This document shows positions 1 through 64,000 of a DNA stretch of 64,000 nt, one piece after another; position 1 is the first letter of the stretch, and each line of letters starts with the position of its first letter. The notes under the pieces were generated by a model that had not been told where the DNA came from, searched no databases, and saw only the letters and a program-made list of their open reading frames with translations. Position numbers and translations under genes: made by a program. The DNA comes from Paracoccus lutimaris (GTDB lineage Bacteria; Pseudomonadota; Alphaproteobacteria; Rhodobacterales; Rhodobacteraceae): assembly GCF_003337565.1 (NCBI RefSeq), contig NZ_QPJL01000004.1:124001-188000 (forward strand), given 5' to 3'.

Positions 1-1555
1 CGCGCGCCAGCTTGTAGAGGCCCTTGCGGTCGCGGCGTTCGCATTCCTCAAGCGTGGTCGCGACATGGACCTCGATGAAGGCGCCGCCAGCCTCGACCAT
101 CTCGCGCACGGCGCGCCGCGTCGCGGTATAGGGCGCGATCGGGGCGCAGATGGCGATGCCGCCGTTCTTGGTGATCTCGCTGGCGACAAAGCCGATGCGC
201 TTGATGTTGATGTCGCGGTGTTCCTTGCTGAAGCCCAGCTCCGAGGACAGGTGCTTGCGCACCACGTCACCGTCGAGCAGCGTCACCGGACGGCCGCCCA
301 TCTCCATCAGCTTGACCATCAGCGCGTTGGCGATGGTCGACTTGCCCGAGCCGGAAAGCCCGGTGAAGAACACCGTGAAGCCCTGCTTGTTGCGCGGCGG
401 CGAGGTGCGGCGCAGCTGGGTCACCACCTCGGGGAAGCTGAACCATTCCGGGATTTCCAGACCTTCGCGCAGGCGGCGGCGCAGTTCGGTCCCCGAGATA
501 TCCAGAATGGTCGCGCCGTCTTCGACCTCGTCGCGGGGCTCGTATTGCGCGCGTTCCTGCACATAGACCATCTGTTTGAAATCGACCATCTCGATGCCGA
601 TTTCGTCCTGATATTTGCGGAACAGCTCTTGCGCGGCATAGGGATCGTAGAAATCCTCGCCCTTGCTGTTCTTGCCCGGGCCGGCATGGTCGCGGCCGAC
701 GATCATATGGGTCAGGCCGTGGTTGCGGCGGATGATGCCGTGCCAGACCGCCTCGCGCGGGCCGGCCATGCGCATGGCAAGGTTCAGCAAGCTCAGATGC
801 GTGGTCGCGGCCGGATATTTGTCCAGAACCGCCTCATAGCAGCGCACGCGGGTGAAGTGGTCCACATCGCCCGGCTTGGTCATGCCGACGACCGGGTGGA
901 TCAGCAGGTTGGCCTGCGCTTCGCGCGCGGCGCGGAAGGTCAGTTCCTGATGGGCGCGGTGCAGCGGGTTGCGGGTCTGGAAGGCGACGATGCGGCGCCA
1001 GCCCAGCTTGCGGAAATAGGCGCGCAGTTCATTGGGGGTGTCGCGGCGGCCGCGAAAATCGTAATGCGTCGGCGGCTGGATGCCGGTGATCGGGCCGCCC
1101 AGATAGACCGGGCCGGCGGTATTGTGCAGGTAGTTCACCGCCGGATGCGCCAGATCGTCGGCGCCAAAGACCTGCTCGGCCTCATGCGCCTTGTTCGGGA
1201 CCCATTTGTCGGTGACCGACAGGATCGCCAGAATGACGCCCTCCTGATCGCGCAGCGCGATGTCCTGGCCCGGCTCGATCTTGTCGGCGAAGTCCTGGCT
1301 GACGTCCAGGTTCACCGGAATCGGCCAGATATCGCCGGTGGTCAGGTGCATGTCCTCGACCACGGAATTGTAATCGGCCTCGGTCAGGAAGCCTTTCAGC
1401 GGGTAGAAGCCGCCATTCATCAACAGTTCAAGGTCGCAGATCTGGCGCGGGGTCAGATCCCAGGACGGCATGTTGCCGGCTTCGGTCTTGAGCTTCTGCG
1501 CCGAATCGGCGCTGACATAAAGTTCGGGGATCGGGGCAAGGTTGGGCTGGGTCAT
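1..1555 (-). CDS. Bifunctional sulfate adenylyltransferase / adenylylsulfate kinase (3' end cut by window)
   Basis: The first 518 codons are visible; the end lies beyond the window. The N-terminal part is an ATP sulfurylase (sulfate + ATP to APS), shown by QTRNPLHRAH near residues 191-200 and the GRDHAGPG motif. The C-terminal part is an APS kinase with the P-loop GLSGSGKST near residues 399-407, followed by DGDVVRKHLSSELGFS. Fusing both activities gives PAPS from sulfate in one cytoplasmic protein, for cysteine synthesis or sulfation. The start is the ATG at 1553-1555 (MTQPNLAPIPELYVSADSAQ), which gives the normal N-terminus of the family; the ribosome binding site is weak. A long open frame runs antisense here and is not a gene. 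Confidence 0.95.
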   Translation of the reverse strand, partial: MTQPNLAPIPELYVSADSAQKLKTEAGNMPSWDLTPRQICDLELLMNGGFYPLKGFLTEADYNSVVEDMHLTTGDIWPIPVNLDVSQDFADKIEPGQDIALRDQEGVILAILSVTDKWVPNKAHEAEQVFGADDLAHPAVNYLHNTAGPVYLGGPITGIQPPTHYDFRGRRDTPNELRAYFRKLGWRRIVAFQTRNPLHRAHQELTFRAAREAQANLLIHPVVGMTKPGDVDHFTRVRCYEAVLDKYPAATTHLSLLNLAMRMAGPREAVWHGIIRRNHGLTHMIVGRDHAGPGKNSKGEDFYDPYAAQELFRKYQDEIGIEMVDFKQMVYVQERAQYEPRDEVEDGATILDISGTELRRRLREGLEIPEWFSFPEVVTQLRRTSPPRNKQGFTVFFTGLSGSGKSTIANALMVKLMEMGGRPVTLLDGDVVRKHLSSELGFSKEHRDINIKRIGFVASEITKNGGIAICAPIAPYTATRRAVREMVEAGGAFIEVHVATTLEECERRDRKGLYKLAR

Positions 1556-1842
1556 CGGTTACTCGGCGGTTTGATCAGGGCCGGAACAGCTGGCCCACAG
1601 CGAAAAAGGACATGGCGGCCGAAAAAATCCCGGCCCCCGGTTTCGGCTTGCCCTTAGCCGTCAAATTTCGCGGATTCAACAGAAGGTTTCAGGGTTTTCC
1701 CGCACTGTGTCGCATATCGGCCATGCATCGCCAAAAGGCCGGAATCTGACCGAAAAGGCTTGGTTTCCGCGCGCCGCCGCGCCGCCGCAAAGGCTTTCGC
1801 GGCAGCAGCGTATGGCCGGAACGCCGTCCCGGCCCGGGCGTC

Positions 1843-2889
<1,047 letters not shown>

Positions 2890-2950
2890 CTAGGTAATCA
2901 CGCCCGCGCCCGCATGCAATCCGCAGGAAGGTACGACCGTGCCCCAAGGG

Positions 2951-3002
2951 AATTTTTGAAATTATATTGCGCGAATACACCCGGCACGGTAGTTTCCGGA
3001 AA
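2951..3002. promoter_or_regulatory. Two dyads in the trxB-lrp divergent gap
   Basis: An AT-rich block contains AATTT-TTG-AAATT (2951-2963) and the perfect 10-bp palindrome TTTCCGGAAA (2993-3002), which sits 36 nt before the start of the Lrp-type regulator. Lrp/AsnC proteins bind loosely conserved AT-rich dyads and often repress themselves, so these are reasonable autoregulatory sites. This is inference from position and symmetry only. Confidence 0.35.
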
Positions 3003-3037
3003 AAATTCAGGCCGACACCCGGCCCACGAGGACATTG

Positions 3038-3538
3038 ATGAGCGCCGCCCGACTAGACGAAATCGACCGGAAAATCCTTTCCGAACTGCAGGCGGATGGC
3101 CGGATGACCAATGTCGAGCTGGCCCGCCGGGTAGGAATTTCCGCGCCGCCCTGCCTGCGCCGCGTCCGCGCGCTTGAGGAAATGGGCTATATCCGCGGCT
3201 ATCACGCCGATATCGACGCGCGCGAGCTGGGATTCGAGGTGCAGGTCTTTGCCATGGTGCGGCTGATCAACCAGTCCGAGCGCGACCTTTCCGCCTTTGA
3301 GGCGCTGGCCCAGGGCTGGCCCTTGGTCCGCGAATGCCACATGCTGAACGGCGAGATCGACTTCATCCTGAAATGCGTCTCGCCCGACCTGCCGACCTTC
3401 CAGCGTTTCCTGACCGAGCATCTGACCTCGGCCCCGAATGTCGCCTCGGTCAAGACCAGCCTCGTGATCCGCTGCGCCAAGGACGAGCCGGGCGTGCCCT
3501 TCTCGATCGTCGAGGAACGCGCGGCAACGCAGGGTTAA
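3038..3538 (+). CDS. Lrp/AsnC family transcriptional regulator
   Basis: The 166-residue protein has an N-terminal winged helix-turn-helix (LDEIDRKILSELQADGRMTN, then VELARRVGISAPPCLRRVRALE, residues 6-50). A C-terminal RAM/AsnC ligand-binding domain with the usual E-C-H-M-L-N-G-E-I-D-F-I-L motif follows. Such proteins sense amino acids or related small molecules and act as oligomeric DNA-wrapping regulators. The ATG at 3038 is preferred over the TTG three bases upstream, with GAGGA at 3028-3032 as the ribosome binding site. The stop overlaps the stop of the convergent DUF6314 gene inside a palindromic TTAA at 3535-3538. Confidence 0.9.
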   Translation: MSAARLDEIDRKILSELQADGRMTNVELARRVGISAPPCLRRVRALEEMGYIRGYHADIDARELGFEVQVFAMVRLINQSERDLSAFEALAQGWPLVRECHMLNGEIDFILKCVSPDLPTFQRFLTEHLTSAPNVASVKTSLVIRCAKDEPGVPFSIVEERAATQG

Positions 3539-3972
3539 GACGCGGGAACGTAGTCCGTTTCCAGCAGATAGTCCTTTTTCGGGCCGGTGACGCGGTGGCG
3601 GATCATCAGCGCAGGCGGCCGTCCCGGCAGGATGCGATAATCCGACCGATAGATGTCCTGCCCGCAGGGATGATGGCCCTGCCCCGTCCATGCGCCATTC
3701 GCCCAAACCAGATCGACGCGCTGGAACAGCCCCTGCGAAGGTCCGTCGAACAGGATCGTCATGCCCTGCCCGTCGATCCGGTAGAGATAGTTGCGAAAGA
3801 AGCTCAGCTCGCGCCCGTCGGGCAGGATCGCGCGGCCTTCCTCGTGATAGCGCAGGCAGTCCGGACTGTCGGCCCGGAACTCCGCCGTGCCCTGCATGCG
3901 CTCGCCGGTTGAGGCATGGCGCTGAAAGCGCCAGCGCCCGGTCAGCGCGGCCATGACCGTTGGATCGGCCAT
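3535..3972 (-). CDS. DUF6314 family protein
   Basis: The 145-residue soluble protein begins MADPTVMAALTGRWRFQRH and matches the DUF6314 pattern known from Rhodobacterales. It has a G-x-W-x-F opening, an alternating beta-strand pattern (YHEEGRAILPDGRELSFFRN, later YRIDGQGMTILFDG) and the ending H-R-V-T-G-P-K-K-D-Y. The fold looks like a small beta-barrel, but no function is established and I can suggest none. It starts 2 nt after the stop of pgeF, so it is probably the last gene of the lgt-midA-pgeF unit. An upstream in-frame start at 4086 would overlap pgeF heavily and is rejected. Confidence 0.8.
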   Translation of the reverse strand: MADPTVMAALTGRWRFQRHASTGERMQGTAEFRADSPDCLRYHEEGRAILPDGRELSFFRNYLYRIDGQGMTILFDGPSQGLFQRVDLVWANGAWTGQGHHPCGQDIYRSDYRILPGRPPALMIRHRVTGPKKDYLLETDYVPAS

Positions 3973-3974
3973 GG

Positions 3975-4739
3975 CTACAGCCGGATGACCGAGATCAGCC
4001 GGCCATAATCGACCTCGTGCAGATGGGTGCTGCGGCGATAGGAAAAGAACCGCTCGGGATCGGTATAGGTGCAGCGGCCGATCCATTCCGCATCAGTGCC
4101 CGCCTCGCGCAGCCGCATCAGCCCATAGGAGGGCAGATCGAACATCGGCCGCCCGTTCGGCCCACCGGCGAAAAAGCGGTGATGGCCGGGATCGTCGCTC
4201 AGGAATTCGTCCATGAATTCCGGGCTGACCTCATAGGCGCGCTGGCTGATCGTCGGGCCGATGACGGCGCGGATGCGGCGCGCGCCAAGGTCGGCCATGG
4301 CCCCCAGAGCGGCCTCGATCACGCCGGCAAGTGCGCCTTTCCAGCCAGCATGGACAGCGCCGATGACGCCAGCCTGCGGATCGGCCAACAGGATCGGCTG
4401 GCAATCGGCGGTCAGCACCGCGATGGCGATGCCGGGCTGGTCGGTGACGATGGCATCGGCGCGCGTCTTGCCGATTTCCGGCAATTGCGCGGCGTCGGTG
4501 ACCACCGCGACCTCGGCCGAATGGGTCTGGTGCACGGTCAGCAGCGCCGCGGGGGCCACCCCCATCGCCTCGGCCACGCGGGCACGGTTGATCGCCACGA
4601 TCTCGCCCTGATCGCTTGAGCCAAAACCGCAGTTCAGCCCCGCGAACAGCCCCGAAGAGGCGCCGCCGCGCCGGGTGAAAAAGCCGTGCCGGACCGGGTC
4701 AAGCAGCGGATGGGTCAGGATTTCCAGCGTCGTGTGCAT
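3975..4739 (-). CDS. pgeF: Purine nucleoside phosphorylase / polyphenol oxidase-like protein (PgeF/YfiH family)
   Basis: The 254-residue protein carries the family's metal site: VHQTHSAEV, LTADCQPILL and AVHAGWKGAL, plus a C-terminal CTYTDPERFFSYRRS. Members were called laccases. Later work assigns purine nucleoside phosphorylase and adenosine deaminase activity to the human and bacterial family, and the E. coli homologue is linked to peptidoglycan editing. The start could be either of two adjacent ATGs (4742 or 4739); both overlap the end of midA by about 40 nt. It is the third gene of a compact minus-strand unit. Confidence 0.9.
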   Translation of the reverse strand: MHTTLEILTHPLLDPVRHGFFTRRGGASSGLFAGLNCGFGSSDQGEIVAINRARVAEAMGVAPAALLTVHQTHSAEVAVVTDAAQLPEIGKTRADAIVTDQPGIAIAVLTADCQPILLADPQAGVIGAVHAGWKGALAGVIEAALGAMADLGARRIRAVIGPTISQRAYEVSPEFMDEFLSDDPGHHRFFAGGPNGRPMFDLPSYGLMRLREAGTDAEWIGRCTYTDPERFFSYRRSTHLHEVDYGRLISVIRL

Positions 4740-5781
4740 CATTGTCCAGAGGTTCGAATCCGGGGGGAACTGGCACATCTGGCGCCCAAAGGGCCAGAAC
4801 TTTGAACAGGTGACCCATTTCCGCAGGCGCGGTCAAGCGATGAAGCGCCGCCATCGCGTCCTGATCGCCGGCCTGCGCCAGCCGCTCGGCACGGGCCGCA
4901 ATGCCCAGCCGCAGCAGCCATTCGCCCTGCGTGACCATGCGCGAAACCCGCGCCCCCGCCGCCTGCGCAGCCTGCGCCAAGGGCGCGAAATCGACATGGG
5001 CGGTCAGATCGGCCTCGCCGGGATGGGCAAGGGGGTCCTCGGGCGCGTGGCGGCGCAGGGCCTGAAACGTGTCGCCCCAGCCCTGCCAGTTTCCGTAATC
5101 GATGGCGATGGCCAGCCCGCCATGGTCAGCGATGCGCCGGGCGATCTGGGTCATGATCGGCGCAGCCTCGGGGCAGAGCTCGTGGATCTCGCGCAACCGT
5201 GCCTCGGGGCCGGGGGTCGGCGCGGCAAGGCCAAGCGCCAGATTGCCGGCATCGTCCAGATGCACGACCCGCTCGGCCCAGCCCTGTTCGGCGCGCTGGA
5301 ATTGCCGGATCGGCAGCGCGTCGAAAAACTCGTTTGCTATCAAAAACAAAGCGCTTTCAGGAAGATCTGAGACGGAATCGAGGTGCTGGACCGCCCCCAG
5401 CCTGTCGCGCTGGACCTGCCGCAGATGTGGGGAGGCCTCGATCAGCGTGACCTGCGCCGCCTCATGCATGCCGGGGACAATGCGGATCGCGCGCAGGATA
5501 TCGGCCATCAGCGTGCCGCGCCCCGGCCCGATCTCGGCCAGCGTAAAGGGCGCGGGGCGGCCCTGATCCAGCCATGACTGCGCCAGCGCCAGCCCGATCA
5601 TCTCGCCAAACATCTGGCTGATCTCGGGCGCGGTGGTGAAATCACCTGCCACGCCAAAGGGGTCGCGCGTGGCGTAATAGCCATGGCGCGGATGCAGCAG
5701 GCACAGCCGCATGTATTCGTCCAGCCGCATCGGCCCCGAGGCGGCGATCTGGGCCGCGATCACTTGGGCCAAAGGCGTCAT
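4699..5781 (-). CDS. Class I SAM-dependent methyltransferase, NDUFAF7/MidA family
   Basis: The 360-residue protein has the DUF185/MidA layout. The N-terminal [19 protein letters not shown] is followed by the SAM-binding [16 protein letters not shown] motif near residue 100, then [16 protein letters not shown] and [20 protein letters not shown]. The mitochondrial homologue methylates an arginine of complex I subunit NDUFS2 during assembly. A role in complex I assembly is plausible for an organism of this kind but is inferred by homology. Its start overlaps the lgt stop by 4 nt (ATGA at 5778-5781), so the two are translationally coupled. Confidence 0.92.
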
Positions 5782-6671
5782 GCGGCGATCTGGCTTGCGA
5801 CGGCAGGACGCCTGCGCGCCCGGATCAGGAAGACCAGCCCGACCAGCACCATCGGCAACGACAGCAGCTGGCCCATGGTGATCCCCCAGACCGGCCCGCC
5901 CAGCACATGGCCCAGCGGGTTGTCGGGGGTGATGAATTGCGCATCGGCCTGACGAAAGAACTCGACCACAAAGCGCGACAGGCCATAGCCCATCAGGAAG
6001 ATCCCCAGCGCCTGCCCCGGACGGCGCAAGCCGCCCGCGCGGACCAGCGCGAACAGGACCAGTGCCAGCAGCACACCCTCAAGCCCGGCCTCGTAAAGCT
6101 GGCTGGGATGGCGCGCGCAAAGCCCCTCGACACCCGGGCAATCCTGCGCGGCCACGCCGGGAAAGATCACCCCCCAGGGCGCATCGGTCGGACGGCCCCA
6201 CAGCTCGGCATTGATGAAATTCGCGATCCGGCCCAGTCCCAGCCCGATGGGTGTCGCCACCGCCAGCGCATCCGAGAGCCGCAGAAGATTGATCCCATGC
6301 CGGCGGCAGAACCACCACGAGGCCAGAACCACGCCCAGAAACCCGCCATGAAAGGACATGCCGCCCTTCCAGAGCACCGGGATCTGCGAGGGGTTCGCCA
6401 GATAATAGGCCGGTTCATAGAACAGCACGAATCCCAGACGCCCGCCCAGCACCACGCCAAGGATGATCCAGGTCAGCAATTCCTCGACCTGCTGGGGCCG
6501 CATCGGGGGCGCATCGCCCCAAAGCGCAGGCCGGCGCATCAGCGCGGTCACGATCCACCAGCCGATCAGCAACCCGACCAGATAGGCCAGCGCATACCAG
6601 CGCAGCGCCAGTTCCATGCCGAAAAGCTGGATCGTGAAGATTTCGGGCGAGATCTGCGGGAAAGGGATCAT
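5778..6671 (-). CDS. lgt: Prolipoprotein diacylglyceryl transferase
   Basis: The 297-residue inner-membrane enzyme transfers diacylglycerol from phosphatidylglycerol to the lipobox cysteine of prelipoproteins. Seven or so hydrophobic segments are visible, with the signature [17 protein letters not shown] and the Lgt box [18 protein letters not shown] conserved arginine-rich [12 protein letters not shown] loop follows. The ATG at 6671 is chosen because GAGGAG lies just before it and the protein then begins with the family's usual periplasmic stretch. A longer frame to 6749 has no such support. It leads the lgt-midA-pgeF-DUF6314 unit and is divergent from ubiK. Confidence 0.97.
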
Positions 6672-6781
6672 GGGCTCCTCGTCTTCGGGGCAGGCTAAGC
6701 GGTCGGCATCGGCCGTCAAGCGATTGAACAGCCGCTGCGGGAAGGCCATATAGGGGGCAAACCCGATCCGAAAGGCCCGCC

Positions 6782-7030
6782 ATGACCGCGAACAACCGTT
6801 TCTTCGACGATCTCTCGAAATTGATGACCAATGCCATGGGCGTGGCCCAGGGCGCCAAGGACGAGGCCCAGACCGCCTTCAACGGCTGGATCGACCGCTG
6901 GCTGGCCGAGCGCGACTTCGTCACCCGCGAGGAATTCGAGGCGGTGCGCGAAATGGCGATCAAGGCCCGCACCGAGAATGCCGAATTGCGCGCCCGTCTG
7001 GACGCGCTTGAGGGCAAGCCCCAGGGCTGA
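6782..7030 (+). CDS. ubiK: Ubiquinone biosynthesis accessory factor UbiK (BMFP family)
   Basis: The 82-residue protein starts [20 protein letters not shown] and ends in a helix with the pattern [20 protein letters not shown]. This is the amphipathic N-terminus plus C-terminal coiled coil of the YqiC/UbiK family. Family members trimerise, bind membranes, and help the UbiJ-containing complex make ubiquinone under air. It lies alone between divergent lgt and the convergent DUF6476 gene, whose stop is 2 nt away. Confidence 0.9.
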
Positions 7031-7032
7031 AC

Positions 7033-7338
7033 TCAGGGCTGAACCCGGTCCTTGAGCCGGCCCTGCCTGTCGTAAAGCAGCACCTCGCCCGTTTCCGTCA
7101 CCACCACGACCCAGTTGCGGGCAAAGGTGACGGCGGCGGGCGCGGCGCCTTCGGGCAGGGCGATCTGTTCGGGCAGCTCGGGCAAGGGTGCCTCGGACAG
7201 GCGCAGCCACAAAAGCCCCGCGATCGCCAGCACCCCCACCCCCATCACCACCGCCAGCGAGGTCACGAGGATGCGCAGCCAGCGCAGCATCGGCAGCGCT
7301 TCCTCTGGCCCCGGTTCCACCTTATCATCCCGCGCCAT
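7033..7338 (-). CDS. DUF6476 family small membrane protein
   Basis: The 101-residue protein has a charged head (MARDDKVEPGPEEALPMLRW), one transmembrane helix (about residues 25-47, LVTSLAVVMGVGVLAIAGLL) and a periplasmic tail that includes RNWVVVVTETGEVLLYDRQG. This layout matches DUF6476 proteins of Rhodobacterales; no function is known. The start ATG at 7336-7338 shares the sequence CATG with the ATG of the divergent pseudouridine synthase, so both genes begin within the same four bases. A shorter start at the later MLRW methionine (about 7287) is possible. Confidence 0.75.
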   Translation of the reverse strand: MARDDKVEPGPEEALPMLRWLRILVTSLAVVMGVGVLAIAGLLWLRLSEAPLPELPEQIALPEGAAPAAVTFARNWVVVVTETGEVLLYDRQGRLKDRVQP

Positions 7339-8383
7339 GGCCGAAATCCTCATCACCATTCCCGAAGGTCTTTCCGACCGGCTTGATAAGGCCCTTGCCG
7401 CCGCCGCGCCAGAGGAGGCTGCGCTGTCGCGCTCGCGCCTGACGCGGCTGATCGCCGAGGGCGCGGTGACCGGGCCCTCTGGCCCCGTGCGCGACGGCAA
7501 GGCCCGGGCCGAGCCGGGCGAATACAGCATCGAGATCGGCGAGCCCGAGGCGCTGGACGCCCGGCCCGAAAACATTCCACTGAACATCGCCTATGAGGAT
7601 GCCGACCTGATCGTGGTCGACAAGCCCGCCGGCATGGTGGTCCATCCCGCCCCCGGCGCACCCTCTGGAACGTTGGTGAACGCGCTGCTCTGGCATTGCG
7701 CCGACAGCCTGTCGGGGATCGGCGGGGCGGCGCGCCCGGGGATCGTGCACCGCATCGACAAGGACACGTCCGGCCTGCTGGTGGTGGCGAAAACCGACCG
7801 CGCCCATCAGGGGCTGGCGCGGCAATTCGCCGATCACAGCGCCAGCCGCCGCTATCTGGCCCTTGCCCACGGCATGATCGACGCCGCCGATGCGCGGCTG
7901 CGCGGGTTGCCCGGCATCGCCTTTGAGCCGGGCGGCGTCCTGCGCATCACCACCATGCTGGGCCGCCACCCGACCGATCGCCAGCGTCAGGCGGTCAGCT
8001 TTGACCGCGGCCGCCATGCGGTGACGCGGGCCCGCCCGCTTGAGGCATTCGGCACGCCGCCCGCCGCCATGCTGGTCGAATGCCGGCTGGAAACCGGGCG
8101 CACCCATCAAATCCGCGTGCATATGGCCCATGCCGGGCTGGGACTGGTCGGCGACCCGGTCTATAGTGGGGCAAGGCGCGCCTCGGCCAAGGCTTTGGGG
8201 GCGGATCTGGCCGGTGCTATCGCCGGTTTTCCCCGTCAGGCGCTGCATGCGGCCGAGCTGGGCTTTGACCATCCGGTCAGCGGCGACAGGCTGAGTTTTA
8301 CCAGCCCGCTGCCGCCCGATATGGCCGGGCTTCTGGACAGGCTGCGCGGGGCTTCCGGCACGGCGGAACTTGAAATACGCTGA
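7337..8383 (+). CDS. RluA family 23S rRNA/tRNA pseudouridine synthase (RluD-like)
   Basis: The 348-residue protein starts with an S4-like RNA-binding region (RLDKALAAAAPEEAALSRSRLTRLI). The catalytic domain follows, with motif II RPGIVHRIDKDTSGLLVVAKT, whose aspartate is the nucleophile, and the ETGRTHQIRVHMAHAGLGLVGDPVYSG block. RluA-type enzymes isomerise uridine to pseudouridine in rRNA or tRNA. RluD (23S helix 69) is the closest in layout, but the exact target cannot be read from sequence. The gene is divergent from DUF6476 and runs up to the rpoH promoter. Confidence 0.93.
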   Translation: MAEILITIPEGLSDRLDKALAAAAPEEAALSRSRLTRLIAEGAVTGPSGPVRDGKARAEPGEYSIEIGEPEALDARPENIPLNIAYEDADLIVVDKPAGMVVHPAPGAPSGTLVNALLWHCADSLSGIGGAARPGIVHRIDKDTSGLLVVAKTDRAHQGLARQFADHSASRRYLALAHGMIDAADARLRGLPGIAFEPGGVLRITTMLGRHPTDRQRQAVSFDRGRHAVTRARPLEAFGTPPAAMLVECRLETGRTHQIRVHMAHAGLGLVGDPVYSGARRASAKALGADLAGAIAGFPRQALHAAELGFDHPVSGDRLSFTSPLPPDMAGLLDRLRGASGTAELEIR

Positions 8384-8398
8384 TAGCGTTCACATTTA
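8369..8398 (+). promoter_or_regulatory. Candidate heat-shock (sigma-32) promoter for rpoH
   Basis: CTTGAAA at 8369-8375 is followed after 14 nt by TCACATTTA at 8390-8398, which fits the E. coli sigma-32 consensus (CTTGAAA, then CCCCATnTA) at all seven -35 positions and most -10 positions. It lies 33 nt before the rpoH start and overlaps the end of the upstream gene. If real, RpoH drives its own transcription, as reported for Caulobacter rpoH. Confidence 0.45.
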
Positions 8399-8430
8399 CC
8401 CGCTAAAACCGCGGGACAGGGAATTTTCAG

Positions 8431-9336
8431 ATGGCAACTTATCAGAACCTTCCGGCGCCCAGCCCCGAACAGGGGCTGAACCGCTATCTTCAGGAAATCC
8501 GCAAGTTTCCCCTGCTGGAACCCGAAGAGGAATACATGCTGGCCAAGGCCTGGGTGGACCATGAGGACCCCGAGGCCGCGCAGCGTCTGGTGACCAGCCA
8601 CCTGCGGCTGGCCGCCAAGATCGCCATGGGCTATCGCGGCTATGGCCTGCCCCAGGCCGAGGTCATCTCGGAGGCCAATGTCGGCCTGATGCAGGCGGTC
8701 AAGCGCTTTGACCCGGAAAAAGGCTTCCGGCTGGCCACTTACGCGATGTGGTGGATTCGCGCCTCGATCCAGGAATATATCCTGCGGTCGTGGTCCTTGG
8801 TGAAAATGGGCACGACCAGCGCGCAGAAAAAGCTGTTCTTCAACCTGCGCAAGGCCAAGTCCAAGCTGGGCGCACTTGAGGAAGGCGACCTGCGCCCCGA
8901 GAACGTCGCCCTGATCGCCCATGACCTGAACGTGACCGAACAGGAAGTCATCGACATGAACCGCCGCCTGTCGGGGGGCGATGCCTCGCTGAACGCGACG
9001 GTGGGTTCGGGCGACGGCGAATCGACGGCGCAATGGCAGGACTGGCTGGAGGACGAGGACGCCAATCAGGCCGAAGCCTTTGCCGAGGCTGACGAGATGT
9101 CGGCGCGTCGTGAAATGCTGATTTCCGCCATGGATGTGCTGAACGACCGCGAAAAGGACATCCTGATGGAGCGGCGGCTGCGCGACGACCCGATGACGCT
9201 GGAGGATCTGTCGGCGCGCTATGACGTCTCGCGCGAGCGGATCCGCCAGATCGAGGTGCGCGCCTTTGAAAAGCTGCAAAAGCGTATCCGGGAACTGGCG
9301 CGGGATCGCGGCATGACCGTCCCCGAGGAAGCCTGA
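8431..9336 (+). CDS. rpoH: RNA polymerase sigma-32 factor RpoH
   Basis: The 301-residue sigma-70 family protein contains region 2 with DNA melting (FRLATYAMWWIRASIQEYIL), the RpoH box region (TTSAQKKLFFNLRKAKSKL) and a region 4 helix-turn-helix (MTLEDLSARYDVSRERIRQIE). It directs RNA polymerase to heat-shock promoters for chaperones and proteases. Alphaproteobacteria often carry two rpoH paralogues with partly different stress regulons; which one this is cannot be told here. It is monocistronic, with a candidate self-recognised promoter at 8369-8398. Confidence 0.96.
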   Translation: MATYQNLPAPSPEQGLNRYLQEIRKFPLLEPEEEYMLAKAWVDHEDPEAAQRLVTSHLRLAAKIAMGYRGYGLPQAEVISEANVGLMQAVKRFDPEKGFRLATYAMWWIRASIQEYILRSWSLVKMGTTSAQKKLFFNLRKAKSKLGALEEGDLRPENVALIAHDLNVTEQEVIDMNRRLSGGDASLNATVGSGDGESTAQWQDWLEDEDANQAEAFAEADEMSARREMLISAMDVLNDREKDILMERRLRDDPMTLEDLSARYDVSRERIRQIEVRAFEKLQKRIRELARDRGMTVPEEA

Positions 9337-9351
9337 GACACCCAGGCCCTC

Positions 9352-9381
9352 CGGCCCGGCCATTGCAACATGACCGGGCCG
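9352..9381 (+). terminator. Hairpin after rpoH (no U-tract)
   Basis: CGGCCCGG (9352-9359) and CCGGGCCG (9374-9381) form a perfect 8-bp stem around a 14-nt loop, 16 nt after the rpoH stop. No run of T follows, so this is a weak terminator candidate or an mRNA-end stabiliser. Confidence 0.35.
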
Positions 9382-9592
9382 CGCCGGACACGCATGTGGC
9401 GTGTTGCTTTTGTCGCGAACAATTCTGCGGCGATTTCACACCTTGGCCCGTGGCAAGCGAGACGAATTTTTCCCCCGTCCGCAGCCGGACGCTCTGGCGC
9501 AGCGGTGGTTTTTTCGTGACAAGGGGCGAAGTTGACCACCGCCTCGCTTGGCTTAAGGTCAGGGCAAGGCAGCAGGAACCGGTGGCGCAAGC

Positions 9593-10612
9593 ATGACGGC
9601 GCTGAACCAATATCAACGGCTCGAGGCCGCAGGCATCTGGCGCGAAACGCCGCTGGCGCAGGCCCGCGACGTCATCGTGTCCTTTGGCGATGCGACGCTG
9701 GTTCTGACCGATCCCCGTTCCGAGGTACCGCTGGCGCATTGGTCGCTGCCCGCCGTCACCCGGATCAATCCCGGCAAGACCCCTGCGCGCTATGCCCCCG
9801 GAGGCGTCGATGCCGATGAAGAACTGGAAATCGAGGACGATCTGATGATCGCCGCGATCGCCAAGCTGCATCGCGTCATCGAGGCCCGCAAACCCCATCC
9901 CGGCCGCCTGCGCGGCGGGCTGATGCTGGGGGCGGCGGCGGTCATGGCGGCGCTGGCCGTCTTCTGGGTGCCTCCGGCGCTGGTCAGGCACGCCGCCGAT
10001 GTCGCGCCCCCCGCCCAGCGCGCCGAGATCGGCCGCATGATCCTGAGCGAGATCGCCAAGACAACCGGCAGCCCCTGCTCGCGCCCGGCGGGCGATATGG
10101 TGCGCAAGAAACTGGCACAGCGCCTGATCGGGCCGGATGCGCAGATCGAGATTGTGCCCGCCACCCTGCGCGGCGCGCTACAACTGCCCGGTCCGGTCAC
10201 GGTGATCGGCGAGGATCTGATCGCGGGACAGGTCACCCCTGAGGTCGCGGCCGGTCACATCCTTGCCGCGCAGGCCACGGCGATCAAGGCCCCGCCCTTG
10301 CTGGGCGCGCTGCGCCATGCCGGGCCGCGCGCGACCTTTCATCTGCTGACAAACGGCACGCTGCCGGCATCATCGCTGGCCGGTTACGGTGAAAAACTGT
10401 TGGCCGCCCCGGTGCCCCGCCCCGATGACGACGTGCTGCTGGACTATTTCGCCCGTGCCGGCATTTCGAGCGAACCCTATGCCCGGTCGCTTGATCCGAC
10501 GGGCGAGGCGACGCTGGGCCTGATCGAGGCCGATCCCTTTCGCACCACCGAACCCCGCCCGGTCCTGAGCGATCGCGAATGGGTGGCCCTGCAGGAGATC
10601 TGCGACCAGTGA
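9593..10612 (+). CDS. Hypothetical protein with one membrane segment
   Basis: I do not recognise the family. The 339-residue protein has a soluble N-terminal domain of about 90 residues (FGDATLVLTDPRSEVPLAHW, acidic DADEELEIEDDLM), which may be a phosphopeptide- or lipid-binding-like beta domain. One transmembrane helix follows at about residues 107-128, then an external domain of roughly 200 residues ending in DREWVALQEICDQ. The external part resembles inactive peptidase-like domains (GVI-like gate EDLIAGQVTPEVAAGHILA), but no HExxH or other catalytic motif is present. It stands alone 256 bp after rpoH, and that gap shows no gene. Confidence 0.7.
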   Translation: MTALNQYQRLEAAGIWRETPLAQARDVIVSFGDATLVLTDPRSEVPLAHWSLPAVTRINPGKTPARYAPGGVDADEELEIEDDLMIAAIAKLHRVIEARKPHPGRLRGGLMLGAAAVMAALAVFWVPPALVRHAADVAPPAQRAEIGRMILSEIAKTTGSPCSRPAGDMVRKKLAQRLIGPDAQIEIVPATLRGALQLPGPVTVIGEDLIAGQVTPEVAAGHILAAQATAIKAPPLLGALRHAGPRATFHLLTNGTLPASSLAGYGEKLLAAPVPRPDDDVLLDYFARAGISSEPYARSLDPTGEATLGLIEADPFRTTEPRPVLSDREWVALQEICDQ

Positions 10613-10736
10613 TCTGCTGGCCAAGGGCGCTGCATCACCACACAAGCGGCAGTCGCAGCCCCCTTATGAAAGCTCCGAACGCCAACCGCGTACAGGGCAA
10701 CGCCATTCCCGAACTGCCCGCCAAGGTGCAGCCGCG

Positions 10737-12044
10737 TCAGCGCGGATAGGCATCCTTGAACCCGGCGCGGCGGATGCTGTCCATCGCCTTGACGATGGAC
10801 TGTCGGTCATTGAAGGGCCCGGCCATGATGTACTGCACCGCGCGTGTGCCGACCTTGTCCTTGCCGCGCAACACCGGATAGCCCATGGCAGCGATGGCCT
10901 GCGCCACGCGATCCGCATTCGCGGCATCGGCATAGGTCCCGACCTGAACATAGCGCGCGCCGGCAGGGATCATCATGCCACCCGTGGACGGTGCAGCCTC
11001 GGGCTTGGGTTTGGCGACGACCGCAGCCGGGGCGGACGGGGTCTGAGCAGCAGGAGCCTCGGCAGCAGGCATTGTGGCAGCGGGTACGGTCGCAGCGGGC
11101 GTTTTCGCAGCCGGAGCCTTGGCCGCAGGTTTCTCAGATGCAGGCGCTTTTTCAGCAGGCTTTTTCGGGACAGCTTGCGGCTGGGGCTTGTCCTTGGCGC
11201 CGGCATCGGCAGGCCTGGGCGCGGTTTCCTGATCGGGCTTGGCGGCGGCAGGCTTCGCCGGCTCGGATTTGGGCGCGATTGCAGCCTCGGCAACCTTTGG
11301 CTTGGCGGGGGGCTCGGCCTTGGGCGAGGTCGCAGAGCGAACCTCAGGCACCGCTGCAGCCGGCATTTCCGGGCTGGTCGCAGCAGGCGTTTCGCCGGCA
11401 GGTTCGGGGTTCTGGATACTGTCCACCGGGCGGATGAAGGTCAGGCGTGACAGATCCGCAGCCGGCAATGAATCGCAATAGCCCTGGCTTGGATCGGTTG
11501 CCAGCGCGCCGGGATTGGCCGTGCCGTCATAGCCCAGCAGTTCGCACAGCCGCTTGTTGGGCTGCAATGCCTCGCCCATGCTGCGGCGCATGTCGGGCGC
11601 GGCAGCCAGCGCCGCCTTGAGCGCATCGCCGGGGGCCGAGGAAATATCCGGCTCGGGTCCCATATCGGGCAATTTTTCCATCGGCGTGGGATCGCTGGCC
11701 AATTCGCCGGGGCGCAGATTGGTCAGGACCGTTTCGGCCAGCGCCTCTTCCAGCAATTCGGCGCGCGAGCGTCCGGCATCGGGGTCCAGCACCTTGAGCT
11801 TGGGCTTGCCGTCCAGCCCGCGCGCGGACAGCGTCGGCGGATAGCCGCAGATGGGCGAGCCATCGCGCGAGACCCGCGCCTTCCATTCCCCGGTTTCCTC
11901 GTCGCGCAGGAACACGCAGCCCTTGCTGTCAATATACTGACGCGAGGAGAAATCCGCCGGCGGCATTTCCGCCGGCCGGTAATCCAGCGCCAGCGCAACA
12001 CCCGGCATCAGCAAAACCAGCATTACCCGCAGCATCAGCAGCAT
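10737..12044 (-). CDS. SPOR domain-containing exported protein
   Basis: The 435-residue protein begins with a signal peptide (MLLMLRVMLVLLMPGVALAL). A globular part of about 200 residues (KGCVFLRDEETGEWKARVSR, several cysteines) is followed by a long Pro/Ala/Lys linker at residues about 215-355. The C-terminal SPOR domain (GARYVQVGTYADAANADRVA to the end) binds peptidoglycan stripped of stem peptides at division sites. Rhodobacteral homologues carry the same N-terminal cysteine-bearing part; its role is unknown. It is the gene after upp on the same strand, 71 bp away, and is probably transcribed separately. Confidence 0.85.
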   Translation of the reverse strand: MLLMLRVMLVLLMPGVALALDYRPAEMPPADFSSRQYIDSKGCVFLRDEETGEWKARVSRDGSPICGYPPTLSARGLDGKPKLKVLDPDAGRSRAELLEEALAETVLTNLRPGELASDPTPMEKLPDMGPEPDISSAPGDALKAALAAAPDMRRSMGEALQPNKRLCELLGYDGTANPGALATDPSQGYCDSLPAADLSRLTFIRPVDSIQNPEPAGETPAATSPEMPAAAVPEVRSATSPKAEPPAKPKVAEAAIAPKSEPAKPAAAKPDQETAPRPADAGAKDKPQPQAVPKKPAEKAPASEKPAAKAPAAKTPAATVPAATMPAAEAPAAQTPSAPAAVVAKPKPEAAPSTGGMMIPAGARYVQVGTYADAANADRVAQAIAAMGYPVLRGKDKVGTRAVQYIMAGPFNDRQSIVKAMDSIRRAGFKDAYPR

Positions 12045-12115
12045 CGTCCCAATCCCGAATCGGCCATCTCGCCTAGGGATAGAACAAAAGCAGTGAAGGC
12101 GCGGTTAACGCGGGA

Positions 12116-12751
12116 CTATTTCGTGCCGAACATGCGGTCGCCCGCATCCCCCAGACCCGGAACGATATAGCCGTGATCGTCCAGCCGCTCGTCCAGTGCG
12201 GCGGTGACGATGGGCACGTCGGGATGGGCCAGACGCATCCGTTCGACCCCTTCAGGCGAGGCCAGAAGGCACAGGAATCGCAGGTTTTTCGCGCCCGCCT
12301 TTTTCAGCAGGTCGATAGCCACGACCGAGGAATTCCCGGTCGCAAGCATCGGGTCGACGACGATGGTCATGCGCTCGTCCAGACCGCTTGGTACCTTGGA
12401 ATAATATTGCACCGGCTGCAGCGTCTCGGGGTCGCGGTAAAGACCGATAAAGCCCACACGCGCCGCCGGGATCAGTTCCAAAATCCCGTCCAGAAGCCCG
12501 TTCCCGGCCCGCAGGATCGAGATCAGCGCCAGCTTCTTGCCCTCAAGCACGGGGGCATCCATTTCGCAAAGCGGGGTCTCGATGCGGGTCGTAGTCATCT
12601 CCAGCTCGCGCGTGATCTCATAGGCCAGAAGCAGGCTGATTTCGCGCAGCAGCCGGCGGAATCCGGCGGTCGAGGTCGATTTGTCACGCATCAGCGTCAG
12701 CTTGTGCTGCACCAGCGGATGATCGACGATGGTCAGATGCGGTTGGGTCAT
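12116..12751 (-). CDS. upp: Uracil phosphoribosyltransferase
   Basis: The 211-residue enzyme converts uracil and PRPP to UMP. The PRPP site [20 protein letters not shown] and the uracil-binding C-terminus [15 protein letters not shown] are both intact, and length is normal. It closes the cdd-deoA-deoB-add-upp salvage operon: its ATG overlaps the add stop by four bases. Uracil released by thymidine/uridine phosphorolysis by DeoA is thus recovered by the last enzyme of the same mRNA. Confidence 0.98.
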
Positions 12752-13716
12752 GTCAGGTCCTTTCGCAGACGCGTCTTTGTTGTCTCGTCGCAGAATGCCG
12801 CATCGACCGCCCAGAGGTTCATCTGGCGGAACTCATCCTCGGCCCAGCCGAAATGATCTGCAAGCATCTGATATTCATGGGAAAGCGTAGTGTGAAAAAA
12901 CGGCGGATCGTCGGTCGAGACGGTCACGCGCGCACCCGCATCGGCAAGCCGCGCGATGGGATGGGCACCCCAGCCCCGGACCGCGCCAAGCGCCACGTTT
13001 GAGCCGGGACAGACCTCAAGCGTGACCTCACGCTGGGCCAGTTCATGCATGAGGTCCACGTCCTCGGAGGCGCGGATGCCATGGCCGATGCGGGTGACGC
13101 CCAAGGACAGCGCATCGCGCACCGATTCCGGGCCGCCCCATTCGCCGGCATGGGCAGTCAGACCCAGCCCCGCCTCGCGCGCGCAGTCATAGGACCAGGC
13201 GAAATCGCGAAGATTGCCGAAATCCTCGGCGCCGCCGATGCCAAGGCCGGTGACCCAGCCGCCGGCGGTTTCCGCCGCGCAGATCGCGGTCTTGCGGGCG
13301 CGGTCGGGGCCGAAATGGCGGATCGCGGTCAGGATGGCGCGGCTGGCGATGCCGCCCCGCTCGGCCGCCTGCGCGGCCTCCTCCATCGCGGCCAGATAGT
13401 CGCGCCACGCCACCAGATCGCCGCCGCCGCAGAACTCGGGCGAGACGAACAGCTCGGCATAGATCGCGCCATGTTCGGCGCATTCGCCCAGCACTTCGGT
13501 CAGCAGCCGCGCATAGTCGCGCGGCGTGGTCAGGACCGAGGTCGCCGCCTCATAGACGCGCAGAAAATCATGGAAATTCTGGTAGCTATAGGCGCCATTG
13601 GCATCAAAGATGCCGCTCAGGTCCTGCTTTTTCTCGGCGGCAAGGCTGCGGATCAGGGCCGGGGGGGCGGCGCCCTCGATATGCAGGTGCAGTTCGATCT
13701 TTTTCAAGGCGGTCAT
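12748..13716 (-). CDS. add: Adenosine deaminase
   Basis: The 322-residue metal-dependent hydrolase deaminates adenosine to inosine (and the deoxy form). The zinc ligands sit in ELHLHIEGA at the N-terminus and [20 protein letters not shown] and [11 protein letters not shown] supply the other active-site residues. The ATG at 13716 overlaps the deoB stop by ATGA and gives the normal N-terminus [12 protein letters not shown]; the frame is open far upstream but antisense-like there. It may also act on adenine, since bacterial Add and adenine deaminase are similar. Confidence 0.95.
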
Positions 13717-14912
13717 AGGAACGACTTTCCGGGTCCGACGGGGGGCAGGTCCAGATGGGCGGCAATCGAGGCCGCGATATCGGCAAAACCGACCTGTCCA
13801 ATCCCGCGCGCGCCATGGCCCCAGCCCAGCACCGGCACGCGTTCGCGGGTGTGGTCGGTGCCGGACCATGTCGGGTCGTTGCCGTGATCGGCGGTGAAGA
13901 TCGCCAGATCGCCCGGACGCAGCCGCGCGATCAGCGCCCCCGCGACGCCATCGAACCATTCCAGCGCCGAGGCGTAACCCGCCACGTCCCGGCGATGGCC
14001 GTAAACGCTGTCGAATTCGACGAAATTGGCGAATGTCAGGCTGCCCGGCTCGGCGGTTTCGCCCAAGGTCAGCAGATGCCCGGCCAGATCGGCATCGGAC
14101 TTGCCCTTGTGCAGCTTGCCGATGCCGCGATGCGAAAAGATGTCGCCGATCTTGCCGATGGCATGGGTCGGGCGCCCTGCCCCCAAAGCGGCGTCCAGAA
14201 TCGTCGTGCCGGGGGGCGCGATGGCATAGTCGCGGCGGTTCGGGGTGCGGGTGAATGCCCCCTTGGTCCCGATGAAAGGCCGCGCGATCACGCGGCCCAC
14301 GCGCATCGGATGGACGATCGCCGCCACATCCTGACACAGCCGGTACAGCCGTTCGAGGCCGAAAAGCTCTTCATGCGCGGCGATCTGCAGGACGCTGTCG
14401 GCCGAGGTATAGCAGATCGGCCAGCCGGTCTGGACATGGCGCGCGCCCAGACGCTCGATGACCTCGGTTCCCGAGGCATGCTCGTCGCCCAGGATGCCCT
14501 CGGTTCCGGCGGCCTGCGCGATGCGCGCGGAAAGATCGGGCGGAAAGGACGGCTGGGTGTCGGGGAAATAATGCCAGTCCCATGGCACCGGCACGCCAGC
14601 GATTTCCCAATGCCCCGAAGGCGTGTCCTTGCCGCGCGAAATCTCGGTCGCGGCGCCCCAGAGGCCCTGCGAGGTCGCGCCAAGACCGGGTGCCTCCGCG
14701 CCACTGGCCAGACGGATCGCGGCCCCCAGCCCCAGCGCGTCAAGGTTCGGCATGCGCAGCGGCTGGCACGCCTTGGCCTGCGCCTGCGCGATATGGGCCA
14801 GTGTATTGGCGCCGGTATCGGGGCGGCCGTCGTTGAAATACTCGGCGGCATCCGGGGCACCGCCGATGCCCACGGAATCCATCACGATCAGAAAGGCGCG
14901 TCGGTCGGTCAT
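13713..14912 (-). CDS. deoB: Phosphopentomutase
   Basis: The 399-residue alkaline-phosphatase-fold enzyme interconverts (deoxy)ribose 1-phosphate and 5-phosphate. It has the metal-site start FLIVMDSVGIGGAPDA, the inserted cap domain, and the C-terminal DLAIFTADHGNDPTWSGTDHTRE motif with the second metal site. It uses the sugar phosphates made by DeoA. Both its start and its stop are 4-nt overlaps with neighbours, giving tight coupling within the operon. Confidence 0.97.
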   Translation of the reverse strand: MTDRRAFLIVMDSVGIGGAPDAAEYFNDGRPDTGANTLAHIAQAQAKACQPLRMPNLDALGLGAAIRLASGAEAPGLGATSQGLWGAATEISRGKDTPSGHWEIAGVPVPWDWHYFPDTQPSFPPDLSARIAQAAGTEGILGDEHASGTEVIERLGARHVQTGWPICYTSADSVLQIAAHEELFGLERLYRLCQDVAAIVHPMRVGRVIARPFIGTKGAFTRTPNRRDYAIAPPGTTILDAALGAGRPTHAIGKIGDIFSHRGIGKLHKGKSDADLAGHLLTLGETAEPGSLTFANFVEFDSVYGHRRDVAGYASALEWFDGVAGALIARLRPGDLAIFTADHGNDPTWSGTDHTRERVPVLGWGHGARGIGQVGFADIAASIAAHLDLPPVGPGKSFL

Positions 14913-16192
14913 GGCGATACCTCGCTGCGGATCAATGGTCCCGGTCCGGGCCCGTCGCCCATCAGATAGGCGGACTGGATGGTGGCAATGGCGGCCTCGG
15001 CCGCCGGTTCGGACGCCGCATGCACCAGCGCAAGCGGCCGATCCGGGCCGGCCTCTTCGCCGATACGCAGCAGATCCGCAAGCCCCACCCTTGGGTCAAT
15101 GCGGTCCCCGGCATGAAGCCGCCCGCCGCCAAGCGCCACGACCGCATGCCCCAGCGCCTCGGTGTCGATGGCGGCGACGCGGCCATGACCGGGAACGGCA
15201 CGGATGACCGGCGCGGAGGGAAGATGGCGGTCGGCGTTTTCCAGCAGATCGGCAGGCCCGCCTTGGGCCACGACCATGCGGGCGAAGCGCTCGGCCGCAA
15301 GGCCGGTTTCCAGCGCCCGTTCGGCCCCGTCCGCCAGCCCCGCCAGCCGCAGACAGGCCGAGGACAGCGCCAGAGACAGATCGCGCAACGCGCCCCCCTC
15401 GCCCTTCAGCGCGGCAATCGCCGCGCGCAGCTCCAGCGCATTTCCGGCGGCGCGGGCCAGCGGCTGGTCCATGTCGGTGACATAGGCGCGGGTCCGGCAG
15501 CCCGCTCCTTCGGCGGTATCGACCAGTGCGCGGGCCAGCACCTGCGCGGCATCCATGCTGCGCAGGAACGCTCCGCTGCCCTGCTTGACGTCCAGAACCA
15601 GCGCATCCAGCCCCGCCGCCAGCTTTTTCGACAGGATCGAGGCAGTGATCAGGTCGATCGAGCCCACGGTCGCGGATTCGTCGCGGATCGCGTAAAGCCG
15701 CGCATCGGCCGGCGCCAGATCGCGCCCCGCCGCGACAATGGCGCAGCCCTCATCGGCAACGATGCGGCGGAACTCGTCCTCGCTCAGCGCGGTGCGGAAA
15801 CCGGGGATCGCCTCAAGCTTGTCCAGCGTGCCGCCGGTATGGCCAAGGCCCCGCCCCGAGATCATCGGCACATAGCCACCGCAGGCCGCGACCAGCGGCG
15901 CCAGGATCAGGCTGACCGTATCGCCGATGCCGCCGGTCGAATGCTTGTCCACCACCGGCCCCGGCAGGTCCCAGCGCATCACCTTGCCGCTGTCGCGCAT
16001 GGCGCGGGTCAGCGCCACCCGCCCCGCCGCGTCCAGCCCGCGCGTCAGCACCGCCATGGCAAAGGCCCCGGCCTGCGCATCGCTGACCGAGCCATCCGCC
16101 AGACCGCGCGCGATCAGGCCCGCGCCCGCCGCATTGAGCCCGCGCCCGTCGCGGACCCCCGCAATGATGGGACGCGGATCGGCTGGCGTCAT
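14909..16192 (-). CDS. deoA: Thymidine phosphorylase
   Basis: The 427-residue enzyme cleaves thymidine (and deoxyuridine) to base and deoxyribose 1-phosphate. The signature SGRGLGHTGGTLDKLEAIPG is intact, and the phosphate-binding DKHSTGGIGDTVSL is present. The C-terminal domain, with GHAVVALGGGRLHAGDRIDP, is complete. It is the second gene of the salvage operon; its ATG overlaps the cdd stop at 16189-16192. Confidence 0.97.
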   Translation of the reverse strand: MTPADPRPIIAGVRDGRGLNAAGAGLIARGLADGSVSDAQAGAFAMAVLTRGLDAAGRVALTRAMRDSGKVMRWDLPGPVVDKHSTGGIGDTVSLILAPLVAACGGYVPMISGRGLGHTGGTLDKLEAIPGFRTALSEDEFRRIVADEGCAIVAAGRDLAPADARLYAIRDESATVGSIDLITASILSKKLAAGLDALVLDVKQGSGAFLRSMDAAQVLARALVDTAEGAGCRTRAYVTDMDQPLARAAGNALELRAAIAALKGEGGALRDLSLALSSACLRLAGLADGAERALETGLAAERFARMVVAQGGPADLLENADRHLPSAPVIRAVPGHGRVAAIDTEALGHAVVALGGGRLHAGDRIDPRVGLADLLRIGEEAGPDRPLALVHAASEPAAEAAIATIQSAYLMGDGPGPGPLIRSEVSP

Positions 16193-16584
16193 TCGTTGCC
16201 CGACATATGCGAGATGTCAAAGCGGCCCGGCAGCAGCTCGCCAATGGTGGTGGCCAGCGTGACGCCCCCCGTGGTCGCCAGCAGGACCGGGGTGTCCGCG
16301 CGGCCGAACTCGGCCAGTTTCTGGCGGCAGCCGCCGCAGGGCGGCACCGGGCTGGGACTGTCGGCGATGACGGCGACCTCGACCAGCTCGGTCTCGCCGC
16401 TGGCGACCATCAGGGCGATGGCTCCGGCCTCGGCGCAGGTGCCCTCGGGATAGGCGACATTCTCGACATTGCAGCCGGCATAGATCTGGCCCGAGGCCCC
16501 GCGCACCGCCGCACCCACCTTGAATTTCGAATAGGGCGCATAGGCCCGTTCCCGCACGTCGCGCGCCGCATTCAAAAGCGTCAT
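16189..16584 (-). CDS. cdd: Cytidine deaminase
   Basis: The 131-residue homotetrameric-type enzyme converts cytidine and deoxycytidine to uridine and deoxyuridine. The zinc site is CNVENVAYPEGTCAEAGAI (His replaced by Cys, as in short Cdd proteins) with the catalytic glutamate in CAEA, and PCGGCRQKLAEF. The ATG at 16584 fits the usual N-terminus (LLNAARDVRERAYAPYSKF); a longer in-frame extension to 16818 is rejected. It heads the operon, and the 194-bp gap to divergent maeB must carry the operon promoter. Confidence 0.95.
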   Translation of the reverse strand: MTLLNAARDVRERAYAPYSKFKVGAAVRGASGQIYAGCNVENVAYPEGTCAEAGAIALMVASGETELVEVAVIADSPSPVPPCGGCRQKLAEFGRADTPVLLATTGGVTLATTIGELLPGRFDISHMSGNE

Positions 16585-16778
16585 GGCCCCGTCTTTCCCC
16601 TGCCGTATTCCGTTGCCGCCGACTTTGCGCCCGGCCAAGTGCCGATGCAAGTCTGGCGCGGCCTTGACGTGAATGCCGCCATTTTGCGGCGTGGTTCCGC
16701 CCCCTTGCGGGCAGCCCCCTGTTCGTCGCCGGAAAATTAGTTTAACGCTGAACCATCCGATCCGAGGAGGGGGCAGGC

Positions 16779-19058
16779 ATGGAAGAACGCCGGCAGGACA
16801 GCGCCAGACAAGAGGCACTTGATTATCACGAATTCCCGCGCCCGGGTAAGCTTGAGGTGCGCGCCACCAAGCCCCTTGCCAATGGCCGCGATCTGGCCCG
16901 CGCCTATTCCCCCGGCGTGGCCGAAGCCTGCCTTGAGATCAAGGCCGATCCCGCCGCCGCCGCCCGCTATACCGCACGCGGCAATCTGGTCGCCGTGGTC
17001 TCGAACGGCACCGCCGTGCTGGGTCTGGGCAATATCGGTGCCCTGGCCTCAAAGCCGGTGATGGAGGGCAAGGCGGTGCTCTTCAAGAAATTCGCCAATA
17101 TCGACTGTTTCGACATCGAGGTGAACGAGGCCAATCCCGAAAAGCTGGCCGATATCGTCACCGCGCTGGAACCCAGCTTTGGCGCCATCAACCTTGAGGA
17201 CATCAAGGCGCCGGAATGTTTCATCGTCGAAAAGCTCTGCCGCGAGCGGATGAACATCCCGGTCTTTCACGACGACCAGCACGGCACCGCCATCGTGGTG
17301 GGCGCCGCCGCGACCAACGCCCTGCATGTCGCGAAAAAGAAGTTCGAGGATATCAAGGTCGTCTCGACCGGCGGGGGTGCTGCCGGCATTGCCTGCCTGA
17401 ACATGCTGCTGAAACTGGGCGTCCGGCGCGAGAACGTCTGGCTTTGCGACATTGCCGGTCTGGTCTATCAGGGCCGGACCGAGGAAATGACCCCGCAAAA
17501 GGCCGAATTCGCCCAAGCATCCGACCTGCGCACGCTGGATCAGGTGATCGAGGGCGCCGACCTGTTCCTGGGCCTGTCGGGTCCGGGTGTCCTGAAGGCG
17601 GCGATGGTCGAAAAGATGGCCCCGCGCCCGATCGTCTTTGCCTTGGCAAACCCCACCCCCGAGATCCTGCCCGAAGAGGTGCGCGCGGTTGCCCCCGACG
17701 CGATCATCGCCACCGGCCGCAGCGACTATCCCAACCAGGTCAACAACGTCCTGTGCTTTCCCTTCATCTTCCGGGGCGCGCTGGATGTGGGCGCGACCAC
17801 CATCAATGACGAGATGGAACTGGCCTGCATCGAGGGCATTGCCGCCTTGGCCCGCGCCACCACCAGCGCCGAGGCCGCCATGGCTTACCGCGGCGAGACG
17901 CTGAGCTTTGGCCCCGACTACCTGATCCCGAAACCCTTCGATCCGCGGCTGATCGGGGTCGTCTCGACCGCCGTGGCCAAGGCCGCGATGGAAACCGGCG
18001 TCGCCACCCGCCCCATCGCCGATATCACCGCCTACAAGCGCAAGCTGGACGGTTCGGTCTTCCGCTCGGCGATGATCATGCGCCCGGTCTTCGAGGCCGC
18101 CGCCACCGTCAAGCGCCGCATCATCTTTGCCGAGGGCGAGGATGAGCGCGTGTTGCGCGCCGCCAATGCGATGATCGAGGAAACCACCGATGCGCCGATC
18201 CTGATCGGCCGTCCCGACGTCATCGAACGCCGCGCCGAGCGCGCCGGCCTGCCGATCCGCCCCGGCCGCGACTTCGAGATCGTGAACCCCGAAAACGATC
18301 CGCGCTATCGCGATTACTGGGAGACCTATCACAATCTGATGGCCCGTCAGGGCGTCACCCCCGACATCGCCCGCGCCATCATGCGCACCAACACCACCGC
18401 CATCGGCGCGATCATGGTCCATCGCGACGAGGCCGACAGCCTGATCTGCGGCACCTTCGGCCAGTATAGCTGGCATCTGAACTATGTCAGCCAGATCCTT
18501 GCCCGGGACGGGCTGCGCCCCGTCGCGGCGCTGTCCCTGATGATCCTCGAGGACGGGCCGCTGTTCATCACCGACACCCAGGTCCATCACTCACCCACCG
18601 CCGAGCAACTGGCCGATGCCGCCATCGGCGCCGCCCGCCATGTCCGCCGTTTTGGCGTGACGCCCAAAGTGGCACTGTGCAGCCATTCGCAATTCGGCAA
18701 TCAGAACACCGAATCCGGGCGCAAGATGCGCGACGCCATGGATATCCTGCATGCGCGCGAGGTGGATTTCGTCTTTGACGGCGAAATGCATGTCGACTCG
18801 GCGCTGGACCCGACCATCCGCGAGCGGATCTTCCCCGGCTCGCGTCTTGAAGGCGCGGCGAATACGCTGATCTTCTCGGGGACGGATTCGGCCTCGGGGG
18901 TCCGGAACGCGCTCAAGCTCAAGGCCAACGGGCTTGAGGTCGGGCCGATCCTGATGGGCATGGGCAACCGCGCCCATATTGTCACCCCCTCGATCACCAC
19001 GCGCGGCCTGCTGAACATGAGCGTGATCGCTGGCACCCCGGTCGGTCATTACAAGTAA
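16779..19058 (+). CDS. maeB: NADP-dependent malic enzyme with C-terminal phosphotransacetylase-like domain
   Basis: The 759-residue protein decarboxylates malate to pyruvate with NADPH production. The malic domain runs to about residue 425 ([25 protein letters not shown] for the metal site, and the NAD(P) fold [14 protein letters not shown]). The remaining part resembles phosphotransacetylase ([20 protein letters not shown] to GILMGM-type ending). In this hybrid class the C-terminal part is regulatory, with acetyl-CoA inhibition reported, rather than a working Pta. GAGGAGG lies just before the ATG. It is followed by a strong terminator. Confidence 0.96.
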
Positions 19059-19086
19059 GGGGCCGATTCGCCCCGCCAAGGCTATG

Positions 19087-19124
19087 AAACGCGCGCCAGT
19101 TTGCAAACTGGCGCGCGTTTTTCT
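19087..19124 (+). terminator. Rho-independent terminator after maeB
   Basis: Positions 19087-19120 form a perfect 34-bp palindrome centred on TTTGCAAA, and the right arm runs into TTTTTC. It lies 28 nt after the maeB stop. Because the left end carries A residues, it could work in both directions. Confidence 0.85.
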
Positions 19125-19285
19125 GTCCCCAGCAAAGAATTTTCCGCTTTGCAAACCAACCTCGCCGGTCTCGGCGAAATTCTGCAAAATATCGCCCTGC
19201 CCTGCCGATATTGGGCGTTAACATGCTTGCGCGAAGGCTTGGGGCGCGCCTAACTCTCGTCAACAGCTCGGGGAGGAGTGATCTG

Positions 19286-21181
19286 ATGGGATATCGCGAC
19301 ACCTATGCCGCCTGGCAAGCCGATCCCGAAGGCTTCTGGATGCAGGCCGCCGGGGCGATCGACTGGCAGCAAAAGCCCTCAAAGGCGCTGTTTGCCGAAA
19401 ACGCCCCGATCTATGAATGGTTCGCCGATGGCATGGTCAACACCTGCTGGAACGCGGTGGACCGCCATGTGCTGGCCGGGCGCGGCGACCAGATCGCGAT
19501 CATGCATGAAAGCCCGATCACGCTCTCGACCAAGGGCATCACCTATCGGCAATTGCAGGACCGCGTGGCCTCGCTGGCCGGCGCCTTGCGCGCCAAGGGC
19601 GTTGAAAAGGGCGACCGCGTCATCATCTACATGCCCATGGTCCCCGAGGCGCTTGAGGCGATGCTGGCCTGCGCCCGACTTGGTGCCATCCATTCGGTGG
19701 TCTTTGGCGGCTTTGCCGCGAATGAGTTGGCGGTGCGCATCGACGATTGCCAGCCCAAGGCGATCATCGCCGCCTCCTGCGGGCTGGAGCCCAACCGCGT
19801 CGTCCATTACAAGCCGCTTCTGGATGCGGCCATCGACATGGCCAGCCACAAGCCCGATTTCTGCGTCATCTTCCAGCGCGAACAAGAGGTCGCCAAGCTG
19901 ATCGAGGGCCGCGATGTCAGCTGGCACGGCTTTCAATACGGGGTCGAGCCGGCCGAATGCGTCCCGGTCGAGGGCAATCACCCCGCCTATATCCTTTACA
20001 CCTCGGGCACGACCGGCCAGCCCAAGGGCGTGGTGCGCCACACCGCCGGCCATCTGGTCGCGCTGCAATGGTCGATGACCAATGTCTATAATATCGGCCC
20101 CGGCGACCGCTTTTGGGCGGCGTCGGACGTGGGCTGGGTCGTGGGCCACAGCTATATCTGCTATGGCCCGCTGATCGCCGGCGCGACCACCGTGGTCTTT
20201 GAGGGCAAGCCCGTCGGCACCCCTCATCCTGGCGTCTTCTGGCGCATCATCCAGAACCACCGCATCAAAAGCTTTTTCACCGCGCCGACCGCCCTGCGCG
20301 CCATCCGCCGCGAGGACCCGACCGGCGAATGGATCCGCCGCTACAAGCTGCATGACCTTCAGGCGCTGTTTCTGGCCGGCGAACGCGCCGATCCGGACAC
20401 GGTGAAATGGGCACAGGAGCAGCTGGGCATCCCGGTCGTCGATCATTGGTGGCAGACCGAAACCGGCTGGGCCATCGCCGCCAACCCGATCGGGATCGAG
20501 GTGATGCCGACCAAGCTGGGCAGCCCCTCGGTCCCCATGCCCGGCTATGACGTGCAGGTGCTGGACGAGGGCGGCAATCCCGTGCCGCGCGGCACGCTGG
20601 GCGCCATCGCGATCAAGCTGCCCCTGCCCCCCGGCACATTGCCGACGCTGTGGAATGCCGAAAGCCGTTTCCGCAAAAGCTATCTGGACCATTTCCCCGG
20701 CCATTATGAGACCGGCGATGCGGGCTATGTCGATGAGGACGGCTATCTTTATATCATGGCCCGTACCGATGACGTGATCAATGTCGCCGGCCATCGCCTT
20801 TCGACCGGCGCCATGGAGGAGGTTCTGGCCAGCCACCCGGCGGTCGCCGAATGCGCGGTGATCGGGGTTGCCGATAGCCTCAAGGGCCAGTCTCCGCTGG
20901 GGTTCCTATGCCTGAAGGCAGGCGTCACCACGCCCCATGATCAGGTGGTGAACGAGGTGGTCAGGATGGTGCGCGACAGAATCGGCCCGGTCGCGGCCTT
21001 CCGCTCGGCCTGCGTCGTCGATCGCCTGCCCAAGACCCGCTCGGGCAAGATCCTGCGCGCCACCATGGCCAAGATCGCCGATGGCGAAGAGTTCAAGATG
21101 CCCGCCACCATCGACGATCCGGCGGTTCTGGACGAGATCCGCACGGCGCTGTCATCGCTGGGCTATCCCAACGCTTCCTGA
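19286..21181 (+). CDS. prpE: Propionyl-CoA synthetase (acyl-CoA synthetase)
   Basis: The 631-residue AMP-forming ligase activates propionate (less well acetate) to the CoA ester. The P-loop YTSGTTGQPKGVVRHTAGH, the WWQTETGW acyl-site motif, YETGDAGYVDEDGYLYIMAR and the acylatable-lysine motif TRSGKILRATM are all present. The PrpE-type N-terminus (YRDTYAAWQADPEGFWMQAA) separates it from acetyl-CoA synthetase. The ATG at 19286 follows GGGAGGAG at 19271-19278. No methylcitrate or propionyl-CoA carboxylase genes are adjacent. Confidence 0.93.
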   Translation: MGYRDTYAAWQADPEGFWMQAAGAIDWQQKPSKALFAENAPIYEWFADGMVNTCWNAVDRHVLAGRGDQIAIMHESPITLSTKGITYRQLQDRVASLAGALRAKGVEKGDRVIIYMPMVPEALEAMLACARLGAIHSVVFGGFAANELAVRIDDCQPKAIIAASCGLEPNRVVHYKPLLDAAIDMASHKPDFCVIFQREQEVAKLIEGRDVSWHGFQYGVEPAECVPVEGNHPAYILYTSGTTGQPKGVVRHTAGHLVALQWSMTNVYNIGPGDRFWAASDVGWVVGHSYICYGPLIAGATTVVFEGKPVGTPHPGVFWRIIQNHRIKSFFTAPTALRAIRREDPTGEWIRRYKLHDLQALFLAGERADPDTVKWAQEQLGIPVVDHWWQTETGWAIAANPIGIEVMPTKLGSPSVPMPGYDVQVLDEGGNPVPRGTLGAIAIKLPLPPGTLPTLWNAESRFRKSYLDHFPGHYETGDAGYVDEDGYLYIMARTDDVINVAGHRLSTGAMEEVLASHPAVAECAVIGVADSLKGQSPLGFLCLKAGVTTPHDQVVNEVVRMVRDRIGPVAAFRSACVVDRLPKTRSGKILRATMAKIADGEEFKMPATIDDPAVLDEIRTALSSLGYPNAS

Positions 21182-21593
21182 TTTCCGTATTTCGGGATGC
21201 CGGGTGCCCGGCAGCGCGGAACTGCGACCCGCTGGGGATCCTGTATGCTATTGCGCCTTCGATCCTCGTCGGGCCCATGCCGATCCGCCAGCTTTTCGCC
21301 CGCATCCGCGCGGCCCGTGAACCACTGCGCGTTCTCGCCCGGGCGGGCGTGATGTGCAGCTGACGGCCCCAGATCAAGACCGCGCGAGACGAGTTCACCA
21401 AGATTTCCGGGTGGCGCATCCCGCGTCCCATCAAGAAAAGCTCTGGCGGCCGCAAGACCAGCCCAACCCTTTCATCCTTGCCCGATGAAAAGCAGCGCCA
21501 CTCCGAGCAAAGCCCGTCATCCGACTGCCTCAGCGCCGGCAAGATCGCCAGCCGTGGCGGGGCGGAGCCGGCGTCAGCCCTGGACCTCGCGGG
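21182..21593. other. Gene-free stretch between prpE and vgrG
   Basis: I see no convincing gene in these 412 bp. A minus-strand frame here has an arginine-rich composition typical of a chance frame and runs into prpE. A short GC-rich dyad (TGCCGGG/CCCGGCA, 21198-21213) right after the prpE stop could help end transcription, but no T-run follows it. Confidence 0.5.
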
Positions 21594-23693
21594 TCAGGCC
21601 TTTTCGTCGTCAAACTTGGCGCATTCCTCGCAAAGCGGCAGGCCCTCGCGCGCGGCCATCTGCAGCGTCGGAACCTGCGCCCCGCCCGTGCCGCCCATGA
21701 TGACATTGCCTTTCAGCCAGATCGTCGGCGCCTCCAGCGTGATGCCGCTGGCGTCGATGGTGATCTTGCCGCCGGGGCCCTTGATCTGCATCTTTTGCCA
21801 GGCCATCAGCGTGTGCAGCTTGGTGTTGTTGGTGATGGTCTCGCCCACGTCCAGCGTATAGCGGCCGAACACCTCGCCCTCGAAATTGCGGCCCGCCTCA
21901 TAGAGATGGTCGGCATAGATCGACTGCTTGTGGATATTGCCGACGCGGTGGATGTGATCCTTGCCGTAGTTTTCCTGCTGGTTGCGGCCGACATTGTAGA
22001 CCATGTCATTGCCGATGGTTTCGCGGTGGTCATTGCCGACGCTGATCGTCTTGTCATGCCCGATAGCTTCGGACTGGTCATTGCCGACGGTCTTGCTGCG
22101 ATCATGCCCGATCGAATGACTTTCATCGTTTTCGATGATGGTGTTGTGGTCTTTCTGCGCATGCATGAAGACCTCTTCGCGGCCCTGTTCGTCCTCGAAG
22201 CGAAATTCGTTATAGCCGCTGCCCTGATGGGTGTCGGACTTGAAGGTGCTGACGGTCTTGTTGGCCGGCAGGGCATAGGGCACGGCATTGCGCCCGTTAT
22301 AGACGCAGCCGGTGACCAGCGGCTTGTCGGGATCGCCCTCGAGGAACTCGACCACGACCTCCATGCCGATCCGGGGGATGACCATGCCGCCCCAGCCATT
22401 GCCGGCCCAGTTCTGGCTGACCCGGCAGCGCATCGAATAGGCACCGTCAAGATCCCAGTGAAAGCGCACGAGGATGCGGCCATATTCGTCGGGATCGATC
22501 TCGCCCTCGCCCACGACCATCGCGGTTTGCGGGCCGTGGACCACCGGCACCTGCGTGCGCCGCGGCGGCACCATCGGCGCGGTGTCGGGCATCAAGGTAT
22601 AGGACCCGGTGAAGGAATAGCCGTCACTGCCCTGCCCGCCCGAGCCATATGCCTCGGATACGAAATGATGGCTGGCCGAAAGACACAGATAGGTCTCGCC
22701 CGTGCCGGGCACCTTGTCCCCTGACAGGGTCACGCGCTTGCCGGCCCCAAGGCTGACGCAGTCACCCACCGCCCGGTTCCGGCGATCCGCGCCGCGTTCC
22801 TGATTGGTGCGCAGCCCGGCGACGAGCTTGCCCACCGATTGCGCCAGATAGTCGCCCGGATAGTCGAAGCTTTCGATCTGCCCCTGGGCATAGACCGCGT
22901 CGCCCAGACGATCGGTCTCCATCGCCGCATCGGGGCTTTTGAAGTTGAAGTCGGTCAGGCGGATCGCGCCGGTGGTGATGTTGCGCTCGGGCGCCCAGTC
23001 CCAGAAATGCTCGCCCTCGGCCTGATGGTGGCCATCATAGCTCTTGAAGGGTCTTGCGCCGACCGTCTCATGGGCCAGCACGTCATCGGTCATGACCAGC
23101 GTGTGGCTGCCCATGGCGTGACGGAAGTGGAAGCTGATGCCGGCGCGCTCCATCTGGCGGCGGGCGAAGTCCAGATCGGATTCGCGATACTGCACCGTAT
23201 ATTCAAGGCTTTGGTAATCGCCCGAAAGCTTCATCTCCAGCGCCGGATCGCCCAGCCCGGCATAGTCGGAAAGCAGCTCGGTCAGGATCTGGACCACGGT
23301 CTTATTGTGGAAAATCCGCTGGTTGCGGCGGCGCGAGGCCAGCCAGAACCAGGGCCGCAGGATCAGGTCATAGCGGTGGCCATTCTCGCCCACCCCGGCC
23401 CAGCGGGCCTGCGTGACGATGCCGTCGAAATGGCGGGTGCCCTCGCGGGTGTCGATCTCGACCGTGGCATGGGTGCCGATCAGCGCATCGAAATCAAGAT
23501 CGGAGCGGATCGCCAGCGCCTCGACGCGATATTCGTAAAGCTCGTTGATATGCTCGCTGCCATCAAAGCGCAGAAGCGAAAGCGTGTCGGGGCCAAGGGC
23601 CGTGGTCAGCCGGCCGAGACGTTCGGCCTGACGAAGGGGGGCATTCAATGTACTGGCCTCCGGCAACGAATCAATCAACAACGCCGCCATCAT
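21594..23693 (-). CDS. vgrG: Type VI secretion system spike protein VgrG (TssI)
   Basis: The 699-residue protein has the phage gp27-like base (TLSLLRFDGSEHINELYEYRVEA, FDALIGTHATVEI), the gp5-like OB fold (GRILVRFHWDLDGAYSMRCRVSQNWAG, then EFLEGDPDKPLVTGCVYNGRN) and a triple beta-helix needle built from repeats such as VGNDQSEAIGHDKTISVGND. A DUF2345-like tail (ITIDASGITLEAPTIWLKGN) ends in CEECAKFDDEKA. VgrG trimers tip the T6SS tube and carry effectors. The start is uncertain: an ATG at 23693 or 23690, or a TTG at 23717. No other T6SS structural gene or PAAR gene is visible. Confidence 0.93.
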   Translation of the reverse strand: MMAALLIDSLPEASTLNAPLRQAERLGRLTTALGPDTLSLLRFDGSEHINELYEYRVEALAIRSDLDFDALIGTHATVEIDTREGTRHFDGIVTQARWAGVGENGHRYDLILRPWFWLASRRRNQRIFHNKTVVQILTELLSDYAGLGDPALEMKLSGDYQSLEYTVQYRESDLDFARRQMERAGISFHFRHAMGSHTLVMTDDVLAHETVGARPFKSYDGHHQAEGEHFWDWAPERNITTGAIRLTDFNFKSPDAAMETDRLGDAVYAQGQIESFDYPGDYLAQSVGKLVAGLRTNQERGADRRNRAVGDCVSLGAGKRVTLSGDKVPGTGETYLCLSASHHFVSEAYGSGGQGSDGYSFTGSYTLMPDTAPMVPPRRTQVPVVHGPQTAMVVGEGEIDPDEYGRILVRFHWDLDGAYSMRCRVSQNWAGNGWGGMVIPRIGMEVVVEFLEGDPDKPLVTGCVYNGRNAVPYALPANKTVSTFKSDTHQGSGYNEFRFEDEQGREEVFMHAQKDHNTIIENDESHSIGHDRSKTVGNDQSEAIGHDKTISVGNDHRETIGNDMVYNVGRNQQENYGKDHIHRVGNIHKQSIYADHLYEAGRNFEGEVFGRYTLDVGETITNNTKLHTLMAWQKMQIKGPGGKITIDASGITLEAPTIWLKGNVIMGGTGGAQVPTLQMAAREGLPLCEECAKFDDEKA

Positions 23694-23901
23694 GGACGCA
23701 AATGATGGTGGGGCCAAGGCGATCAGGCAAAGAACCGTCCGTCAAGTGCCGGTTTGGCGTGAAGAAAACGGCAGATCCCGACGCCGATCCGCGCCCCGAA
23801 GGCCATTGCTTCGCCGCAACCAATTCAGTCGCCGGCCGACTCTGGCGGCTCTTTTCGTGCTAGACTGGATCGATCCTCAACCCATACAACCGGTGATCGA
23901 T

Positions 23902-26124
23902 ATGGCTGACAAGCGTGTAATCGCGTATTTCATGCATGAACGCGAAGAGGCCGAGGCGCGCGGGTTGCTGCGTGACGTGGTCGCCACCGATTCCTTTCTC
24001 ATGGGAAATATCGACGACAGCGAGCTTGCGCGCCTTGAACAGGCCGGGCTGGTGGTCCGCGTCGTCGAGGAGGTGCCGCCCGAGCCCCTGGACGAGCTGA
24101 TGGCGAGCGTCCAGAACATGACGGTTCCGCAGGCGGCTTTCGAGCGGGCCGGGGATCGCCCGGTCGGTGAGACGACATTTTTTACCTGCCAGCTTGCCGG
24201 ACCGCTGATCGAGGAGTGGCGTCAGGCGCTCGAGGCGGCGGGGGCGGAAATCCTCGAACTGACCGGGCCAGAGCGCTATACGCTTCGGCTGGACCCGGAC
24301 GCCCATTCCGCCGTTCTTGAGCTTGGCTTCGTGCTGCGGCTGCGCCCCTATTCCACCCAAAGCGCCCAGCCCGAGATGGCGCGCGCGTTCACCACCGAAA
24401 GCGTGAGCGATTACCGCGAGATGCGGGTCTATGAGATCCGGCTGCACCGAGCCGAGGACATGGAGGCGGTTCGGCGCTGGCTTGACGAGCATCGGATCGC
24501 CGTGGCGGGCGCTTCCGGCCGGAAGCTGCGCGTCCATCTTTTTGAAGATGCGCCCGAGCTTGCGCAGTTACGCCTGCGGCCCGAAGTCGCGCAGCTCGAG
24601 GACCATATCCCCCCCGAAATGTCGAACGCCCGGGCGCGGGTCATTCTGGGGCTTGATCCGGGAACGGGTCTGGCGGGTCTGAGCGAAACCGGGCGGGGGC
24701 AGATCGTTGCTGTCGCGGATTCCGGGCTTGACGATCAGCATCCGGATTTTCAGGGCCGGATCGTGGGGCTGATCGCGCTTGGCCGGCGCAACGATGCCTC
24801 TGACCCGCATGGGCACGGCACCCATGTGGCCGGGTCGGTGCTTGGCGACGGCGCCGCATCGAACGGCGAAATCCGCGGCGCGGCGCCCGCGGCCCAGCTG
24901 TTCTTCCAGTCGATCATGGATGCAAAGGGGCAACTTGGCGGATTGCCGCTGGACCTGAACACCCTTCTGGATGAGGCCTATCAGGCCGGCGCCCGCATCC
25001 ACAACAACAGCTGGAGCGCCAATGTCGCGGCGAAGTACACGTCTTATTCAGTCGAGGTGGACGAATTTGTCGAACAGCATCCCGATATGACCGTGGTCAT
25101 CGCGGCGGGCAACTGGGGAAGCGCGCATCAGCCGCAAAGCACGCAAGCCGGCCGTGTCGACTGGCTGTCGGTGGGCGCGCCGGCCACCTCGAAAAACGCG
25201 CTGACCGTCGGCGCCAGCCGCTCGGACCGGACCGAAGGCGGCCATGCGGCCCGGACATGGGGCGAGGTCTGGCCGCATGATTTCCCCGACGATCCGATCC
25301 GCGATGAGACGATCTCGGGCGATCCGCAATCCCTTGCCGCCTTCTCAGGCCGTGGACCCTGCGATGACCGCAGGATCAAGCCCGATGTGGTCGCGCCGGG
25401 CACGGACATCGTGTCAACGAAATCCGCGCGCGCGCCGCTGAGGAATTTCTGGGGGCCCTATCCCGGGCACCAGTCGCGCTATGCCTATATGGGCGGGACC
25501 AGCATGGCGGCGCCGCTGGTCGCGGGATGCGCGGCGCTGGTGCGTGAATACTACGTGGATACGCGCCAGCACGATCCGTCGGCGGCACTGATCAAGGCAA
25601 CGCTGATCAACGGCGCGCGCTGGCTGACCGGAAAGGACGCGATCTCCGAATTCGCCGCGGCACCGAATTTCCATCAGGGCTTTGGCCGCGTCCATATGCC
25701 CTGGACGATTCCGAACGCGGATGAGCCGGGACTGGCGCTGTGCTTCCTCGACAGCTGGAAGGATCGCGCGCTGCAGTTTTTCGAGACCGGAGCGCGCTTT
25801 CGCTACCGCGTCAATGTCAAAGCTGGGCGCGATCTGCGCATCTGCCTTGCCTGGACGGACCTGCCCTTCCGCGCCTTGCAGAACAATCTCGACCTTGCTG
25901 TCGAGCATCTGAAAAGCGGAAAGAAATGGCTTGGCAATGCCGACCTGCCGCTGCGCCTGCGGCTGCCGGATGCCGAAAACAACGTCGAGGTCGTGCGCAT
26001 CGCCGCACCCGAGGCGGGCGACTACCTGCTGCAAATCTCGGCGGGCAATCTGCTGCGCAACTCGGGGCAGGCCTTTGCCCTGGTGGTGACGGGGGATGTT
26101 GGCGGTGATCTGAAGCCCTACTGA
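23902..26124 (+). CDS. Subtilisin-like serine protease (S8 family, KP-43-like layout), no signal peptide
   Basis: The 740-residue protein has the S8 triad in order: D273 (VADSGLDDQHPDFQ), H305 (DPHGHGTHVAGS) and S534 (GGTSMAAPLVAG). About 250 residues precede the catalytic domain and seem to contain two related alpha/beta modules (around residues 85-150 and 170-230), possibly propeptide-like. The C-terminus after about 610 is a beta-jelly-roll of the KP-43 type (LRICLAWTDLPFRALQNNLDLAV). No Sec or Tat signal is visible, so it is cytoplasmic or leaves the cell by another route. It is divergent from vgrG, 208 bp away. The chosen ATG has only a weak ribosome binding site. Confidence 0.9.
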   Translation: MADKRVIAYFMHEREEAEARGLLRDVVATDSFLMGNIDDSELARLEQAGLVVRVVEEVPPEPLDELMASVQNMTVPQAAFERAGDRPVGETTFFTCQLAGPLIEEWRQALEAAGAEILELTGPERYTLRLDPDAHSAVLELGFVLRLRPYSTQSAQPEMARAFTTESVSDYREMRVYEIRLHRAEDMEAVRRWLDEHRIAVAGASGRKLRVHLFEDAPELAQLRLRPEVAQLEDHIPPEMSNARARVILGLDPGTGLAGLSETGRGQIVAVADSGLDDQHPDFQGRIVGLIALGRRNDASDPHGHGTHVAGSVLGDGAASNGEIRGAAPAAQLFFQSIMDAKGQLGGLPLDLNTLLDEAYQAGARIHNNSWSANVAAKYTSYSVEVDEFVEQHPDMTVVIAAGNWGSAHQPQSTQAGRVDWLSVGAPATSKNALTVGASRSDRTEGGHAARTWGEVWPHDFPDDPIRDETISGDPQSLAAFSGRGPCDDRRIKPDVVAPGTDIVSTKSARAPLRNFWGPYPGHQSRYAYMGGTSMAAPLVAGCAALVREYYVDTRQHDPSAALIKATLINGARWLTGKDAISEFAAAPNFHQGFGRVHMPWTIPNADEPGLALCFLDSWKDRALQFFETGARFRYRVNVKAGRDLRICLAWTDLPFRALQNNLDLAVEHLKSGKKWLGNADLPLRLRLPDAENNVEVVRIAAPEAGDYLLQISAGNLLRNSGQAFALVVTGDVGGDLKPY

Positions 26125-26273
26125 GCGGGGGCCGGCAATACCCGCGCCAGCAATGCAAGCATTCCGCCGGGCGCCGACGGCCATGAAAACATGGAAAGGA
26201 ATCGCCGGATCGGCTATCCTCTTGCGATAATTCAGATTCTCATCATACACCCTCAGATTGCGAGGAAGACATC

Positions 26274-27743
26274 ATGGCTGGAGTCAGGAAGGATTTGGCC
26301 ACGCTTGCGGGGCCGTGGTCGCCGGAAATCCTGTGGTATGCCCGCGCCGTCAATACGCTGAAGCGGCGCGCCCCGGCAGACCCGACCGGCTGGGTCTATC
26401 TTGCGGCGATTCACGGCATCGATCCCGCCGGCTGGGTCGGTGACGGGGTCATCCCGTCGGTGGCATCCCTGCCGCCGCCAGCCGTTCGGGATGTGGACTT
26501 CGATCAATGCCAGCATGCCGGCTGGTTCTTTCTGCCATGGCATCGCGGCTATCTGGCGGCCTTCGAGGCCATTCTGGCGGATTGGATCGCCGCGCAGCCG
26601 GGCGGTCCTGCCGACTGGGCCCTGCCATATTGGAACTATCTTGACGCCGCGAACCCGACGGCGCGCGACATCCCGCCCGAATTTCTTTCGGCAGACTGGC
26701 CTGACGGGCCGAGGAACCCCCTGCTGGCCCCACGCGGCGGCGCACAGGTCCTTGGACCGCAGCCCTGGCTGCCCCAAGACATCACCCTGAATGCCCAGAC
26801 CACGCCGATGCCCTATACCGCCGCGCCGGGCACCGTCGGCTATGGCGGGGCGATCAGCGGCTTTTCAAGCTCGGGGGACCTGACCGGCGCGGTCGAAGGC
26901 AATCCGCACAACCTCGTCCATGTCATGATCGGCGGCCTTGGCGTTGGCGCGCCTCCGGGCTGGATGAGCGACCCGGCCTATGCCGCGCTTGATCCCATCT
27001 TCTGGCTGCATCATTGCAATATCGACCGGCTCTGGGCGGCCTGGATGAGCGATCCGGCGAATGTGCAGGAAACCGGATCGCCCTGGCGCAACGGGCCCTT
27101 TCCACGGCAATTCGTGATGCCCGATCCCGCCGGCGCGCAGGTTGTCTTCGTGCCCGGCGATACCCTGCCGGGCGGACCGCTTGAGCCGGTCTATGACAAC
27201 CTGACCGCCGGGACCGGGATCGCCCCGCCCCCCGCCGGTCCAACCGGAGGACTCGTCATGGCGTCAGCCTCTCCCGCAGGCGGTGGCGGCGGCCCCGTCA
27301 CCTCGTCGCTGGTCGGCGCGAACGATCAGTCGCTGACCGTCGCGGCGACACCGGTCGAGACCCAGATCGCCATCGATTCCGGGCCAGCGGCCCTTGCCGC
27401 AACGCCGGGCGCGCCGGCGCGCTACTATCTCAACCTCGAAGGGGTGCGGGGCGATGCGGCAAGCGGCGTCCTGAACGTCTCGATCGCGCCCGAGAACCGG
27501 GACGGCCCGCCGATCGTCGAAACGGTCACCCTGTTCGGCCTGGCGCGCGCCTCGTCGACCGAGGGCCGCCATGCCGGCAACGGGCTGTCGGTCGCGATCG
27601 AGATCACCGACGTGGCGCAGGCGCTGGAAGGTATGGGCGCGATCACCCCGAGCGCGCTCGGCGTGCGGATCTCGCAGCCCGAGGGGGTCGATACGCCGAT
27701 CACCGTCGACCGGGTCAGCATCTACAAGAGCCAGCCGGACTAG
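26274..27743 (+). CDS. Tyrosinase family type-3 copper oxidase with C-terminal beta domain
   Basis: The 489-residue protein has both copper sites: CuA from H47 (probable), H81 and H90 (QHAGWFFLPWHRGYL), and CuB from H212 and H216 (NPHNLVHVMIGG) plus H246/H247 (DPIFWLHHCNIDRLW). Tyrosinases hydroxylate monophenols and oxidise catechols to quinones. The last 150 residues (ARYYLNLEGVRGDAASGVLN) look like the beta-sandwich that shields the active site in plant and fungal polyphenol oxidases; a Gly/Pro-rich linker joins them. There is no signal peptide. GAGGAAG precedes the ATG, and the DUF2182 gene starts 1 nt after its stop. Confidence 0.93.
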   Translation: MAGVRKDLATLAGPWSPEILWYARAVNTLKRRAPADPTGWVYLAAIHGIDPAGWVGDGVIPSVASLPPPAVRDVDFDQCQHAGWFFLPWHRGYLAAFEAILADWIAAQPGGPADWALPYWNYLDAANPTARDIPPEFLSADWPDGPRNPLLAPRGGAQVLGPQPWLPQDITLNAQTTPMPYTAAPGTVGYGGAISGFSSSGDLTGAVEGNPHNLVHVMIGGLGVGAPPGWMSDPAYAALDPIFWLHHCNIDRLWAAWMSDPANVQETGSPWRNGPFPRQFVMPDPAGAQVVFVPGDTLPGGPLEPVYDNLTAGTGIAPPPAGPTGGLVMASASPAGGGGGPVTSSLVGANDQSLTVAATPVETQIAIDSGPAALAATPGAPARYYLNLEGVRGDAASGVLNVSIAPENRDGPPIVETVTLFGLARASSTEGRHAGNGLSVAIEITDVAQALEGMGAITPSALGVRISQPEGVDTPITVDRVSIYKSQPD

Positions 27744-27744
27744 A

Positions 27745-28524
27745 ATGTCACGCGCGGCCGCCATGTTGGGACAGGTGCAAGTCGCGCTGCGCGGCGGGCC
27801 GGTCCCGATGCTGGCCGGGCTGACGGTGGCGGGCTTTGCACTGACGGCGGCGCTGCCTGCCGCCTTTCATCTTTCGACCGTCTGCGGCCAGATATCCGTC
27901 GCCGACATTCCGGCGCTGCTGGCGGTGGGGGCCGTGCTGCCCTCGTTTCCGGCACTGGCGCTTGGCTGGCTTGCGATGACGCTTGCGATGATGCCGCTGC
28001 TGGTGGCGGGACCGCTCGCCCATGTCCGGCGTTGCAGCCTGCCGCGGCGCAGGGCGCGCGCCATGGGGCTGTTCGCGCTTGGCTACGGCATATGCTGGGC
28101 CCTGGCCGGCGTGGTCCTTGCGCCGGCCGCGCTGCTGCTGGCGCTTTCGCTGGCGCAGGGGACCAGCGCGGCGCTGATGCTTGGCGCCGCCCTGATCTGG
28201 AGCGCCTCGCCCGTCGCGCAGCTGGCGCATAACCGCTGCCACCGCACCTTGCGCATCGGGGCTTTCGGCCCCGCCGCCGACCGGGATTGTCTGCGTCAGG
28301 GCGTGACGACCGGCATGGCCTGCGTGGCGACATGCTGGCCATGGATGCTGCTGCCGGCGCTGACCGGCGCGGCGCATCTGGCCGCGATGGCGGCGGTGGC
28401 GGCGTTTCTGCTGGCGGCGCGCTTCGCGCCGGCCGGCCCCGTGCGCTGGCGCGTTCCGCAGGCGCTGGAGGTGCTGTTTGGCCCCCGCTACCTCACCGGA
28501 TTGCTGGCCCGGCGGCCGAAGTAA
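27745..28524 (+). CDS. DUF2182-like metal-binding integral membrane protein
   Basis: The 259-residue protein has about six to seven hydrophobic helices. It shows the DUF2182 marks W-L-A-M-T-L-A-M-M-P in the second or third helix and NRCHRTLRIG...GVTTGMACVATCWPWM, with Cys, His and Met residues suited to binding a soft metal. It starts one base after the tyrosinase stop, so the two are almost certainly co-translated. A role in copper supply to the tyrosinase is attractive but inferred. The CDS was begun at the ATG at 27745; an antisense-like extension upstream is rejected. Confidence 0.75.
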   Translation: MSRAAAMLGQVQVALRGGPVPMLAGLTVAGFALTAALPAAFHLSTVCGQISVADIPALLAVGAVLPSFPALALGWLAMTLAMMPLLVAGPLAHVRRCSLPRRRARAMGLFALGYGICWALAGVVLAPAALLLALSLAQGTSAALMLGAALIWSASPVAQLAHNRCHRTLRIGAFGPAADRDCLRQGVTTGMACVATCWPWMLLPALTGAAHLAAMAAVAAFLLAARFAPAGPVRWRVPQALEVLFGPRYLTGLLARRPK

Positions 28525-28667
28525 CCGCCGCGCCGCATGGACCGCGGCAGCCTTGCAGATCGGCCTGCCCGGCCGGGGTCCGGCATCACCCCTGACCGGG
28601 GTCAGGCTTCGTGATATGATGGTGCCGTTGGCCGGCGCCCGGCCATTTCCTGTCTCGCGGGATCAGA

Positions 28668-29420
28668 ATGCGACATGCACCCAGAACCCTGTCCCTCACC
28701 CCCGGGCACATTGCCCTGATCCACCGCGAGGTGCCCGATCCGGGTCCGACCGCCGGCGTGCAGCAGCAGACCGATGCCGATTATGCCGAATGGGTCGAAA
28801 GGATCGCCCAAAGCCACCCCGATCCGGCACGGCCGACACAGCTGTTTGCCTATGGCTCGCTGATCTGGAAACCCGAGATCGAGCACGGGGCCGAGCAGAT
28901 GGGCACCGCGCGGGGCTGGCATCGCGCTTTCTGCCTGCGCCTGCACAGGTTTCGAGGCAGCCAGGAACAGCCGGGCCTGATGATGGCGCTTGATCGCGGC
29001 GGACAGTGCCGCGGCGTCCTCTACGAGCTGCCGCATGAGAACCTTGAACAACAGCTTGACCGTCTGTTTCGCCGCGAATTCACCGTGAAGCCGATCAACA
29101 GCATGCCACGCTGGCTGACCGTCGAGACCGCATCCGGCCCGGTCAGGGCCTTGGGTTTCGTGATGAATCGGACCTCGCCCTATTATGCCGGGCGGCTGGC
29201 GCCGGAGGAGGTGGCGCAAATATTGGCGAAAGCCTGCGGTCATTGGGGAACCGGCGCGGAATACCTGCTGAATACCGTTACGCATCTGCAGGCGCGCGGT
29301 GTCCGGGACAGCGGGCTTTGGCGGCTTCAGCATCTTGTCGCCGAAGAGATCGAGCGCGCCGCCGCAGCCATGGCGCGCCCGGACGCAGCCGCGGACCCAG
29401 AGGCCGGCGCGAGGCCGTAA
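28668..29420 (+). CDS. ChaC-like gamma-glutamylcyclotransferase
   Basis: The 250-residue protein carries the ChaC signature LFAYGSLIWKPE (residues about 63-74), followed by RFRGSQEQPGLMMALDRGG and the acid-bearing FRREFTVKPINSMPRW. ChaC proteins break glutathione into 5-oxoproline and Cys-Gly in the cytoplasm. An N-terminal extension of about 60 residues is longer than in E. coli ChaC. It stands 143 bp after the DUF2182 gene and may be independent. Confidence 0.88.
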   Translation: MRHAPRTLSLTPGHIALIHREVPDPGPTAGVQQQTDADYAEWVERIAQSHPDPARPTQLFAYGSLIWKPEIEHGAEQMGTARGWHRAFCLRLHRFRGSQEQPGLMMALDRGGQCRGVLYELPHENLEQQLDRLFRREFTVKPINSMPRWLTVETASGPVRALGFVMNRTSPYYAGRLAPEEVAQILAKACGHWGTGAEYLLNTVTHLQARGVRDSGLWRLQHLVAEEIERAAAAMARPDAAADPEAGARP

Positions 29421-29478
29421 GCCGGGCGCCGCCACCCGGCAGCATTTCCGAACCTTCGCAGGTTCAGCATCACAAATT

Positions 29479-29492
29479 TTTACTCGTGCAAA
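29479..29492. promoter_or_regulatory. LacI-type operator upstream of smoE
   Basis: TTTACTCGTGCAAA is a 14-bp imperfect dyad with the central CG typical of LacI-family operators. It matches the site in front of the ribose-type transporter operon (38761-38774) at 11 of 14 positions. A possible -10 AATAAT lies at 29509-29514, which would place the operator over the -35 region, as at the other site. Downstream, TTGAA-TAA-TTCAA (29506-29518) is a second dyad of unknown role. Confidence 0.5.
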
Positions 29493-29563
29493 TTTTTTAT
29501 TTGACTTGAATAATTCAAAGGGTCAAAAATCTGACCACGGAGGAACTTAGGGGAGGTTATCCG

Positions 29564-30868
29564 ATGTCCATGAAGAACGCACTTTTCGGCGCGACCGCAC
29601 TGGCCCTGATCGGCCTTGCTGCCCATGCCGAGGAAATCACCATCGCCACGGTCAACAATGGCGACATGATCATCATGCAGGAACTGTCCTCGAAATGGGA
29701 GGAAGCGACCGGCAACAAGGTCAACTGGGTCGTGCTGGAAGAAAACGTCCTGCGCGAACGGGTGACGACCGATATCGCGACCCAGGGCGGGCAATACGAC
29801 ATCATGACCATCGGCTCATACGAGGCACCGATCTGGGGCAAGCAGGGCTGGCTGACGGTCCTCGACGGGCTTGAGGGTTATGATTACGACGACCTGATCC
29901 CGGCGGTCAGGGCGGGCCTGTCCAGCGATGGCATGCTGTTCGCGCTGCCTTTCTATGCGGAAAGCTCGTTCACCATGTATCGGACGGACCTGTTCAAGGC
30001 CGCCAATCTGACCATGCCCGAACAGCCGACCTATGCGCAGATCGCCGAATTCGCCGCCGCCCTGACCAAGAAGGACGCCGAGCAATACGGCATCTGCCTG
30101 CGCGGCAAGCCCGGCTGGGGCGAGAACATGGCCTTCTTTGGCACGCTGGTGAACACCAATGGCGGGATCTGGTTTGACGACAAATGGGTGCCGCAGCTTG
30201 ACCAGAAACCATGGCAGGATGCGCTGGCCTATTACCTTGACGTGATGACGAAATACGGTCCTCCGGGGGCGACCTCGAACGGCTTCAACGAAAACCAGGC
30301 GCTGTTCCAGACCGGCAAATGCGCCATCTGGATCGACGCGACCTCGGCCGCTGGCCGGGTCTTTGACCCGACGCAATCGCAGGTCGCCAAGGATGTCGGC
30401 TTTGCCGTCGCGCCGCATGCCTCGGTCGACAAGGGCAATGCCTGGTTCTGGGCCTGGTCGCTGGCCATCCCGACCAGTTCGAAAAAGGCCGAGGTCGCCA
30501 AGAACTTCGTCGCATGGGCCACGAGCAAGGAATATGTCGAGCTTGTCGGCGCCGAAAAGGGCTGGGTCGCGGTCCCGCCCGGCACGCGGATGTCCACCTA
30601 CAAGAACCAGAACTACATCGATGCGGCACCCTTTGCGGCAACGGTGCTGAGCGCGATCGAGGGCGCCAACCCCGACGACGCCACCGCCGTGCCGGTGCCC
30701 TATTCTGGCATCCAGTATGTCTCGATCCCGGAATTCCAGGGCATCGGAACCAGCGTTGGCCAGAACATCTCGGCGGCGCTTGCCGGCCAGACCCCGGCCG
30801 CCGACGCGCTTGCCGCCTCGCAGGCGACGACCGCCCGCGAAATGGCCCGGGCCGGCTATCCCAAATAA
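29564..30868 (+). CDS. smoE: Sorbitol/mannitol-type ABC transporter substrate-binding protein
   Basis: The 434-residue periplasmic protein starts with a signal peptide (MSMKNALFGATALALIGLAAHA) and has the family 1 extracellular binding-protein fold seen in SmoE of Rhodobacter (EEITIATVNNGDMIIMQELS, GQYDIMTIGSYEAPIWGK). AGGGGAGG lies just before the ATG. In Rhodobacter smoE is followed by smoF, smoG and smoK encoding permeases and ATPase. Here the next gene is smoS, so the transporter partners are missing locally. It may use permeases coded elsewhere or be an operon remnant. Confidence 0.9.
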   Translation: MSMKNALFGATALALIGLAAHAEEITIATVNNGDMIIMQELSSKWEEATGNKVNWVVLEENVLRERVTTDIATQGGQYDIMTIGSYEAPIWGKQGWLTVLDGLEGYDYDDLIPAVRAGLSSDGMLFALPFYAESSFTMYRTDLFKAANLTMPEQPTYAQIAEFAAALTKKDAEQYGICLRGKPGWGENMAFFGTLVNTNGGIWFDDKWVPQLDQKPWQDALAYYLDVMTKYGPPGATSNGFNENQALFQTGKCAIWIDATSAAGRVFDPTQSQVAKDVGFAVAPHASVDKGNAWFWAWSLAIPTSSKKAEVAKNFVAWATSKEYVELVGAEKGWVAVPPGTRMSTYKNQNYIDAAPFAATVLSAIEGANPDDATAVPVPYSGIQYVSIPEFQGIGTSVGQNISAALAGQTPAADALAASQATTAREMARAGYPK

Positions 30869-31053
30869 GCCGCCCCGCTTACGACCCCGCATCGTCCGAT
30901 CCGCTCGGGCGATGCCTCCGCCGGGCGCGCAACTCCCGCCTTGCGCCACGCCCCGCCTGCGTCCATCACATTTGGCGAGAAGACGGACTTGGCGGCACAA
31001 AACCCGCCAGCCGATGAAAAATCGCCCATATCCCAGGAAGGAGTTCGACTGTC

Positions 31054-31827
31054 ATGAAGCGTCTTGAAGGAAAATCCGCGCTGATCACCGGCGCGGCACA
31101 GGGCATCGGTCGCGGCTTTGCACAGGCCTATGTCCGTGAGGGCGCGACGGTCGCCATCGCCGATATCAACCTTGAGGCCGCCGAGGCCGCCGCCGCCGAA
31201 ATCGGCCAGGGCGCCTATGCGGTGCAGCTGGATGTCAGCCAGCAGGACAGCATCGACGCCGCCGTCGCGGCGGTGGTGGCGCGCGCTGGCAAGCTCGATA
31301 TCCTGATCAACAATGCGGCGCTTTTCGACGTGGCCGAGACCGTCGATATCACCCGCGCCAGCTATGACCGGCTTTATGCGGTCAATGTCGCCGGGACCCT
31401 GTTTACCATGCAGGCCGCCGCCAAGCAGATGATCAAGCAGGGCCATGGCGGCAAGATCATCAACATGGCCTCGCAGGCCGGGCGGCGCGGCGAATCCCTG
31501 GTCGCGGTCTATTGCTCGACCAAGGCTGCGGTGATCAGCCTGACGCAATCGGCCGGCCTGAACCTGATCAAGCATGGCATCAACGTCAACGCCATCGCGC
31601 CGGGTGTCGTCGATGGCGCCCATTGGAAACATGTCGACGCGATGTTCGCCAAGCTTGAGGGCAAGGCCCCCGGCCAGAAAAAAGCCGAGGTCGAGGCCGG
31701 CGTTCCCGCCGGGCGTTTCGCCACCCCGGACGATCTGACCGGCATGGCGATCTTTCTGGCCTCGTCGGAATCCGACTATATCCTGTCGCAGTGCTATAAC
31801 GTCGACGGCGGCCAGTGGATGAGCTGA
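31054..31827 (+). CDS. smoS: Sorbitol/galactitol dehydrogenase, SDR family
   Basis: The 257-residue short-chain dehydrogenase has the NAD site TGAAQGIGRGFA, INNAALF, the catalytic serine in MASQAGRRGE and the YCSTK active-site motif. It is very close in pattern to the Rhodobacter sphaeroides sorbitol dehydrogenase (ending YNVDGGQWMS). That enzyme oxidises D-glucitol to D-fructose and galactitol to D-tagatose. GGAAGGAG precedes the ATG. The 185-bp gap after smoE lacks the expected smoFGK genes. Co-location with a tagatose-type kinase suggests galactitol as the physiological substrate. Confidence 0.92.
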   Translation: MKRLEGKSALITGAAQGIGRGFAQAYVREGATVAIADINLEAAEAAAAEIGQGAYAVQLDVSQQDSIDAAVAAVVARAGKLDILINNAALFDVAETVDITRASYDRLYAVNVAGTLFTMQAAAKQMIKQGHGGKIINMASQAGRRGESLVAVYCSTKAAVISLTQSAGLNLIKHGINVNAIAPGVVDGAHWKHVDAMFAKLEGKAPGQKKAEVEAGVPAGRFATPDDLTGMAIFLASSESDYILSQCYNVDGGQWMS

Positions 31828-31896
31828 CCGGGCCAGCGGCACCCGCCGCGAACTCGCGCACTCAGCCCGAACCGATGTGATCCGATCCTGCGCGCC

Positions 31897-33000
31897 TTAC
31901 GCCGAGGCGCGCAGCATGATTCTGGCGGTCAGCAGCAGCGCGTCGCCCGATGCCTCGGCCGGGCTTGCCGGGGCCTTTTCATCAAGCAGGACCAGCAGGC
32001 GGTTGGTCGCAAGCCGGGCGATCTCGCCATAGTCCTGCGCGACGGTGGTCAGCGGCGGACAGGCATAGCGCGCCAGCGGGTGATCGTCATGGCCCGCGAT
32101 CCGCAAGCCGCAATCGCGGCCATGGCCGACGCGGATCCCGGCCTCCCATGCCGCCAGCAGCGCGCCAAAAGCCAGCCGGTCATTGGCGCAAAGCAGCGTC
32201 GGCGACGGCAGGCCGCGCGCCAGATAACCGGCGGTCTGCTGATGCGCGAACTCCTCGAAATCCCAGCCTTCGGAAGCCGGGATCGGCAGGACATGCGGCA
32301 TGTGCCCGGCCTTTTCCATCGCCTCTTCATAGGCCAGCCGCCGCGAGCGCGCGTTCAGGTTCACCTCGGGCATGCCCAGAAAACAGGGCGGCGTGCCCGA
32401 GCGGCACAGGTAATCGACGATCAGCCCGATGCTCTGGCGGTTGTCGGTGCCGATATAGGGCGTGCCCTCATGGCCGGGGGCATCGACATAGATCAGCGGC
32501 ACCCGGCTGGCCAGCGAATCCAGCTTGCGCTGCCCGCGCGCCCGCCCCAGAGGCGCGACAATGGCGCCGGCCACGTTCATCGATTCGAACCGCTCGATCG
32601 CCTCGGCCTCAAGCTCGGGCCGCCCGTTCGAGCTGAGCGCGATCGCGAAATAGCCCGCCTCATTGGCGATCTCTTCGATCCTGCGGGTCAGTTCCATGTA
32701 AAAGGGGTCGATGGCGTTGGGGATGATGACGCCAAGGATCTTGGTGCGCTGCCGTTTCAGATTGACCGCGAACAGATTGGGCCGAAAGCCGGAATCGGTG
32801 ACCGCCTGTTCGATCCGCTTGCGGGTCTTTTCACGGACCGAGGCAGGATCGTTGAAGTATTTCGAGACCGTCGGCCGCGACAGCCCGACATGGGCCGCGA
32901 AATCCTCCATCGTGCGGATATTTGCCGGCTTTGCCTTGGAATTATTCGCGGCCAATATGATGCATTCCCGTTTCAAGGACGTGCGGAAGAACCCCGGCAC
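31897..33000 (-). CDS. LacI family transcriptional regulator (polyol/ketose cluster)
   Basis: The protein has the LacI helix-turn-helix TMEDFAAHVGLSRPTVSKYF followed by the hinge FRPNLFAVNLKRQRTKILGV and a periplasmic-binding-protein-like effector domain. The start is uncertain. A GTG at 33000 would overlap the preceding gene by 28 nt; a TTG at 32955 would leave a 17-nt gap and is as likely. It is the last gene of the transporter-kinase-epimerase unit and faces smoS tail to tail. The two CG-centred operators at 29479 and 38761 are its probable targets. Confidence 0.9.
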   Translation of the reverse strand: MPGFFRTSLKRECIILAANNSKAKPANIRTMEDFAAHVGLSRPTVSKYFNDPASVREKTRKRIEQAVTDSGFRPNLFAVNLKRQRTKILGVIIPNAIDPFYMELTRRIEEIANEAGYFAIALSSNGRPELEAEAIERFESMNVAGAIVAPLGRARGQRKLDSLASRVPLIYVDAPGHEGTPYIGTDNRQSIGLIVDYLCRSGTPPCFLGMPEVNLNARSRRLAYEEAMEKAGHMPHVLPIPASEGWDFEEFAHQQTAGYLARGLPSPTLLCANDRLAFGALLAAWEAGIRVGHGRDCGLRIAGHDDHPLARYACPPLTTVAQDYGEIARLATNRLLVLLDEKAPASPAEASGDALLLTARIMLRASA

Positions 33001-34265
33001 GCCACGACATAATCTTGCGCCAGCCGTTCAACCGCAGCAAGAGCCAGATCCCTTGCGCGCGGCGCCAGCCGGCCGGCACGGACATCGGGATAGAGCCCGC
33101 CAAGATACTGCGCAATCAGTGTTTCGGGCAGGTCGATATCCCCCAGCAGGGCCAAAAGCTCGGCCACTGCCTTGTCGGCTGCCGGGTTCGGCCAGTAATA
33201 GCGGATACGGTCACTATACGAGAAATGCCGCTGCAAGGCGCGCTCTGCGTCCGAGCCGTGATAATAGCGGTCCCAGTTTTTGGGCGCGTCCAGCATCACC
33301 GACTCCATTGTCGCGCGCAGGCTACGGGGGCGTTGGCCGGGGAAAAGCTCCTCGGCGATGGCGTCCAGCCCGTAAAGCGCCTCGCGCAGGACAAAGGTCA
33401 GGCCGGGGCCGACCTTCAGAATGGCAAAGCCATCATCGACCAGCGCGGTCAGGGCCTCGCGGGTCTGGTAGTCGGTCGAATGCGCCTCGAACACCAGTCC
33501 GGGCATCCGGGGCAACGTGGCGCTAAGATCAGTCGCAGCGGCAGAATCATAGTCGATGACATTGTGATTGCCGAATTCGACCCCCGGCTGGACCACCAGC
33601 CCGATGACCCGGCCAAAGGCGTCAGACAGCCCCGCCGTCGCGAAGGCGTCCTTGTGAACGGCAAAGGTCGTCAGTGCCGCGTCCGGACTGGTCAGTTCCA
33701 GCCCCTCGATTTCCTCCATGGCGCCGCCGGGGATCGGGACCTCGGTGCCGATGATATAGACCGGTGCGATGCCATCCTTGGGGCGCGAGGCTTCGGCGGC
33801 GGTGGCAAGGCGGGCGGCGCGCGAGGCGGTCTCGGCATCGTCCAGCGCCACCGGCTCGCCCGCGCAGCCCATCGAGCAATCCAGATGCAGCTTGGTGAAA
33901 CCGGCGGCGGCATAAGCGCGGATCATGGTTTCGGCTTTGGCCATGGCCTGATCGGCCGGCATGTCCTTCCAGGGGTTCGGCCCCAGATGGTCGCCGCCCA
34001 GGATCAGCCGGCCCAGCGGGAAGCCGACCCGCGCCGCGATGGCCTCGACAAAGCTGCGGAAATCGGCCGGGGTCATGCCAGTATAGCCGCCATCCTGATT
34101 GACCTGATTGCAGGTCGCCTCGATCAGCAGCGGCAGGTCGGTTGGCAGGGTCACGCGCATCGCGGCCTCGATGGCCATGGGATGCGCGGTGCAGATGGAC
34201 GGGATCCCCGAGGGACCCGGCCGACCGCGCCATGCGGCGATATCGTGCAGCGGATTGTCGGTCAT
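32973..34265 (-). CDS. GatZ/KbaZ family protein, probable D-tagatose 6-phosphate 4-epimerase
   Basis: The 430-residue TIM-barrel protein has the COG4573 pattern: IPSICTAHPMAIEAAMR, IEATCNQVNQDGGYTGMTP, LGGDHLGPNPWK and KLHLDCSMGC. In enterobacteria this family is a non-catalytic partner of tagatose-bisphosphate aldolase. In Agrobacterium, stand-alone members were shown to epimerise D-tagatose 6-phosphate to D-fructose 6-phosphate (EC 5.1.3.40). No aldolase partner (GatY/KbaY) is present here, and a PfkB kinase lies 3 nt upstream, so the epimerase role fits better. That assignment is inference from context. Confidence 0.85.
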   Translation of the reverse strand: MTDNPLHDIAAWRGRPGPSGIPSICTAHPMAIEAAMRVTLPTDLPLLIEATCNQVNQDGGYTGMTPADFRSFVEAIAARVGFPLGRLILGGDHLGPNPWKDMPADQAMAKAETMIRAYAAAGFTKLHLDCSMGCAGEPVALDDAETASRAARLATAAEASRPKDGIAPVYIIGTEVPIPGGAMEEIEGLELTSPDAALTTFAVHKDAFATAGLSDAFGRVIGLVVQPGVEFGNHNVIDYDSAAATDLSATLPRMPGLVFEAHSTDYQTREALTALVDDGFAILKVGPGLTFVLREALYGLDAIAEELFPGQRPRSLRATMESVMLDAPKNWDRYYHGSDAERALQRHFSYSDRIRYYWPNPAADKAVAELLALLGDIDLPETLIAQYLGGLYPDVRAGRLAPRARDLALAAVERLAQDYVVACRGSSARP

Positions 34266-34268
34266 GAT

Positions 34269-35210
34269 CTAGCCTTTCTGTTCCGAAAGCAGCGCGTCCA
34301 GCTCGGCGCGCGTCGAGGTGCCCTCCATCGGGCCCAGTTGCGTCACCGCGCGGGCACCGGCGGCATTGGCATAGCGCAGGGCCTGTTCCGGTGCGGCCCC
34401 GGCCAGCCAAAAGCTGAGGAAGGCGCCGCCGAAGCTGTCGCCCGCGCCGGTCGGATCCAGTTCGGATACCACCAGCGGGGCCGTGTCGACGCGGGCCCCG
34501 GCCTCGAACAGGCTGGCCCCCTTGTCGCCGCGCTTGACGACCACTGTGCGGATGCCACGGTCCAGCAAGGACTGGACGGCGCGGGCCTCGTCGCGCGTGT
34601 CATCGAACAGGAACAGCTCCTCGCCCGAGGGCATGAACAGGTCCGTCATCGCCAGCACAGCCTCCAGTGCTTCGCGCAGGCCGGGCGCACCCAGGATCTC
34701 GGCGCGCAGGTTGGGGTCGAACGAGATGCTGCCGCCCCGCGCCTTGATGCGCCGCGCGGCGTCCATCACCATCGCGCCCAGGCCCGGCGCCGACAGCGCC
34801 GTGCCCATGACATGCAGGTGGTCGCAACTGTCGATCAGCGCCTCGGAGGCGGCGGTCGGGCGCAGGTTCCCGCAGGCGCTGTGGCGGATGTTATAGACAA
34901 AGGCGCGGCTGCCATCCTCGCGATAGCGCACAAAGGCGCTGCCGGTGGTCTCGCCCGGCGCGATCTCGATGCCCGAGACATCGACCCCGTCGGCCAGCAG
35001 GCGGTCGATATTCACGCGCCCGAAATCATCCTCGCCCACGCGCGAGACGATGGCGCAGGGCGTGCCCAGCTTGCCCAGCTGGTCGATGAAGATCGCCGGC
35101 GCCCCCGAGGGAAACGGCCCGACCAGCGGCTGCGCCGCCAAAAAGCCATTGCCCTTGGTGGTGGCGACGATTTCGACCAGCACCTCGCCGATTGTCAGAA
35201 CCTTTGCCAT
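34269..35210 (-). CDS. PfkB family sugar kinase, probable D-tagatose kinase
   Basis: The 313-residue ribokinase-fold enzyme starts LTIGEVLVEIVATTKG and ends with the PfkB signature DPTGAGDSFGGAFLSFWLAG, whose aspartate is the catalytic base. Sequence alone places it near ketose and 2-keto-3-deoxygluconate kinases. Its neighbours (a GatZ-like protein without aldolase, and SmoS nearby) point to phosphorylating D-tagatose at C6. It begins 3 nt after the permease stop and ends 3 nt before the epimerase, so the genes form one operon. Confidence 0.88.
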   Translation of the reverse strand: MAKVLTIGEVLVEIVATTKGNGFLAAQPLVGPFPSGAPAIFIDQLGKLGTPCAIVSRVGEDDFGRVNIDRLLADGVDVSGIEIAPGETTGSAFVRYREDGSRAFVYNIRHSACGNLRPTAASEALIDSCDHLHVMGTALSAPGLGAMVMDAARRIKARGGSISFDPNLRAEILGAPGLREALEAVLAMTDLFMPSGEELFLFDDTRDEARAVQSLLDRGIRTVVVKRGDKGASLFEAGARVDTAPLVVSELDPTGAGDSFGGAFLSFWLAGAAPEQALRYANAAGARAVTQLGPMEGTSTRAELDALLSEQKG

Positions 35211-35213
35211 GCC

Positions 35214-36185
35214 TCATGCCCTCCGCTGCTTGGCACGCACATCCAGCCAGACGGCGATCAGGATGACGAGGCCCTTGACGATCAACTGATAGAAATAGGG
35301 AACCGACAGCATGTTCATGCCATTATTCATGACACCGATGATCAGCGCGCCGATCAGGGTCCCGACCATGGTGCCGACCCCGCCCGCAAGGCTGGTTCCG
35401 CCAAGAACCGCCGCCGCGATGGCATCCAGCTCATAGCTCATGCCGGCATTGGTCTGCGCCGAATACAGCCGCGAGGACAGCAGGATTCCCGCCACCGCCG
35501 CCATCACCCCCGACAGGGTAAAGATCGCGATTTTCAGGCGGTCGACCTTGATGCCGGAATACAGCGCCGCCTCGCGATTGCCGCCGGTCAGATAGGTGCG
35601 GCGCCCGAATGTCGTGCGCGACAGCAGGATGTGGTTGAACACAAACAGCACCAGCACGATCCAGATGATGATCGGCAGTCCCAGGAACGTGCCCGCGCCG
35701 ATGGCAAGCCAGGCCGGGTCCGCGATCATCGCGGGCGCGCCATTGGTCGGCAGGCTGACCAAGCCGCGATAGATGCCCATGGTCGCGACCGTCACGATGA
35801 ACGAGGGCAGCATCAGCTTTGCCGTCAGCACGCCATTGATCGCCCCCATCAGCGCACCGGCCGCCAGCGTCAGCAAAAGCGCCGGCACAAAGCCAAACCC
35901 CAGCGCCAATGCCCCCACCATGCCCGCGACCGCGATGATCGAGCCGATGGAGAGGTCGATCTCGCCCAAAAGGATCACCCAGGTCATACCAAAAGCCGCA
36001 ATCGCGACGACCGCAACCTGTTGCAGGATATTGGTCAGGTTCGCCACGGTCATGAAGCGCCCGTTCAGCGCGGTAAAGATCACGCAAAGCAGCACCAGCG
36101 CCAGCAGGATTCCGCCATATTGCAGCATCAGGGCGCGCAGCCGGTGGCCCTGCGAGGCGGTGATCGGGTCAGGTGTCTGTGTCAT
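35214..36185 (-). CDS. Sugar ABC transporter permease (RbsC-like)
   Basis: The 323-residue membrane protein has eight to ten hydrophobic helices and the BPD_transp_2 marks of ribose-type permeases (GEIDLSIGSIIAVAGMVGA, DAIAAAVLGGTSLAGGVGTM). It forms the membrane channel for the sugar taken from the periplasmic binding protein coded at 37774. Its ATG overlaps the ATPase stop by 4 nt (36182-36185). Confidence 0.95.
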   Translation of the reverse strand: MTQTPDPITASQGHRLRALMLQYGGILLALVLLCVIFTALNGRFMTVANLTNILQQVAVVAIAAFGMTWVILLGEIDLSIGSIIAVAGMVGALALGFGFVPALLLTLAAGALMGAINGVLTAKLMLPSFIVTVATMGIYRGLVSLPTNGAPAMIADPAWLAIGAGTFLGLPIIIWIVLVLFVFNHILLSRTTFGRRTYLTGGNREAALYSGIKVDRLKIAIFTLSGVMAAVAGILLSSRLYSAQTNAGMSYELDAIAAAVLGGTSLAGGVGTMVGTLIGALIIGVMNNGMNMLSVPYFYQLIVKGLVILIAVWLDVRAKQRRA

Positions 36186-37693
36186 TTCAAAGTTCCCGTT
36201 GCATAGGCCATGACGCGCTCGGGCGTCAGATCGGTGCCGGCCACCGTCGCGGTGATCCGGCCTCCGGCCATGATGGAGACGCGATCCGCAAGCCCCAGAA
36301 CCTCGGGCAGCTCCGACGAAACCATCAGGATCGCCGTCCCCTCTGACGCCAGCTGGCGGATGATGCGATAGATTTCGAACTTGGCGCCGACATCGACGCC
36401 ACGGGTCGGCTCATCCAGGATCAGCACCCGGGGCCGGGTCAGCAGCCATTTGGCCAGCACCACCTTTTGCTGGTTGCCGCCCGACAGCGTCCCGGCCAGC
36501 GTGTCCAGCGAATTGGTGCGGATTGCCAGCCGCTGCACCTCGGCCAGGGCGGCCCGCCGCTCGGCGCCGAAATTCATGAAACCGGCACGCCCGGTAAAGG
36601 CCGGGATGGCAGCAGCCGAGATATTCGTGCGCAGCGCGGCCCCCAGGACCAGCCCCTCTTCCTTGCGGTTCTCGGTGACAAAGCCGATGCCGGCCTTGAT
36701 CGCGTCAGCCGCATTGCGGAACCTGACCGCGCGGCCGTCCACGCGGATCTCGCCCTGCGCCTCGCGCATGCCGAACAGCGCACTCATGACCTCGGACCGG
36801 CCCGAGCCCACCAGTCCGAAAAAGCCGTGGATCTCGCCCGGGCACAGATCGAAGGTGACATCATCGAATTCCCCCGCCCGGGTCAGGCCAGAAACCTGCA
36901 GCACCGGGGCCGTCGACAGGCCGGGCAAAGGCTCCAGCGCGGGCGGATAGATTTCGTCCATGCGGCGCCCGACCATCAGGGCGATCAATTCCTCGATGGT
37001 GGTATCCTCGCGTGCACGGGTGGTGACATATTCGCCGTCGCGGATGACGGTGATATCATCCGACAGGCGCATGATCTCCTCCATCCGGTGCGAGATATAG
37101 ATGATCGCCGTGCCGCGCGCCTTCAGCCGCGCGATGATGCCGAACAGGATTTCGGCCTCGGAATCCGACAGGGACGAGGTCGGCTCGTCCAGGATCAGCA
37201 CCTTGGCGGGATGGCTTAGGCCCTTGGCGATCTCGACCAGCTGGCGCTGTGCAATCGAGAGTTGCCCCACCTTGGCGTCGACATTGACCGGCAGGCCCAG
37301 ATTGGCCACCAGCTCTGCCGCCTGCTGGCGCAGCTTGCGGTCGTTGATAAAGCCGTAGCGCGCCGGCTCATGCGTGGCCATGATGTTTTCGGCCACGCTG
37401 AGATTATTGCACAGGCTGAGTTCCTGAAAGACGATGGCCAGCCCGCGCTGCGATGCCTCGGTGGGGTTTTGCGGCAGATAGGGCTGTCCATCCAGCTCCA
37501 TCCGGCCTTCGGTCGGGGGATGCACGCCGACCAGAATCTTCATCAGGGTGGATTTGCCAGCGCCGTTTTCGCCAAGGATCGTGTGTACGCGTCCCGGACG
37601 CACCTCAAGCCGCATGTTCTTCAGCGCCGCGACGGGACCGAAGTTCTTTTTCACATCGCGCATGGACAGTACGGTCCGATCCGCCTCGCTCAT
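36182..37693 (-). CDS. Sugar ABC transporter ATP-binding protein (RbsA-like, two ATPase domains)
   Basis: The 503-residue protein has two fused nucleotide-binding domains, as in RbsA/MglA. The first has GENGAGKSTLMK, QLSIAQRQLVEIAKG and LILDEPTSSLSDSEAE. The second has a degenerate Walker A (FGLVGSGRSEVMSALFG), LSGGNQQKVVLAKWL and LILDEPTRGVDVGAK. The ATG at 37693 follows GGAGGG; the upstream in-frame extension to 37777 overlaps the previous gene and is rejected. It powers import of a monosaccharide or polyol. Confidence 0.95.
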   Translation of the reverse strand: MSEADRTVLSMRDVKKNFGPVAALKNMRLEVRPGRVHTILGENGAGKSTLMKILVGVHPPTEGRMELDGQPYLPQNPTEASQRGLAIVFQELSLCNNLSVAENIMATHEPARYGFINDRKLRQQAAELVANLGLPVNVDAKVGQLSIAQRQLVEIAKGLSHPAKVLILDEPTSSLSDSEAEILFGIIARLKARGTAIIYISHRMEEIMRLSDDITVIRDGEYVTTRAREDTTIEELIALMVGRRMDEIYPPALEPLPGLSTAPVLQVSGLTRAGEFDDVTFDLCPGEIHGFFGLVGSGRSEVMSALFGMREAQGEIRVDGRAVRFRNAADAIKAGIGFVTENRKEEGLVLGAALRTNISAAAIPAFTGRAGFMNFGAERRAALAEVQRLAIRTNSLDTLAGTLSGGNQQKVVLAKWLLTRPRVLILDEPTRGVDVGAKFEIYRIIRQLASEGTAILMVSSELPEVLGLADRVSIMAGGRITATVAGTDLTPERVMAYATGTLK

Positions 37694-37773
37694 GGCTTGC
37701 CCTCCCCCCTTCTTGTCCGTCTCCGCCCCGGCGCGATGCCGGGACGGATTTTCTGCATGTGACCGCCGGGCGA

Positions 37774-38661
37774 TCACTTCTTGACGTAGACGCCCGGAAC
37801 GATGGGCTGTTCGGCCGGAACGGTCTTGCCGGCGATGACGTCGACGGCGGTGTCCACGGCGGTCTTGCCCATTTCCTGCGGGTATTGCTGGATCACGCCA
37901 ACCATGATCGGGTCGCTGTCAACGGCGTTGCGGGCCTCTTCCATGCCGTCAAAGCCGATCACCTTGACCTGATCCTGAAGGCCGGCTGATTTCGCCGCGA
38001 CCGCAGCCGCCAGCGCCGCATCGTCGCCAAAGCCGAAGATGCCGGTGATTTCGGGATTGGCCTGCAGCATGTTTTGCGAAACCGCCAGCGCCTCGGCGCG
38101 GGTGATGCCGGTCTGCTGGGCAACGATCTCGATATCCGGGAAGGCTTCCAGCCCCTTCTTGAAGCCATCGATGCGGGCCACCACCGACTGAACCGTCGGA
38201 TAGTCGATGATCGCGACCTTGCCCTTGCCGTCCAGCACCTTGCCCATCAACTCGCCGGCCTTGACGCCGCCGGTATAGTTGTCGGTGCCGATATGCGAGG
38301 TCACCTCGGCATTGGCGATCGGAATATCGACCGTGATCACCTTGATGCCCTGGGCCTGCGCCTTGGCGATCGCGGCCACGGCGCCCTGGCTGTCCACCGG
38401 CGAGATGACGATGACATCGACGCCCTTGACGATGAAGTCCTCGACATCGGCCAGCTGCTTGTTCAGGTCCTGATTGGCGATGCTGATTTCCAGCGGTACG
38501 CCCTTGGCTTCCGCCTCGGCCTTCATCGCATCGGCCAGTTCGATATAGAACGGGTGCTGCTGGGTCAGCAGGGACGCGCCGATTCCCTCGGCAAAGGCGG
38601 CCGATCCGGCGCTCAGCGCAACAGTGGTCAGCAGCGCCGAAAGCGCTTTCTTCAGGCTCAT
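37774..38661 (-). CDS. Sugar ABC transporter substrate-binding protein (RbsB-like)
   Basis: The 295-residue periplasmic protein has a signal peptide (MSLKKALSALLTTVALSAGSAAFA) and the Peripla_BP_4 fold (DQDLNKQ-type NQDLNKQLADVEDFIVKGVD, VSPVDSQGAV, TSHIGTDNYTGG). It is the first gene of the transporter-kinase-epimerase-LacI operon. The ATG at 38661 follows GGGAGGA. The binding specificity cannot be read directly; a hexitol or ketose is suggested by the enzymes downstream. Confidence 0.94.
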   Translation of the reverse strand: MSLKKALSALLTTVALSAGSAAFAEGIGASLLTQQHPFYIELADAMKAEAEAKGVPLEISIANQDLNKQLADVEDFIVKGVDVIVISPVDSQGAVAAIAKAQAQGIKVITVDIPIANAEVTSHIGTDNYTGGVKAGELMGKVLDGKGKVAIIDYPTVQSVVARIDGFKKGLEAFPDIEIVAQQTGITRAEALAVSQNMLQANPEITGIFGFGDDAALAAAVAAKSAGLQDQVKVIGFDGMEEARNAVDSDPIMVGVIQQYPQEMGKTAVDTAVDVIAGKTVPAEQPIVPGVYVKK

Positions 38662-38746
38662 GTCAATCCTCCCGGGATCTCGTTGCAAGGAGATCAGATG
38701 CTTTGGCGCTTGCCATTGTCCGCAGCTCCTCTCTGCGGCATGAGTC

Positions 38747-38774
38747 ACGATAATTGATACTTAACTCGTGTCAA
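38747..38774 (-). promoter_or_regulatory. Promoter and LacI-type operator of the ribose-type transporter operon
   Basis: On the minus strand a perfect -35 TTGACA (38774-38769) and a -10 TATCGT (38752-38747) are 16 nt apart. The -35 box lies inside the 14-bp dyad TTAACTCGTGTCAA (38761-38774), which has the central CG of LacI operators and resembles the site upstream of smoE. A repressor here would block polymerase directly. TTGATAC at 38754-38760 gives an extra half-site. Confidence 0.6.
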
Positions 38775-39165
38775 CTTTTAATTTTTCTCATGCGCTTTTT
38801 ATTAACCTACCCCTGCATCGGGGGCGGCGCGGCCGCATCCCCGATGGCCACAAGCACCACGGAAAAAAGGACAGGCCCGATCCGCGCGCAGCGTTCGGGC
38901 GTGGATGCAGGCCGCCTGACAGGCGGGTCGTTCGGAACGGCCTTAGATGGCTCAGCCCGTAATACCTGCGCCGGACGGGGAAACGTTCATAGCGCGCGGC
39001 GCTGCGCCCGTCCGTCGTGACAGCCGTTCACGATCCAAAGGGTCTGCTGCGCGCCGGCCTGCCATTCAAAGCCGGTCTCCGGCGAAGATCACCGCCGGCC
39101 TTTTCATCATCAGGCCGCGTGACGGCAGGACCGGACGCGGCTTGAGGCCGCACCCTGATCCGGCC
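38775..39165. other. Gene-free stretch between the two sugar regions
   Basis: After a short AT-rich run (to about 38810) this 391-bp stretch is GC-rich and shows no credible gene on either strand. It separates the operon that starts at 38661 from the end of the Frc-type operon, so it should also hold the latter's terminator, but I find no clear hairpin plus T-run. Confidence 0.5.
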
Positions 39166-39948
39166 TCAGCCCTCCATGGCCACGTCCAGATCGGCAAGCG
39201 CCTCGCCACCCGCCATCAGGTCGGTGATCTCCTCGCGGGACTTTTCGCCACGACGGAAATTCGCGGCCACCCGGCCGCGGATCAGGACCGCATATTGATC
39301 ACCCACGGCCATCGCATGCGTGACCTGATGGGTGATGAACACCACCGCGATGCCCCGCCGCTTGGCCTCGAGCACGATGCGCAGGACGTGGCTTGCCTGC
39401 TTGACCCCCAGCGCCGCCGTCGGCTCGTCGAGGATCAGCACCCGGGCGCCGAAATGCACGGCCCGGGCAATGGCCAGGGACTGCCGCTCGCCCCCGGACA
39501 GGCCGCCGATCAGCCGGTCGCCATCGTCGATCCGGGTGATGCCGAAATCGCGCACCGCCTTGACCGCGATGGCATTGGCCGTCTTGCGGTCAAAGACCTT
39601 GAACGGTCCCCAGCCTTTCGTCGGCTCGACACCGACAAAGAACGACCGGCCGATGGTCATCAGCGGAAAGGTTCCGCCGAACTGGTGGACGGTGGCGATG
39701 CCCTTTTCCTGCGCGTCGCGGGGGCGCTCGAAGCTGACCTCGGCCCCGTCCATCAGGAACTGGCCGCGGGTCGGCCTGTGCACGCCCGCCAGCGTCTTGA
39801 TCAGCGTGGACTTGCCCGCGCCATTGTCGCCCAGCAGGCACAGGACCTCGCCCGCATTCACGCTCAGCGAGATGTCGTGCAAAACGTCGATGGGGCCGAA
39901 GGATTTGTCGACATTGCGAAGTTCGATCACAGGGGTTTGCCCGGACAT
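39166..39948 (-). CDS. Sugar ABC transporter ATP-binding protein (FrcA-like)
   Basis: The 260-residue single-domain ATPase has Walker A GDNGAGKSTLIK, the signature GLSGGERQSLAIARA and Walker B VLILDEPTAAL. Its size and companions match FrcA of the fructose/ribose-type systems in rhizobia rather than the double-domain RbsA. It is the last gene of a binding protein-permease-ATPase unit, 8 nt after the permease. Confidence 0.94.
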   Translation of the reverse strand: MSGQTPVIELRNVDKSFGPIDVLHDISLSVNAGEVLCLLGDNGAGKSTLIKTLAGVHRPTRGQFLMDGAEVSFERPRDAQEKGIATVHQFGGTFPLMTIGRSFFVGVEPTKGWGPFKVFDRKTANAIAVKAVRDFGITRIDDGDRLIGGLSGGERQSLAIARAVHFGARVLILDEPTAALGVKQASHVLRIVLEAKRRGIAVVFITHQVTHAMAVGDQYAVLIRGRVAANFRRGEKSREEITDLMAGGEALADLDVAMEG

Positions 39949-39956
39949 GGCGTGTC

Positions 39957-40958
39957 TCAGTCCTTTTTCCTGGAGCCGGTATAGCTGAGCGCCATCTGCC
40001 GGAAGGTGTTGTTCATCAGGACCGCGATCAGCAGCATCACCCCGATGATCAACGAGGACAGGTTGCGGTCAAAATCGGTGAAATAGATGCCCTGGTTGAC
40101 CATTGCGAAGGTCAGAGTGCCAAAAAAGATCCCGATCACCGAGCCGAAGCCTCCGGTCAGCAGCACGCCGCCGATCACCACCGAAATGATCGCGTTGAAG
40201 ATGAAGGACATGCCGGTCGAGACCTGGGCCGAGTTGAACAGGATCGTCTGGCACAGCCCGACAAAGGCGGCGCTGACCGATGACAGGATGAACAGGCCGA
40301 TGGTGAATTTCGTGGTCGGGATGCCGGCGTTGCGGGCGCTTTCCTTGTCGCCGCCCATGGCGAACAGCCAGTTCCCCCAGGGCGAGAAATGCAGGAAATA
40401 GACGTAAAGCGCCGTCAGGCCCAGCCACCAGACGATGATCACCTGATAGGAGTTGAAATAGAACCCGCCAAAGATGGCCTTGGCCCAGGCGGGCGGGTTC
40501 ATGGCGACGGCGGTGGTGTTGGTCAGCAAGATCGACAGAAACAGCGTCAGCCCGGTCACCGCGAACAGCGTTCCCATGGTCACGATCAGCGATGGCACGG
40601 CGGTGCGCACCACCATGATGCCGTTGATCCAGCCGATCACGACCGCAAAGCCCAGCGTCATCAGGATGCCGACCGGGATCGGCAGCCCGTAATGCCCCGA
40701 AATGATGCCCATGGACATCGAGGCCGCCGGAACCATGGCCCCGATCGAGATGTCAAGCTCGCCCGCGATCATCAGAAAGCCGATCGGAATGGCGATGATG
40801 CCCAGATTGGCGGCCACGTTCAGCCAGCTGGCCGCCCCGGCAAATGAGGTGAAGTTCCGCCCGCCAAAGATGGCGAAAAACACGAAGACAAAGACCATGC
40901 CCAGAAACGCGCCCGATTCCGGGCGCCTGATCAGGCTGGCAAAGGACAGATTTCCCAT
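39957..40958 (-). CDS. Sugar ABC transporter permease (FrcC-like)
   Basis: The 333-residue membrane protein has about nine helices, with GELDISIGAMVPAASMSMGI and NAIISVVIGGVLLTGGFGSVIG as the family marks. It pairs with the ATPase 8 nt downstream and the binding protein 112 nt upstream. The start at 40958 gives a short cytoplasmic head before the first helix. Confidence 0.94.
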   Translation of the reverse strand: MGNLSFASLIRRPESGAFLGMVFVFVFFAIFGGRNFTSFAGAASWLNVAANLGIIAIPIGFLMIAGELDISIGAMVPAASMSMGIISGHYGLPIPVGILMTLGFAVVIGWINGIMVVRTAVPSLIVTMGTLFAVTGLTLFLSILLTNTTAVAMNPPAWAKAIFGGFYFNSYQVIIVWWLGLTALYVYFLHFSPWGNWLFAMGGDKESARNAGIPTTKFTIGLFILSSVSAAFVGLCQTILFNSAQVSTGMSFIFNAIISVVIGGVLLTGGFGSVIGIFFGTLTFAMVNQGIYFTDFDRNLSSLIIGVMLLIAVLMNNTFRQMALSYTGSRKKD

Positions 40959-41070
40959 AGGAGTTACCTCGAACTCGTACCGCCTTGGAAAACGGCATCA
41001 TTCCTGTCGGACATAGAGGGATCAGCCCGGCGCGCGATGCGCGGGGCTGACCGCGAAGGACCGGACCGGA

Positions 41071-42030
41071 TCAGCGCGCGCCGGCAGCGACCCCGACCAG
41101 CGCCGCGTCGATATTCCCGGCATCGACAATGCCGGGGCCGGTCAGCACCGGATCGGTCGGCAGGTCGATGCCGAAGTCGATATAGGCGGCCAGCATGGTG
41201 GTGGCGAGGAACGCCTGCGCATAGGGCTGCTGGTCGATGGCCATGGTCTGGGTCCCAGCCTTGATCCGCTCAAGCACCGAGGGGCTGAGATCGAACGTGC
41301 CCAGCAGCACCGGCCGGCCCGCCTGCTGGATGGCGATGGTCGCCGCGTCCGAAGCCCAGGCGCCCATGGTGATGACCGCGTCAATCGAGGGGTCCTTCAG
41401 CAGTTCGGCCTTCAGCGCCTCGGAGGTGCCGGTCACGTCGGAATCGATGCTGGCGGGCGTGGGCAGCCGCATGACCGTGGCGCCATTGGCCTCGGCCCCG
41501 GCGACGATGCCATCGCAGCGCCGCTCAAGGTTGACGGCGCCGGGCACATGGATATGGCACAGGATCTTCTTGGCGCCCTTTTTCGCCATGTAAGCGCCGC
41601 CCGCCTCGCCGGCCACAAACTCGTCCGAGCCGAAATAGTTGATGCCGGCGATCTGCTCCTTAACCTCTGCACCCGAGTTGTACATCATGATCTTGATGCC
41701 CTGATCGGCGGCGGATTTCAGCGCCGGCACCTGGCTTTCAGCCACCCAGACCGGAATGGCGATGCCATCGACGCCCTGGCTGACGGCGGTGTTGATCAGC
41801 TGCACCAGATCGGGGCCGAAATTGTCGTAATTCTGCGTGGTCAGATAGTTGACCGTGCCGCCATTGGCCTGAACCACCAGCGCGGCATCATCGACGCCCT
41901 TCTTGACGCGGTTGAAGAAGGCGTCATTGGCCGAGCCCGCGATCACCGCGATATCCGCCGCCGAGGCCGCGCCGGTCAGCGCCACCGAAGCCAGCATCGC
42001 GGCCAGCATGTTCTTGCGCATATTCATCAT
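41071..42030 (-). CDS. Sugar ABC transporter substrate-binding protein (FrcB-like)
   Basis: The 319-residue periplasmic protein has a signal peptide (MRKNMLAAMLASVALTGAASA) and the Peripla_BP_4 fold (NDAFFNRVKKGVDDAA, NYFGSDEFVAGEAGGAYMA). The ligand is unknown; the neighbouring oxidoreductases and TIM-barrel isomerase make an inositol or a related cyclitol or sugar plausible. The start is one of three nearby ATGs (MMNMRKN). It is the first gene of its operon, with a candidate operator 167 nt upstream at 42197. Confidence 0.93.
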   Translation of the reverse strand: MMNMRKNMLAAMLASVALTGAASAADIAVIAGSANDAFFNRVKKGVDDAALVVQANGGTVNYLTTQNYDNFGPDLVQLINTAVSQGVDGIAIPVWVAESQVPALKSAADQGIKIMMYNSGAEVKEQIAGINYFGSDEFVAGEAGGAYMAKKGAKKILCHIHVPGAVNLERRCDGIVAGAEANGATVMRLPTPASIDSDVTGTSEALKAELLKDPSIDAVITMGAWASDAATIAIQQAGRPVLLGTFDLSPSVLERIKAGTQTMAIDQQPYAQAFLATTMLAAYIDFGIDLPTDPVLTGPGIVDAGNIDAALVGVAAGAR

Positions 42031-42196
42031 CGTTGTCGTTCCTCCCGTTCATGGCCCGAAGCGGCCGGGCAATCCGTCTGCATGCCCCCGACGCGGCTGA
42101 GGCGGCCCTGCCTGCCGCCCCGTCCCGCGCCTCTCCTCCAAGGGCTGCACGTCCGCTTGGTATAGGCGAGGTTGTCGCGCTGGCGTAACCGGAAGC

Positions 42197-42212
42197 TGAT
42201 TGAAATCAATCA
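42197..42212. promoter_or_regulatory. Operator candidate 1 (TGATTGA-AA-TCAATCA)
   Basis: This is a 16-bp dyad with perfect 7-bp arms, upstream of the FrcB-like gene. The same motif, TGATTG-N6-ATCA, recurs at 43345 and 46752 before the other two units of this region. A promoter-like TATACC/TTACGC pair (minus strand) lies between the site and the gene. The second LacI regulator (46786-47823) is the likely binder. Confidence 0.55.
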
Positions 42213-42294
42213 CGCCATCCCGACACATCCGGCCCGAAACGCCAGCGGCCACCCGCATGGGGTGGCCGCTGACCGGACTGCCGGTTCCTTGGGG

Positions 42295-43254
42295 TCAGAT
42301 TTCCTGCAGCCGGTAATCGGACGGCGCCCGTGGCGCGACATTCTTCAGCAGCGCCACCGAACGTTCCAGCCCCTCGATCGAGTTCAGGATGATGTCCTCA
42401 TGCTCGATCGACAGCCAGCCGTCATAGCCGCCCATTTTCAGTCGATAGCAGAACTGCCGCCACCAGGTTTCGTCATGGCCGATGCCCAGTGTCACATAGC
42501 TCCAGGATCGGGCCGGGATATCGGTCAGCCCGCCATTCTCAAGCAGGCTGGTGGTCGCCTGCACCGGAGCGTTCAGCATCGTGTCCTTGGCATGGACGTG
42601 ATAGATCGCCCCGCCCAACTGCTCGGCCATGATCAGGGGATCGGCGCCCATCCAGAACAGGTGGCTGGGGTCCAGATTGGCGCCCAGCAACGGCCCGATG
42701 GCCTCGCGCAGGCGCAAGAGCGTCGGCATGTTGTAGACGCATTGGTTGCCGTGCAGTTCCAGCGCGATGCGCTCGACGCCGCACTCCCGGGCCAGTTGCG
42801 CGATCTCTGTCCAGAACGGGATCAGCACGCGGTTCCACTGATAATCCAGAATCGCCCGCGTTTCCGGCGGCCAGCTTGAGACGACCCAGTTGGGCAGCGT
42901 GTCGCCCGGCGCACCCGCCGGCAGGCCGGACATGGTGCAGACCGTCTTGATGCCCATTTCGCCCGCGACGCGGATCGTGTCCTTCAGGCATTCGCCCTGT
43001 TTGGGATCGGTGGGATGGGTCGGGTTGCCGTTCGCGTTCAGGCTGATGACCTCAAGCCCGCGCGATTCGAACGCCCGCAGAAAGGCCCGGCGGGCTTGCG
43101 TGCTGGCCTTCATGGCAGCCAGATCGAAATGCGGCGCCGTGGACCAGCCGCCGGTATTGACCTCGACGCCATCGACGCCCATCCGGGCCGCGTTCTCCAG
43201 CACCTGTTCAAGGGACAGGCCACCCAGACTGTCCGAAACAAACCCGATCTTCAT
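42295..43254 (-). CDS. Sugar phosphate isomerase/epimerase (xylose isomerase-like TIM barrel)
   Basis: The 319-residue protein starts MKIGFVSDSLGGLSLEQVLE and has the AP-endonuclease-2 type barrel with metal-binding positions ALELHGNQCVYN, GANLDPSHLFWMG, IYHVHAKDT and the final LSIEHED. Related proteins include IolE (inosose dehydratase), IolI and 3-ketohexose isomerases. The exact reaction is open. Taken with Gfo/Idh enzymes it fits a path in which a sugar is oxidised to a keto form and then isomerised or dehydrated. It is divergent from the first Gfo/Idh gene. Confidence 0.85.
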   Translation of the reverse strand: MKIGFVSDSLGGLSLEQVLENAARMGVDGVEVNTGGWSTAPHFDLAAMKASTQARRAFLRAFESRGLEVISLNANGNPTHPTDPKQGECLKDTIRVAGEMGIKTVCTMSGLPAGAPGDTLPNWVVSSWPPETRAILDYQWNRVLIPFWTEIAQLARECGVERIALELHGNQCVYNMPTLLRLREAIGPLLGANLDPSHLFWMGADPLIMAEQLGGAIYHVHAKDTMLNAPVQATTSLLENGGLTDIPARSWSYVTLGIGHDETWWRQFCYRLKMGGYDGWLSIEHEDIILNSIEGLERSVALLKNVAPRAPSDYRLQEI

Positions 43255-43344
43255 ACCCGTTTCCCCATGGTCCGCGGGAATGCCCCGGCACTCCCCCTGC
43301 GCCGCCATCTAGGCGCGCCGCCCGGTCCGAGGCACGCGGATCTT

Positions 43345-43360
43345 TGATTGAAACCCATCA
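43345..43360. promoter_or_regulatory. Operator candidate 2 (TGATTGAAACCCATCA)
   Basis: The site matches operator candidate 1 at 14 of 16 positions and lies in the 196-bp divergent gap between the TIM-barrel isomerase and the Gfo/Idh gene at 43451, so it could control both. Confidence 0.55.
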
Positions 43361-43450
43361 GGAATGGGCCAGCGCGGATCGGGCGGGCATGCCATCTCTG
43401 CCCGGTGTCGTTCCCCGCCTTTCGGGAAGACATCTCAAGGAGGAGGTTCC

Positions 43451-44467
43451 ATGACAGTTCCATCGCCCCCGGTCAGATGGGGGATTCTTGGCGCCGCGCG
43501 GATCGCGGATGGCGCAATCCTGCCCGGCATCTCGAAAAGCCCGGCCTGCACCGCCTTGGCCATCGGCGCGCGCGATCTGGACCGGGCGCAGGCCATGGCA
43601 ACCCGGCACGGCATCCCCCGCGCCTATGGCAGCTACGAGGAGGTGCTGGCCGATCCCGAGGTCGAGGCCGTCTATATCGCGCTGCCGAACCACCTGCATG
43701 TCGAATGGGCGCGCAAGGCCGCCGATGCCGGAAAGCATGTGCTGATCGAAAAACCCGCCGCCATGCGCGGCGCGGAACTTGCCGCGCTTGAGGGCCTGGA
43801 CCCCCGGCTACGTATCTACGAGGCTTTCATGGTCCGCCAGCAACCCCGCTGGATCCGGCTGCGCGAGATCCTGCGCTCGGGCGAATATGGCCGCCCGATG
43901 ACCTTCTGCTCGCTTCTGTCCTTCATGATGACGAACGAGGCCGATTTCCGGCAAAGGCCCGAATGGGGCGGCGGGGCGCATTACGATCTGGGCTGCTACA
44001 CCGCGATGACCGCCCGCTATGTCTTCGATGCCGAACCCCGGCGGGTCTTTGCCGCGATGGACAGGAATGCGAACGGGATCGACATGTTCACCTCGGTGAT
44101 CATGGATTTCGGCGATGGCCGCCATGCCACGTTCATGGTGTCCCTGGCGCAGGCGTCGTCGCAATCCATCCAGATCGTCTGCGAAAAGGCCTTCATCACC
44201 CTGCCGCAGGCCTATGTGCCCTCACGTGCCGAACCGAACCTGATCCTGATCGACACCTCGGCCGATCATGCGAATTCGAACCTCACCCCCATCGCGTTCC
44301 CGACGCTTGATCAGTACGAGGCCGAGGTCACCAATTTCTCCAAAGCGATCCGGGGCGAGCACGTCGCCTTTTTCGATCTTTCCGATGCCCGCGCGAATGC
44401 CGCCGTGACCGATGCCATCTTTGCATCCGCCGCCAGTGGCCGCTGGGCCGATGTCAAAGGAGCCTGA
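43451..44467 (+). CDS. Gfo/Idh/MocA family oxidoreductase
   Basis: The 338-residue protein has the Rossmann start VRWGILGAARIADGAILPG, the EKPAAM motif at about residues 98-103 that holds the catalytic lysine, and a C-terminal alpha/beta domain (GGGAHYDLGCYTAMTARYVF). Such enzymes oxidise or reduce sugars and cyclitols with NAD(P). AAGGAGGAGG precedes the ATG. The next gene starts 1 nt after its stop. Confidence 0.9.
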   Translation: MTVPSPPVRWGILGAARIADGAILPGISKSPACTALAIGARDLDRAQAMATRHGIPRAYGSYEEVLADPEVEAVYIALPNHLHVEWARKAADAGKHVLIEKPAAMRGAELAALEGLDPRLRIYEAFMVRQQPRWIRLREILRSGEYGRPMTFCSLLSFMMTNEADFRQRPEWGGGAHYDLGCYTAMTARYVFDAEPRRVFAAMDRNANGIDMFTSVIMDFGDGRHATFMVSLAQASSQSIQIVCEKAFITLPQAYVPSRAEPNLILIDTSADHANSNLTPIAFPTLDQYEAEVTNFSKAIRGEHVAFFDLSDARANAAVTDAIFASAASGRWADVKGA

Positions 44468-44468
44468 C

Positions 44469-45458
44469 ATGAGTGTGAAACTTGCCCTGATCGGCGCTGG
44501 CCGCATCGCCAATGTCCATGCCGACGCCATTGTCGCCAGCCGCGATGCCAGGCTGGTCGCCGTCACCGACGCGATCCCTGCCGCGGCCGAAAGCCTGGCG
44601 GCCCGCAGCGGCGCCCGGGTGATGAGCCCCGACGAGATCGCCGCCGACAAGGATATCACCGGCGTGCTGGTCTGCACCCCCACCGACACCCATGCCGACC
44701 TGATCGAGAAATTCGCCAAAGCCGGCAAGCATGTGTTCTGCGAAAAACCGGTCGATCTGGATCTTGCGCGCGCCGAACAGGTGGTGGCCATCGCCGCCGG
44801 GGCCGGGGTCAAGCTGATGCTGGGCTTCAACCGCCGTTATGACCCCAATTTCGCCGCCGCGCGCAAGGTCATCGATGCGGGCCGCATCGGCAATGTCGAG
44901 ATGGTCACCATCACCTCGCGCGATCCGGGCGCGCCGGATATCTCGTATGCCTCGCGTTCGGGCGGGATCTTCCGCGACATGACGATCCACGATCTGGACA
45001 TGGCGCGCTTTCTTTTGGGCGAGGAACCGGTCTGGGTGTCGGCCCATGCCTCGGTTCTGGTCAAGCCCGAGCTGAGCGATATCGGCGACAGCGATTCGGT
45101 TACGGTGATTCTGGAAACCGCCTCGGGCAAGCAGGCGGTCATCACCAATTCGCGCCGCGCAACCTATGGCTATGACCAGCGGATCGAGGTGCATGGCGCA
45201 TTGGGTGTTGTGGACGTCGCCAACCATCACGAAAACACCCTGCGCATCGGCGGGGCCGACGGCTATACCACCGCGCCCTTGATGAACTTTTTCATGACGC
45301 GCTATCTGGCCTCATATGCCGGTGAGATCGCCGAATTCATTGCCTGCATCAAGGAGGACCGCGCGCCGAAAACCACCGGCGCCGACGGGGTGATCGCGCT
45401 GAAACTGGCCAATGCCTGCGTGGCTTCGGTCGCCGGGGGCAGGCGCATCGCCGTCTGA
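44469..45458 (+). CDS. Inositol 2-dehydrogenase-like oxidoreductase (IolG family)
   Basis: The 329-residue protein has KLALIGAGRIANVHADAIV, the catalytic FCEKPVDLD and the IolG-type block GGIFRDMTIHDLDMARFLLGEEP, with the His-Asp pair of the active site. MLGFNRRYDPNF is also typical. IolG oxidises myo-inositol to scyllo-inosose with NAD; relatives act on scyllo-inositol or on sugars. The iolBCDE genes are not in the window, so the pathway may be a variant or be completed elsewhere. It is co-translated with the preceding Gfo/Idh gene. Confidence 0.88.
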   Translation: MSVKLALIGAGRIANVHADAIVASRDARLVAVTDAIPAAAESLAARSGARVMSPDEIAADKDITGVLVCTPTDTHADLIEKFAKAGKHVFCEKPVDLDLARAEQVVAIAAGAGVKLMLGFNRRYDPNFAAARKVIDAGRIGNVEMVTITSRDPGAPDISYASRSGGIFRDMTIHDLDMARFLLGEEPVWVSAHASVLVKPELSDIGDSDSVTVILETASGKQAVITNSRRATYGYDQRIEVHGALGVVDVANHHENTLRIGGADGYTTAPLMNFFMTRYLASYAGEIAEFIACIKEDRAPKTTGADGVIALKLANACVASVAGGRRIAV

Positions 45459-45466
45459 TCGGACAA

Positions 45467-45492
45467 GAAAAGGCGCCTGCGGGCGCCCTTTC
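45467..45492. terminator. Bidirectional terminator between convergent oxidoreductase genes
   Basis: A stem GGCGCC/GGCGCC (45472-45477 and 45482-45487) with a TGCG loop has A residues on the left and CTTT on the right. It lies in the 56-bp gap between convergent genes, as expected for a two-way terminator. The T-run is short. Confidence 0.55.
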
Positions 45493-45514
45493 CGCTGGCC
45501 GGAACCAAGGAGGA

Positions 45515-46678
45515 TCAGTCCTGCCATGCCACCCTGACCGGCGCGTTGGTCACGCTGGCCATCTGGATCGCATCCAGCACCTGCGCCGCACGATAGCCAT
45601 CCTCGATCGAGCCATTCGCCAGCGGCTGCCCGGCATCGATCGCGCAAAGGAATTCGTGGATCATGAAACCGAAGATCTCGGCATAGCCGATCGACACGCG
45701 GTCATGGGGCACGGCGGCCAGTGCCACGCCGGGCATCCGCGGCCGGTACTGCACCTGCAGGAAATCCGATCCCTGATCGCTGAACCGGGCGAATTCGTAA
45801 TAGCCGGGCGTCTCGGTCGAAAAGCGCGCGGTGCCCTGCGTTCCGTATACCTCGACCGAGAGGCAATTGCCCGACCCCACGGCCACGCGGCTGGCGGTCA
45901 TGAAACCCTGCGCGCCATTGGCAAAGCGCATCAGACCCGACATCACGTCGTCATTGTCGACCCGGGCGGTTTCCCCGGACAGCTCGACATGGCCGTGGCC
46001 CACCGCCATGCCCTTGGGCAGGTACCGTTCCGGGATCGAGATGGTCGAGACCGCGCCCACCACCTCGGCCACATCGCCAAACAGAAACCGCATCATGTCC
46101 ACGGCATGCGTGCCGATATCCAGCAGCGCACCCGGCCCCGCCTTGGCGAACTCATAGCGCCAGGAATGCGGCAATCCGGGATCGGCGGCATAATCGCATT
46201 GAAACTTGACGATGATCTGCACGGGCTTGCCCAGATCGCCACGCGCGATGCGGTCCCTGATCTCGGCCAGAGCCGGAATGCGGCGATAGTTGAACACGGT
46301 TGCCGACACGCAGCGCGCCGATCTTGCCGCATCGCGCAGCCCCCGCGCGCTGTCCGCCCCCAGCGCCAGCGGCTTTTCGCACAGCACATGCTTGCCCGCC
46401 ACCAGCGCGGCCTGCGTCACCTCGGCATGCAGGAAATTCGGCAGGCAGATCGACAGGATATCGATCTCGGGGTCCGCAACCACCGCCGTCCAGTCCGAGG
46501 CGGTGCCCTGAAACCCGTATTTCGCGGCCAGATCCTGCGCCAAAGCCGGGTTCATGTCGCAGACGGTCTTCAGCCGGATCGCGCCTGCGGCGAAGCGATG
46601 GGCATACTGGCGATATCCGGCGGCATGGGCCGCGCCGATCATGCCCGCGCCGATGATGGCGATACCTTTGGGCGACAT
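45515..46678 (-). CDS. Gfo/Idh/MocA family oxidoreductase
   Basis: The 387-residue protein has the NAD fold KGIAIIGAGMIGAAHAAGYR, the catalytic LCEKPLALG, and GPGALLDIGTHAVDMMRFLFG with the active-site His. AGGAGGATCCC precedes the ATG at 46678. It differs in size and sequence from the two plus-strand oxidoreductases and so likely acts at another step. An operator candidate and a further palindrome lie between it and the LacI gene upstream. Confidence 0.9.
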   Translation of the reverse strand: MSPKGIAIIGAGMIGAAHAAGYRQYAHRFAAGAIRLKTVCDMNPALAQDLAAKYGFQGTASDWTAVVADPEIDILSICLPNFLHAEVTQAALVAGKHVLCEKPLALGADSARGLRDAARSARCVSATVFNYRRIPALAEIRDRIARGDLGKPVQIIVKFQCDYAADPGLPHSWRYEFAKAGPGALLDIGTHAVDMMRFLFGDVAEVVGAVSTISIPERYLPKGMAVGHGHVELSGETARVDNDDVMSGLMRFANGAQGFMTASRVAVGSGNCLSVEVYGTQGTARFSTETPGYYEFARFSDQGSDFLQVQYRPRMPGVALAAVPHDRVSIGYAEIFGFMIHEFLCAIDAGQPLANGSIEDGYRAAQVLDAIQMASVTNAPVRVAWQD

Positions 46679-46695
46679 GGGATCCTCCTGAGCAA

Positions 46696-46708
46696 GCAAG
46701 TCACTTGC
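46696..46708. repeat. 13-bp perfect palindrome GCAAGT-C-ACTTGC
   Basis: Perfect 6-bp arms around one base, 17 nt before the Gfo/Idh start and next to its ribosome binding site. It could be a second regulator site or an RNA hairpin affecting translation. Nothing else supports either reading. Confidence 0.35.
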
Positions 46709-46751
46709 CAAGGGTTGTAATCGCGCATTGGCGTTCGCGGGCCCGCGACGC

Positions 46752-46767
46752 TGATTGTTTCACATCA
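46752..46767. promoter_or_regulatory. Operator candidate 3 (TGATTGTTTCACATCA)
   Basis: The outer parts TGATTG and ATCA match operator candidates 1 and 2 exactly; the six central bases differ. It lies between the LacI stop and the Gfo/Idh gene that begins at 46678, so it would control that gene. Confidence 0.5.
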
Positions 46768-46785
46768 CGCGCAGGTTCGGCCCGG

Positions 46786-47823
46786 TCAGTTTCCGGCGGG
46801 GATGTTTTCGGCGCTGTAAAGGACGATGGGCACCGTCGACACATAGGGCGGCGCGACCGGGATATCCTCATATCCGAAATGGTCCAGCAGCACGTCGATG
46901 GCGAATTGCGCCTGCAGACGCGGGCTTTGGTCGATGGTCAGCGTCATCACCCCGTCGCGCAGCATCTTTGCCGTATGCACCGTCAGTTCGTGGCCGATGA
47001 ACAGCGGAGGCTGCGACAGCAAATTCGCCTCGATGGCGGCACGTACGCCCAGATTGGCGGCGCCGACATTATAGACGGCGGCGGTGTCGGGAATGTCGCG
47101 AAAGGCAGCCAGAAGCCGGGCCTGCGTCCGGTTGCGATCATCCAGCCCCTCGACGATGCGGGCGATGGTCAGGCCGCGCGCCTTTTCGGACAGGTATTCG
47201 CGAAACCCCTCGACCCGGTCGGCATGGGACTGAAAGCCAAGATGGTTGCAGACGATGACGACCGGCCCCGGCCGCGGAAGCATCCGGCTGACGAAAAGCC
47301 CGGCGGCACGGCCGGCGGCACGGTGGTCGGTGCCGGCATAGGCCAGACGTCGGGTGCCTGGCAGGTCCGAAATCATCGTGACGACCGGGATCTTCTGCGC
47401 CGCAAGCCGGTCGACCGCGTCCCGGATCAGCGGATCATCCTGCGCATAGACGATGACCGCATTGGTCGAGCTGCCCAGGATCGCCTTGGCGACCGTCGCC
47501 GGTTTCTCATCCGGCAGGGTCGAGATCTGCAGGTGGATCGAACGGTCCGTCGCCCGCACGATCTTGCGAAACTCCTGCGCCATATGCTCGAGCAGCGGCA
47601 GGTTGGGCCGGGGCAGGATCAGGTTGATGCGGATGATCGGCTTGTAGGCCGGGGGCAGTTTGCGGCGCAGGCCAAGCTCGCGCGCGGCGTCCAGAACCCG
47701 GCGGCGCACATCCTCGCCGACATTGCCGCGCTCGTTCAGGACGCGGTCCACCGTTGCCGATCCGACCCCCGCCGCAGCGGCGACATCGGCCATCGTCGGG
47801 CGACGCGTGACTTTCTCCTGCAA
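46786..47823 (-). CDS. LacI family transcriptional regulator (second sugar region)
   Basis: The 345-residue protein has the helix-turn-helix TMADVAAAAGVGSATVDRVL and a periplasmic-binding-like effector domain (RINLILPRPNLPLLEHMAQE). I chose the TTG at 47821-47823 because GGGAGGAA lies 7-8 nt before it and the next in-frame ATG (MADV) falls inside the DNA-binding domain. It sits next to the three units that share the TGATTG-N6-ATCA motif and is their probable regulator. Confidence 0.88.
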   Translation of the reverse strand: MQEKVTRRPTMADVAAAAGVGSATVDRVLNERGNVGEDVRRRVLDAARELGLRRKLPPAYKPIIRINLILPRPNLPLLEHMAQEFRKIVRATDRSIHLQISTLPDEKPATVAKAILGSSTNAVIVYAQDDPLIRDAVDRLAAQKIPVVTMISDLPGTRRLAYAGTDHRAAGRAAGLFVSRMLPRPGPVVIVCNHLGFQSHADRVEGFREYLSEKARGLTIARIVEGLDDRNRTQARLLAAFRDIPDTAAVYNVGAANLGVRAAIEANLLSQPPLFIGHELTVHTAKMLRDGVMTLTIDQSPRLQAQFAIDVLLDHFGYEDIPVAPPYVSTVPIVLYSAENIPAGN

Positions 47824-47909
47824 CTTCCGTTCCTCCCGACAGCCGGGCGACGATACATGCCCTTTCCACCGGCGATCAATGGCGGCATTGCCGGGGGCGT
47901 GGCCGGTGC

Positions 47910-48683
47910 TTACGGCTTGCGGGCGCTGATCGCGTAGCGATGCTCGCTGCGCCTCAGCAGGGATTTTCGCCAGCCGAAATGCCGCGCCTGCGCGTGGTGG
48001 ATGGCGTTGAAGCCGGTATCGATGCGGATATCGGCAAAGCCCGCCGCCCCCAGCATGGCGGCGACGTCCCCTGCCCGCGCCCCGTCCGAGAAATGCACCC
48101 GCGCGAGGATCTCGGCGTGACGCGCGGCCATGCTGTCGGCAAGCGTGGCATGCGCGGGACCGATCAGGCGCTGCAAGAACCGCCCCAGCGGGCCGCGACG
48201 GACGAAATCGCCGTCCACCAGCAGGATCTGCCCGCCCGGCGCCAGCACGCGCAGCCATTCGGCAAAGGCCGCCGCCGGGTCAACCAGCGTCCAGACCAGA
48301 TGCCGCGTCACGATGACCTGCTGGCTGCCCGAGGGCAGCATCGTGCGCTCGGCATCGGCCTGCAGAAAGCTGACCTGCGCCCCGGCCGCCCGCGCCTTGG
48401 CTCGGGCGCGCTCGAGCATCGGCTCGGACCAGTCAAGCCCGGTCACCTGAAAGCCAAGTTCGCTGCACAGCAAGGCAATCTCGCCGGTCCCCGAGGCCAG
48501 ATCCAGCAGCCGCCGCCCATCCGCCGGCCCCAGATGGCGCGCGAACAGCTCCGCCCAGGCGGCGCGCTCGGCCCCGTCGGCGATCTTGTGGCCGGGGTCC
48601 TGATCGAAGCTCGCGGCGCGATCCGACCAATAGTCACGGATCTCGTCGCGCAGGTCGCGGTTCGTGCCAAAGCTCTGCGTCAT
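47910..48683 (-). CDS. Class I SAM-dependent methyltransferase
   Basis: The 257-residue protein has the SAM motif LLDLASGTGEIALLCSELG (residues about 60-78), LDWSEPMLERARAKA and the post-motif LRVLAPGGQILLVDGDFV. The layout is of the Methyltransf_11/UbiE type acting on a small molecule. It is divergent from a FecBCD-like metal uptake system, with a 129-bp gap. A link to a metal-binding small molecule is possible but unproven. Confidence 0.85.
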   Translation of the reverse strand: MTQSFGTNRDLRDEIRDYWSDRAASFDQDPGHKIADGAERAAWAELFARHLGPADGRRLLDLASGTGEIALLCSELGFQVTGLDWSEPMLERARAKARAAGAQVSFLQADAERTMLPSGSQQVIVTRHLVWTLVDPAAAFAEWLRVLAPGGQILLVDGDFVRRGPLGRFLQRLIGPAHATLADSMAARHAEILARVHFSDGARAGDVAAMLGAAGFADIRIDTGFNAIHHAQARHFGWRKSLLRRSEHRYAISARKP

Positions 48684-48812
48684 CGGCCCTGCCCCCGGCT
48701 GCCATCGGGCCCGCAGCTAGCGCATGATATCTGACAAAACAAGTCTGGAATTATTGTTGACAATATTTATCACCAACCCTACCCCAAAGAGAAATCCACC
48801 CATGAGGACGTC

Positions 48813-49937
48813 ATGATCCACCTCCGCTCTCTGCTCGGTGCTGCGGCGCTGAGCCTTCTCGCAGCCAGCCACGCGCTTGCCGACAAGGTGACCATCACCG
48901 ACATCACCGGCCGAGAGGTCGCGGTCGAGACGCCGGTCCAGCGTGTGATTCTGGGCGAGGGGCGGCAGGCGTTTTTCACCGCCGTGCTCGAGACCGAGGA
49001 CCCCTTTGCCCGCGTCGTCGGCTGGCGCGACGACTTCAAGGAGGCCGATCCCGACACCTATGCCGCCTATCTGCAGAAATTCCCCAGGATCGGCGAGATC
49101 CCCAGCTTTGGCGGCTTCAAGGAAGGCACCTTCGATATCGAGCAGGCGGTTTCGCTGAAACCCGATGTGATGATCCTCAACCTCGAGGCCAAGGCCGCAA
49201 CCGACGAGGCCGGCTATGAGGAAAAACTGGCCGCGGTGGGCATTCCCATCGTCTATGTCGATTTCCGCGAGAATCCCTTTGAGCATACCGCCAAGTCGAT
49301 GCAGATCATCGGCCAGCTTTACGGCAAGGACGAGCGCGCGGCCGAGTTCAACGCCTTTTTCGCCGAGCAGATCGCCAGGGTGACCGATGTGACCGGCGCG
49401 CAGAAGGATCTGGCCCGGCCGCTGGTCTTTGTCGAGCGTGCGGGCGGCTATGCCGAGGATTGCTGCATGTCCTTTGGCGCCGCCAATTTCGGCCAGATGG
49501 TCGAGATGGCGGGCGGCACCAACATGGCGACGCCCTTCATTCCCGGCACCTTCGGCACCGTGAATGGCGAGCAGATCATCGCCTCGAACCCCGACATGGT
49601 CATCGTCACCGGCGGCAACTGGGAGGCCTATGTCCCCGGTGGCGCCTGGGTCGGCGTCGGGCCGGGCGCCGATCTGGCGGTGGCCCGGACCAAGCTCGCG
49701 GCACTGATGCAGCGCCCGGCCTTTACCGGCATCAAGGCGACCGAGGCGGGCAATGTCCACGCCATCTGGCACCAGTTCTACAACAACCCCTACAGCTTCG
49801 TCGCCGTCCAGCAGATCGCGAAATGGACCCATCCCGAGCTCTTCGCCGATCTGGACCCCGAGGCGACGCTGAAGGAGTTGCACAGCCGCTTCCTGCCGAT
49901 CGAATACCGCCCGGGCTATTGGGTGTCGCTGAAATGA
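48813..49937 (+). CDS. Iron-siderophore-type ABC transporter substrate-binding protein
   Basis: The 374-residue periplasmic protein has a signal peptide (ending ASHALA) and the class III binding-protein fold: VTITDITGREVAVETPVQRV, IVYVDFRENPFEHTAKSMQI and LKPDVMILN. These bind ferric chelates, haem or cobalamin. The pair CC in AEDCCMSFGAANF is unusual. Upstream, an AT-rich run with TTGACA at 48757-48762 may be the -35 box. I see no clear Fur, Irr or RirA site that I could vouch for. Confidence 0.92.
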   Translation: MIHLRSLLGAAALSLLAASHALADKVTITDITGREVAVETPVQRVILGEGRQAFFTAVLETEDPFARVVGWRDDFKEADPDTYAAYLQKFPRIGEIPSFGGFKEGTFDIEQAVSLKPDVMILNLEAKAATDEAGYEEKLAAVGIPIVYVDFRENPFEHTAKSMQIIGQLYGKDERAAEFNAFFAEQIARVTDVTGAQKDLARPLVFVERAGGYAEDCCMSFGAANFGQMVEMAGGTNMATPFIPGTFGTVNGEQIIASNPDMVIVTGGNWEAYVPGGAWVGVGPGADLAVARTKLAALMQRPAFTGIKATEAGNVHAIWHQFYNNPYSFVAVQQIAKWTHPELFADLDPEATLKELHSRFLPIEYRPGYWVSLK

Positions 49938-49992
49938 TGTCACGACGGGGCGGGCAAACACCGCCCCGCTTCGCCTGAATAGGGGTCCAGCC

Positions 49993-51090
49993 ATGTCCAG
50001 CCCGACCGAGACAGCGCCGATCAAGACTGCGCCAACCAAGACTGCGCCACCCGATACCGCCGCGCATCCCTATCGCCGGCTCGTCGCCCGCCGCATCACG
50101 CTGGTGCTGGGGCTGAGCCTGCTTCTCTGTCTCAGCATCGCCGTCGATGTCTCGCTGGGGCCCGCGCGCTATGCCCTGCGCGACGTGGCGGCGACGCTGA
50201 TCTGGCCCGAGGCCGCCGATCTGCAGATGCGGGTGGTGGTCTGGGATATCCGCCTGCCCATGGCGCTGATGGCGGTGACGGTCGGGGGGTGCCTGTCGCT
50301 TGCGGGCGCGCAGATGCAGACCATCCTCGCCAATCCGCTGGCCAGCCCCTTTACCCTTGGCCTGTCGGCGGCAGCCAGTTTCGGCGCGGCGCTGGCCATG
50401 GTTCTGGGCGTGGCGCTGTTTCCCGCCGCGCTGGCGCTGATGGTGCCGATCAATGCCTTCGTCATGGCCATGCTGGCGGCGCTGCTGATCTTTGCGCTGT
50501 CCAGCATGCGCGGCGTCACCGTCGAGACCATCGTGCTATTGGGCATCGCCCTGGTCTTCACCTTCAACGCGGCGCTGGCGCTTTTGCAGTATTTCGCCTC
50601 GGAACAGGCCCTGGCCGCCGTGGTCTTCTGGACCATGGGCAGCCTGACCAAGGCCAGTTGGGACAAGGTCGCCGTCACGGCGGCGATCCTTGTCGTCTGC
50701 ACGCCGCTTTTCGCCCGCCGCGCCTGGGCGCTGACCGCGATCCGGCTGGGCGAGGCGCGCGCCTCGGCCATGGGGGTTCCGGTGCGCCGGCTGCGGCTGG
50801 AAACGCTGGTCCTCGTCTCGGTTCTGGCGGCGATCCCGGTCTCCTTCGTCGGCACCATCGGTTTCATCGGCATTGTCGGGCCGCATATCGCCCGGCTGCT
50901 TCTAGGCGAGGACCAGCGCTTTTTCCTGCCCGGCGCGATCCTGTCGGGCGCCCTGATCCTGTCGGCGACCTCGGTCCTGTCCAAGGCGATCCTGCCCGGC
51001 GCCGTGCTGCCGATCGGCATCATCACCGCGCTGGTGGGGGTGCCGTTTTTCGCCACGCTGATCTTTACCCATGGAAGACGCTCATGGTGA
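49993..51090 (+). CDS. Iron ABC transporter permease (FecCD family)
   Basis: The 365-residue membrane protein has about nine to ten helices with the family motifs GAQMQTILANPLASPFTLGLS and FVGTIGFIGIVGPHIARLLLG. A polar head of about 35 residues rich in Thr and Pro (TETAPIKTAPTKTAP) precedes the first helix and is longer than usual; a later start is possible. It ends by overlapping the ATPase gene by 7 nt. Confidence 0.94.
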   Translation: MSSPTETAPIKTAPTKTAPPDTAAHPYRRLVARRITLVLGLSLLLCLSIAVDVSLGPARYALRDVAATLIWPEAADLQMRVVVWDIRLPMALMAVTVGGCLSLAGAQMQTILANPLASPFTLGLSAAASFGAALAMVLGVALFPAALALMVPINAFVMAMLAALLIFALSSMRGVTVETIVLLGIALVFTFNAALALLQYFASEQALAAVVFWTMGSLTKASWDKVAVTAAILVVCTPLFARRAWALTAIRLGEARASAMGVPVRRLRLETLVLVSVLAAIPVSFVGTIGFIGIVGPHIARLLLGEDQRFFLPGAILSGALILSATSVLSKAILPGAVLPIGIITALVGVPFFATLIFTHGRRSW

Positions 51091-51845
51091 CGCTGGAACT
51101 GGACCGGGTCGAGGCCCGCTATGGCCGCAAGATCATCTATACGGACGCCACCACGCCGGCGATTTCCGGCGGCCATCTGACAGCGCTGATCGGCCCCAAC
51201 GCGGCCGGGAAATCGACGCTGTTTCGCCGTATCGCCGGTCAACTGGCCGGGTCGGGACAGGTGCGCATCACCGGCGCGGACCGCGATGACCTGCGCTACA
51301 TGCCGCAGGATACGGCGATATCGGCGGCGCTCAGCGTCTATGAGGCGGTGATCCTGGCGCTGAAGCAGGGCCGCAGCGGCTGGCGCCTGTCGGCGGGGGA
51401 ACTGGCCGCCGTCGATGCGATCCTGACCCGGCTGAAGATCACCGCGCTGGCCGAGCGGCAACTGGCCGAGCTGTCCGGCGGCCAGCGCCAGTTGATCTCG
51501 ATTGCCCAGACCCTGGTCAGCCGCCCCAGGCTGGTGCTGATGGACGAGCCGACCTCGGCGCTGGATCTTTACCGGCAATACGAGGTGCTGGAACTCTTGC
51601 GCAGCTACGCCGCCGAGACCGGCGCGGTGGTGGTGCTGGCGCTGCATGACCTCAATCAGGTGATGCGCTCCTGCACGACCACCATCGCGGTGGCCGAGGG
51701 CCGCGTGGTCGCGGTCGGCCCCACGCTTGAGGTGCTGTCACCGGCGCTGATCCGACGGCTTTACGCCATCGAATCCCGGGTCGAGACCTGTTCGCGCGGC
51801 TGCCCGATGATGATCGTCGACGGGGCATTGGAACAGGGCACCTGA
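51084..51845 (+). CDS. Iron ABC transporter ATP-binding protein (FecE-like)
   Basis: The 253-residue ATPase has Walker A GPNAAGKSTLFRRIAG, the signature ELSGGQRQLISIAQTL, Walker B LVLMDEPTSALDLYRQYE and the switch His in ALHDLNQV. The ATG at 51084 lies within the end of the permease gene, which couples their translation. It completes the FecBCD-like import system. Confidence 0.94.
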   Translation: MVTLELDRVEARYGRKIIYTDATTPAISGGHLTALIGPNAAGKSTLFRRIAGQLAGSGQVRITGADRDDLRYMPQDTAISAALSVYEAVILALKQGRSGWRLSAGELAAVDAILTRLKITALAERQLAELSGGQRQLISIAQTLVSRPRLVLMDEPTSALDLYRQYEVLELLRSYAAETGAVVVLALHDLNQVMRSCTTTIAVAEGRVVAVGPTLEVLSPALIRRLYAIESRVETCSRGCPMMIVDGALEQGT

Positions 51846-52180
51846 CAGCGCCAACTCAAGTCCACGGCCAGTCGCAATTGTTCCGCAGCGCACCGGAACA
51901 ACGCGCCGCGCCCCTTCGCGTCACGACCTTCGCGGCCGGCCTGTCGACGGCGATATCGGCGAAATGCTGGCAGAACCTCCTCGCAATCGCTGCTGAAATC
52001 AGGCCGCGCAAATCTGCGGAGAGATTCTCAATACCCGCACCGACACCAGAGCGAAAATCAGAAAACCGTTCGGACCGCGCGCATGATCGCATGCATCATT
52101 TGGCATCACGCTGCCTATGTCCCCGCGCACCGCGCGGTGGCCCTGCAACGCGGTGGCCCTGCGGATGACGCGCCCGCCAT
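51846..52180. other. Gene-free stretch between the iron ATPase and cckA
   Basis: These 335 bp lie between two convergent genes. I find no credible gene and no clear terminator. A short tandem GGTGGCCCTGCAACGC / GGTGGCCCTGCGGATG near 52136-52167 is the only structure that stands out. Confidence 0.4.
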
Positions 52181-54283
52181 TCATTCCTTTGGCGTGGATC
52201 GCACCTCGGCAAATTCAAGCTGCCTGCTGACCAGCGCGGTCAGATCCGACAACGAGAACGGCTTGGCCAGGAAGGCTGCCCCGGCGATGGGCTGATGCCC
52301 CTCGGAAAAGACATCCTCGGCATAGCCGGACATGAAGATGACTCTTGTGTCGGGCCGGTCGCGCAACGCGGTTCGTACCCAGGCAGGCCCGTCCATGCCC
52401 GGCATGACGACATCGGTCACGAAGACATCGACCGAAAGCCGCTGATCGGTCAGCAGCGACAACGCATCCTCGGCGCAGGCCGCCTCGAGCACGTTGAAGC
52501 CTTGCAGCTTCAGGGCCCGGCTGGCGAAGGCACGGACCGGCGCTTCGTCTTCGACCAGAAGCACCGTCGCCTCGACATCGCGGCGCACGCGCGGAACGGC
52601 GGTATGCGTCACGACCTCCTCGTCTTCGCGGCGGTCATGGGCCGGAAAGAACATCGAGAAGCAGCTTCCCCGCCCGGGAACACTGTCACAGAAAATATAC
52701 CCGCCAGTCTGCTTGACGATGCCATAAGCTGTCGAAAGGCCAAGGCCGGTGCCCTCGCCCGTCCGTTTCGTCGTGAAGAACGGCTCGAAGATCTTGGCCA
52801 GATCGTCAGGCGCGATGCCACAACCCTGGTCATGCACCTGCACCCGCACATAATCGCCCGCAGGCAGCGTCGCACGCCCGAATGTCGTGCCGGTATCAAA
52901 TCGGATATTGTCGGTCGAAATGGCGATATCACCGCCTTGCGGCATGGCATCACGCGCATTGACGACAAGATTCATGATCACCTGCTCGAACTGCCGGCGA
53001 TCTGCGCGGATCATCCGCAAAGCCGGATCGTGATCGAAGGTCAGCACGATCCGCTCGCCCACGAGCCGGTTCAGCAGATGCGTAAGATCGGACAGCGCAT
53101 CCCTGAGATCCATGATCTGCGGCTTCAGCGTCTGCTTGCGCGAGAAAGCCAGCAATTGGCGCACCAGCGCAGCCGCCCGGTTGGCGTTCTGGCTGATCTG
53201 ATCCAGATCGGCATAGTCGGGATCCGCCTTGTCATGCCGCAGCATGAGCAAGTCGCAATGGCCGGTGATCGCGGTCAACAAGTTGTTGAAATCATGCGCA
53301 ATACCACCCGCCAACTGTCCGATCGCCTGCATCTTCTGGCTTTGCACGAATTGCGCCTCAAGCGTCTTGAGCGCGCTTGCGTCCGAAAGCACGGCAGTCG
53401 CATAGTCACCCTGCCCACGGGTCAGGCTGATCTGGACAAAGCGCTGCACTCCGTCGCCCTTCAGGTAAAGCACTTCCGAGCCGCCGATGGTGCGCCCCGC
53501 GCAAACATCGCCGACCCAATCGCTCAGCTCGCGTCCCAGACCGTCAAGCAACGCCGCAAGGGATTGGCCCGGAACAGCTTTCGCGCCCAGCAACTCGCGG
53601 GCGGCATCATTCGCCCGCATGATGTTCGCCGACGGATCCAGGACCAGAAGCGACACTGGCAGATGATCGAAATCCCCGCCATCTTCCTGAACAGAGGACG
53701 CGGTTGCCGGCGCGGCAATATCGTCATCAGAGATACGCCAGCACTGCACCGTCGAGCCGGCATCGCGGGTGACGTGAAAGGGGCCTTGCGCCCCCAGATC
53801 GACGCGGAACCTGCCATTGCGGCCAAGCGCGATGCCGATGTCATGCCATATCCGCTCGGGCTCGGCATAGCGCCGCGCCAGCAGCTCCTGCACCCGGCGA
53901 CCGGTGACATCACCGATCCGTTCAAGCGCGGCCTCGTTTTGCGCAAGGACAATGCCGTCCGGATCGACCGCGAATGATGGCCCCGAATCGTCCAGAACCC
54001 GCGAAATGACCCGCATCAGATCGCGCCGGACGGCCAGCCCTCGGCGGATCTGCCTGACCGAGATCGCCCCGCCGGTCAGGTACCAGGCCATGGTCGCGCC
54101 GCCCGCCGCCAGCAGCGTCGTACCGCCGCTTGCGCTTTCCGGGCGCAATGCCAGCCAAAGCGCGCCGATCACGACCGGCAGCACCAGAAATGGAACCAGA
54201 AGCTGCGCCGAGCGCAGGATCTCTGCCCGTTCGGATATCATCAGGCCCCTCGCAATCAGTCGTTTCCGGTCGGGATAGCGCAT
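52181..54283 (-). CDS. cckA: Hybrid sensor histidine kinase CckA
   Basis: The 700-residue protein has two N-terminal membrane helices (about residues 27-70), two PAS-like domains and a DHp domain with H330 (AGGIAHDFNNLL). An HATPase domain (NLVVNARDAMPQGG, GEGTGLGLSTAYGIV) and a C-terminal receiver with D624 (FVTDVVMPGMDG) follow. The tail FMSGYAEDVFSEG and LAKPFSLSDLTALV is diagnostic of CckA. In alphaproteobacteria CckA acts through ChpT to control CtrA, which governs cell cycle, motility or gene transfer depending on the genus. An ATG at 54241 is an alternative start with a better ribosome binding site. Confidence 0.96.
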   Translation of the reverse strand: MRYPDRKRLIARGLMISERAEILRSAQLLVPFLVLPVVIGALWLALRPESASGGTTLLAAGGATMAWYLTGGAISVRQIRRGLAVRRDLMRVISRVLDDSGPSFAVDPDGIVLAQNEAALERIGDVTGRRVQELLARRYAEPERIWHDIGIALGRNGRFRVDLGAQGPFHVTRDAGSTVQCWRISDDDIAAPATASSVQEDGGDFDHLPVSLLVLDPSANIMRANDAARELLGAKAVPGQSLAALLDGLGRELSDWVGDVCAGRTIGGSEVLYLKGDGVQRFVQISLTRGQGDYATAVLSDASALKTLEAQFVQSQKMQAIGQLAGGIAHDFNNLLTAITGHCDLLMLRHDKADPDYADLDQISQNANRAAALVRQLLAFSRKQTLKPQIMDLRDALSDLTHLLNRLVGERIVLTFDHDPALRMIRADRRQFEQVIMNLVVNARDAMPQGGDIAISTDNIRFDTGTTFGRATLPAGDYVRVQVHDQGCGIAPDDLAKIFEPFFTTKRTGEGTGLGLSTAYGIVKQTGGYIFCDSVPGRGSCFSMFFPAHDRREDEEVVTHTAVPRVRRDVEATVLLVEDEAPVRAFASRALKLQGFNVLEAACAEDALSLLTDQRLSVDVFVTDVVMPGMDGPAWVRTALRDRPDTRVIFMSGYAEDVFSEGHQPIAGAAFLAKPFSLSDLTALVSRQLEFAEVRSTPKE

Positions 54284-54299
54284 GGCGGTTAAGGACCCG

Positions 54300-55451
54300 T
54301 TAATGACGCTGCATCAGGCAAAGATAAAACCCGTCCGAGGCGTCCAATGGCGTGAAAAGGCGTTCAGTGACCAGTTCGAACTCTGGCGCGCGGTGCAGGA
54401 AGGCGGCTGTCTGCGCCTGATTCTCGACCCGCAAAAGCGAGCAGGTCATATAGGCAAGCCCCCCTCCTGCGGCGACCCGCGCGGCCGCCTCATCAAGGAT
54501 CCGCGCCTGCGTTTCGACCAGCGCCGCCAGTTGCGTCGCGGTCAGCCGCCATTTTGCGTCGGGTGTTCGCCGCCACGTACCGCTGCCCGAGCAAGGCACA
54601 TCCGCCACGACCAGATCGAAACGTCCTGACAGCTTGTCCGGCGGGGTGATCTGCACCCTCACGCCCGCACGCGCCGCCCGCGCGGGCAGGTCGGACATGC
54701 GGCTGACATCGGCATCATGGGCGGTGACCGGAGACAGCCCACGCGCCGCGAGCGCCAATGCCTTGCCACCGCCACCCGCGCAATAGTCCAGCAGACTGCC
54801 GCGGTCGGGCAAGAGGCTGCAGGCCAGTTGCGGGGAAAGATCCTGCATTTCGACCAGCCCGTCGCGATAGGCGCTCGAGGCCGCCAGCCGCCGGGCACCG
54901 GCAGAAACGCAAAGCGCGGTCGGCAAATCGGGATAGGGCGCAGCCGCGATATCCTCGGAAGCCAGGACCGCCACGGCCTGATCCGGCGTCGCGCGCAACT
55001 GATTGGCGCGCAGCCAGACCGGCGCGCGCTTGCGCATGGCCATGGCCACAGGCTCGACCGCTTCGCCCAGGGCTTCGCTCCAGGCCGGCAGGATCCAATC
55101 CGGCAGGTCAAGCGCCGCCGCAGCCTCCGGCGCCCCGCCACGGGCCAGTTCATCGGCCGAGAGCGGCCACGGCGCGTGACCTTCGCCGGTAAAGACGGTT
55201 TGCGGGTCCCTACCCTCGTCACGACACATGCCCAGCATCAGGCCGCGTCCCGTCATCGCACCACCCAATGCCGCGCGCGAACGCAGGCGACGCAAGCTGT
55301 CGAAGACCAGATCGCGCACGGCGGCACGATCCCCCGAGCCGGCAAAGCGGCTGGCGCGCGACCAGCGCAGCAGGGCCTGCTCGGCAGGGTCGCCGCCAAG
55401 GATACGGTCCAGGATCGTGATCGCCGCCTCGATACGGGCTGCTGGGGTCAT
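54300..55451 (-). CDS. RsmB/NOP family SAM-dependent RNA cytosine-5 methyltransferase
   Basis: The 383-residue protein has an N-terminal helical NusB-like region and a catalytic domain. It shows motif I LLDYCAGGGGKALALA, motif IV VADVPCSGSGTWRRTPD and motif VI AYMTCSLLRVEN, each of the latter two with a catalytic cysteine. This is the arrangement of rRNA m5C methyltransferases such as RsmB. The precise target base is unknown. It is upstream of cckA on the same strand, 16 nt away. Confidence 0.9.
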   Translation of the reverse strand: MTPAARIEAAITILDRILGGDPAEQALLRWSRASRFAGSGDRAAVRDLVFDSLRRLRSRAALGGAMTGRGLMLGMCRDEGRDPQTVFTGEGHAPWPLSADELARGGAPEAAAALDLPDWILPAWSEALGEAVEPVAMAMRKRAPVWLRANQLRATPDQAVAVLASEDIAAAPYPDLPTALCVSAGARRLAASSAYRDGLVEMQDLSPQLACSLLPDRGSLLDYCAGGGGKALALAARGLSPVTAHDADVSRMSDLPARAARAGVRVQITPPDKLSGRFDLVVADVPCSGSGTWRRTPDAKWRLTATQLAALVETQARILDEAAARVAAGGGLAYMTCSLLRVENQAQTAAFLHRAPEFELVTERLFTPLDASDGFYLCLMQRH

Positions 55452-55533
55452 GTGGCCTGCGCCCCCGGGCGCTGATGGTCATGGTTTCAGGCCAGAAAGG
55501 CCGCGCCACCCGCTTTGTCAATCCTGTCCCCAT

Positions 55534-56343
55534 TCAGGGCGGTGCGGCCTGCTGCCAGAGCGAGGGCCGTCCGGTTCCGGCATCGGGCGATGCAAGCCGA
55601 ACCGCGACCATCGGCGTCCCGCCCGGTGCCAGCGGCGACCGCCCCGAGGCCAGCACCGCCAGCGATCCGGGCTGGCCCGTGCGCGGGCTGCCCAAGGGCG
55701 CCCCGAGCAGCATCACCCTTTCGCGGACACGCTGCCGCTGGCCGGAATCGATCCCCGCAAAGCTGTTATAGGTTTCGGGCGAACCGCTCAGCCCTTGGAA
55801 ACCGCGTTCGCGCAACATGTCCCGCAACGTGTCGAAGCGCGCCAGATAGCGCTGCGCATGGACTTGCGTGCGCGAGTGGAACGCCCCGGCCGCAATGCGC
55901 CAATCGCCGGTTTCGGTATATAGCTGGCGCACGAACCGCGCCGCGTAGCGGGCGTTCTCCAGAGGGTCAAACATCTGTGCGACGGATGCGAAATTCTCGC
56001 CATGCCAGCGGTAATTCAACTGGAAGCAGCCGATATCCAGGTTGAGGCGACCCTGCGCCACGCGATCCTCGGCAAAGGCGATGGCGGTATCGGGATCGTC
56101 GAACCATGTCCCCTCCCCCTCGGAATTCGCACTCCAGGCCCAGGGGCGGACGACCCCGTCCATGCGCCGTCCGGTTTCGGTCAGGGTCAGCGCACCCAGG
56201 ATATCGACCGGCACACCGCTTTCCTGAGCCGCCTGCTGCGCCGCCCATTCGCAGATCTCGGCCGAGGGCAGCGCCAGCGCAACCGTGCGCAGCAGCAGAA
56301 AGGCCGGGATGGCGACCGACAGAAGAATGAGGCGAGACAGCAT
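55534..56343 (-). CDS. Exported lytic transglycosylase-like protein (SLT domain)
   Basis: The 269-residue protein has a signal peptide (MLSRLILLSVAIPAFLLLRTVALAL). An SLT-type domain follows, with the catalytic glutamate in ILGALTLTETGRR and the later IGCFQLNYRWHG (in place of the usual GxxQ) and PLENARYAARFVRQLY. Such enzymes cut the glycan strand of peptidoglycan, often to let envelope machines pass. In other Rhodobacterales a similar gene sits near flagellar genes, which are absent here. Confidence 0.85.
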   Translation of the reverse strand: MLSRLILLSVAIPAFLLLRTVALALPSAEICEWAAQQAAQESGVPVDILGALTLTETGRRMDGVVRPWAWSANSEGEGTWFDDPDTAIAFAEDRVAQGRLNLDIGCFQLNYRWHGENFASVAQMFDPLENARYAARFVRQLYTETGDWRIAAGAFHSRTQVHAQRYLARFDTLRDMLRERGFQGLSGSPETYNSFAGIDSGQRQRVRERVMLLGAPLGSPRTGQPGSLAVLASGRSPLAPGGTPMVAVRLASPDAGTGRPSLWQQAAPP

Positions 56344-57021
56344 GACAGCCCATGAAATCGGCGTTCAGCATCCTCATAGGCCGATCCGGTTAAGATTCGG
56401 TAAGCCCGTCCCCAAATGCCATTCCAGAGATGCCCGACCATTGCGATCGGGTTTTCGCATGACGCCCCCCTTCACCAAAAAATACCTGATCGATTCACGG
56501 ATTCAACAAAACCAATAACGGTAGCGACCGGCCAACACTTACCCAATAACGTGTGCGGGCAAGCGCCGGGAGGAGAATCTGACGTCATTTACCGTCGCGA
56601 CTCAACGAATTACTCCGGCAGTAGCCAAGAAAATTCATGGCGACCATGATCAATATCCGACGTCTTGGAAATGCGTCAGGAATGCGTCGAAAAATTTCGC
56701 CACGCATGTCAAATCGCAAGCCGTCAATGCGCTCATCCCACAAGGGATCAAAGAGTTAACTGTTTATTTTTATTTGATAAGTACTGAATATGTCGGAAAA
56801 TTTCTCGTGGCGATTTCACATCACAAGAACTCGCCATCCAAGGAATGATCGTTGACAAATTATGCAATACAAATCCGACAATAATGATCTCACATGATGA
56901 ATTCACGATATGAGATACTGTCTGTCTCGCATATCTGATTGCATCCTGCGGCCAAGTTTGTTGACAGGTGCCACCTATGCGCGGATCATTTTCCAGAGAC
57001 TTGTCTGCTGAGGGGGAATAT
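56344..57021. other. AT-rich intergenic region before the large secreted protein
   Basis: This 678-bp gap has no gene I can support. From about 56750 to 56960 its base composition is clearly more AT-rich than the rest of the window, with runs such as TGTTTATTTTTATTTGATAA and a TTGACA at 56851-56856. A minus-strand frame here lacks a good start and codon pattern and overlaps the next gene. The region probably holds the promoter of the next gene and may mark the edge of acquired DNA. Confidence 0.55.
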
Positions 57022-60000
57022 ATGATGGCTCGTAATGCCCTGCTGATCGGCAGCCTTCTGTCGGCATCAATTGCCCTGACCCAACCAGTGCATAGTGACG
57101 AGCTCGGAAGGTTTTTCGGCACGATCGCCGGTGAAATCGTAAGGGACCAAATGCGCCAGCAACAGGTGCAGCCCCGAAGACAGCAGCCCCAGGCGAGCCA
57201 GCCGCAAACGCGTCAGCAAACAGGGGCGCGTCAACAATCCGCAGCCCCTCAGCCGCAGCAGCCGGAAATGAGCCTGGCGGAACGGATGGCCGTGCAGCGC
57301 GCGCTGGCGGCAACGGGCCATTATGCAGGCGGGATCGACGGCATACTCGGCTCGGGCAGCCGGCGGGCCATCGCCGGCTGGCAAGCTTCACTGGGCGCGG
57401 CTGCAACGGGTTATCTGCTGCCTCAGCAGGCCCGCATGCTGATCGCGGCCGCCCCGCCGCCCGATCCGCTTTACGAGATGGCGGCGCCGAATCCAGCCGC
57501 TCGACCCGGCGTGACGCAGGGCTGGGCGGGGAATGCGCCTGTTTCGGCAACTGCGGCCGATGGCCACTATGCGGCACCGATGCTTGCCGGATCCGCGCCG
57601 GCCGCGCCGGCCGCTGAGCCATTGCCGGGCGACGCGCTGATCGGCGACAACGAGTTGGCGCGGCAACTGGTGATCTGGACAATCGCGCAGAACCCCGCGT
57701 TGCTGAACTCCTCGCATGGCCTCGGTGCGCTGATCAGCTTCAACTATGCCCCGGAGATCCAGGCGCAAAGAATCACGGACCCGGCGCTGCGGCGTCAGAT
57801 ACTGACGGCCAAGCTTGCAACCGAGGACAAATCCCCCCCTACTCGCGCCGTGCTCGAACGTTGGGTACAGATCCAGCCCGCCTGGGACGGCGCGCCACCA
57901 AAGATGGCAACCGAGTTTGCGGATATCGAGGGCGTGCCGACGATCACCGCGCTGAACGCCGTTTCGCGCGGCCCGTATGCGCCGTCCGTCTGGTCGCTCG
58001 CTGTCGATCAGCCGTTTTTCCTGCCACCACCCGAAGGTTTTGCCGCCTGGACCATTCCCCCAGAGAGCCGGGACGAGTTGCTCTTGCAGATCGATATCAC
58101 GCTGTCTGACGTGCGGCCGCGCATCGGCTCGGCGGACATCGGCGTCAGAGGCGGCAGCGCCAAGGCTACCATCAACCGTGTCACCCTGATCCGCCGCCCG
58201 CCGCCCGCGCACAACCGAAGCGATCCAAACCCGCCCGACGAGATCCTGCACACATGGACTGGCGAGGCCCCGGCCACGGCAAGTCCCGACCGCCCGGCCG
58301 ATCCGGGTGCCATTGCTGCGGTCTATGGCGGCGCTGTCAGTGGCGGGCGGTATGTGGTTTCGTCGGGGGGCAGCGATATGGGGCTTGATGTCATCCACCA
58401 ACCGCTGCTTGCCGGCGATTGGGGCCGGCTCGACGAGGCCTTGCCGCTGGCCCTGTCGCTGCGTCGGTTGACGGAGGCCGCGCCCGATCGTCAACCGGAC
58501 CCGCAACTGACCGAAATGCTGTCGCAGTATCTGCTGACGGCCCGTGAACGCATTGACCTGCTTCCGGTCGAGATCGCGCAGCGCAACGATTCGACCACGA
58601 TCAGCGAACTTGCCCTGCATGCCGCGATGACGGAAAACGCCGCCGCCGTGCGCGATATCGTCGTCACCCGTGCGCCCGACCTGCCGCTGGCCATGCGCCA
58701 TGTCGGGTATGCCTCGCTGGGTGAATACGACTTCACCGCGAATGCCTTTCCGGTCTCGGTCGACCCCTCGTTGTTGCAGCGGCTGCCGCTGGCCAAGCCG
58801 GGACCGGACATGAGCCTCGACGCGCTGCTGCCGATCGCACCGACCGACGCGCAGGCGCTGCTTGACACCATGGCGCAGATAAATCCCGACGGCGGACAGA
58901 ACCGGCAACTTTTCTCGGTGGTCGATTACGTGCTTGAAGAGATGGTGCCGCGCGGCGCCCGCCCGGGTCCGATCACGCAGGCCGAACTGGAGGCGCTGTC
59001 CCCGCGCAGCCGGATCGAAAGCGTGGCCCTGTTTATCGATCCCGGCCTGACGCAGAAGCTGATGGATCTGCCCATCCCCGAGGACCCTGCACATGCCGTC
59101 GCTGCGGCGGAAGGTGTCGAAGGTCCGCCAGAGGAGATTTACGCCACGACCGGAAAGAGCCTTTGGGGGGCCTTCGCGCGCGCCGATGTGAAGGACGAAT
59201 GGTCAAGCAGCTATATCATGAGCATGCAGCAGGTTTATCGCGGAGGCGATGCCGGCCTTGAGGCCCGTACCGAGGCGATGCGCAACGAAATGATCGCCGA
59301 GGCGCGTAACAGCTATTGGATCGGCGCCCATCTTGATGTCGGCGAATACGACCCGAACACGGGAAGCGTTCCGTTGACCGGCTACACCCTGGTTCCCGTG
59401 CCTTATGACAATGACATTTCGGGCGTCGCGCCACCACCGTTGCAGCCACGGGACAGCCGCGATTTCGCGGCGTTGCAGGTCACGGCCGAGGAGGCGGCCA
59501 AGATCGACCAGCTTCGCGAGTCCCGCACCCGGATTGCCGCCTATCTGCTGATCCGGCCGGACGAAGTCGTCTTCGATGACGAAAACCATGCGCCGTTCCT
59601 GACCTTCGCGCGCCCCGAGGCCGTGCTGCTTGGGCCCGCCGGCAGCGACGGCATGCCCGATCCGGTCATCCTGCGCATCGGCATGCTGGAGCCACCCCGG
59701 CTTGATGCCGCCATCACGGCTGCGGAAGGCGGGGCCGCTTCCCCGGTGACTGCTGCGCCAGAGGCGCTGTTTCTGGATCAGGAAGGGGTGGATCTGCTTG
59801 CGCTGTCGCTGGATCCGGCCGTCTATGGCGACAGCGGCTGGCAACGCATGCTGATCCAGCGGCTGGTAAAGGAGCGCTGGTTCGCGCTTGAGGGCGAGGC
59901 GCTGCGCGGCGACCTGCCCTGGGGCAACTTCTTCGCCAATCCGCAACTGACGCCGCAGGCCGACGAGGTGGCCGCGTTGCTGCCCGCCTTCCGTGACTGG

Positions 60001-61287
60001 ACGATGGCACGCGCCGCCGCCCTGCCACAGGATCTGCTGCTGCCCCACGGGCCGGTCCCCCAGAACAGCCCCCAATGCGGCATGATCCTCGATGTGACCG
60101 GACCGGGATCCGAGGCCGATATCCGCTTCATCCTGAGCGATGCGGCATCGCTGCTGGGCGACGCGCTGCCGCTTCCCGAAAATGTGCCCGTCGGATACAG
60201 CAACGTCGCTCGCGCCGGCAGCCATCAGGTCTGGGCCTTCGATTCGGCGCCGCCTCACAGCAATTGCAGCTATCCGCGCGGGGTCGATGGCGCTGAACTG
60301 GGCGACTTGATCGCGGCGGATCCCGACAGTACATCCGCGCTTGTCCATGTTGCGGCCGTGCCGACCCTGGGCACTGCCGGCGAAGGCGTATTGAGCCAGT
60401 TGCTGCGGCTGAAGATCTCGGAGCTGCGATTGGCACCGGCCGAGGGCGCGGACAACATCCCTGCCGGTCTTCGTGCCGTTGTCATCGTCGCGACATCGGT
60501 CGAGAGCGTGACCGGCTATCGGCACGGCAGGAACAATAGCGGCTTCGAGGAGGTGGTGACGCTCACGCCACAGGACTGGGCCACACCGGTCGCACAGACC
60601 CTGGCGTCCGAGGATGTGGTCGGCCTCACCATCGGGATGACGCTTGCCGATTTCGAGACCGCGGCGCGCGCACATCTGGGAAAGGCGGTTCTGTTTCGCG
60701 AGGAAACGCCCGGCAAGGGCATGTTCGGACATGCCAGGGGGCTGCTGAACCTTGAAACCGGCGAGGCTCTGGCCGCCGTTTACGCGCCCCATGCCGAAGG
60801 CCAGCCGGTCGTCGCGATCATGCGCCGCCTGAGCCTTCCCGCCAGCAAGGCAAGCACCGAAGCGGTGAAACAGGGCCTGATCCAGAAATACGGCGCATTG
60901 TCGCGCGAGATTGACGACGGTTTCTGGCTGTGGGGAACCCTGCCCGATAACGAGGACGGATGGGGCGTCTGCGGCGGCCCCTCACTTCTGGGCAGTTCAG
61001 GACGCGAGCGCGCGCCCGAGCTGGTGCCGACCGAAGATCTGGGACAGCCTGTCGGCACCTATCAGAACAGCCCGGCCTACTGGTACGATGCCGGCTGGCC
61101 CGACATCGTGACGGACCGTCCGGGTCAGGTCGATCCGTCGCGCTGCGGCCCGGTGGTCGGCGCGATGGTCGCCGATAGCGGCGCGGCTGGGCGGATGCTG
61201 CAGCTCTGGCTGCTGGACCGCAAGCTGGCGGGCGAATTCGACGCCCTGCCCAAGCCCGCCGTCGAGGCCGCCGATATCAAGTTCTGA
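57022..61287 (+). CDS. Large secreted protein with peptidoglycan-binding domain (unknown function)
   Basis: I do not recognise the family beyond its front end. The 1421-residue protein has a signal peptide (MMARNALLIGSLLSASIALT, cut near VHS), a Gln/Pro-rich linker (residues about 45-80) and a PG_binding_1-like domain at about 84-143 (RALAATGHYAGGIDGILGSG). A roughly 1270-residue remainder lacks repeats or further membrane helices. Cysteines are few and late. Around residues 730-870 the sequence resembles DUF4852-like proteins, but weakly. The ATG at 57022 follows AGGGGGAA. It may be a periplasmic structural or inhibitor-like protein; I cannot assign a role. Confidence 0.75.
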   Translation: MMARNALLIGSLLSASIALTQPVHSDELGRFFGTIAGEIVRDQMRQQQVQPRRQQPQASQPQTRQQTGARQQSAAPQPQQPEMSLAERMAVQRALAATGHYAGGIDGILGSGSRRAIAGWQASLGAAATGYLLPQQARMLIAAAPPPDPLYEMAAPNPAARPGVTQGWAGNAPVSATAADGHYAAPMLAGSAPAAPAAEPLPGDALIGDNELARQLVIWTIAQNPALLNSSHGLGALISFNYAPEIQAQRITDPALRRQILTAKLATEDKSPPTRAVLERWVQIQPAWDGAPPKMATEFADIEGVPTITALNAVSRGPYAPSVWSLAVDQPFFLPPPEGFAAWTIPPESRDELLLQIDITLSDVRPRIGSADIGVRGGSAKATINRVTLIRRPPPAHNRSDPNPPDEILHTWTGEAPATASPDRPADPGAIAAVYGGAVSGGRYVVSSGGSDMGLDVIHQPLLAGDWGRLDEALPLALSLRRLTEAAPDRQPDPQLTEMLSQYLLTARERIDLLPVEIAQRNDSTTISELALHAAMTENAAAVRDIVVTRAPDLPLAMRHVGYASLGEYDFTANAFPVSVDPSLLQRLPLAKPGPDMSLDALLPIAPTDAQALLDTMAQINPDGGQNRQLFSVVDYVLEEMVPRGARPGPITQAELEALSPRSRIESVALFIDPGLTQKLMDLPIPEDPAHAVAAAEGVEGPPEEIYATTGKSLWGAFARADVKDEWSSSYIMSMQQVYRGGDAGLEARTEAMRNEMIAEARNSYWIGAHLDVGEYDPNTGSVPLTGYTLVPVPYDNDISGVAPPPLQPRDSRDFAALQVTAEEAAKIDQLRESRTRIAAYLLIRPDEVVFDDENHAPFLTFARPEAVLLGPAGSDGMPDPVILRIGMLEPPRLDAAITAAEGGAASPVTAAPEALFLDQEGVDLLALSLDPAVYGDSGWQRMLIQRLVKERWFALEGEALRGDLPWGNFFANPQLTPQADEVAALLPAFRDWTMARAAALPQDLLLPHGPVPQNSPQCGMILDVTGPGSEADIRFILSDAASLLGDALPLPENVPVGYSNVARAGSHQVWAFDSAPPHSNCSYPRGVDGAELGDLIAADPDSTSALVHVAAVPTLGTAGEGVLSQLLRLKISELRLAPAEGADNIPAGLRAVVIVATSVESVTGYRHGRNNSGFEEVVTLTPQDWATPVAQTLASEDVVGLTIGMTLADFETAARAHLGKAVLFREETPGKGMFGHARGLLNLETGEALAAVYAPHAEGQPVVAIMRRLSLPASKASTEAVKQGLIQKYGALSREIDDGFWLWGTLPDNEDGWGVCGGPSLLGSSGRERAPELVPTEDLGQPVGTYQNSPAYWYDAGWPDIVTDRPGQVDPSRCGPVVGAMVADSGAAGRMLQLWLLDRKLAGEFDALPKPAVEAADIKF

Positions 61288-61314
61288 CATCAAGCTCTGA
61301 CATCAGCTTCTGGG
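61276..61314 (+). repeat. 13-bp tandem repeat over the stop codon of the large secreted protein
   Basis: ATCAAGTTCTGAC, ATCAAGCTCTGAC and ATCAGCTTCTGGG follow each other directly. The first copy carries the stop codon (61285-61287). The unit is 13 bp, so gain or loss of copies after the stop does not change the protein, but it shows slippage in this spot. Confidence 0.8.
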
Positions 61315-61462
61315 GCAGCATGCCCCGGAACTGCCGCCGCCCCTGCCCCCAAGGGCGCGGGCAGGCGCTCTGCATCGCCGCCCATGCCCGATGGCCCGAA
61401 CCGGGTCCGCCCCGGACGCGCGCGCGCCCCGAGGGGGTCGGCCTGCGGGATCGATACGCCGC

Positions 61463-61786
61463 CTATTGTTCGGGCTCTTTCAGGCGGTCAAGCTGATCCT
61501 GCAACCAGAGCCGCCTTCCGTACCATTTCCCGCGCCTCTGCGCCTCCTGGAACTGCGGAGATTGATCCAGCGCCAGCCCCTGCAGCCATCCCAGTTCCAG
61601 CAGCACGAGATGATCCTGATCGGACATGCCGATCAGGCTGTCGGCGACCGGAAAGAAGTGGTCGAAATACCGTCCGCGCGGCTCGGCCAGGGGGCCTTCG
61701 CCGGCAAATGCCTGCCGCAGTTTCCGGCTTGCACGGCGTGCGTGGCGATCCTGAATCGCCGCGATATCCTGTTGCGAGAGGATCAT
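61463..61786 (-). CDS. Small soluble protein co-translated with the lipase-like gene
   Basis: I do not recognise this 107-residue protein (MILSQQDIAAIQDRHARRAS...). It is charged, mostly helical by composition, and has no signal peptide or membrane helix. Its ATG overlaps the stop of the lipase-like gene by four bases (ATGA, 61783-61786), so the two are made together. By position it could be an immunity or adaptor partner of a secreted lipase. Known immunity proteins of phospholipase effectors are usually periplasmic, which argues against simple immunity. Confidence 0.7.
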   Translation of the reverse strand: MILSQQDIAAIQDRHARRASRKLRQAFAGEGPLAEPRGRYFDHFFPVADSLIGMSDQDHLVLLELGWLQGLALDQSPQFQEAQRRGKWYGRRLWLQDQLDRLKEPEQ

Positions 61787-63330
61787 TGATACAGCTCGCA
61801 GGACCCGAGAACCTCGGCCATGCGGCCACGCACCCAATCGATGACCACGCGCGCGCGGATGGCGGCCTCGTGCTCATAGCCGGGATGGTGAACGGCACGC
61901 CGTTTGCCCGAGATGCGCAGCGTCGAGGCACTGATAGGCACGGTGCGATCGCCCGAGCCGACCGGCGCCGCGATGGTCCAGTCGGTCCCCAGACCCAGAT
62001 AGCCGCCATCGATATGCTTGTCGCCCTCATTGCCCCAGACGACATGCTCGCGGCGATAGTTGGGCGTCGCGCCCTCCTTGATCGTGATATTGGATTCCTT
62101 GACGCTGCGCCCGAGGCTTCCCCCGGTCATGTCCGGGCGCCAGCTGATGAAGTCATAGGTCTTCATCCCCGGATCGGCGCTGTGGCACATATAGGTCAAC
62201 TCGTGAAAGTCGCCCGCCGAATAGATCCGGTCGTGCCACGCCTCGGCCACCTGGTTGTGGCGCAGGAATTCGTCGAACGGATCGCCTTTCGGAAGCGCCT
62301 CGGGAAACAGCCAGTCCGGATTGGCGGCCCGGTACATCTTGTCCTTCTTGCGGTAGATCTCGGTATAGGGGTTGGCCTTGGGCAGATGCAGATAGCCGGC
62401 CCCGCCCGAGATCGCGTTCCCGACCAGATTGCGCGCGGGGTTCAGGATGTGCAGCCATTGCCGCGAGCTGTCATTGGCCCGGTACCGCTTGTTGGGCAAA
62501 AGCTCCTGCGCGCCGGGCATATGTCCCAAAAGCGCCGTCACCAGCGAACCCTGGCGGCCCAGCACGACATAGCTGCCAAGCTCGGCGCCGATGCCCGGGT
62601 TCTCGAACCCGAAGTGAAAGCGCTTGTAGGCGGCCGGCGCGCCGTCCGTTGGCATGACGGTGCTGATGACCGCAAGAATGTCGCCCGCCGCGCCATGCAT
62701 CAGCGCCGCCGAGCGGGCGACAAAGCCGCCCATGGAATGGGTCACCAAAATCGCGCCCGGGCATTGCGCATCATTGGCCGCGGCCCATTTCCGCGCCTCG
62801 GCGACCCAGGTCTTGATATGCGCGGCCGCCGCCTTTCCGGAATCGTAGTTCGAGGCGGACCAGTTATACCCGCAGGCATAGACCGGCATTCGCACCAGAT
62901 TGAACTGCGGGTTGTGCTTGCGCACCTCATGGGTCAGCCGGGCGGGAAAGCTGCTTTCCATGTCGCGCAGGATCGGCCCGTAAGAGGACAGCGACACCGA
63001 GCTCCAGTTCCGCGACACCTGCGCGGCCGTCAGCCCCGCGACGGGGGCAAACTCGACGGGTTTCAGAAAATTCTTGTCGAAACGATTGCCGACAAGCAGC
63101 GCTTTCCTTTTCGCTGCAGCCGCCCGCACGTTCGAGCGCTCGCGGGTGCGAAACAGGTCGGGGCCGGGAACGGATCCCGCGTTCAACGCATAGTGCCGGA
63201 TCATCAGCCCCTTGCTGTCGGGGTCCCAGACGATCTGGTTGCCGGATTTCAGACGCGACCCCATGATCCCCGGCAACAGGATGACCGGGACGATCACATC
63301 GGCGGGGCAGACCGCGGTTCCGCCGGCCAT
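61783..63330 (-). CDS. Lipase-like alpha/beta hydrolase (PGAP1/LCAT type)
   Basis: The 515-residue protein starts VIVPVILLPGIMGSRLKSGN, the oxyanion-side motif of LCAT/PGAP1-type lipases. It has the nucleophile elbow VTHSMGGFVAR with S199; D461 in GDRTVPISAS and H487 in YEHEAAIR complete a plausible triad. There is no signal peptide, as in type VI lipase effectors, and a VgrG occurs elsewhere in the window. The ribosome binding site GGAGG is inside the end of the upstream gene, whose stop is 1 nt away. Substrate (phospholipid or neutral lipid) is unknown. Confidence 0.85.
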   Translation of the reverse strand: MAGGTAVCPADVIVPVILLPGIMGSRLKSGNQIVWDPDSKGLMIRHYALNAGSVPGPDLFRTRERSNVRAAAAKRKALLVGNRFDKNFLKPVEFAPVAGLTAAQVSRNWSSVSLSSYGPILRDMESSFPARLTHEVRKHNPQFNLVRMPVYACGYNWSASNYDSGKAAAAHIKTWVAEARKWAAANDAQCPGAILVTHSMGGFVARSAALMHGAAGDILAVISTVMPTDGAPAAYKRFHFGFENPGIGAELGSYVVLGRQGSLVTALLGHMPGAQELLPNKRYRANDSSRQWLHILNPARNLVGNAISGGAGYLHLPKANPYTEIYRKKDKMYRAANPDWLFPEALPKGDPFDEFLRHNQVAEAWHDRIYSAGDFHELTYMCHSADPGMKTYDFISWRPDMTGGSLGRSVKESNITIKEGATPNYRREHVVWGNEGDKHIDGGYLGLGTDWTIAAPVGSGDRTVPISASTLRISGKRRAVHHPGYEHEAAIRARVVIDWVRGRMAEVLGSCELYQ

Positions 63331-63331
63331 C

Positions 63332-64000
63332 TCAGCGCCTCCTGCTGATCGAGGTCAGCAGCCCGAGGGCGCGGCCTTCGGCGTCGGCCTCTGGTTCGGC
63401 TGCGTTGACGAACTTCAAATGCGCCGAGGTCAGCGTCGCGCCCGGCGAGGAGGTCAGCGTCGCGCCCGGCGAGCTTCCGACCGGCCAGAAGACCGTGGCG
63501 TCAAACCAGGTTTGCACGTCGTCGCCCTCGCGCAGCGTCACCCGCGAAAAACCGGCATCGGCGCCGTCGACCTTCAATGTGCTGTTCTCGACCTTGACCC
63601 CCGGCACATCCGCAATATCGTTCGGCTTGACCAGAGGCCGGTCGTCACCGCCCTGATCGGCGGGCCCGATGATGAAGTACAGCTGATAGTTGTTCGAGGC
63701 GGCGGCATCCGCCTCGGCCTGGCCGGTTTCCTCGGCCCGAACGGCAGAGGCCGAGAACATCGCCTCGGCGTCAGGACCCGCCTGATCAAAATACGCGGTT
63801 TCAAAAAACAGCCCGTCAAAGACAAAACCCATGGCCCTGGCATTCGGGCCGACCGGCGCAACCCTTGTCAGGCTGTGAAACAGCCATTTCTCCGCGTCGT
63901 CGCCCTTGGGAAAATCGGTCCGCGACATGGAATCGCGCGTCATGACGACATCGTTGCCGACACGGTACAAGCCCAGCACAAGATAGGTATAGCTGGACAC
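63332..64000 (-). CDS. Hypothetical protein upstream of the lipase-like gene (start may lie outside)
   Basis: I do not recognise this protein. The visible 222 codons begin at a GTG on the last base of the window, so the true start may be beyond it. It has an N-terminal part with LVLGLYRVGNDVVMTRDSMS and later YQLYFIIGPADQGGDDRPL, and no signal peptide is visible. Near the C-terminus an 8-residue unit (SSPGATLT) is repeated exactly. It is followed after 1 nt by the lipase-like gene, and the three minus-strand genes form one operon. A loading-adaptor role is possible by position only. Confidence 0.65.
   Translation of the reverse strand: MSSYTYLVLGLYRVGNDVVMTRDSMSRTDFPKGDDAEKWLFHSLTRVAPVGPNARAMGFVFDGLFFETAYFDQAGPDAEAMFSASAVRAEETGQAEADAAASNNYQLYFIIGPADQGGDDRPLVKPNDIADVPGVKVENSTLKVDGADAGFSRVTLREGDDVQTWFDATVFWPVGSSPGATLTSSPGATLTSAHLKFVNAAEPEADAEGRALGLLTSISRRR
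63426..63473 (-). repeat. 24-bp exact tandem duplication inside a coding region
   Basis: Two identical 24-bp units (63426-63449 and 63450-63473) encode SSPGATLT twice in frame. The exact identity suggests a recent duplication. It lies near the C-terminus of the hypothetical protein at 63332. Confidence 0.9.

Follow-up and report, generated by a model that had tools for sequence, protein, structure and literature searches.

The window (the whole 64,000-nucleotide stretch of Paracoccus lutimaris DNA analysed here) contains a forward-strand gene that starts from an ATG and encodes a protein of 1421 residues, apparently exported through the Sec pathway. The gene, the segments of its product and the features on either side of it are collected in Table 1.

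Table 1. Features at and around the gene, in window coordinates.
Feature	Coordinates	Strand	Basis
Divergent neighbour, 269 aa, SLT/lysozyme-fold-like (below Pfam cut-off); separate from the finding	55534..56343	-	
AT-rich intergenic gap, 678 bp, 47.2% GC	56344..57021		Composition
Promoter-like TTGACA-17-GATCAT, 10/12	56961..56989	+	Weak: 2 found vs 0.9 expected (shuffles)
CDS, exported modular protein, 1421 aa	57022..61287	+	ORF and homologues at 48-50% identity
Probable signal peptide, residues 1-25	57022..57096	+	By eye
PG_binding_1 domain, residues 87-132	57280..57417	+	Pfam E 3.7e-6, above cut-off
Repeat module 1, residues ~473-683, helices and beta-beta-alpha-beta-beta, carries LGEYDF..FP	58438..59070	+	Low-confidence model and weak self-comparison
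Repeat module 2, residues ~704-871	59131..59634	+	Low-confidence model and weak self-comparison
C-terminal domain (D-V-x-G-L..GM ... KYG ... W ... C ... CGP), residues ~1195-1405	60604..61236	+	Alignments, profile matches, predicted fold
C-terminal tail ADIKF-COOH (hydrophobic-charged-[LF])	61270..61284	+	Alignment and ORF ends
Convergent locus: 107 aa, PGAP1-like lipase (61783-63330), 327 aa running past window end	61463..64000	-	

The gene and its product

Immediately 5′ of the ATG lies GAGGGGG, which resembles a ribosome-binding site, and homologues are 48-50% identical to the protein across most of its length, so that a spurious reading frame is implausible. We conclude that the gene is real and no artefact, as the first-pass annotation had held; the span given there began at 56344 and included the gap, while the reading frame itself begins at the ATG.

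The same annotation had described a stretch of far lower GC ahead of the gene, and this stands: the gap compares with 65.3% GC in the window and is the lowest of its non-overlapping 678-bp windows. GC and codon use had been put forward as a check for transfer. The coding region is normal (66.3% GC, GC3 77%) and matches its neighbours; composition was accordingly set aside as evidence for transfer. The upstream stretches of other family members also dip a little below their genes in GC, none of the 12 being as low as this gap. A mobile-element remnant, an RNA gene and a tRNA site were considered for the gap and dropped, because searches came back empty for Rfam families (no match at the gathering threshold over 50000-64000), tRNAs (none across the window), repeats (none telling in 55300-57100) and similar plasmid DNA. 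Blastn of the gap against the loci compared gave chance-level matches only.

An exported protein with a single small peptidoglycan-binding domain, as first described, is borne out. By eye, the N-terminus resembles a Sec-type signal peptide without a lipobox (MMARNALLIGSLLSASIALTQPVHS, with cleavage before DE). PG_binding_1 (PF01471; 27.5 bits against a cut-off of 23) is all that Pfam returns for the protein at E ≤ 1; at that level there is no match to LprI (PF07007), none to DUF4852 (PF16144) either here or elsewhere in the genome, and none among the PADLOC anti-phage profiles (0 families). NCBIfam gives only the spore protein SleB (E 0.02, 14.8 bits against 236.5) and HxsA, far under cut-off, and both fall on the peptidoglycan-binding stretch. 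Sequence searches of the PDB likewise matched this stretch, for example to the lytic transglycosylase SltB3 (5anz). Two other PDB matches were taken as chance: the photosystem II 12 kDa protein (8iwh; phmmer E 0.0084, residues 1026-1150), because it is absent from the profile search at E ≤ 1, and FAM155A, which the profile search placed on a Gln-rich linker. Outside the peptidoglycan-binding stretch no catalytic family was matched in the protein or in 12 aligned members, and profiles detect no peptidoglycan hydrolase domain in the protein, a result that very distant folds could escape.

The protein is acidic (computed pI 4.7) and has cysteines at 1019, 1082, 1317 and 1375. All four are invariant across the 7 members of one alignment (A2), and Cys1317 and Cys1375 are invariant in all 12 members of a second (A3). 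From its sequence the protein is predicted to be periplasmic, wall-bound and disulfide-bonded, and the name of its N-terminal domain implies that it would bind peptidoglycan.

Structure prediction, proposed by the first-pass annotation as a way into the remainder, yielded two models and no clear fold for either, although the lack of a match does not make a fold new. The C-terminal model (residues 1171-1421; pLDDT 70, pTM 0.76) consists of an alpha segment, four strands, a second alpha segment and more strands, with low confidence over its final residues. Its VIA neighbours are headed by the secretory SCP-type proteins 4ifa (Z 5.5 over 112 residues, rmsd 4.0) and 4h0a (Z 5.3), YpeB (5boi, 5.1), BamC (4.9) and BLIP (up to 4.8); these top Z values (4.8-5.5) differ by less than 1 and all lie under the tool's telling level. 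The best Foldseek E for this model is 0.26, and neither model has a Foldseek match at E ≤ 0.001. The long model is poor (pLDDT 50.7, pTM 0.34); it shows two units of helix plus beta-beta-alpha-beta-beta, and VIA finds no Z above 4.2 for it. Because the model is poor, the Hcp-type proteins that top its Foldseek list (E ≥ 0.046, TM ~0.2, rmsd 14-20 for the first three) were treated as noise. In a profile self-comparison residues ~562-614 resemble ~769-829, weakly (hhalign probability ~31%).

Relatives, neighbours and descent of the family

With residues 201-1421 as the query, matches, some of them partial, were found in 10 of 125 Paracoccus genomes, 2 of 295 genomes of the family and 2 of 385 of the class, the genome studied here being counted. 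A scan of contigs with the single protein as query gave no relatives; with the alignment as query it gave at least four loci, among them two Salipiger genomes. A plasmid of Pseudooceanicola algae also carries a relative, annotated as a hypothetical protein. The first-pass annotation had said that most of the protein matches no family. Profile searches indeed assign nothing beyond PG_binding_1, and the protein is assignable to no known family; it is nevertheless not unique, since the search for homologues brought up relatives, and we conclude that it is a member of an undescribed, modular and patchily distributed family. Broken copies occur in two Paracoccus genomes, G787 (L045:8358-11800) and, as a weaker relative, G731 (L090:6153-7097), which implies that the gene is dispensable there.

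The N-termini vary between members. PG_binding_1 is present in 9 of the 12 aligned members, and LprI in 3, two of them above cut-off. An alternative N-terminal module, with the motif DRxNSxG...QILxQ[DE]RANxHRFG (read by eye), was found by tblastn at 7 loci; three of these additionally contain a PG_binding-type stretch, recognised by Pfam in L048 and by eye in L089 and L091. Three relatives match DUF4852 weakly (E 0.0014-0.12; 12.9-19.1 bits against a cut-off of 22.8). In genome G170, an 830-residue PG_binding_1 protein with GDGND-type repeats (by eye) is encoded near a family member (L096:8360-10852). A literature search on DUF4852, on LprI in Paracoccus and on Paracoccus with DUF4123 returned no paper.

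Gene neighbourhoods were compared across 41 loci and the window, or 39 distinct loci once the window (the same as L050), L051 (equal to L023) and L052 (equal to L043) are left out; some of the 39, at least L026, L092 and L115, are truncated close to where the gene begins. At 8 of the 39 (G051, G026, the two Salipiger loci, G745, G199, G761 and G748) a gene for an M15-type peptidase stands directly upstream on the same strand. It accompanies all 7 loci with the alternative N-terminal module and, among the others, only G199; the remaining 31 distinct loci have none, and there is none beside the window copy. Three of the 8 paired proteins were scanned with Pfam, and these match M15_4 (E 2.9e-21 to 6.6e-20). 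In G051, G026, both Salipiger loci and G761 the called genes are no more than 25 bp apart or share a single base; in the remaining three pairs the distance from the end of the M15 match to the family frame, or to its start, is no more than ~15 bp.

Apart from M15, no neighbour (as blastp clusters) keeps the same relative position in three or more loci. Sharing is otherwise limited to sets of two or three loci, except for a group of 10 genes that are not consistently placed. One gene pair lies downstream of the family member in two loci (L047:6154-8281 in G748, L091:10306-12426 in G745). In G336 (L049:27-6605) the relative is ~1 kb from genes on its own strand, one for a trypsin-like peptidase (E 1.2e-12) and two large reading frames that by eye resemble conflict-type NTPase systems.

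At the window locus itself, the gene had been described as lying beside a lipase-like operon. The two are adjacent, but they are convergent and on opposite strands, so that there is no shared transcription unit, and among the loci compared the lipase locus adjoins the family gene in the present genome only. The 515-residue PGAP1-like lipase scores 24.4 bits against a cut-off of 24.3. The locus continues beyond the window to ~65077 (L050: 13380-14078), where a DUF4123 protein (E 3.6e-22) also matches Tla1, the chaperone of Tle1, below cut-off. By sequence the locus resembles a lipase effector of a type VI system together with its adaptor, an arrangement that PMC13133936 describes for Tle1, and the 107-residue protein is a possible immunity protein. 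A functional tie to our gene is unsupported, the family genes at the other loci compared having no such locus beside them; we regard it as ordinary and separate from the finding.

A tree was built from 39 C-terminal domains, L095, L118, L103, L119 and one L090 piece having been dropped beforehand; it is midpoint-rooted, with weak deep forks and several long branches flagged. The G051 protein, which has the alternative N-terminal module and the M15 neighbour, groups with the peptidoglycan-binding clade of the window protein (support 98/96). One and the same body is thus joined to both kinds of wall-related N-terminal part, and these parts therefore seem interchangeable. The Paracoccus copy in G026 is nested within the Salipiger copies (99/84).

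For synteny, the flanks of the SLT-like gene were compared in 8 relatives, and none of them contains a match to our gene. The order cckA-like, rsmB-like, SLT-like is kept in three of the 8 (G011, G004 and G009), followed there by genes identified by eye as guaB and a mur/fts cluster. In the genome studied here guaB lies inside another contig (G000:C5:178230-179675) with different neighbours. The order is therefore split in this genome, which places our gene at a breakpoint by the AT-rich gap. Patchy occurrence, nesting in the tree and the chromosomal breakpoint, rather than composition, suggest that the gene was acquired by horizontal transfer.

The C-terminal domain and its tail

A profile built on the final ~230 residues reached further than the longer query. 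Counting the present genome each time, the domain occurs in 18 of 125 genomes of the genus, 14 of 295 of the family and, at E ≤ 1e-4, 8 of 385 of the class, several matches being weak (E near 1e-4). The reading frames that carry it are 272-1702 residues long (pieces of broken genes left out) and are elsewhere mostly unlike each other. Pfam returns only scattered matches to single members (E 0.12-0.2). We conclude that these ~230 residues are an undescribed alphaproteobacterial domain found on otherwise different proteins. Five short proteins, from frames of 286-315 residues, contain hardly anything besides the domain (L104:3572-4435, L070:1102-1965, L072:1324-2190, L073:1054-2001 and L088:1147-2007); four end in the strict tail described below, whereas the last residues of L070 are MNL.

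At the very C-terminus, 34 of the 44 matched reading frames end in the strict tail [IVLM][KRDE][LF], and 38 do so if F, P or A is also allowed in third-last place. The six without the looser tail are L095, L118, L119, L103, L070 and one upstream piece of the broken G731 gene. Among the other genes called in these loci the tail ends 1 of 171, and 1 of 311 in a larger, overlapping set. The 44 include the 12 rows from which the profile was built, and the profile itself covers the tail columns. Nor are all rows independent: G002/G728 and G783/G279 are near-identical pairs, and the Salipiger rows are close to one another. Nevertheless, several distant proteins keep the tail though their profile match ended near positions 110-130, far before it, which speaks against such a bias. 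At the DNA level, a narrow pattern for the tail gave 22 matches in 13 genomes against 15 for a reversed-pattern control, several of the former ending in TGG rather than a stop; in the present genome its sole match is our gene.

Possible roles at the cell wall

Our leading, still tentative reading, to which we give a probability of roughly 0.4, is that the protein is horizontally exchanged, is anchored to the wall and acts there as a partner or regulator of peptidoglycan hydrolases. It is drawn from the PG_binding_1 domain, the LprI-bearing relatives, the M15 adjacency, the invariant cysteines and the lack of any catalytic family, and also from the many architectures that share the C-terminal domain, the tail in 34 of 44 frames and the weak likeness to YpeB, SCP-type proteins and BLIP. 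Against it stand the missing M15 gene beside the window copy and at 31 of the 39 distinct loci, the sporadic recurrence of all other neighbours, the lack of an LprI or DUF4852 match in the window protein, the weak fold matches, a wall-binding role that is read from a domain name, and the two broken copies. As we picture it, the protein would be exported by Sec and held on the peptidoglycan by its N-terminal domain, and would then pair functionally with a peptidoglycan hydrolase, as the M15-adjacent sister proteins and the LprI relatives hint. Its repeated alpha/beta body and cysteine-paired C-terminal domain would bind and position wall hydrolases, or restrain them, while the hydrophobic-charged-Leu/Phe tail might dock in the pocket of a partner such as a PDZ-type envelope protease or chaperone. 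The PDZ-type pocket is a guess prompted by the properties of DegS/DegP-type proteins.

Several known systems resemble parts of this picture. According to PMC7933661, the periplasmic LprI-domain protein ScwA controls murein hydrolase levels, has two disulfides and looks horizontally acquired. ScwA/LprI regulators are comparable in that some relatives carry LprI and the cysteines are conserved, but unlike ScwA the window protein has no LprI match and runs to ~1400 residues. The spore lytic enzyme SleB needs YpeB for stable incorporation, as described in PMC6660665, and its partner YpeB is likewise exported and tied to a wall hydrolase. At Z 5.1 (5boi; 126 residues, rmsd 5.1) the likeness to the C-terminal domain of YpeB is too weak to argue kinship. 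YpeB is a PepSY-domain protein, whereas ours has no sequence match to it, is alphaproteobacterial and far larger and, unlike the YpeB/SleB pair, bears the peptidoglycan-binding domain itself. With PG_binding_1 proteins such as SltB3 (5anz) it shares an N-terminal wall-binding domain, but in place of a recognised hydrolase domain it has more than 1200 residues of undescribed domains. DUF4852 recalls the YDF-motif modules of the relatives, three of which match it weakly, but all matches lie below the curated cut-off and none is in the window protein.

The accessory character of the family would also fit a secreted or surface protein of antagonism, adhesion or conflict that is swapped between strains, with an N-terminus that merely anchors it. 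Its patchiness (10 of 125 Paracoccus genomes, our own included), cross-genus transfer, broken copies and modular N-termini agree with this, as do the adjoining type VI-like lipase locus and the trypsin-like peptidase gene near the G336 relative. Yet no toxin, protease or adhesin domain was matched, the type VI-like locus is absent from the other loci compared, and M15 is the only neighbour to recur consistently in more than two loci; we therefore regard such a role as unlikely. The LprI domain in 3 of 12 members, the weak fold likeness to the inhibitor BLIP and, again, the accessory distribution might instead indicate a wall-bound shield that inhibits exogenous lysozymes or wall-cutting effectors. 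This we hold to be quite improbable, given that the window protein has no LprI match, that the fold match is weak and that ScwA is reported in PMC7933661 to control hydrolase levels and to have no role in lysozyme resistance. Similarly improbable is a purely structural role, as a periplasmic spacer or scaffold that serves no particular enzyme: great length, repeated modules, acidity (pI 4.7) and the absence of a catalytic signature would suit one, but the conserved C-terminal domain, the tail and the M15 pairing in sister groups argue for specific partners.

Returning to the hydrolase partner or regulator, the very large exported protein probably sits on the cell wall and may steer wall-cutting enzymes. 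The M15 pairing and the LprI relatives provide a testable link to the control of such enzymes. The domain, which recurs on many proteins across Alphaproteobacteria, usually with its three-residue ending and without a match in Pfam, points to an unknown periplasmic interaction, and the tail is a concrete handle for learning what the protein does. More speculatively, and in our view doubtfully, domain and tail together could serve the alphaproteobacterial envelope as a docking or sorting module of a kind not yet recognised, through which many unlike proteins would connect to a single conserved machine such as a PDZ-type protease or chaperone. If true, such a module would let species freely exchange accessory wall proteins.
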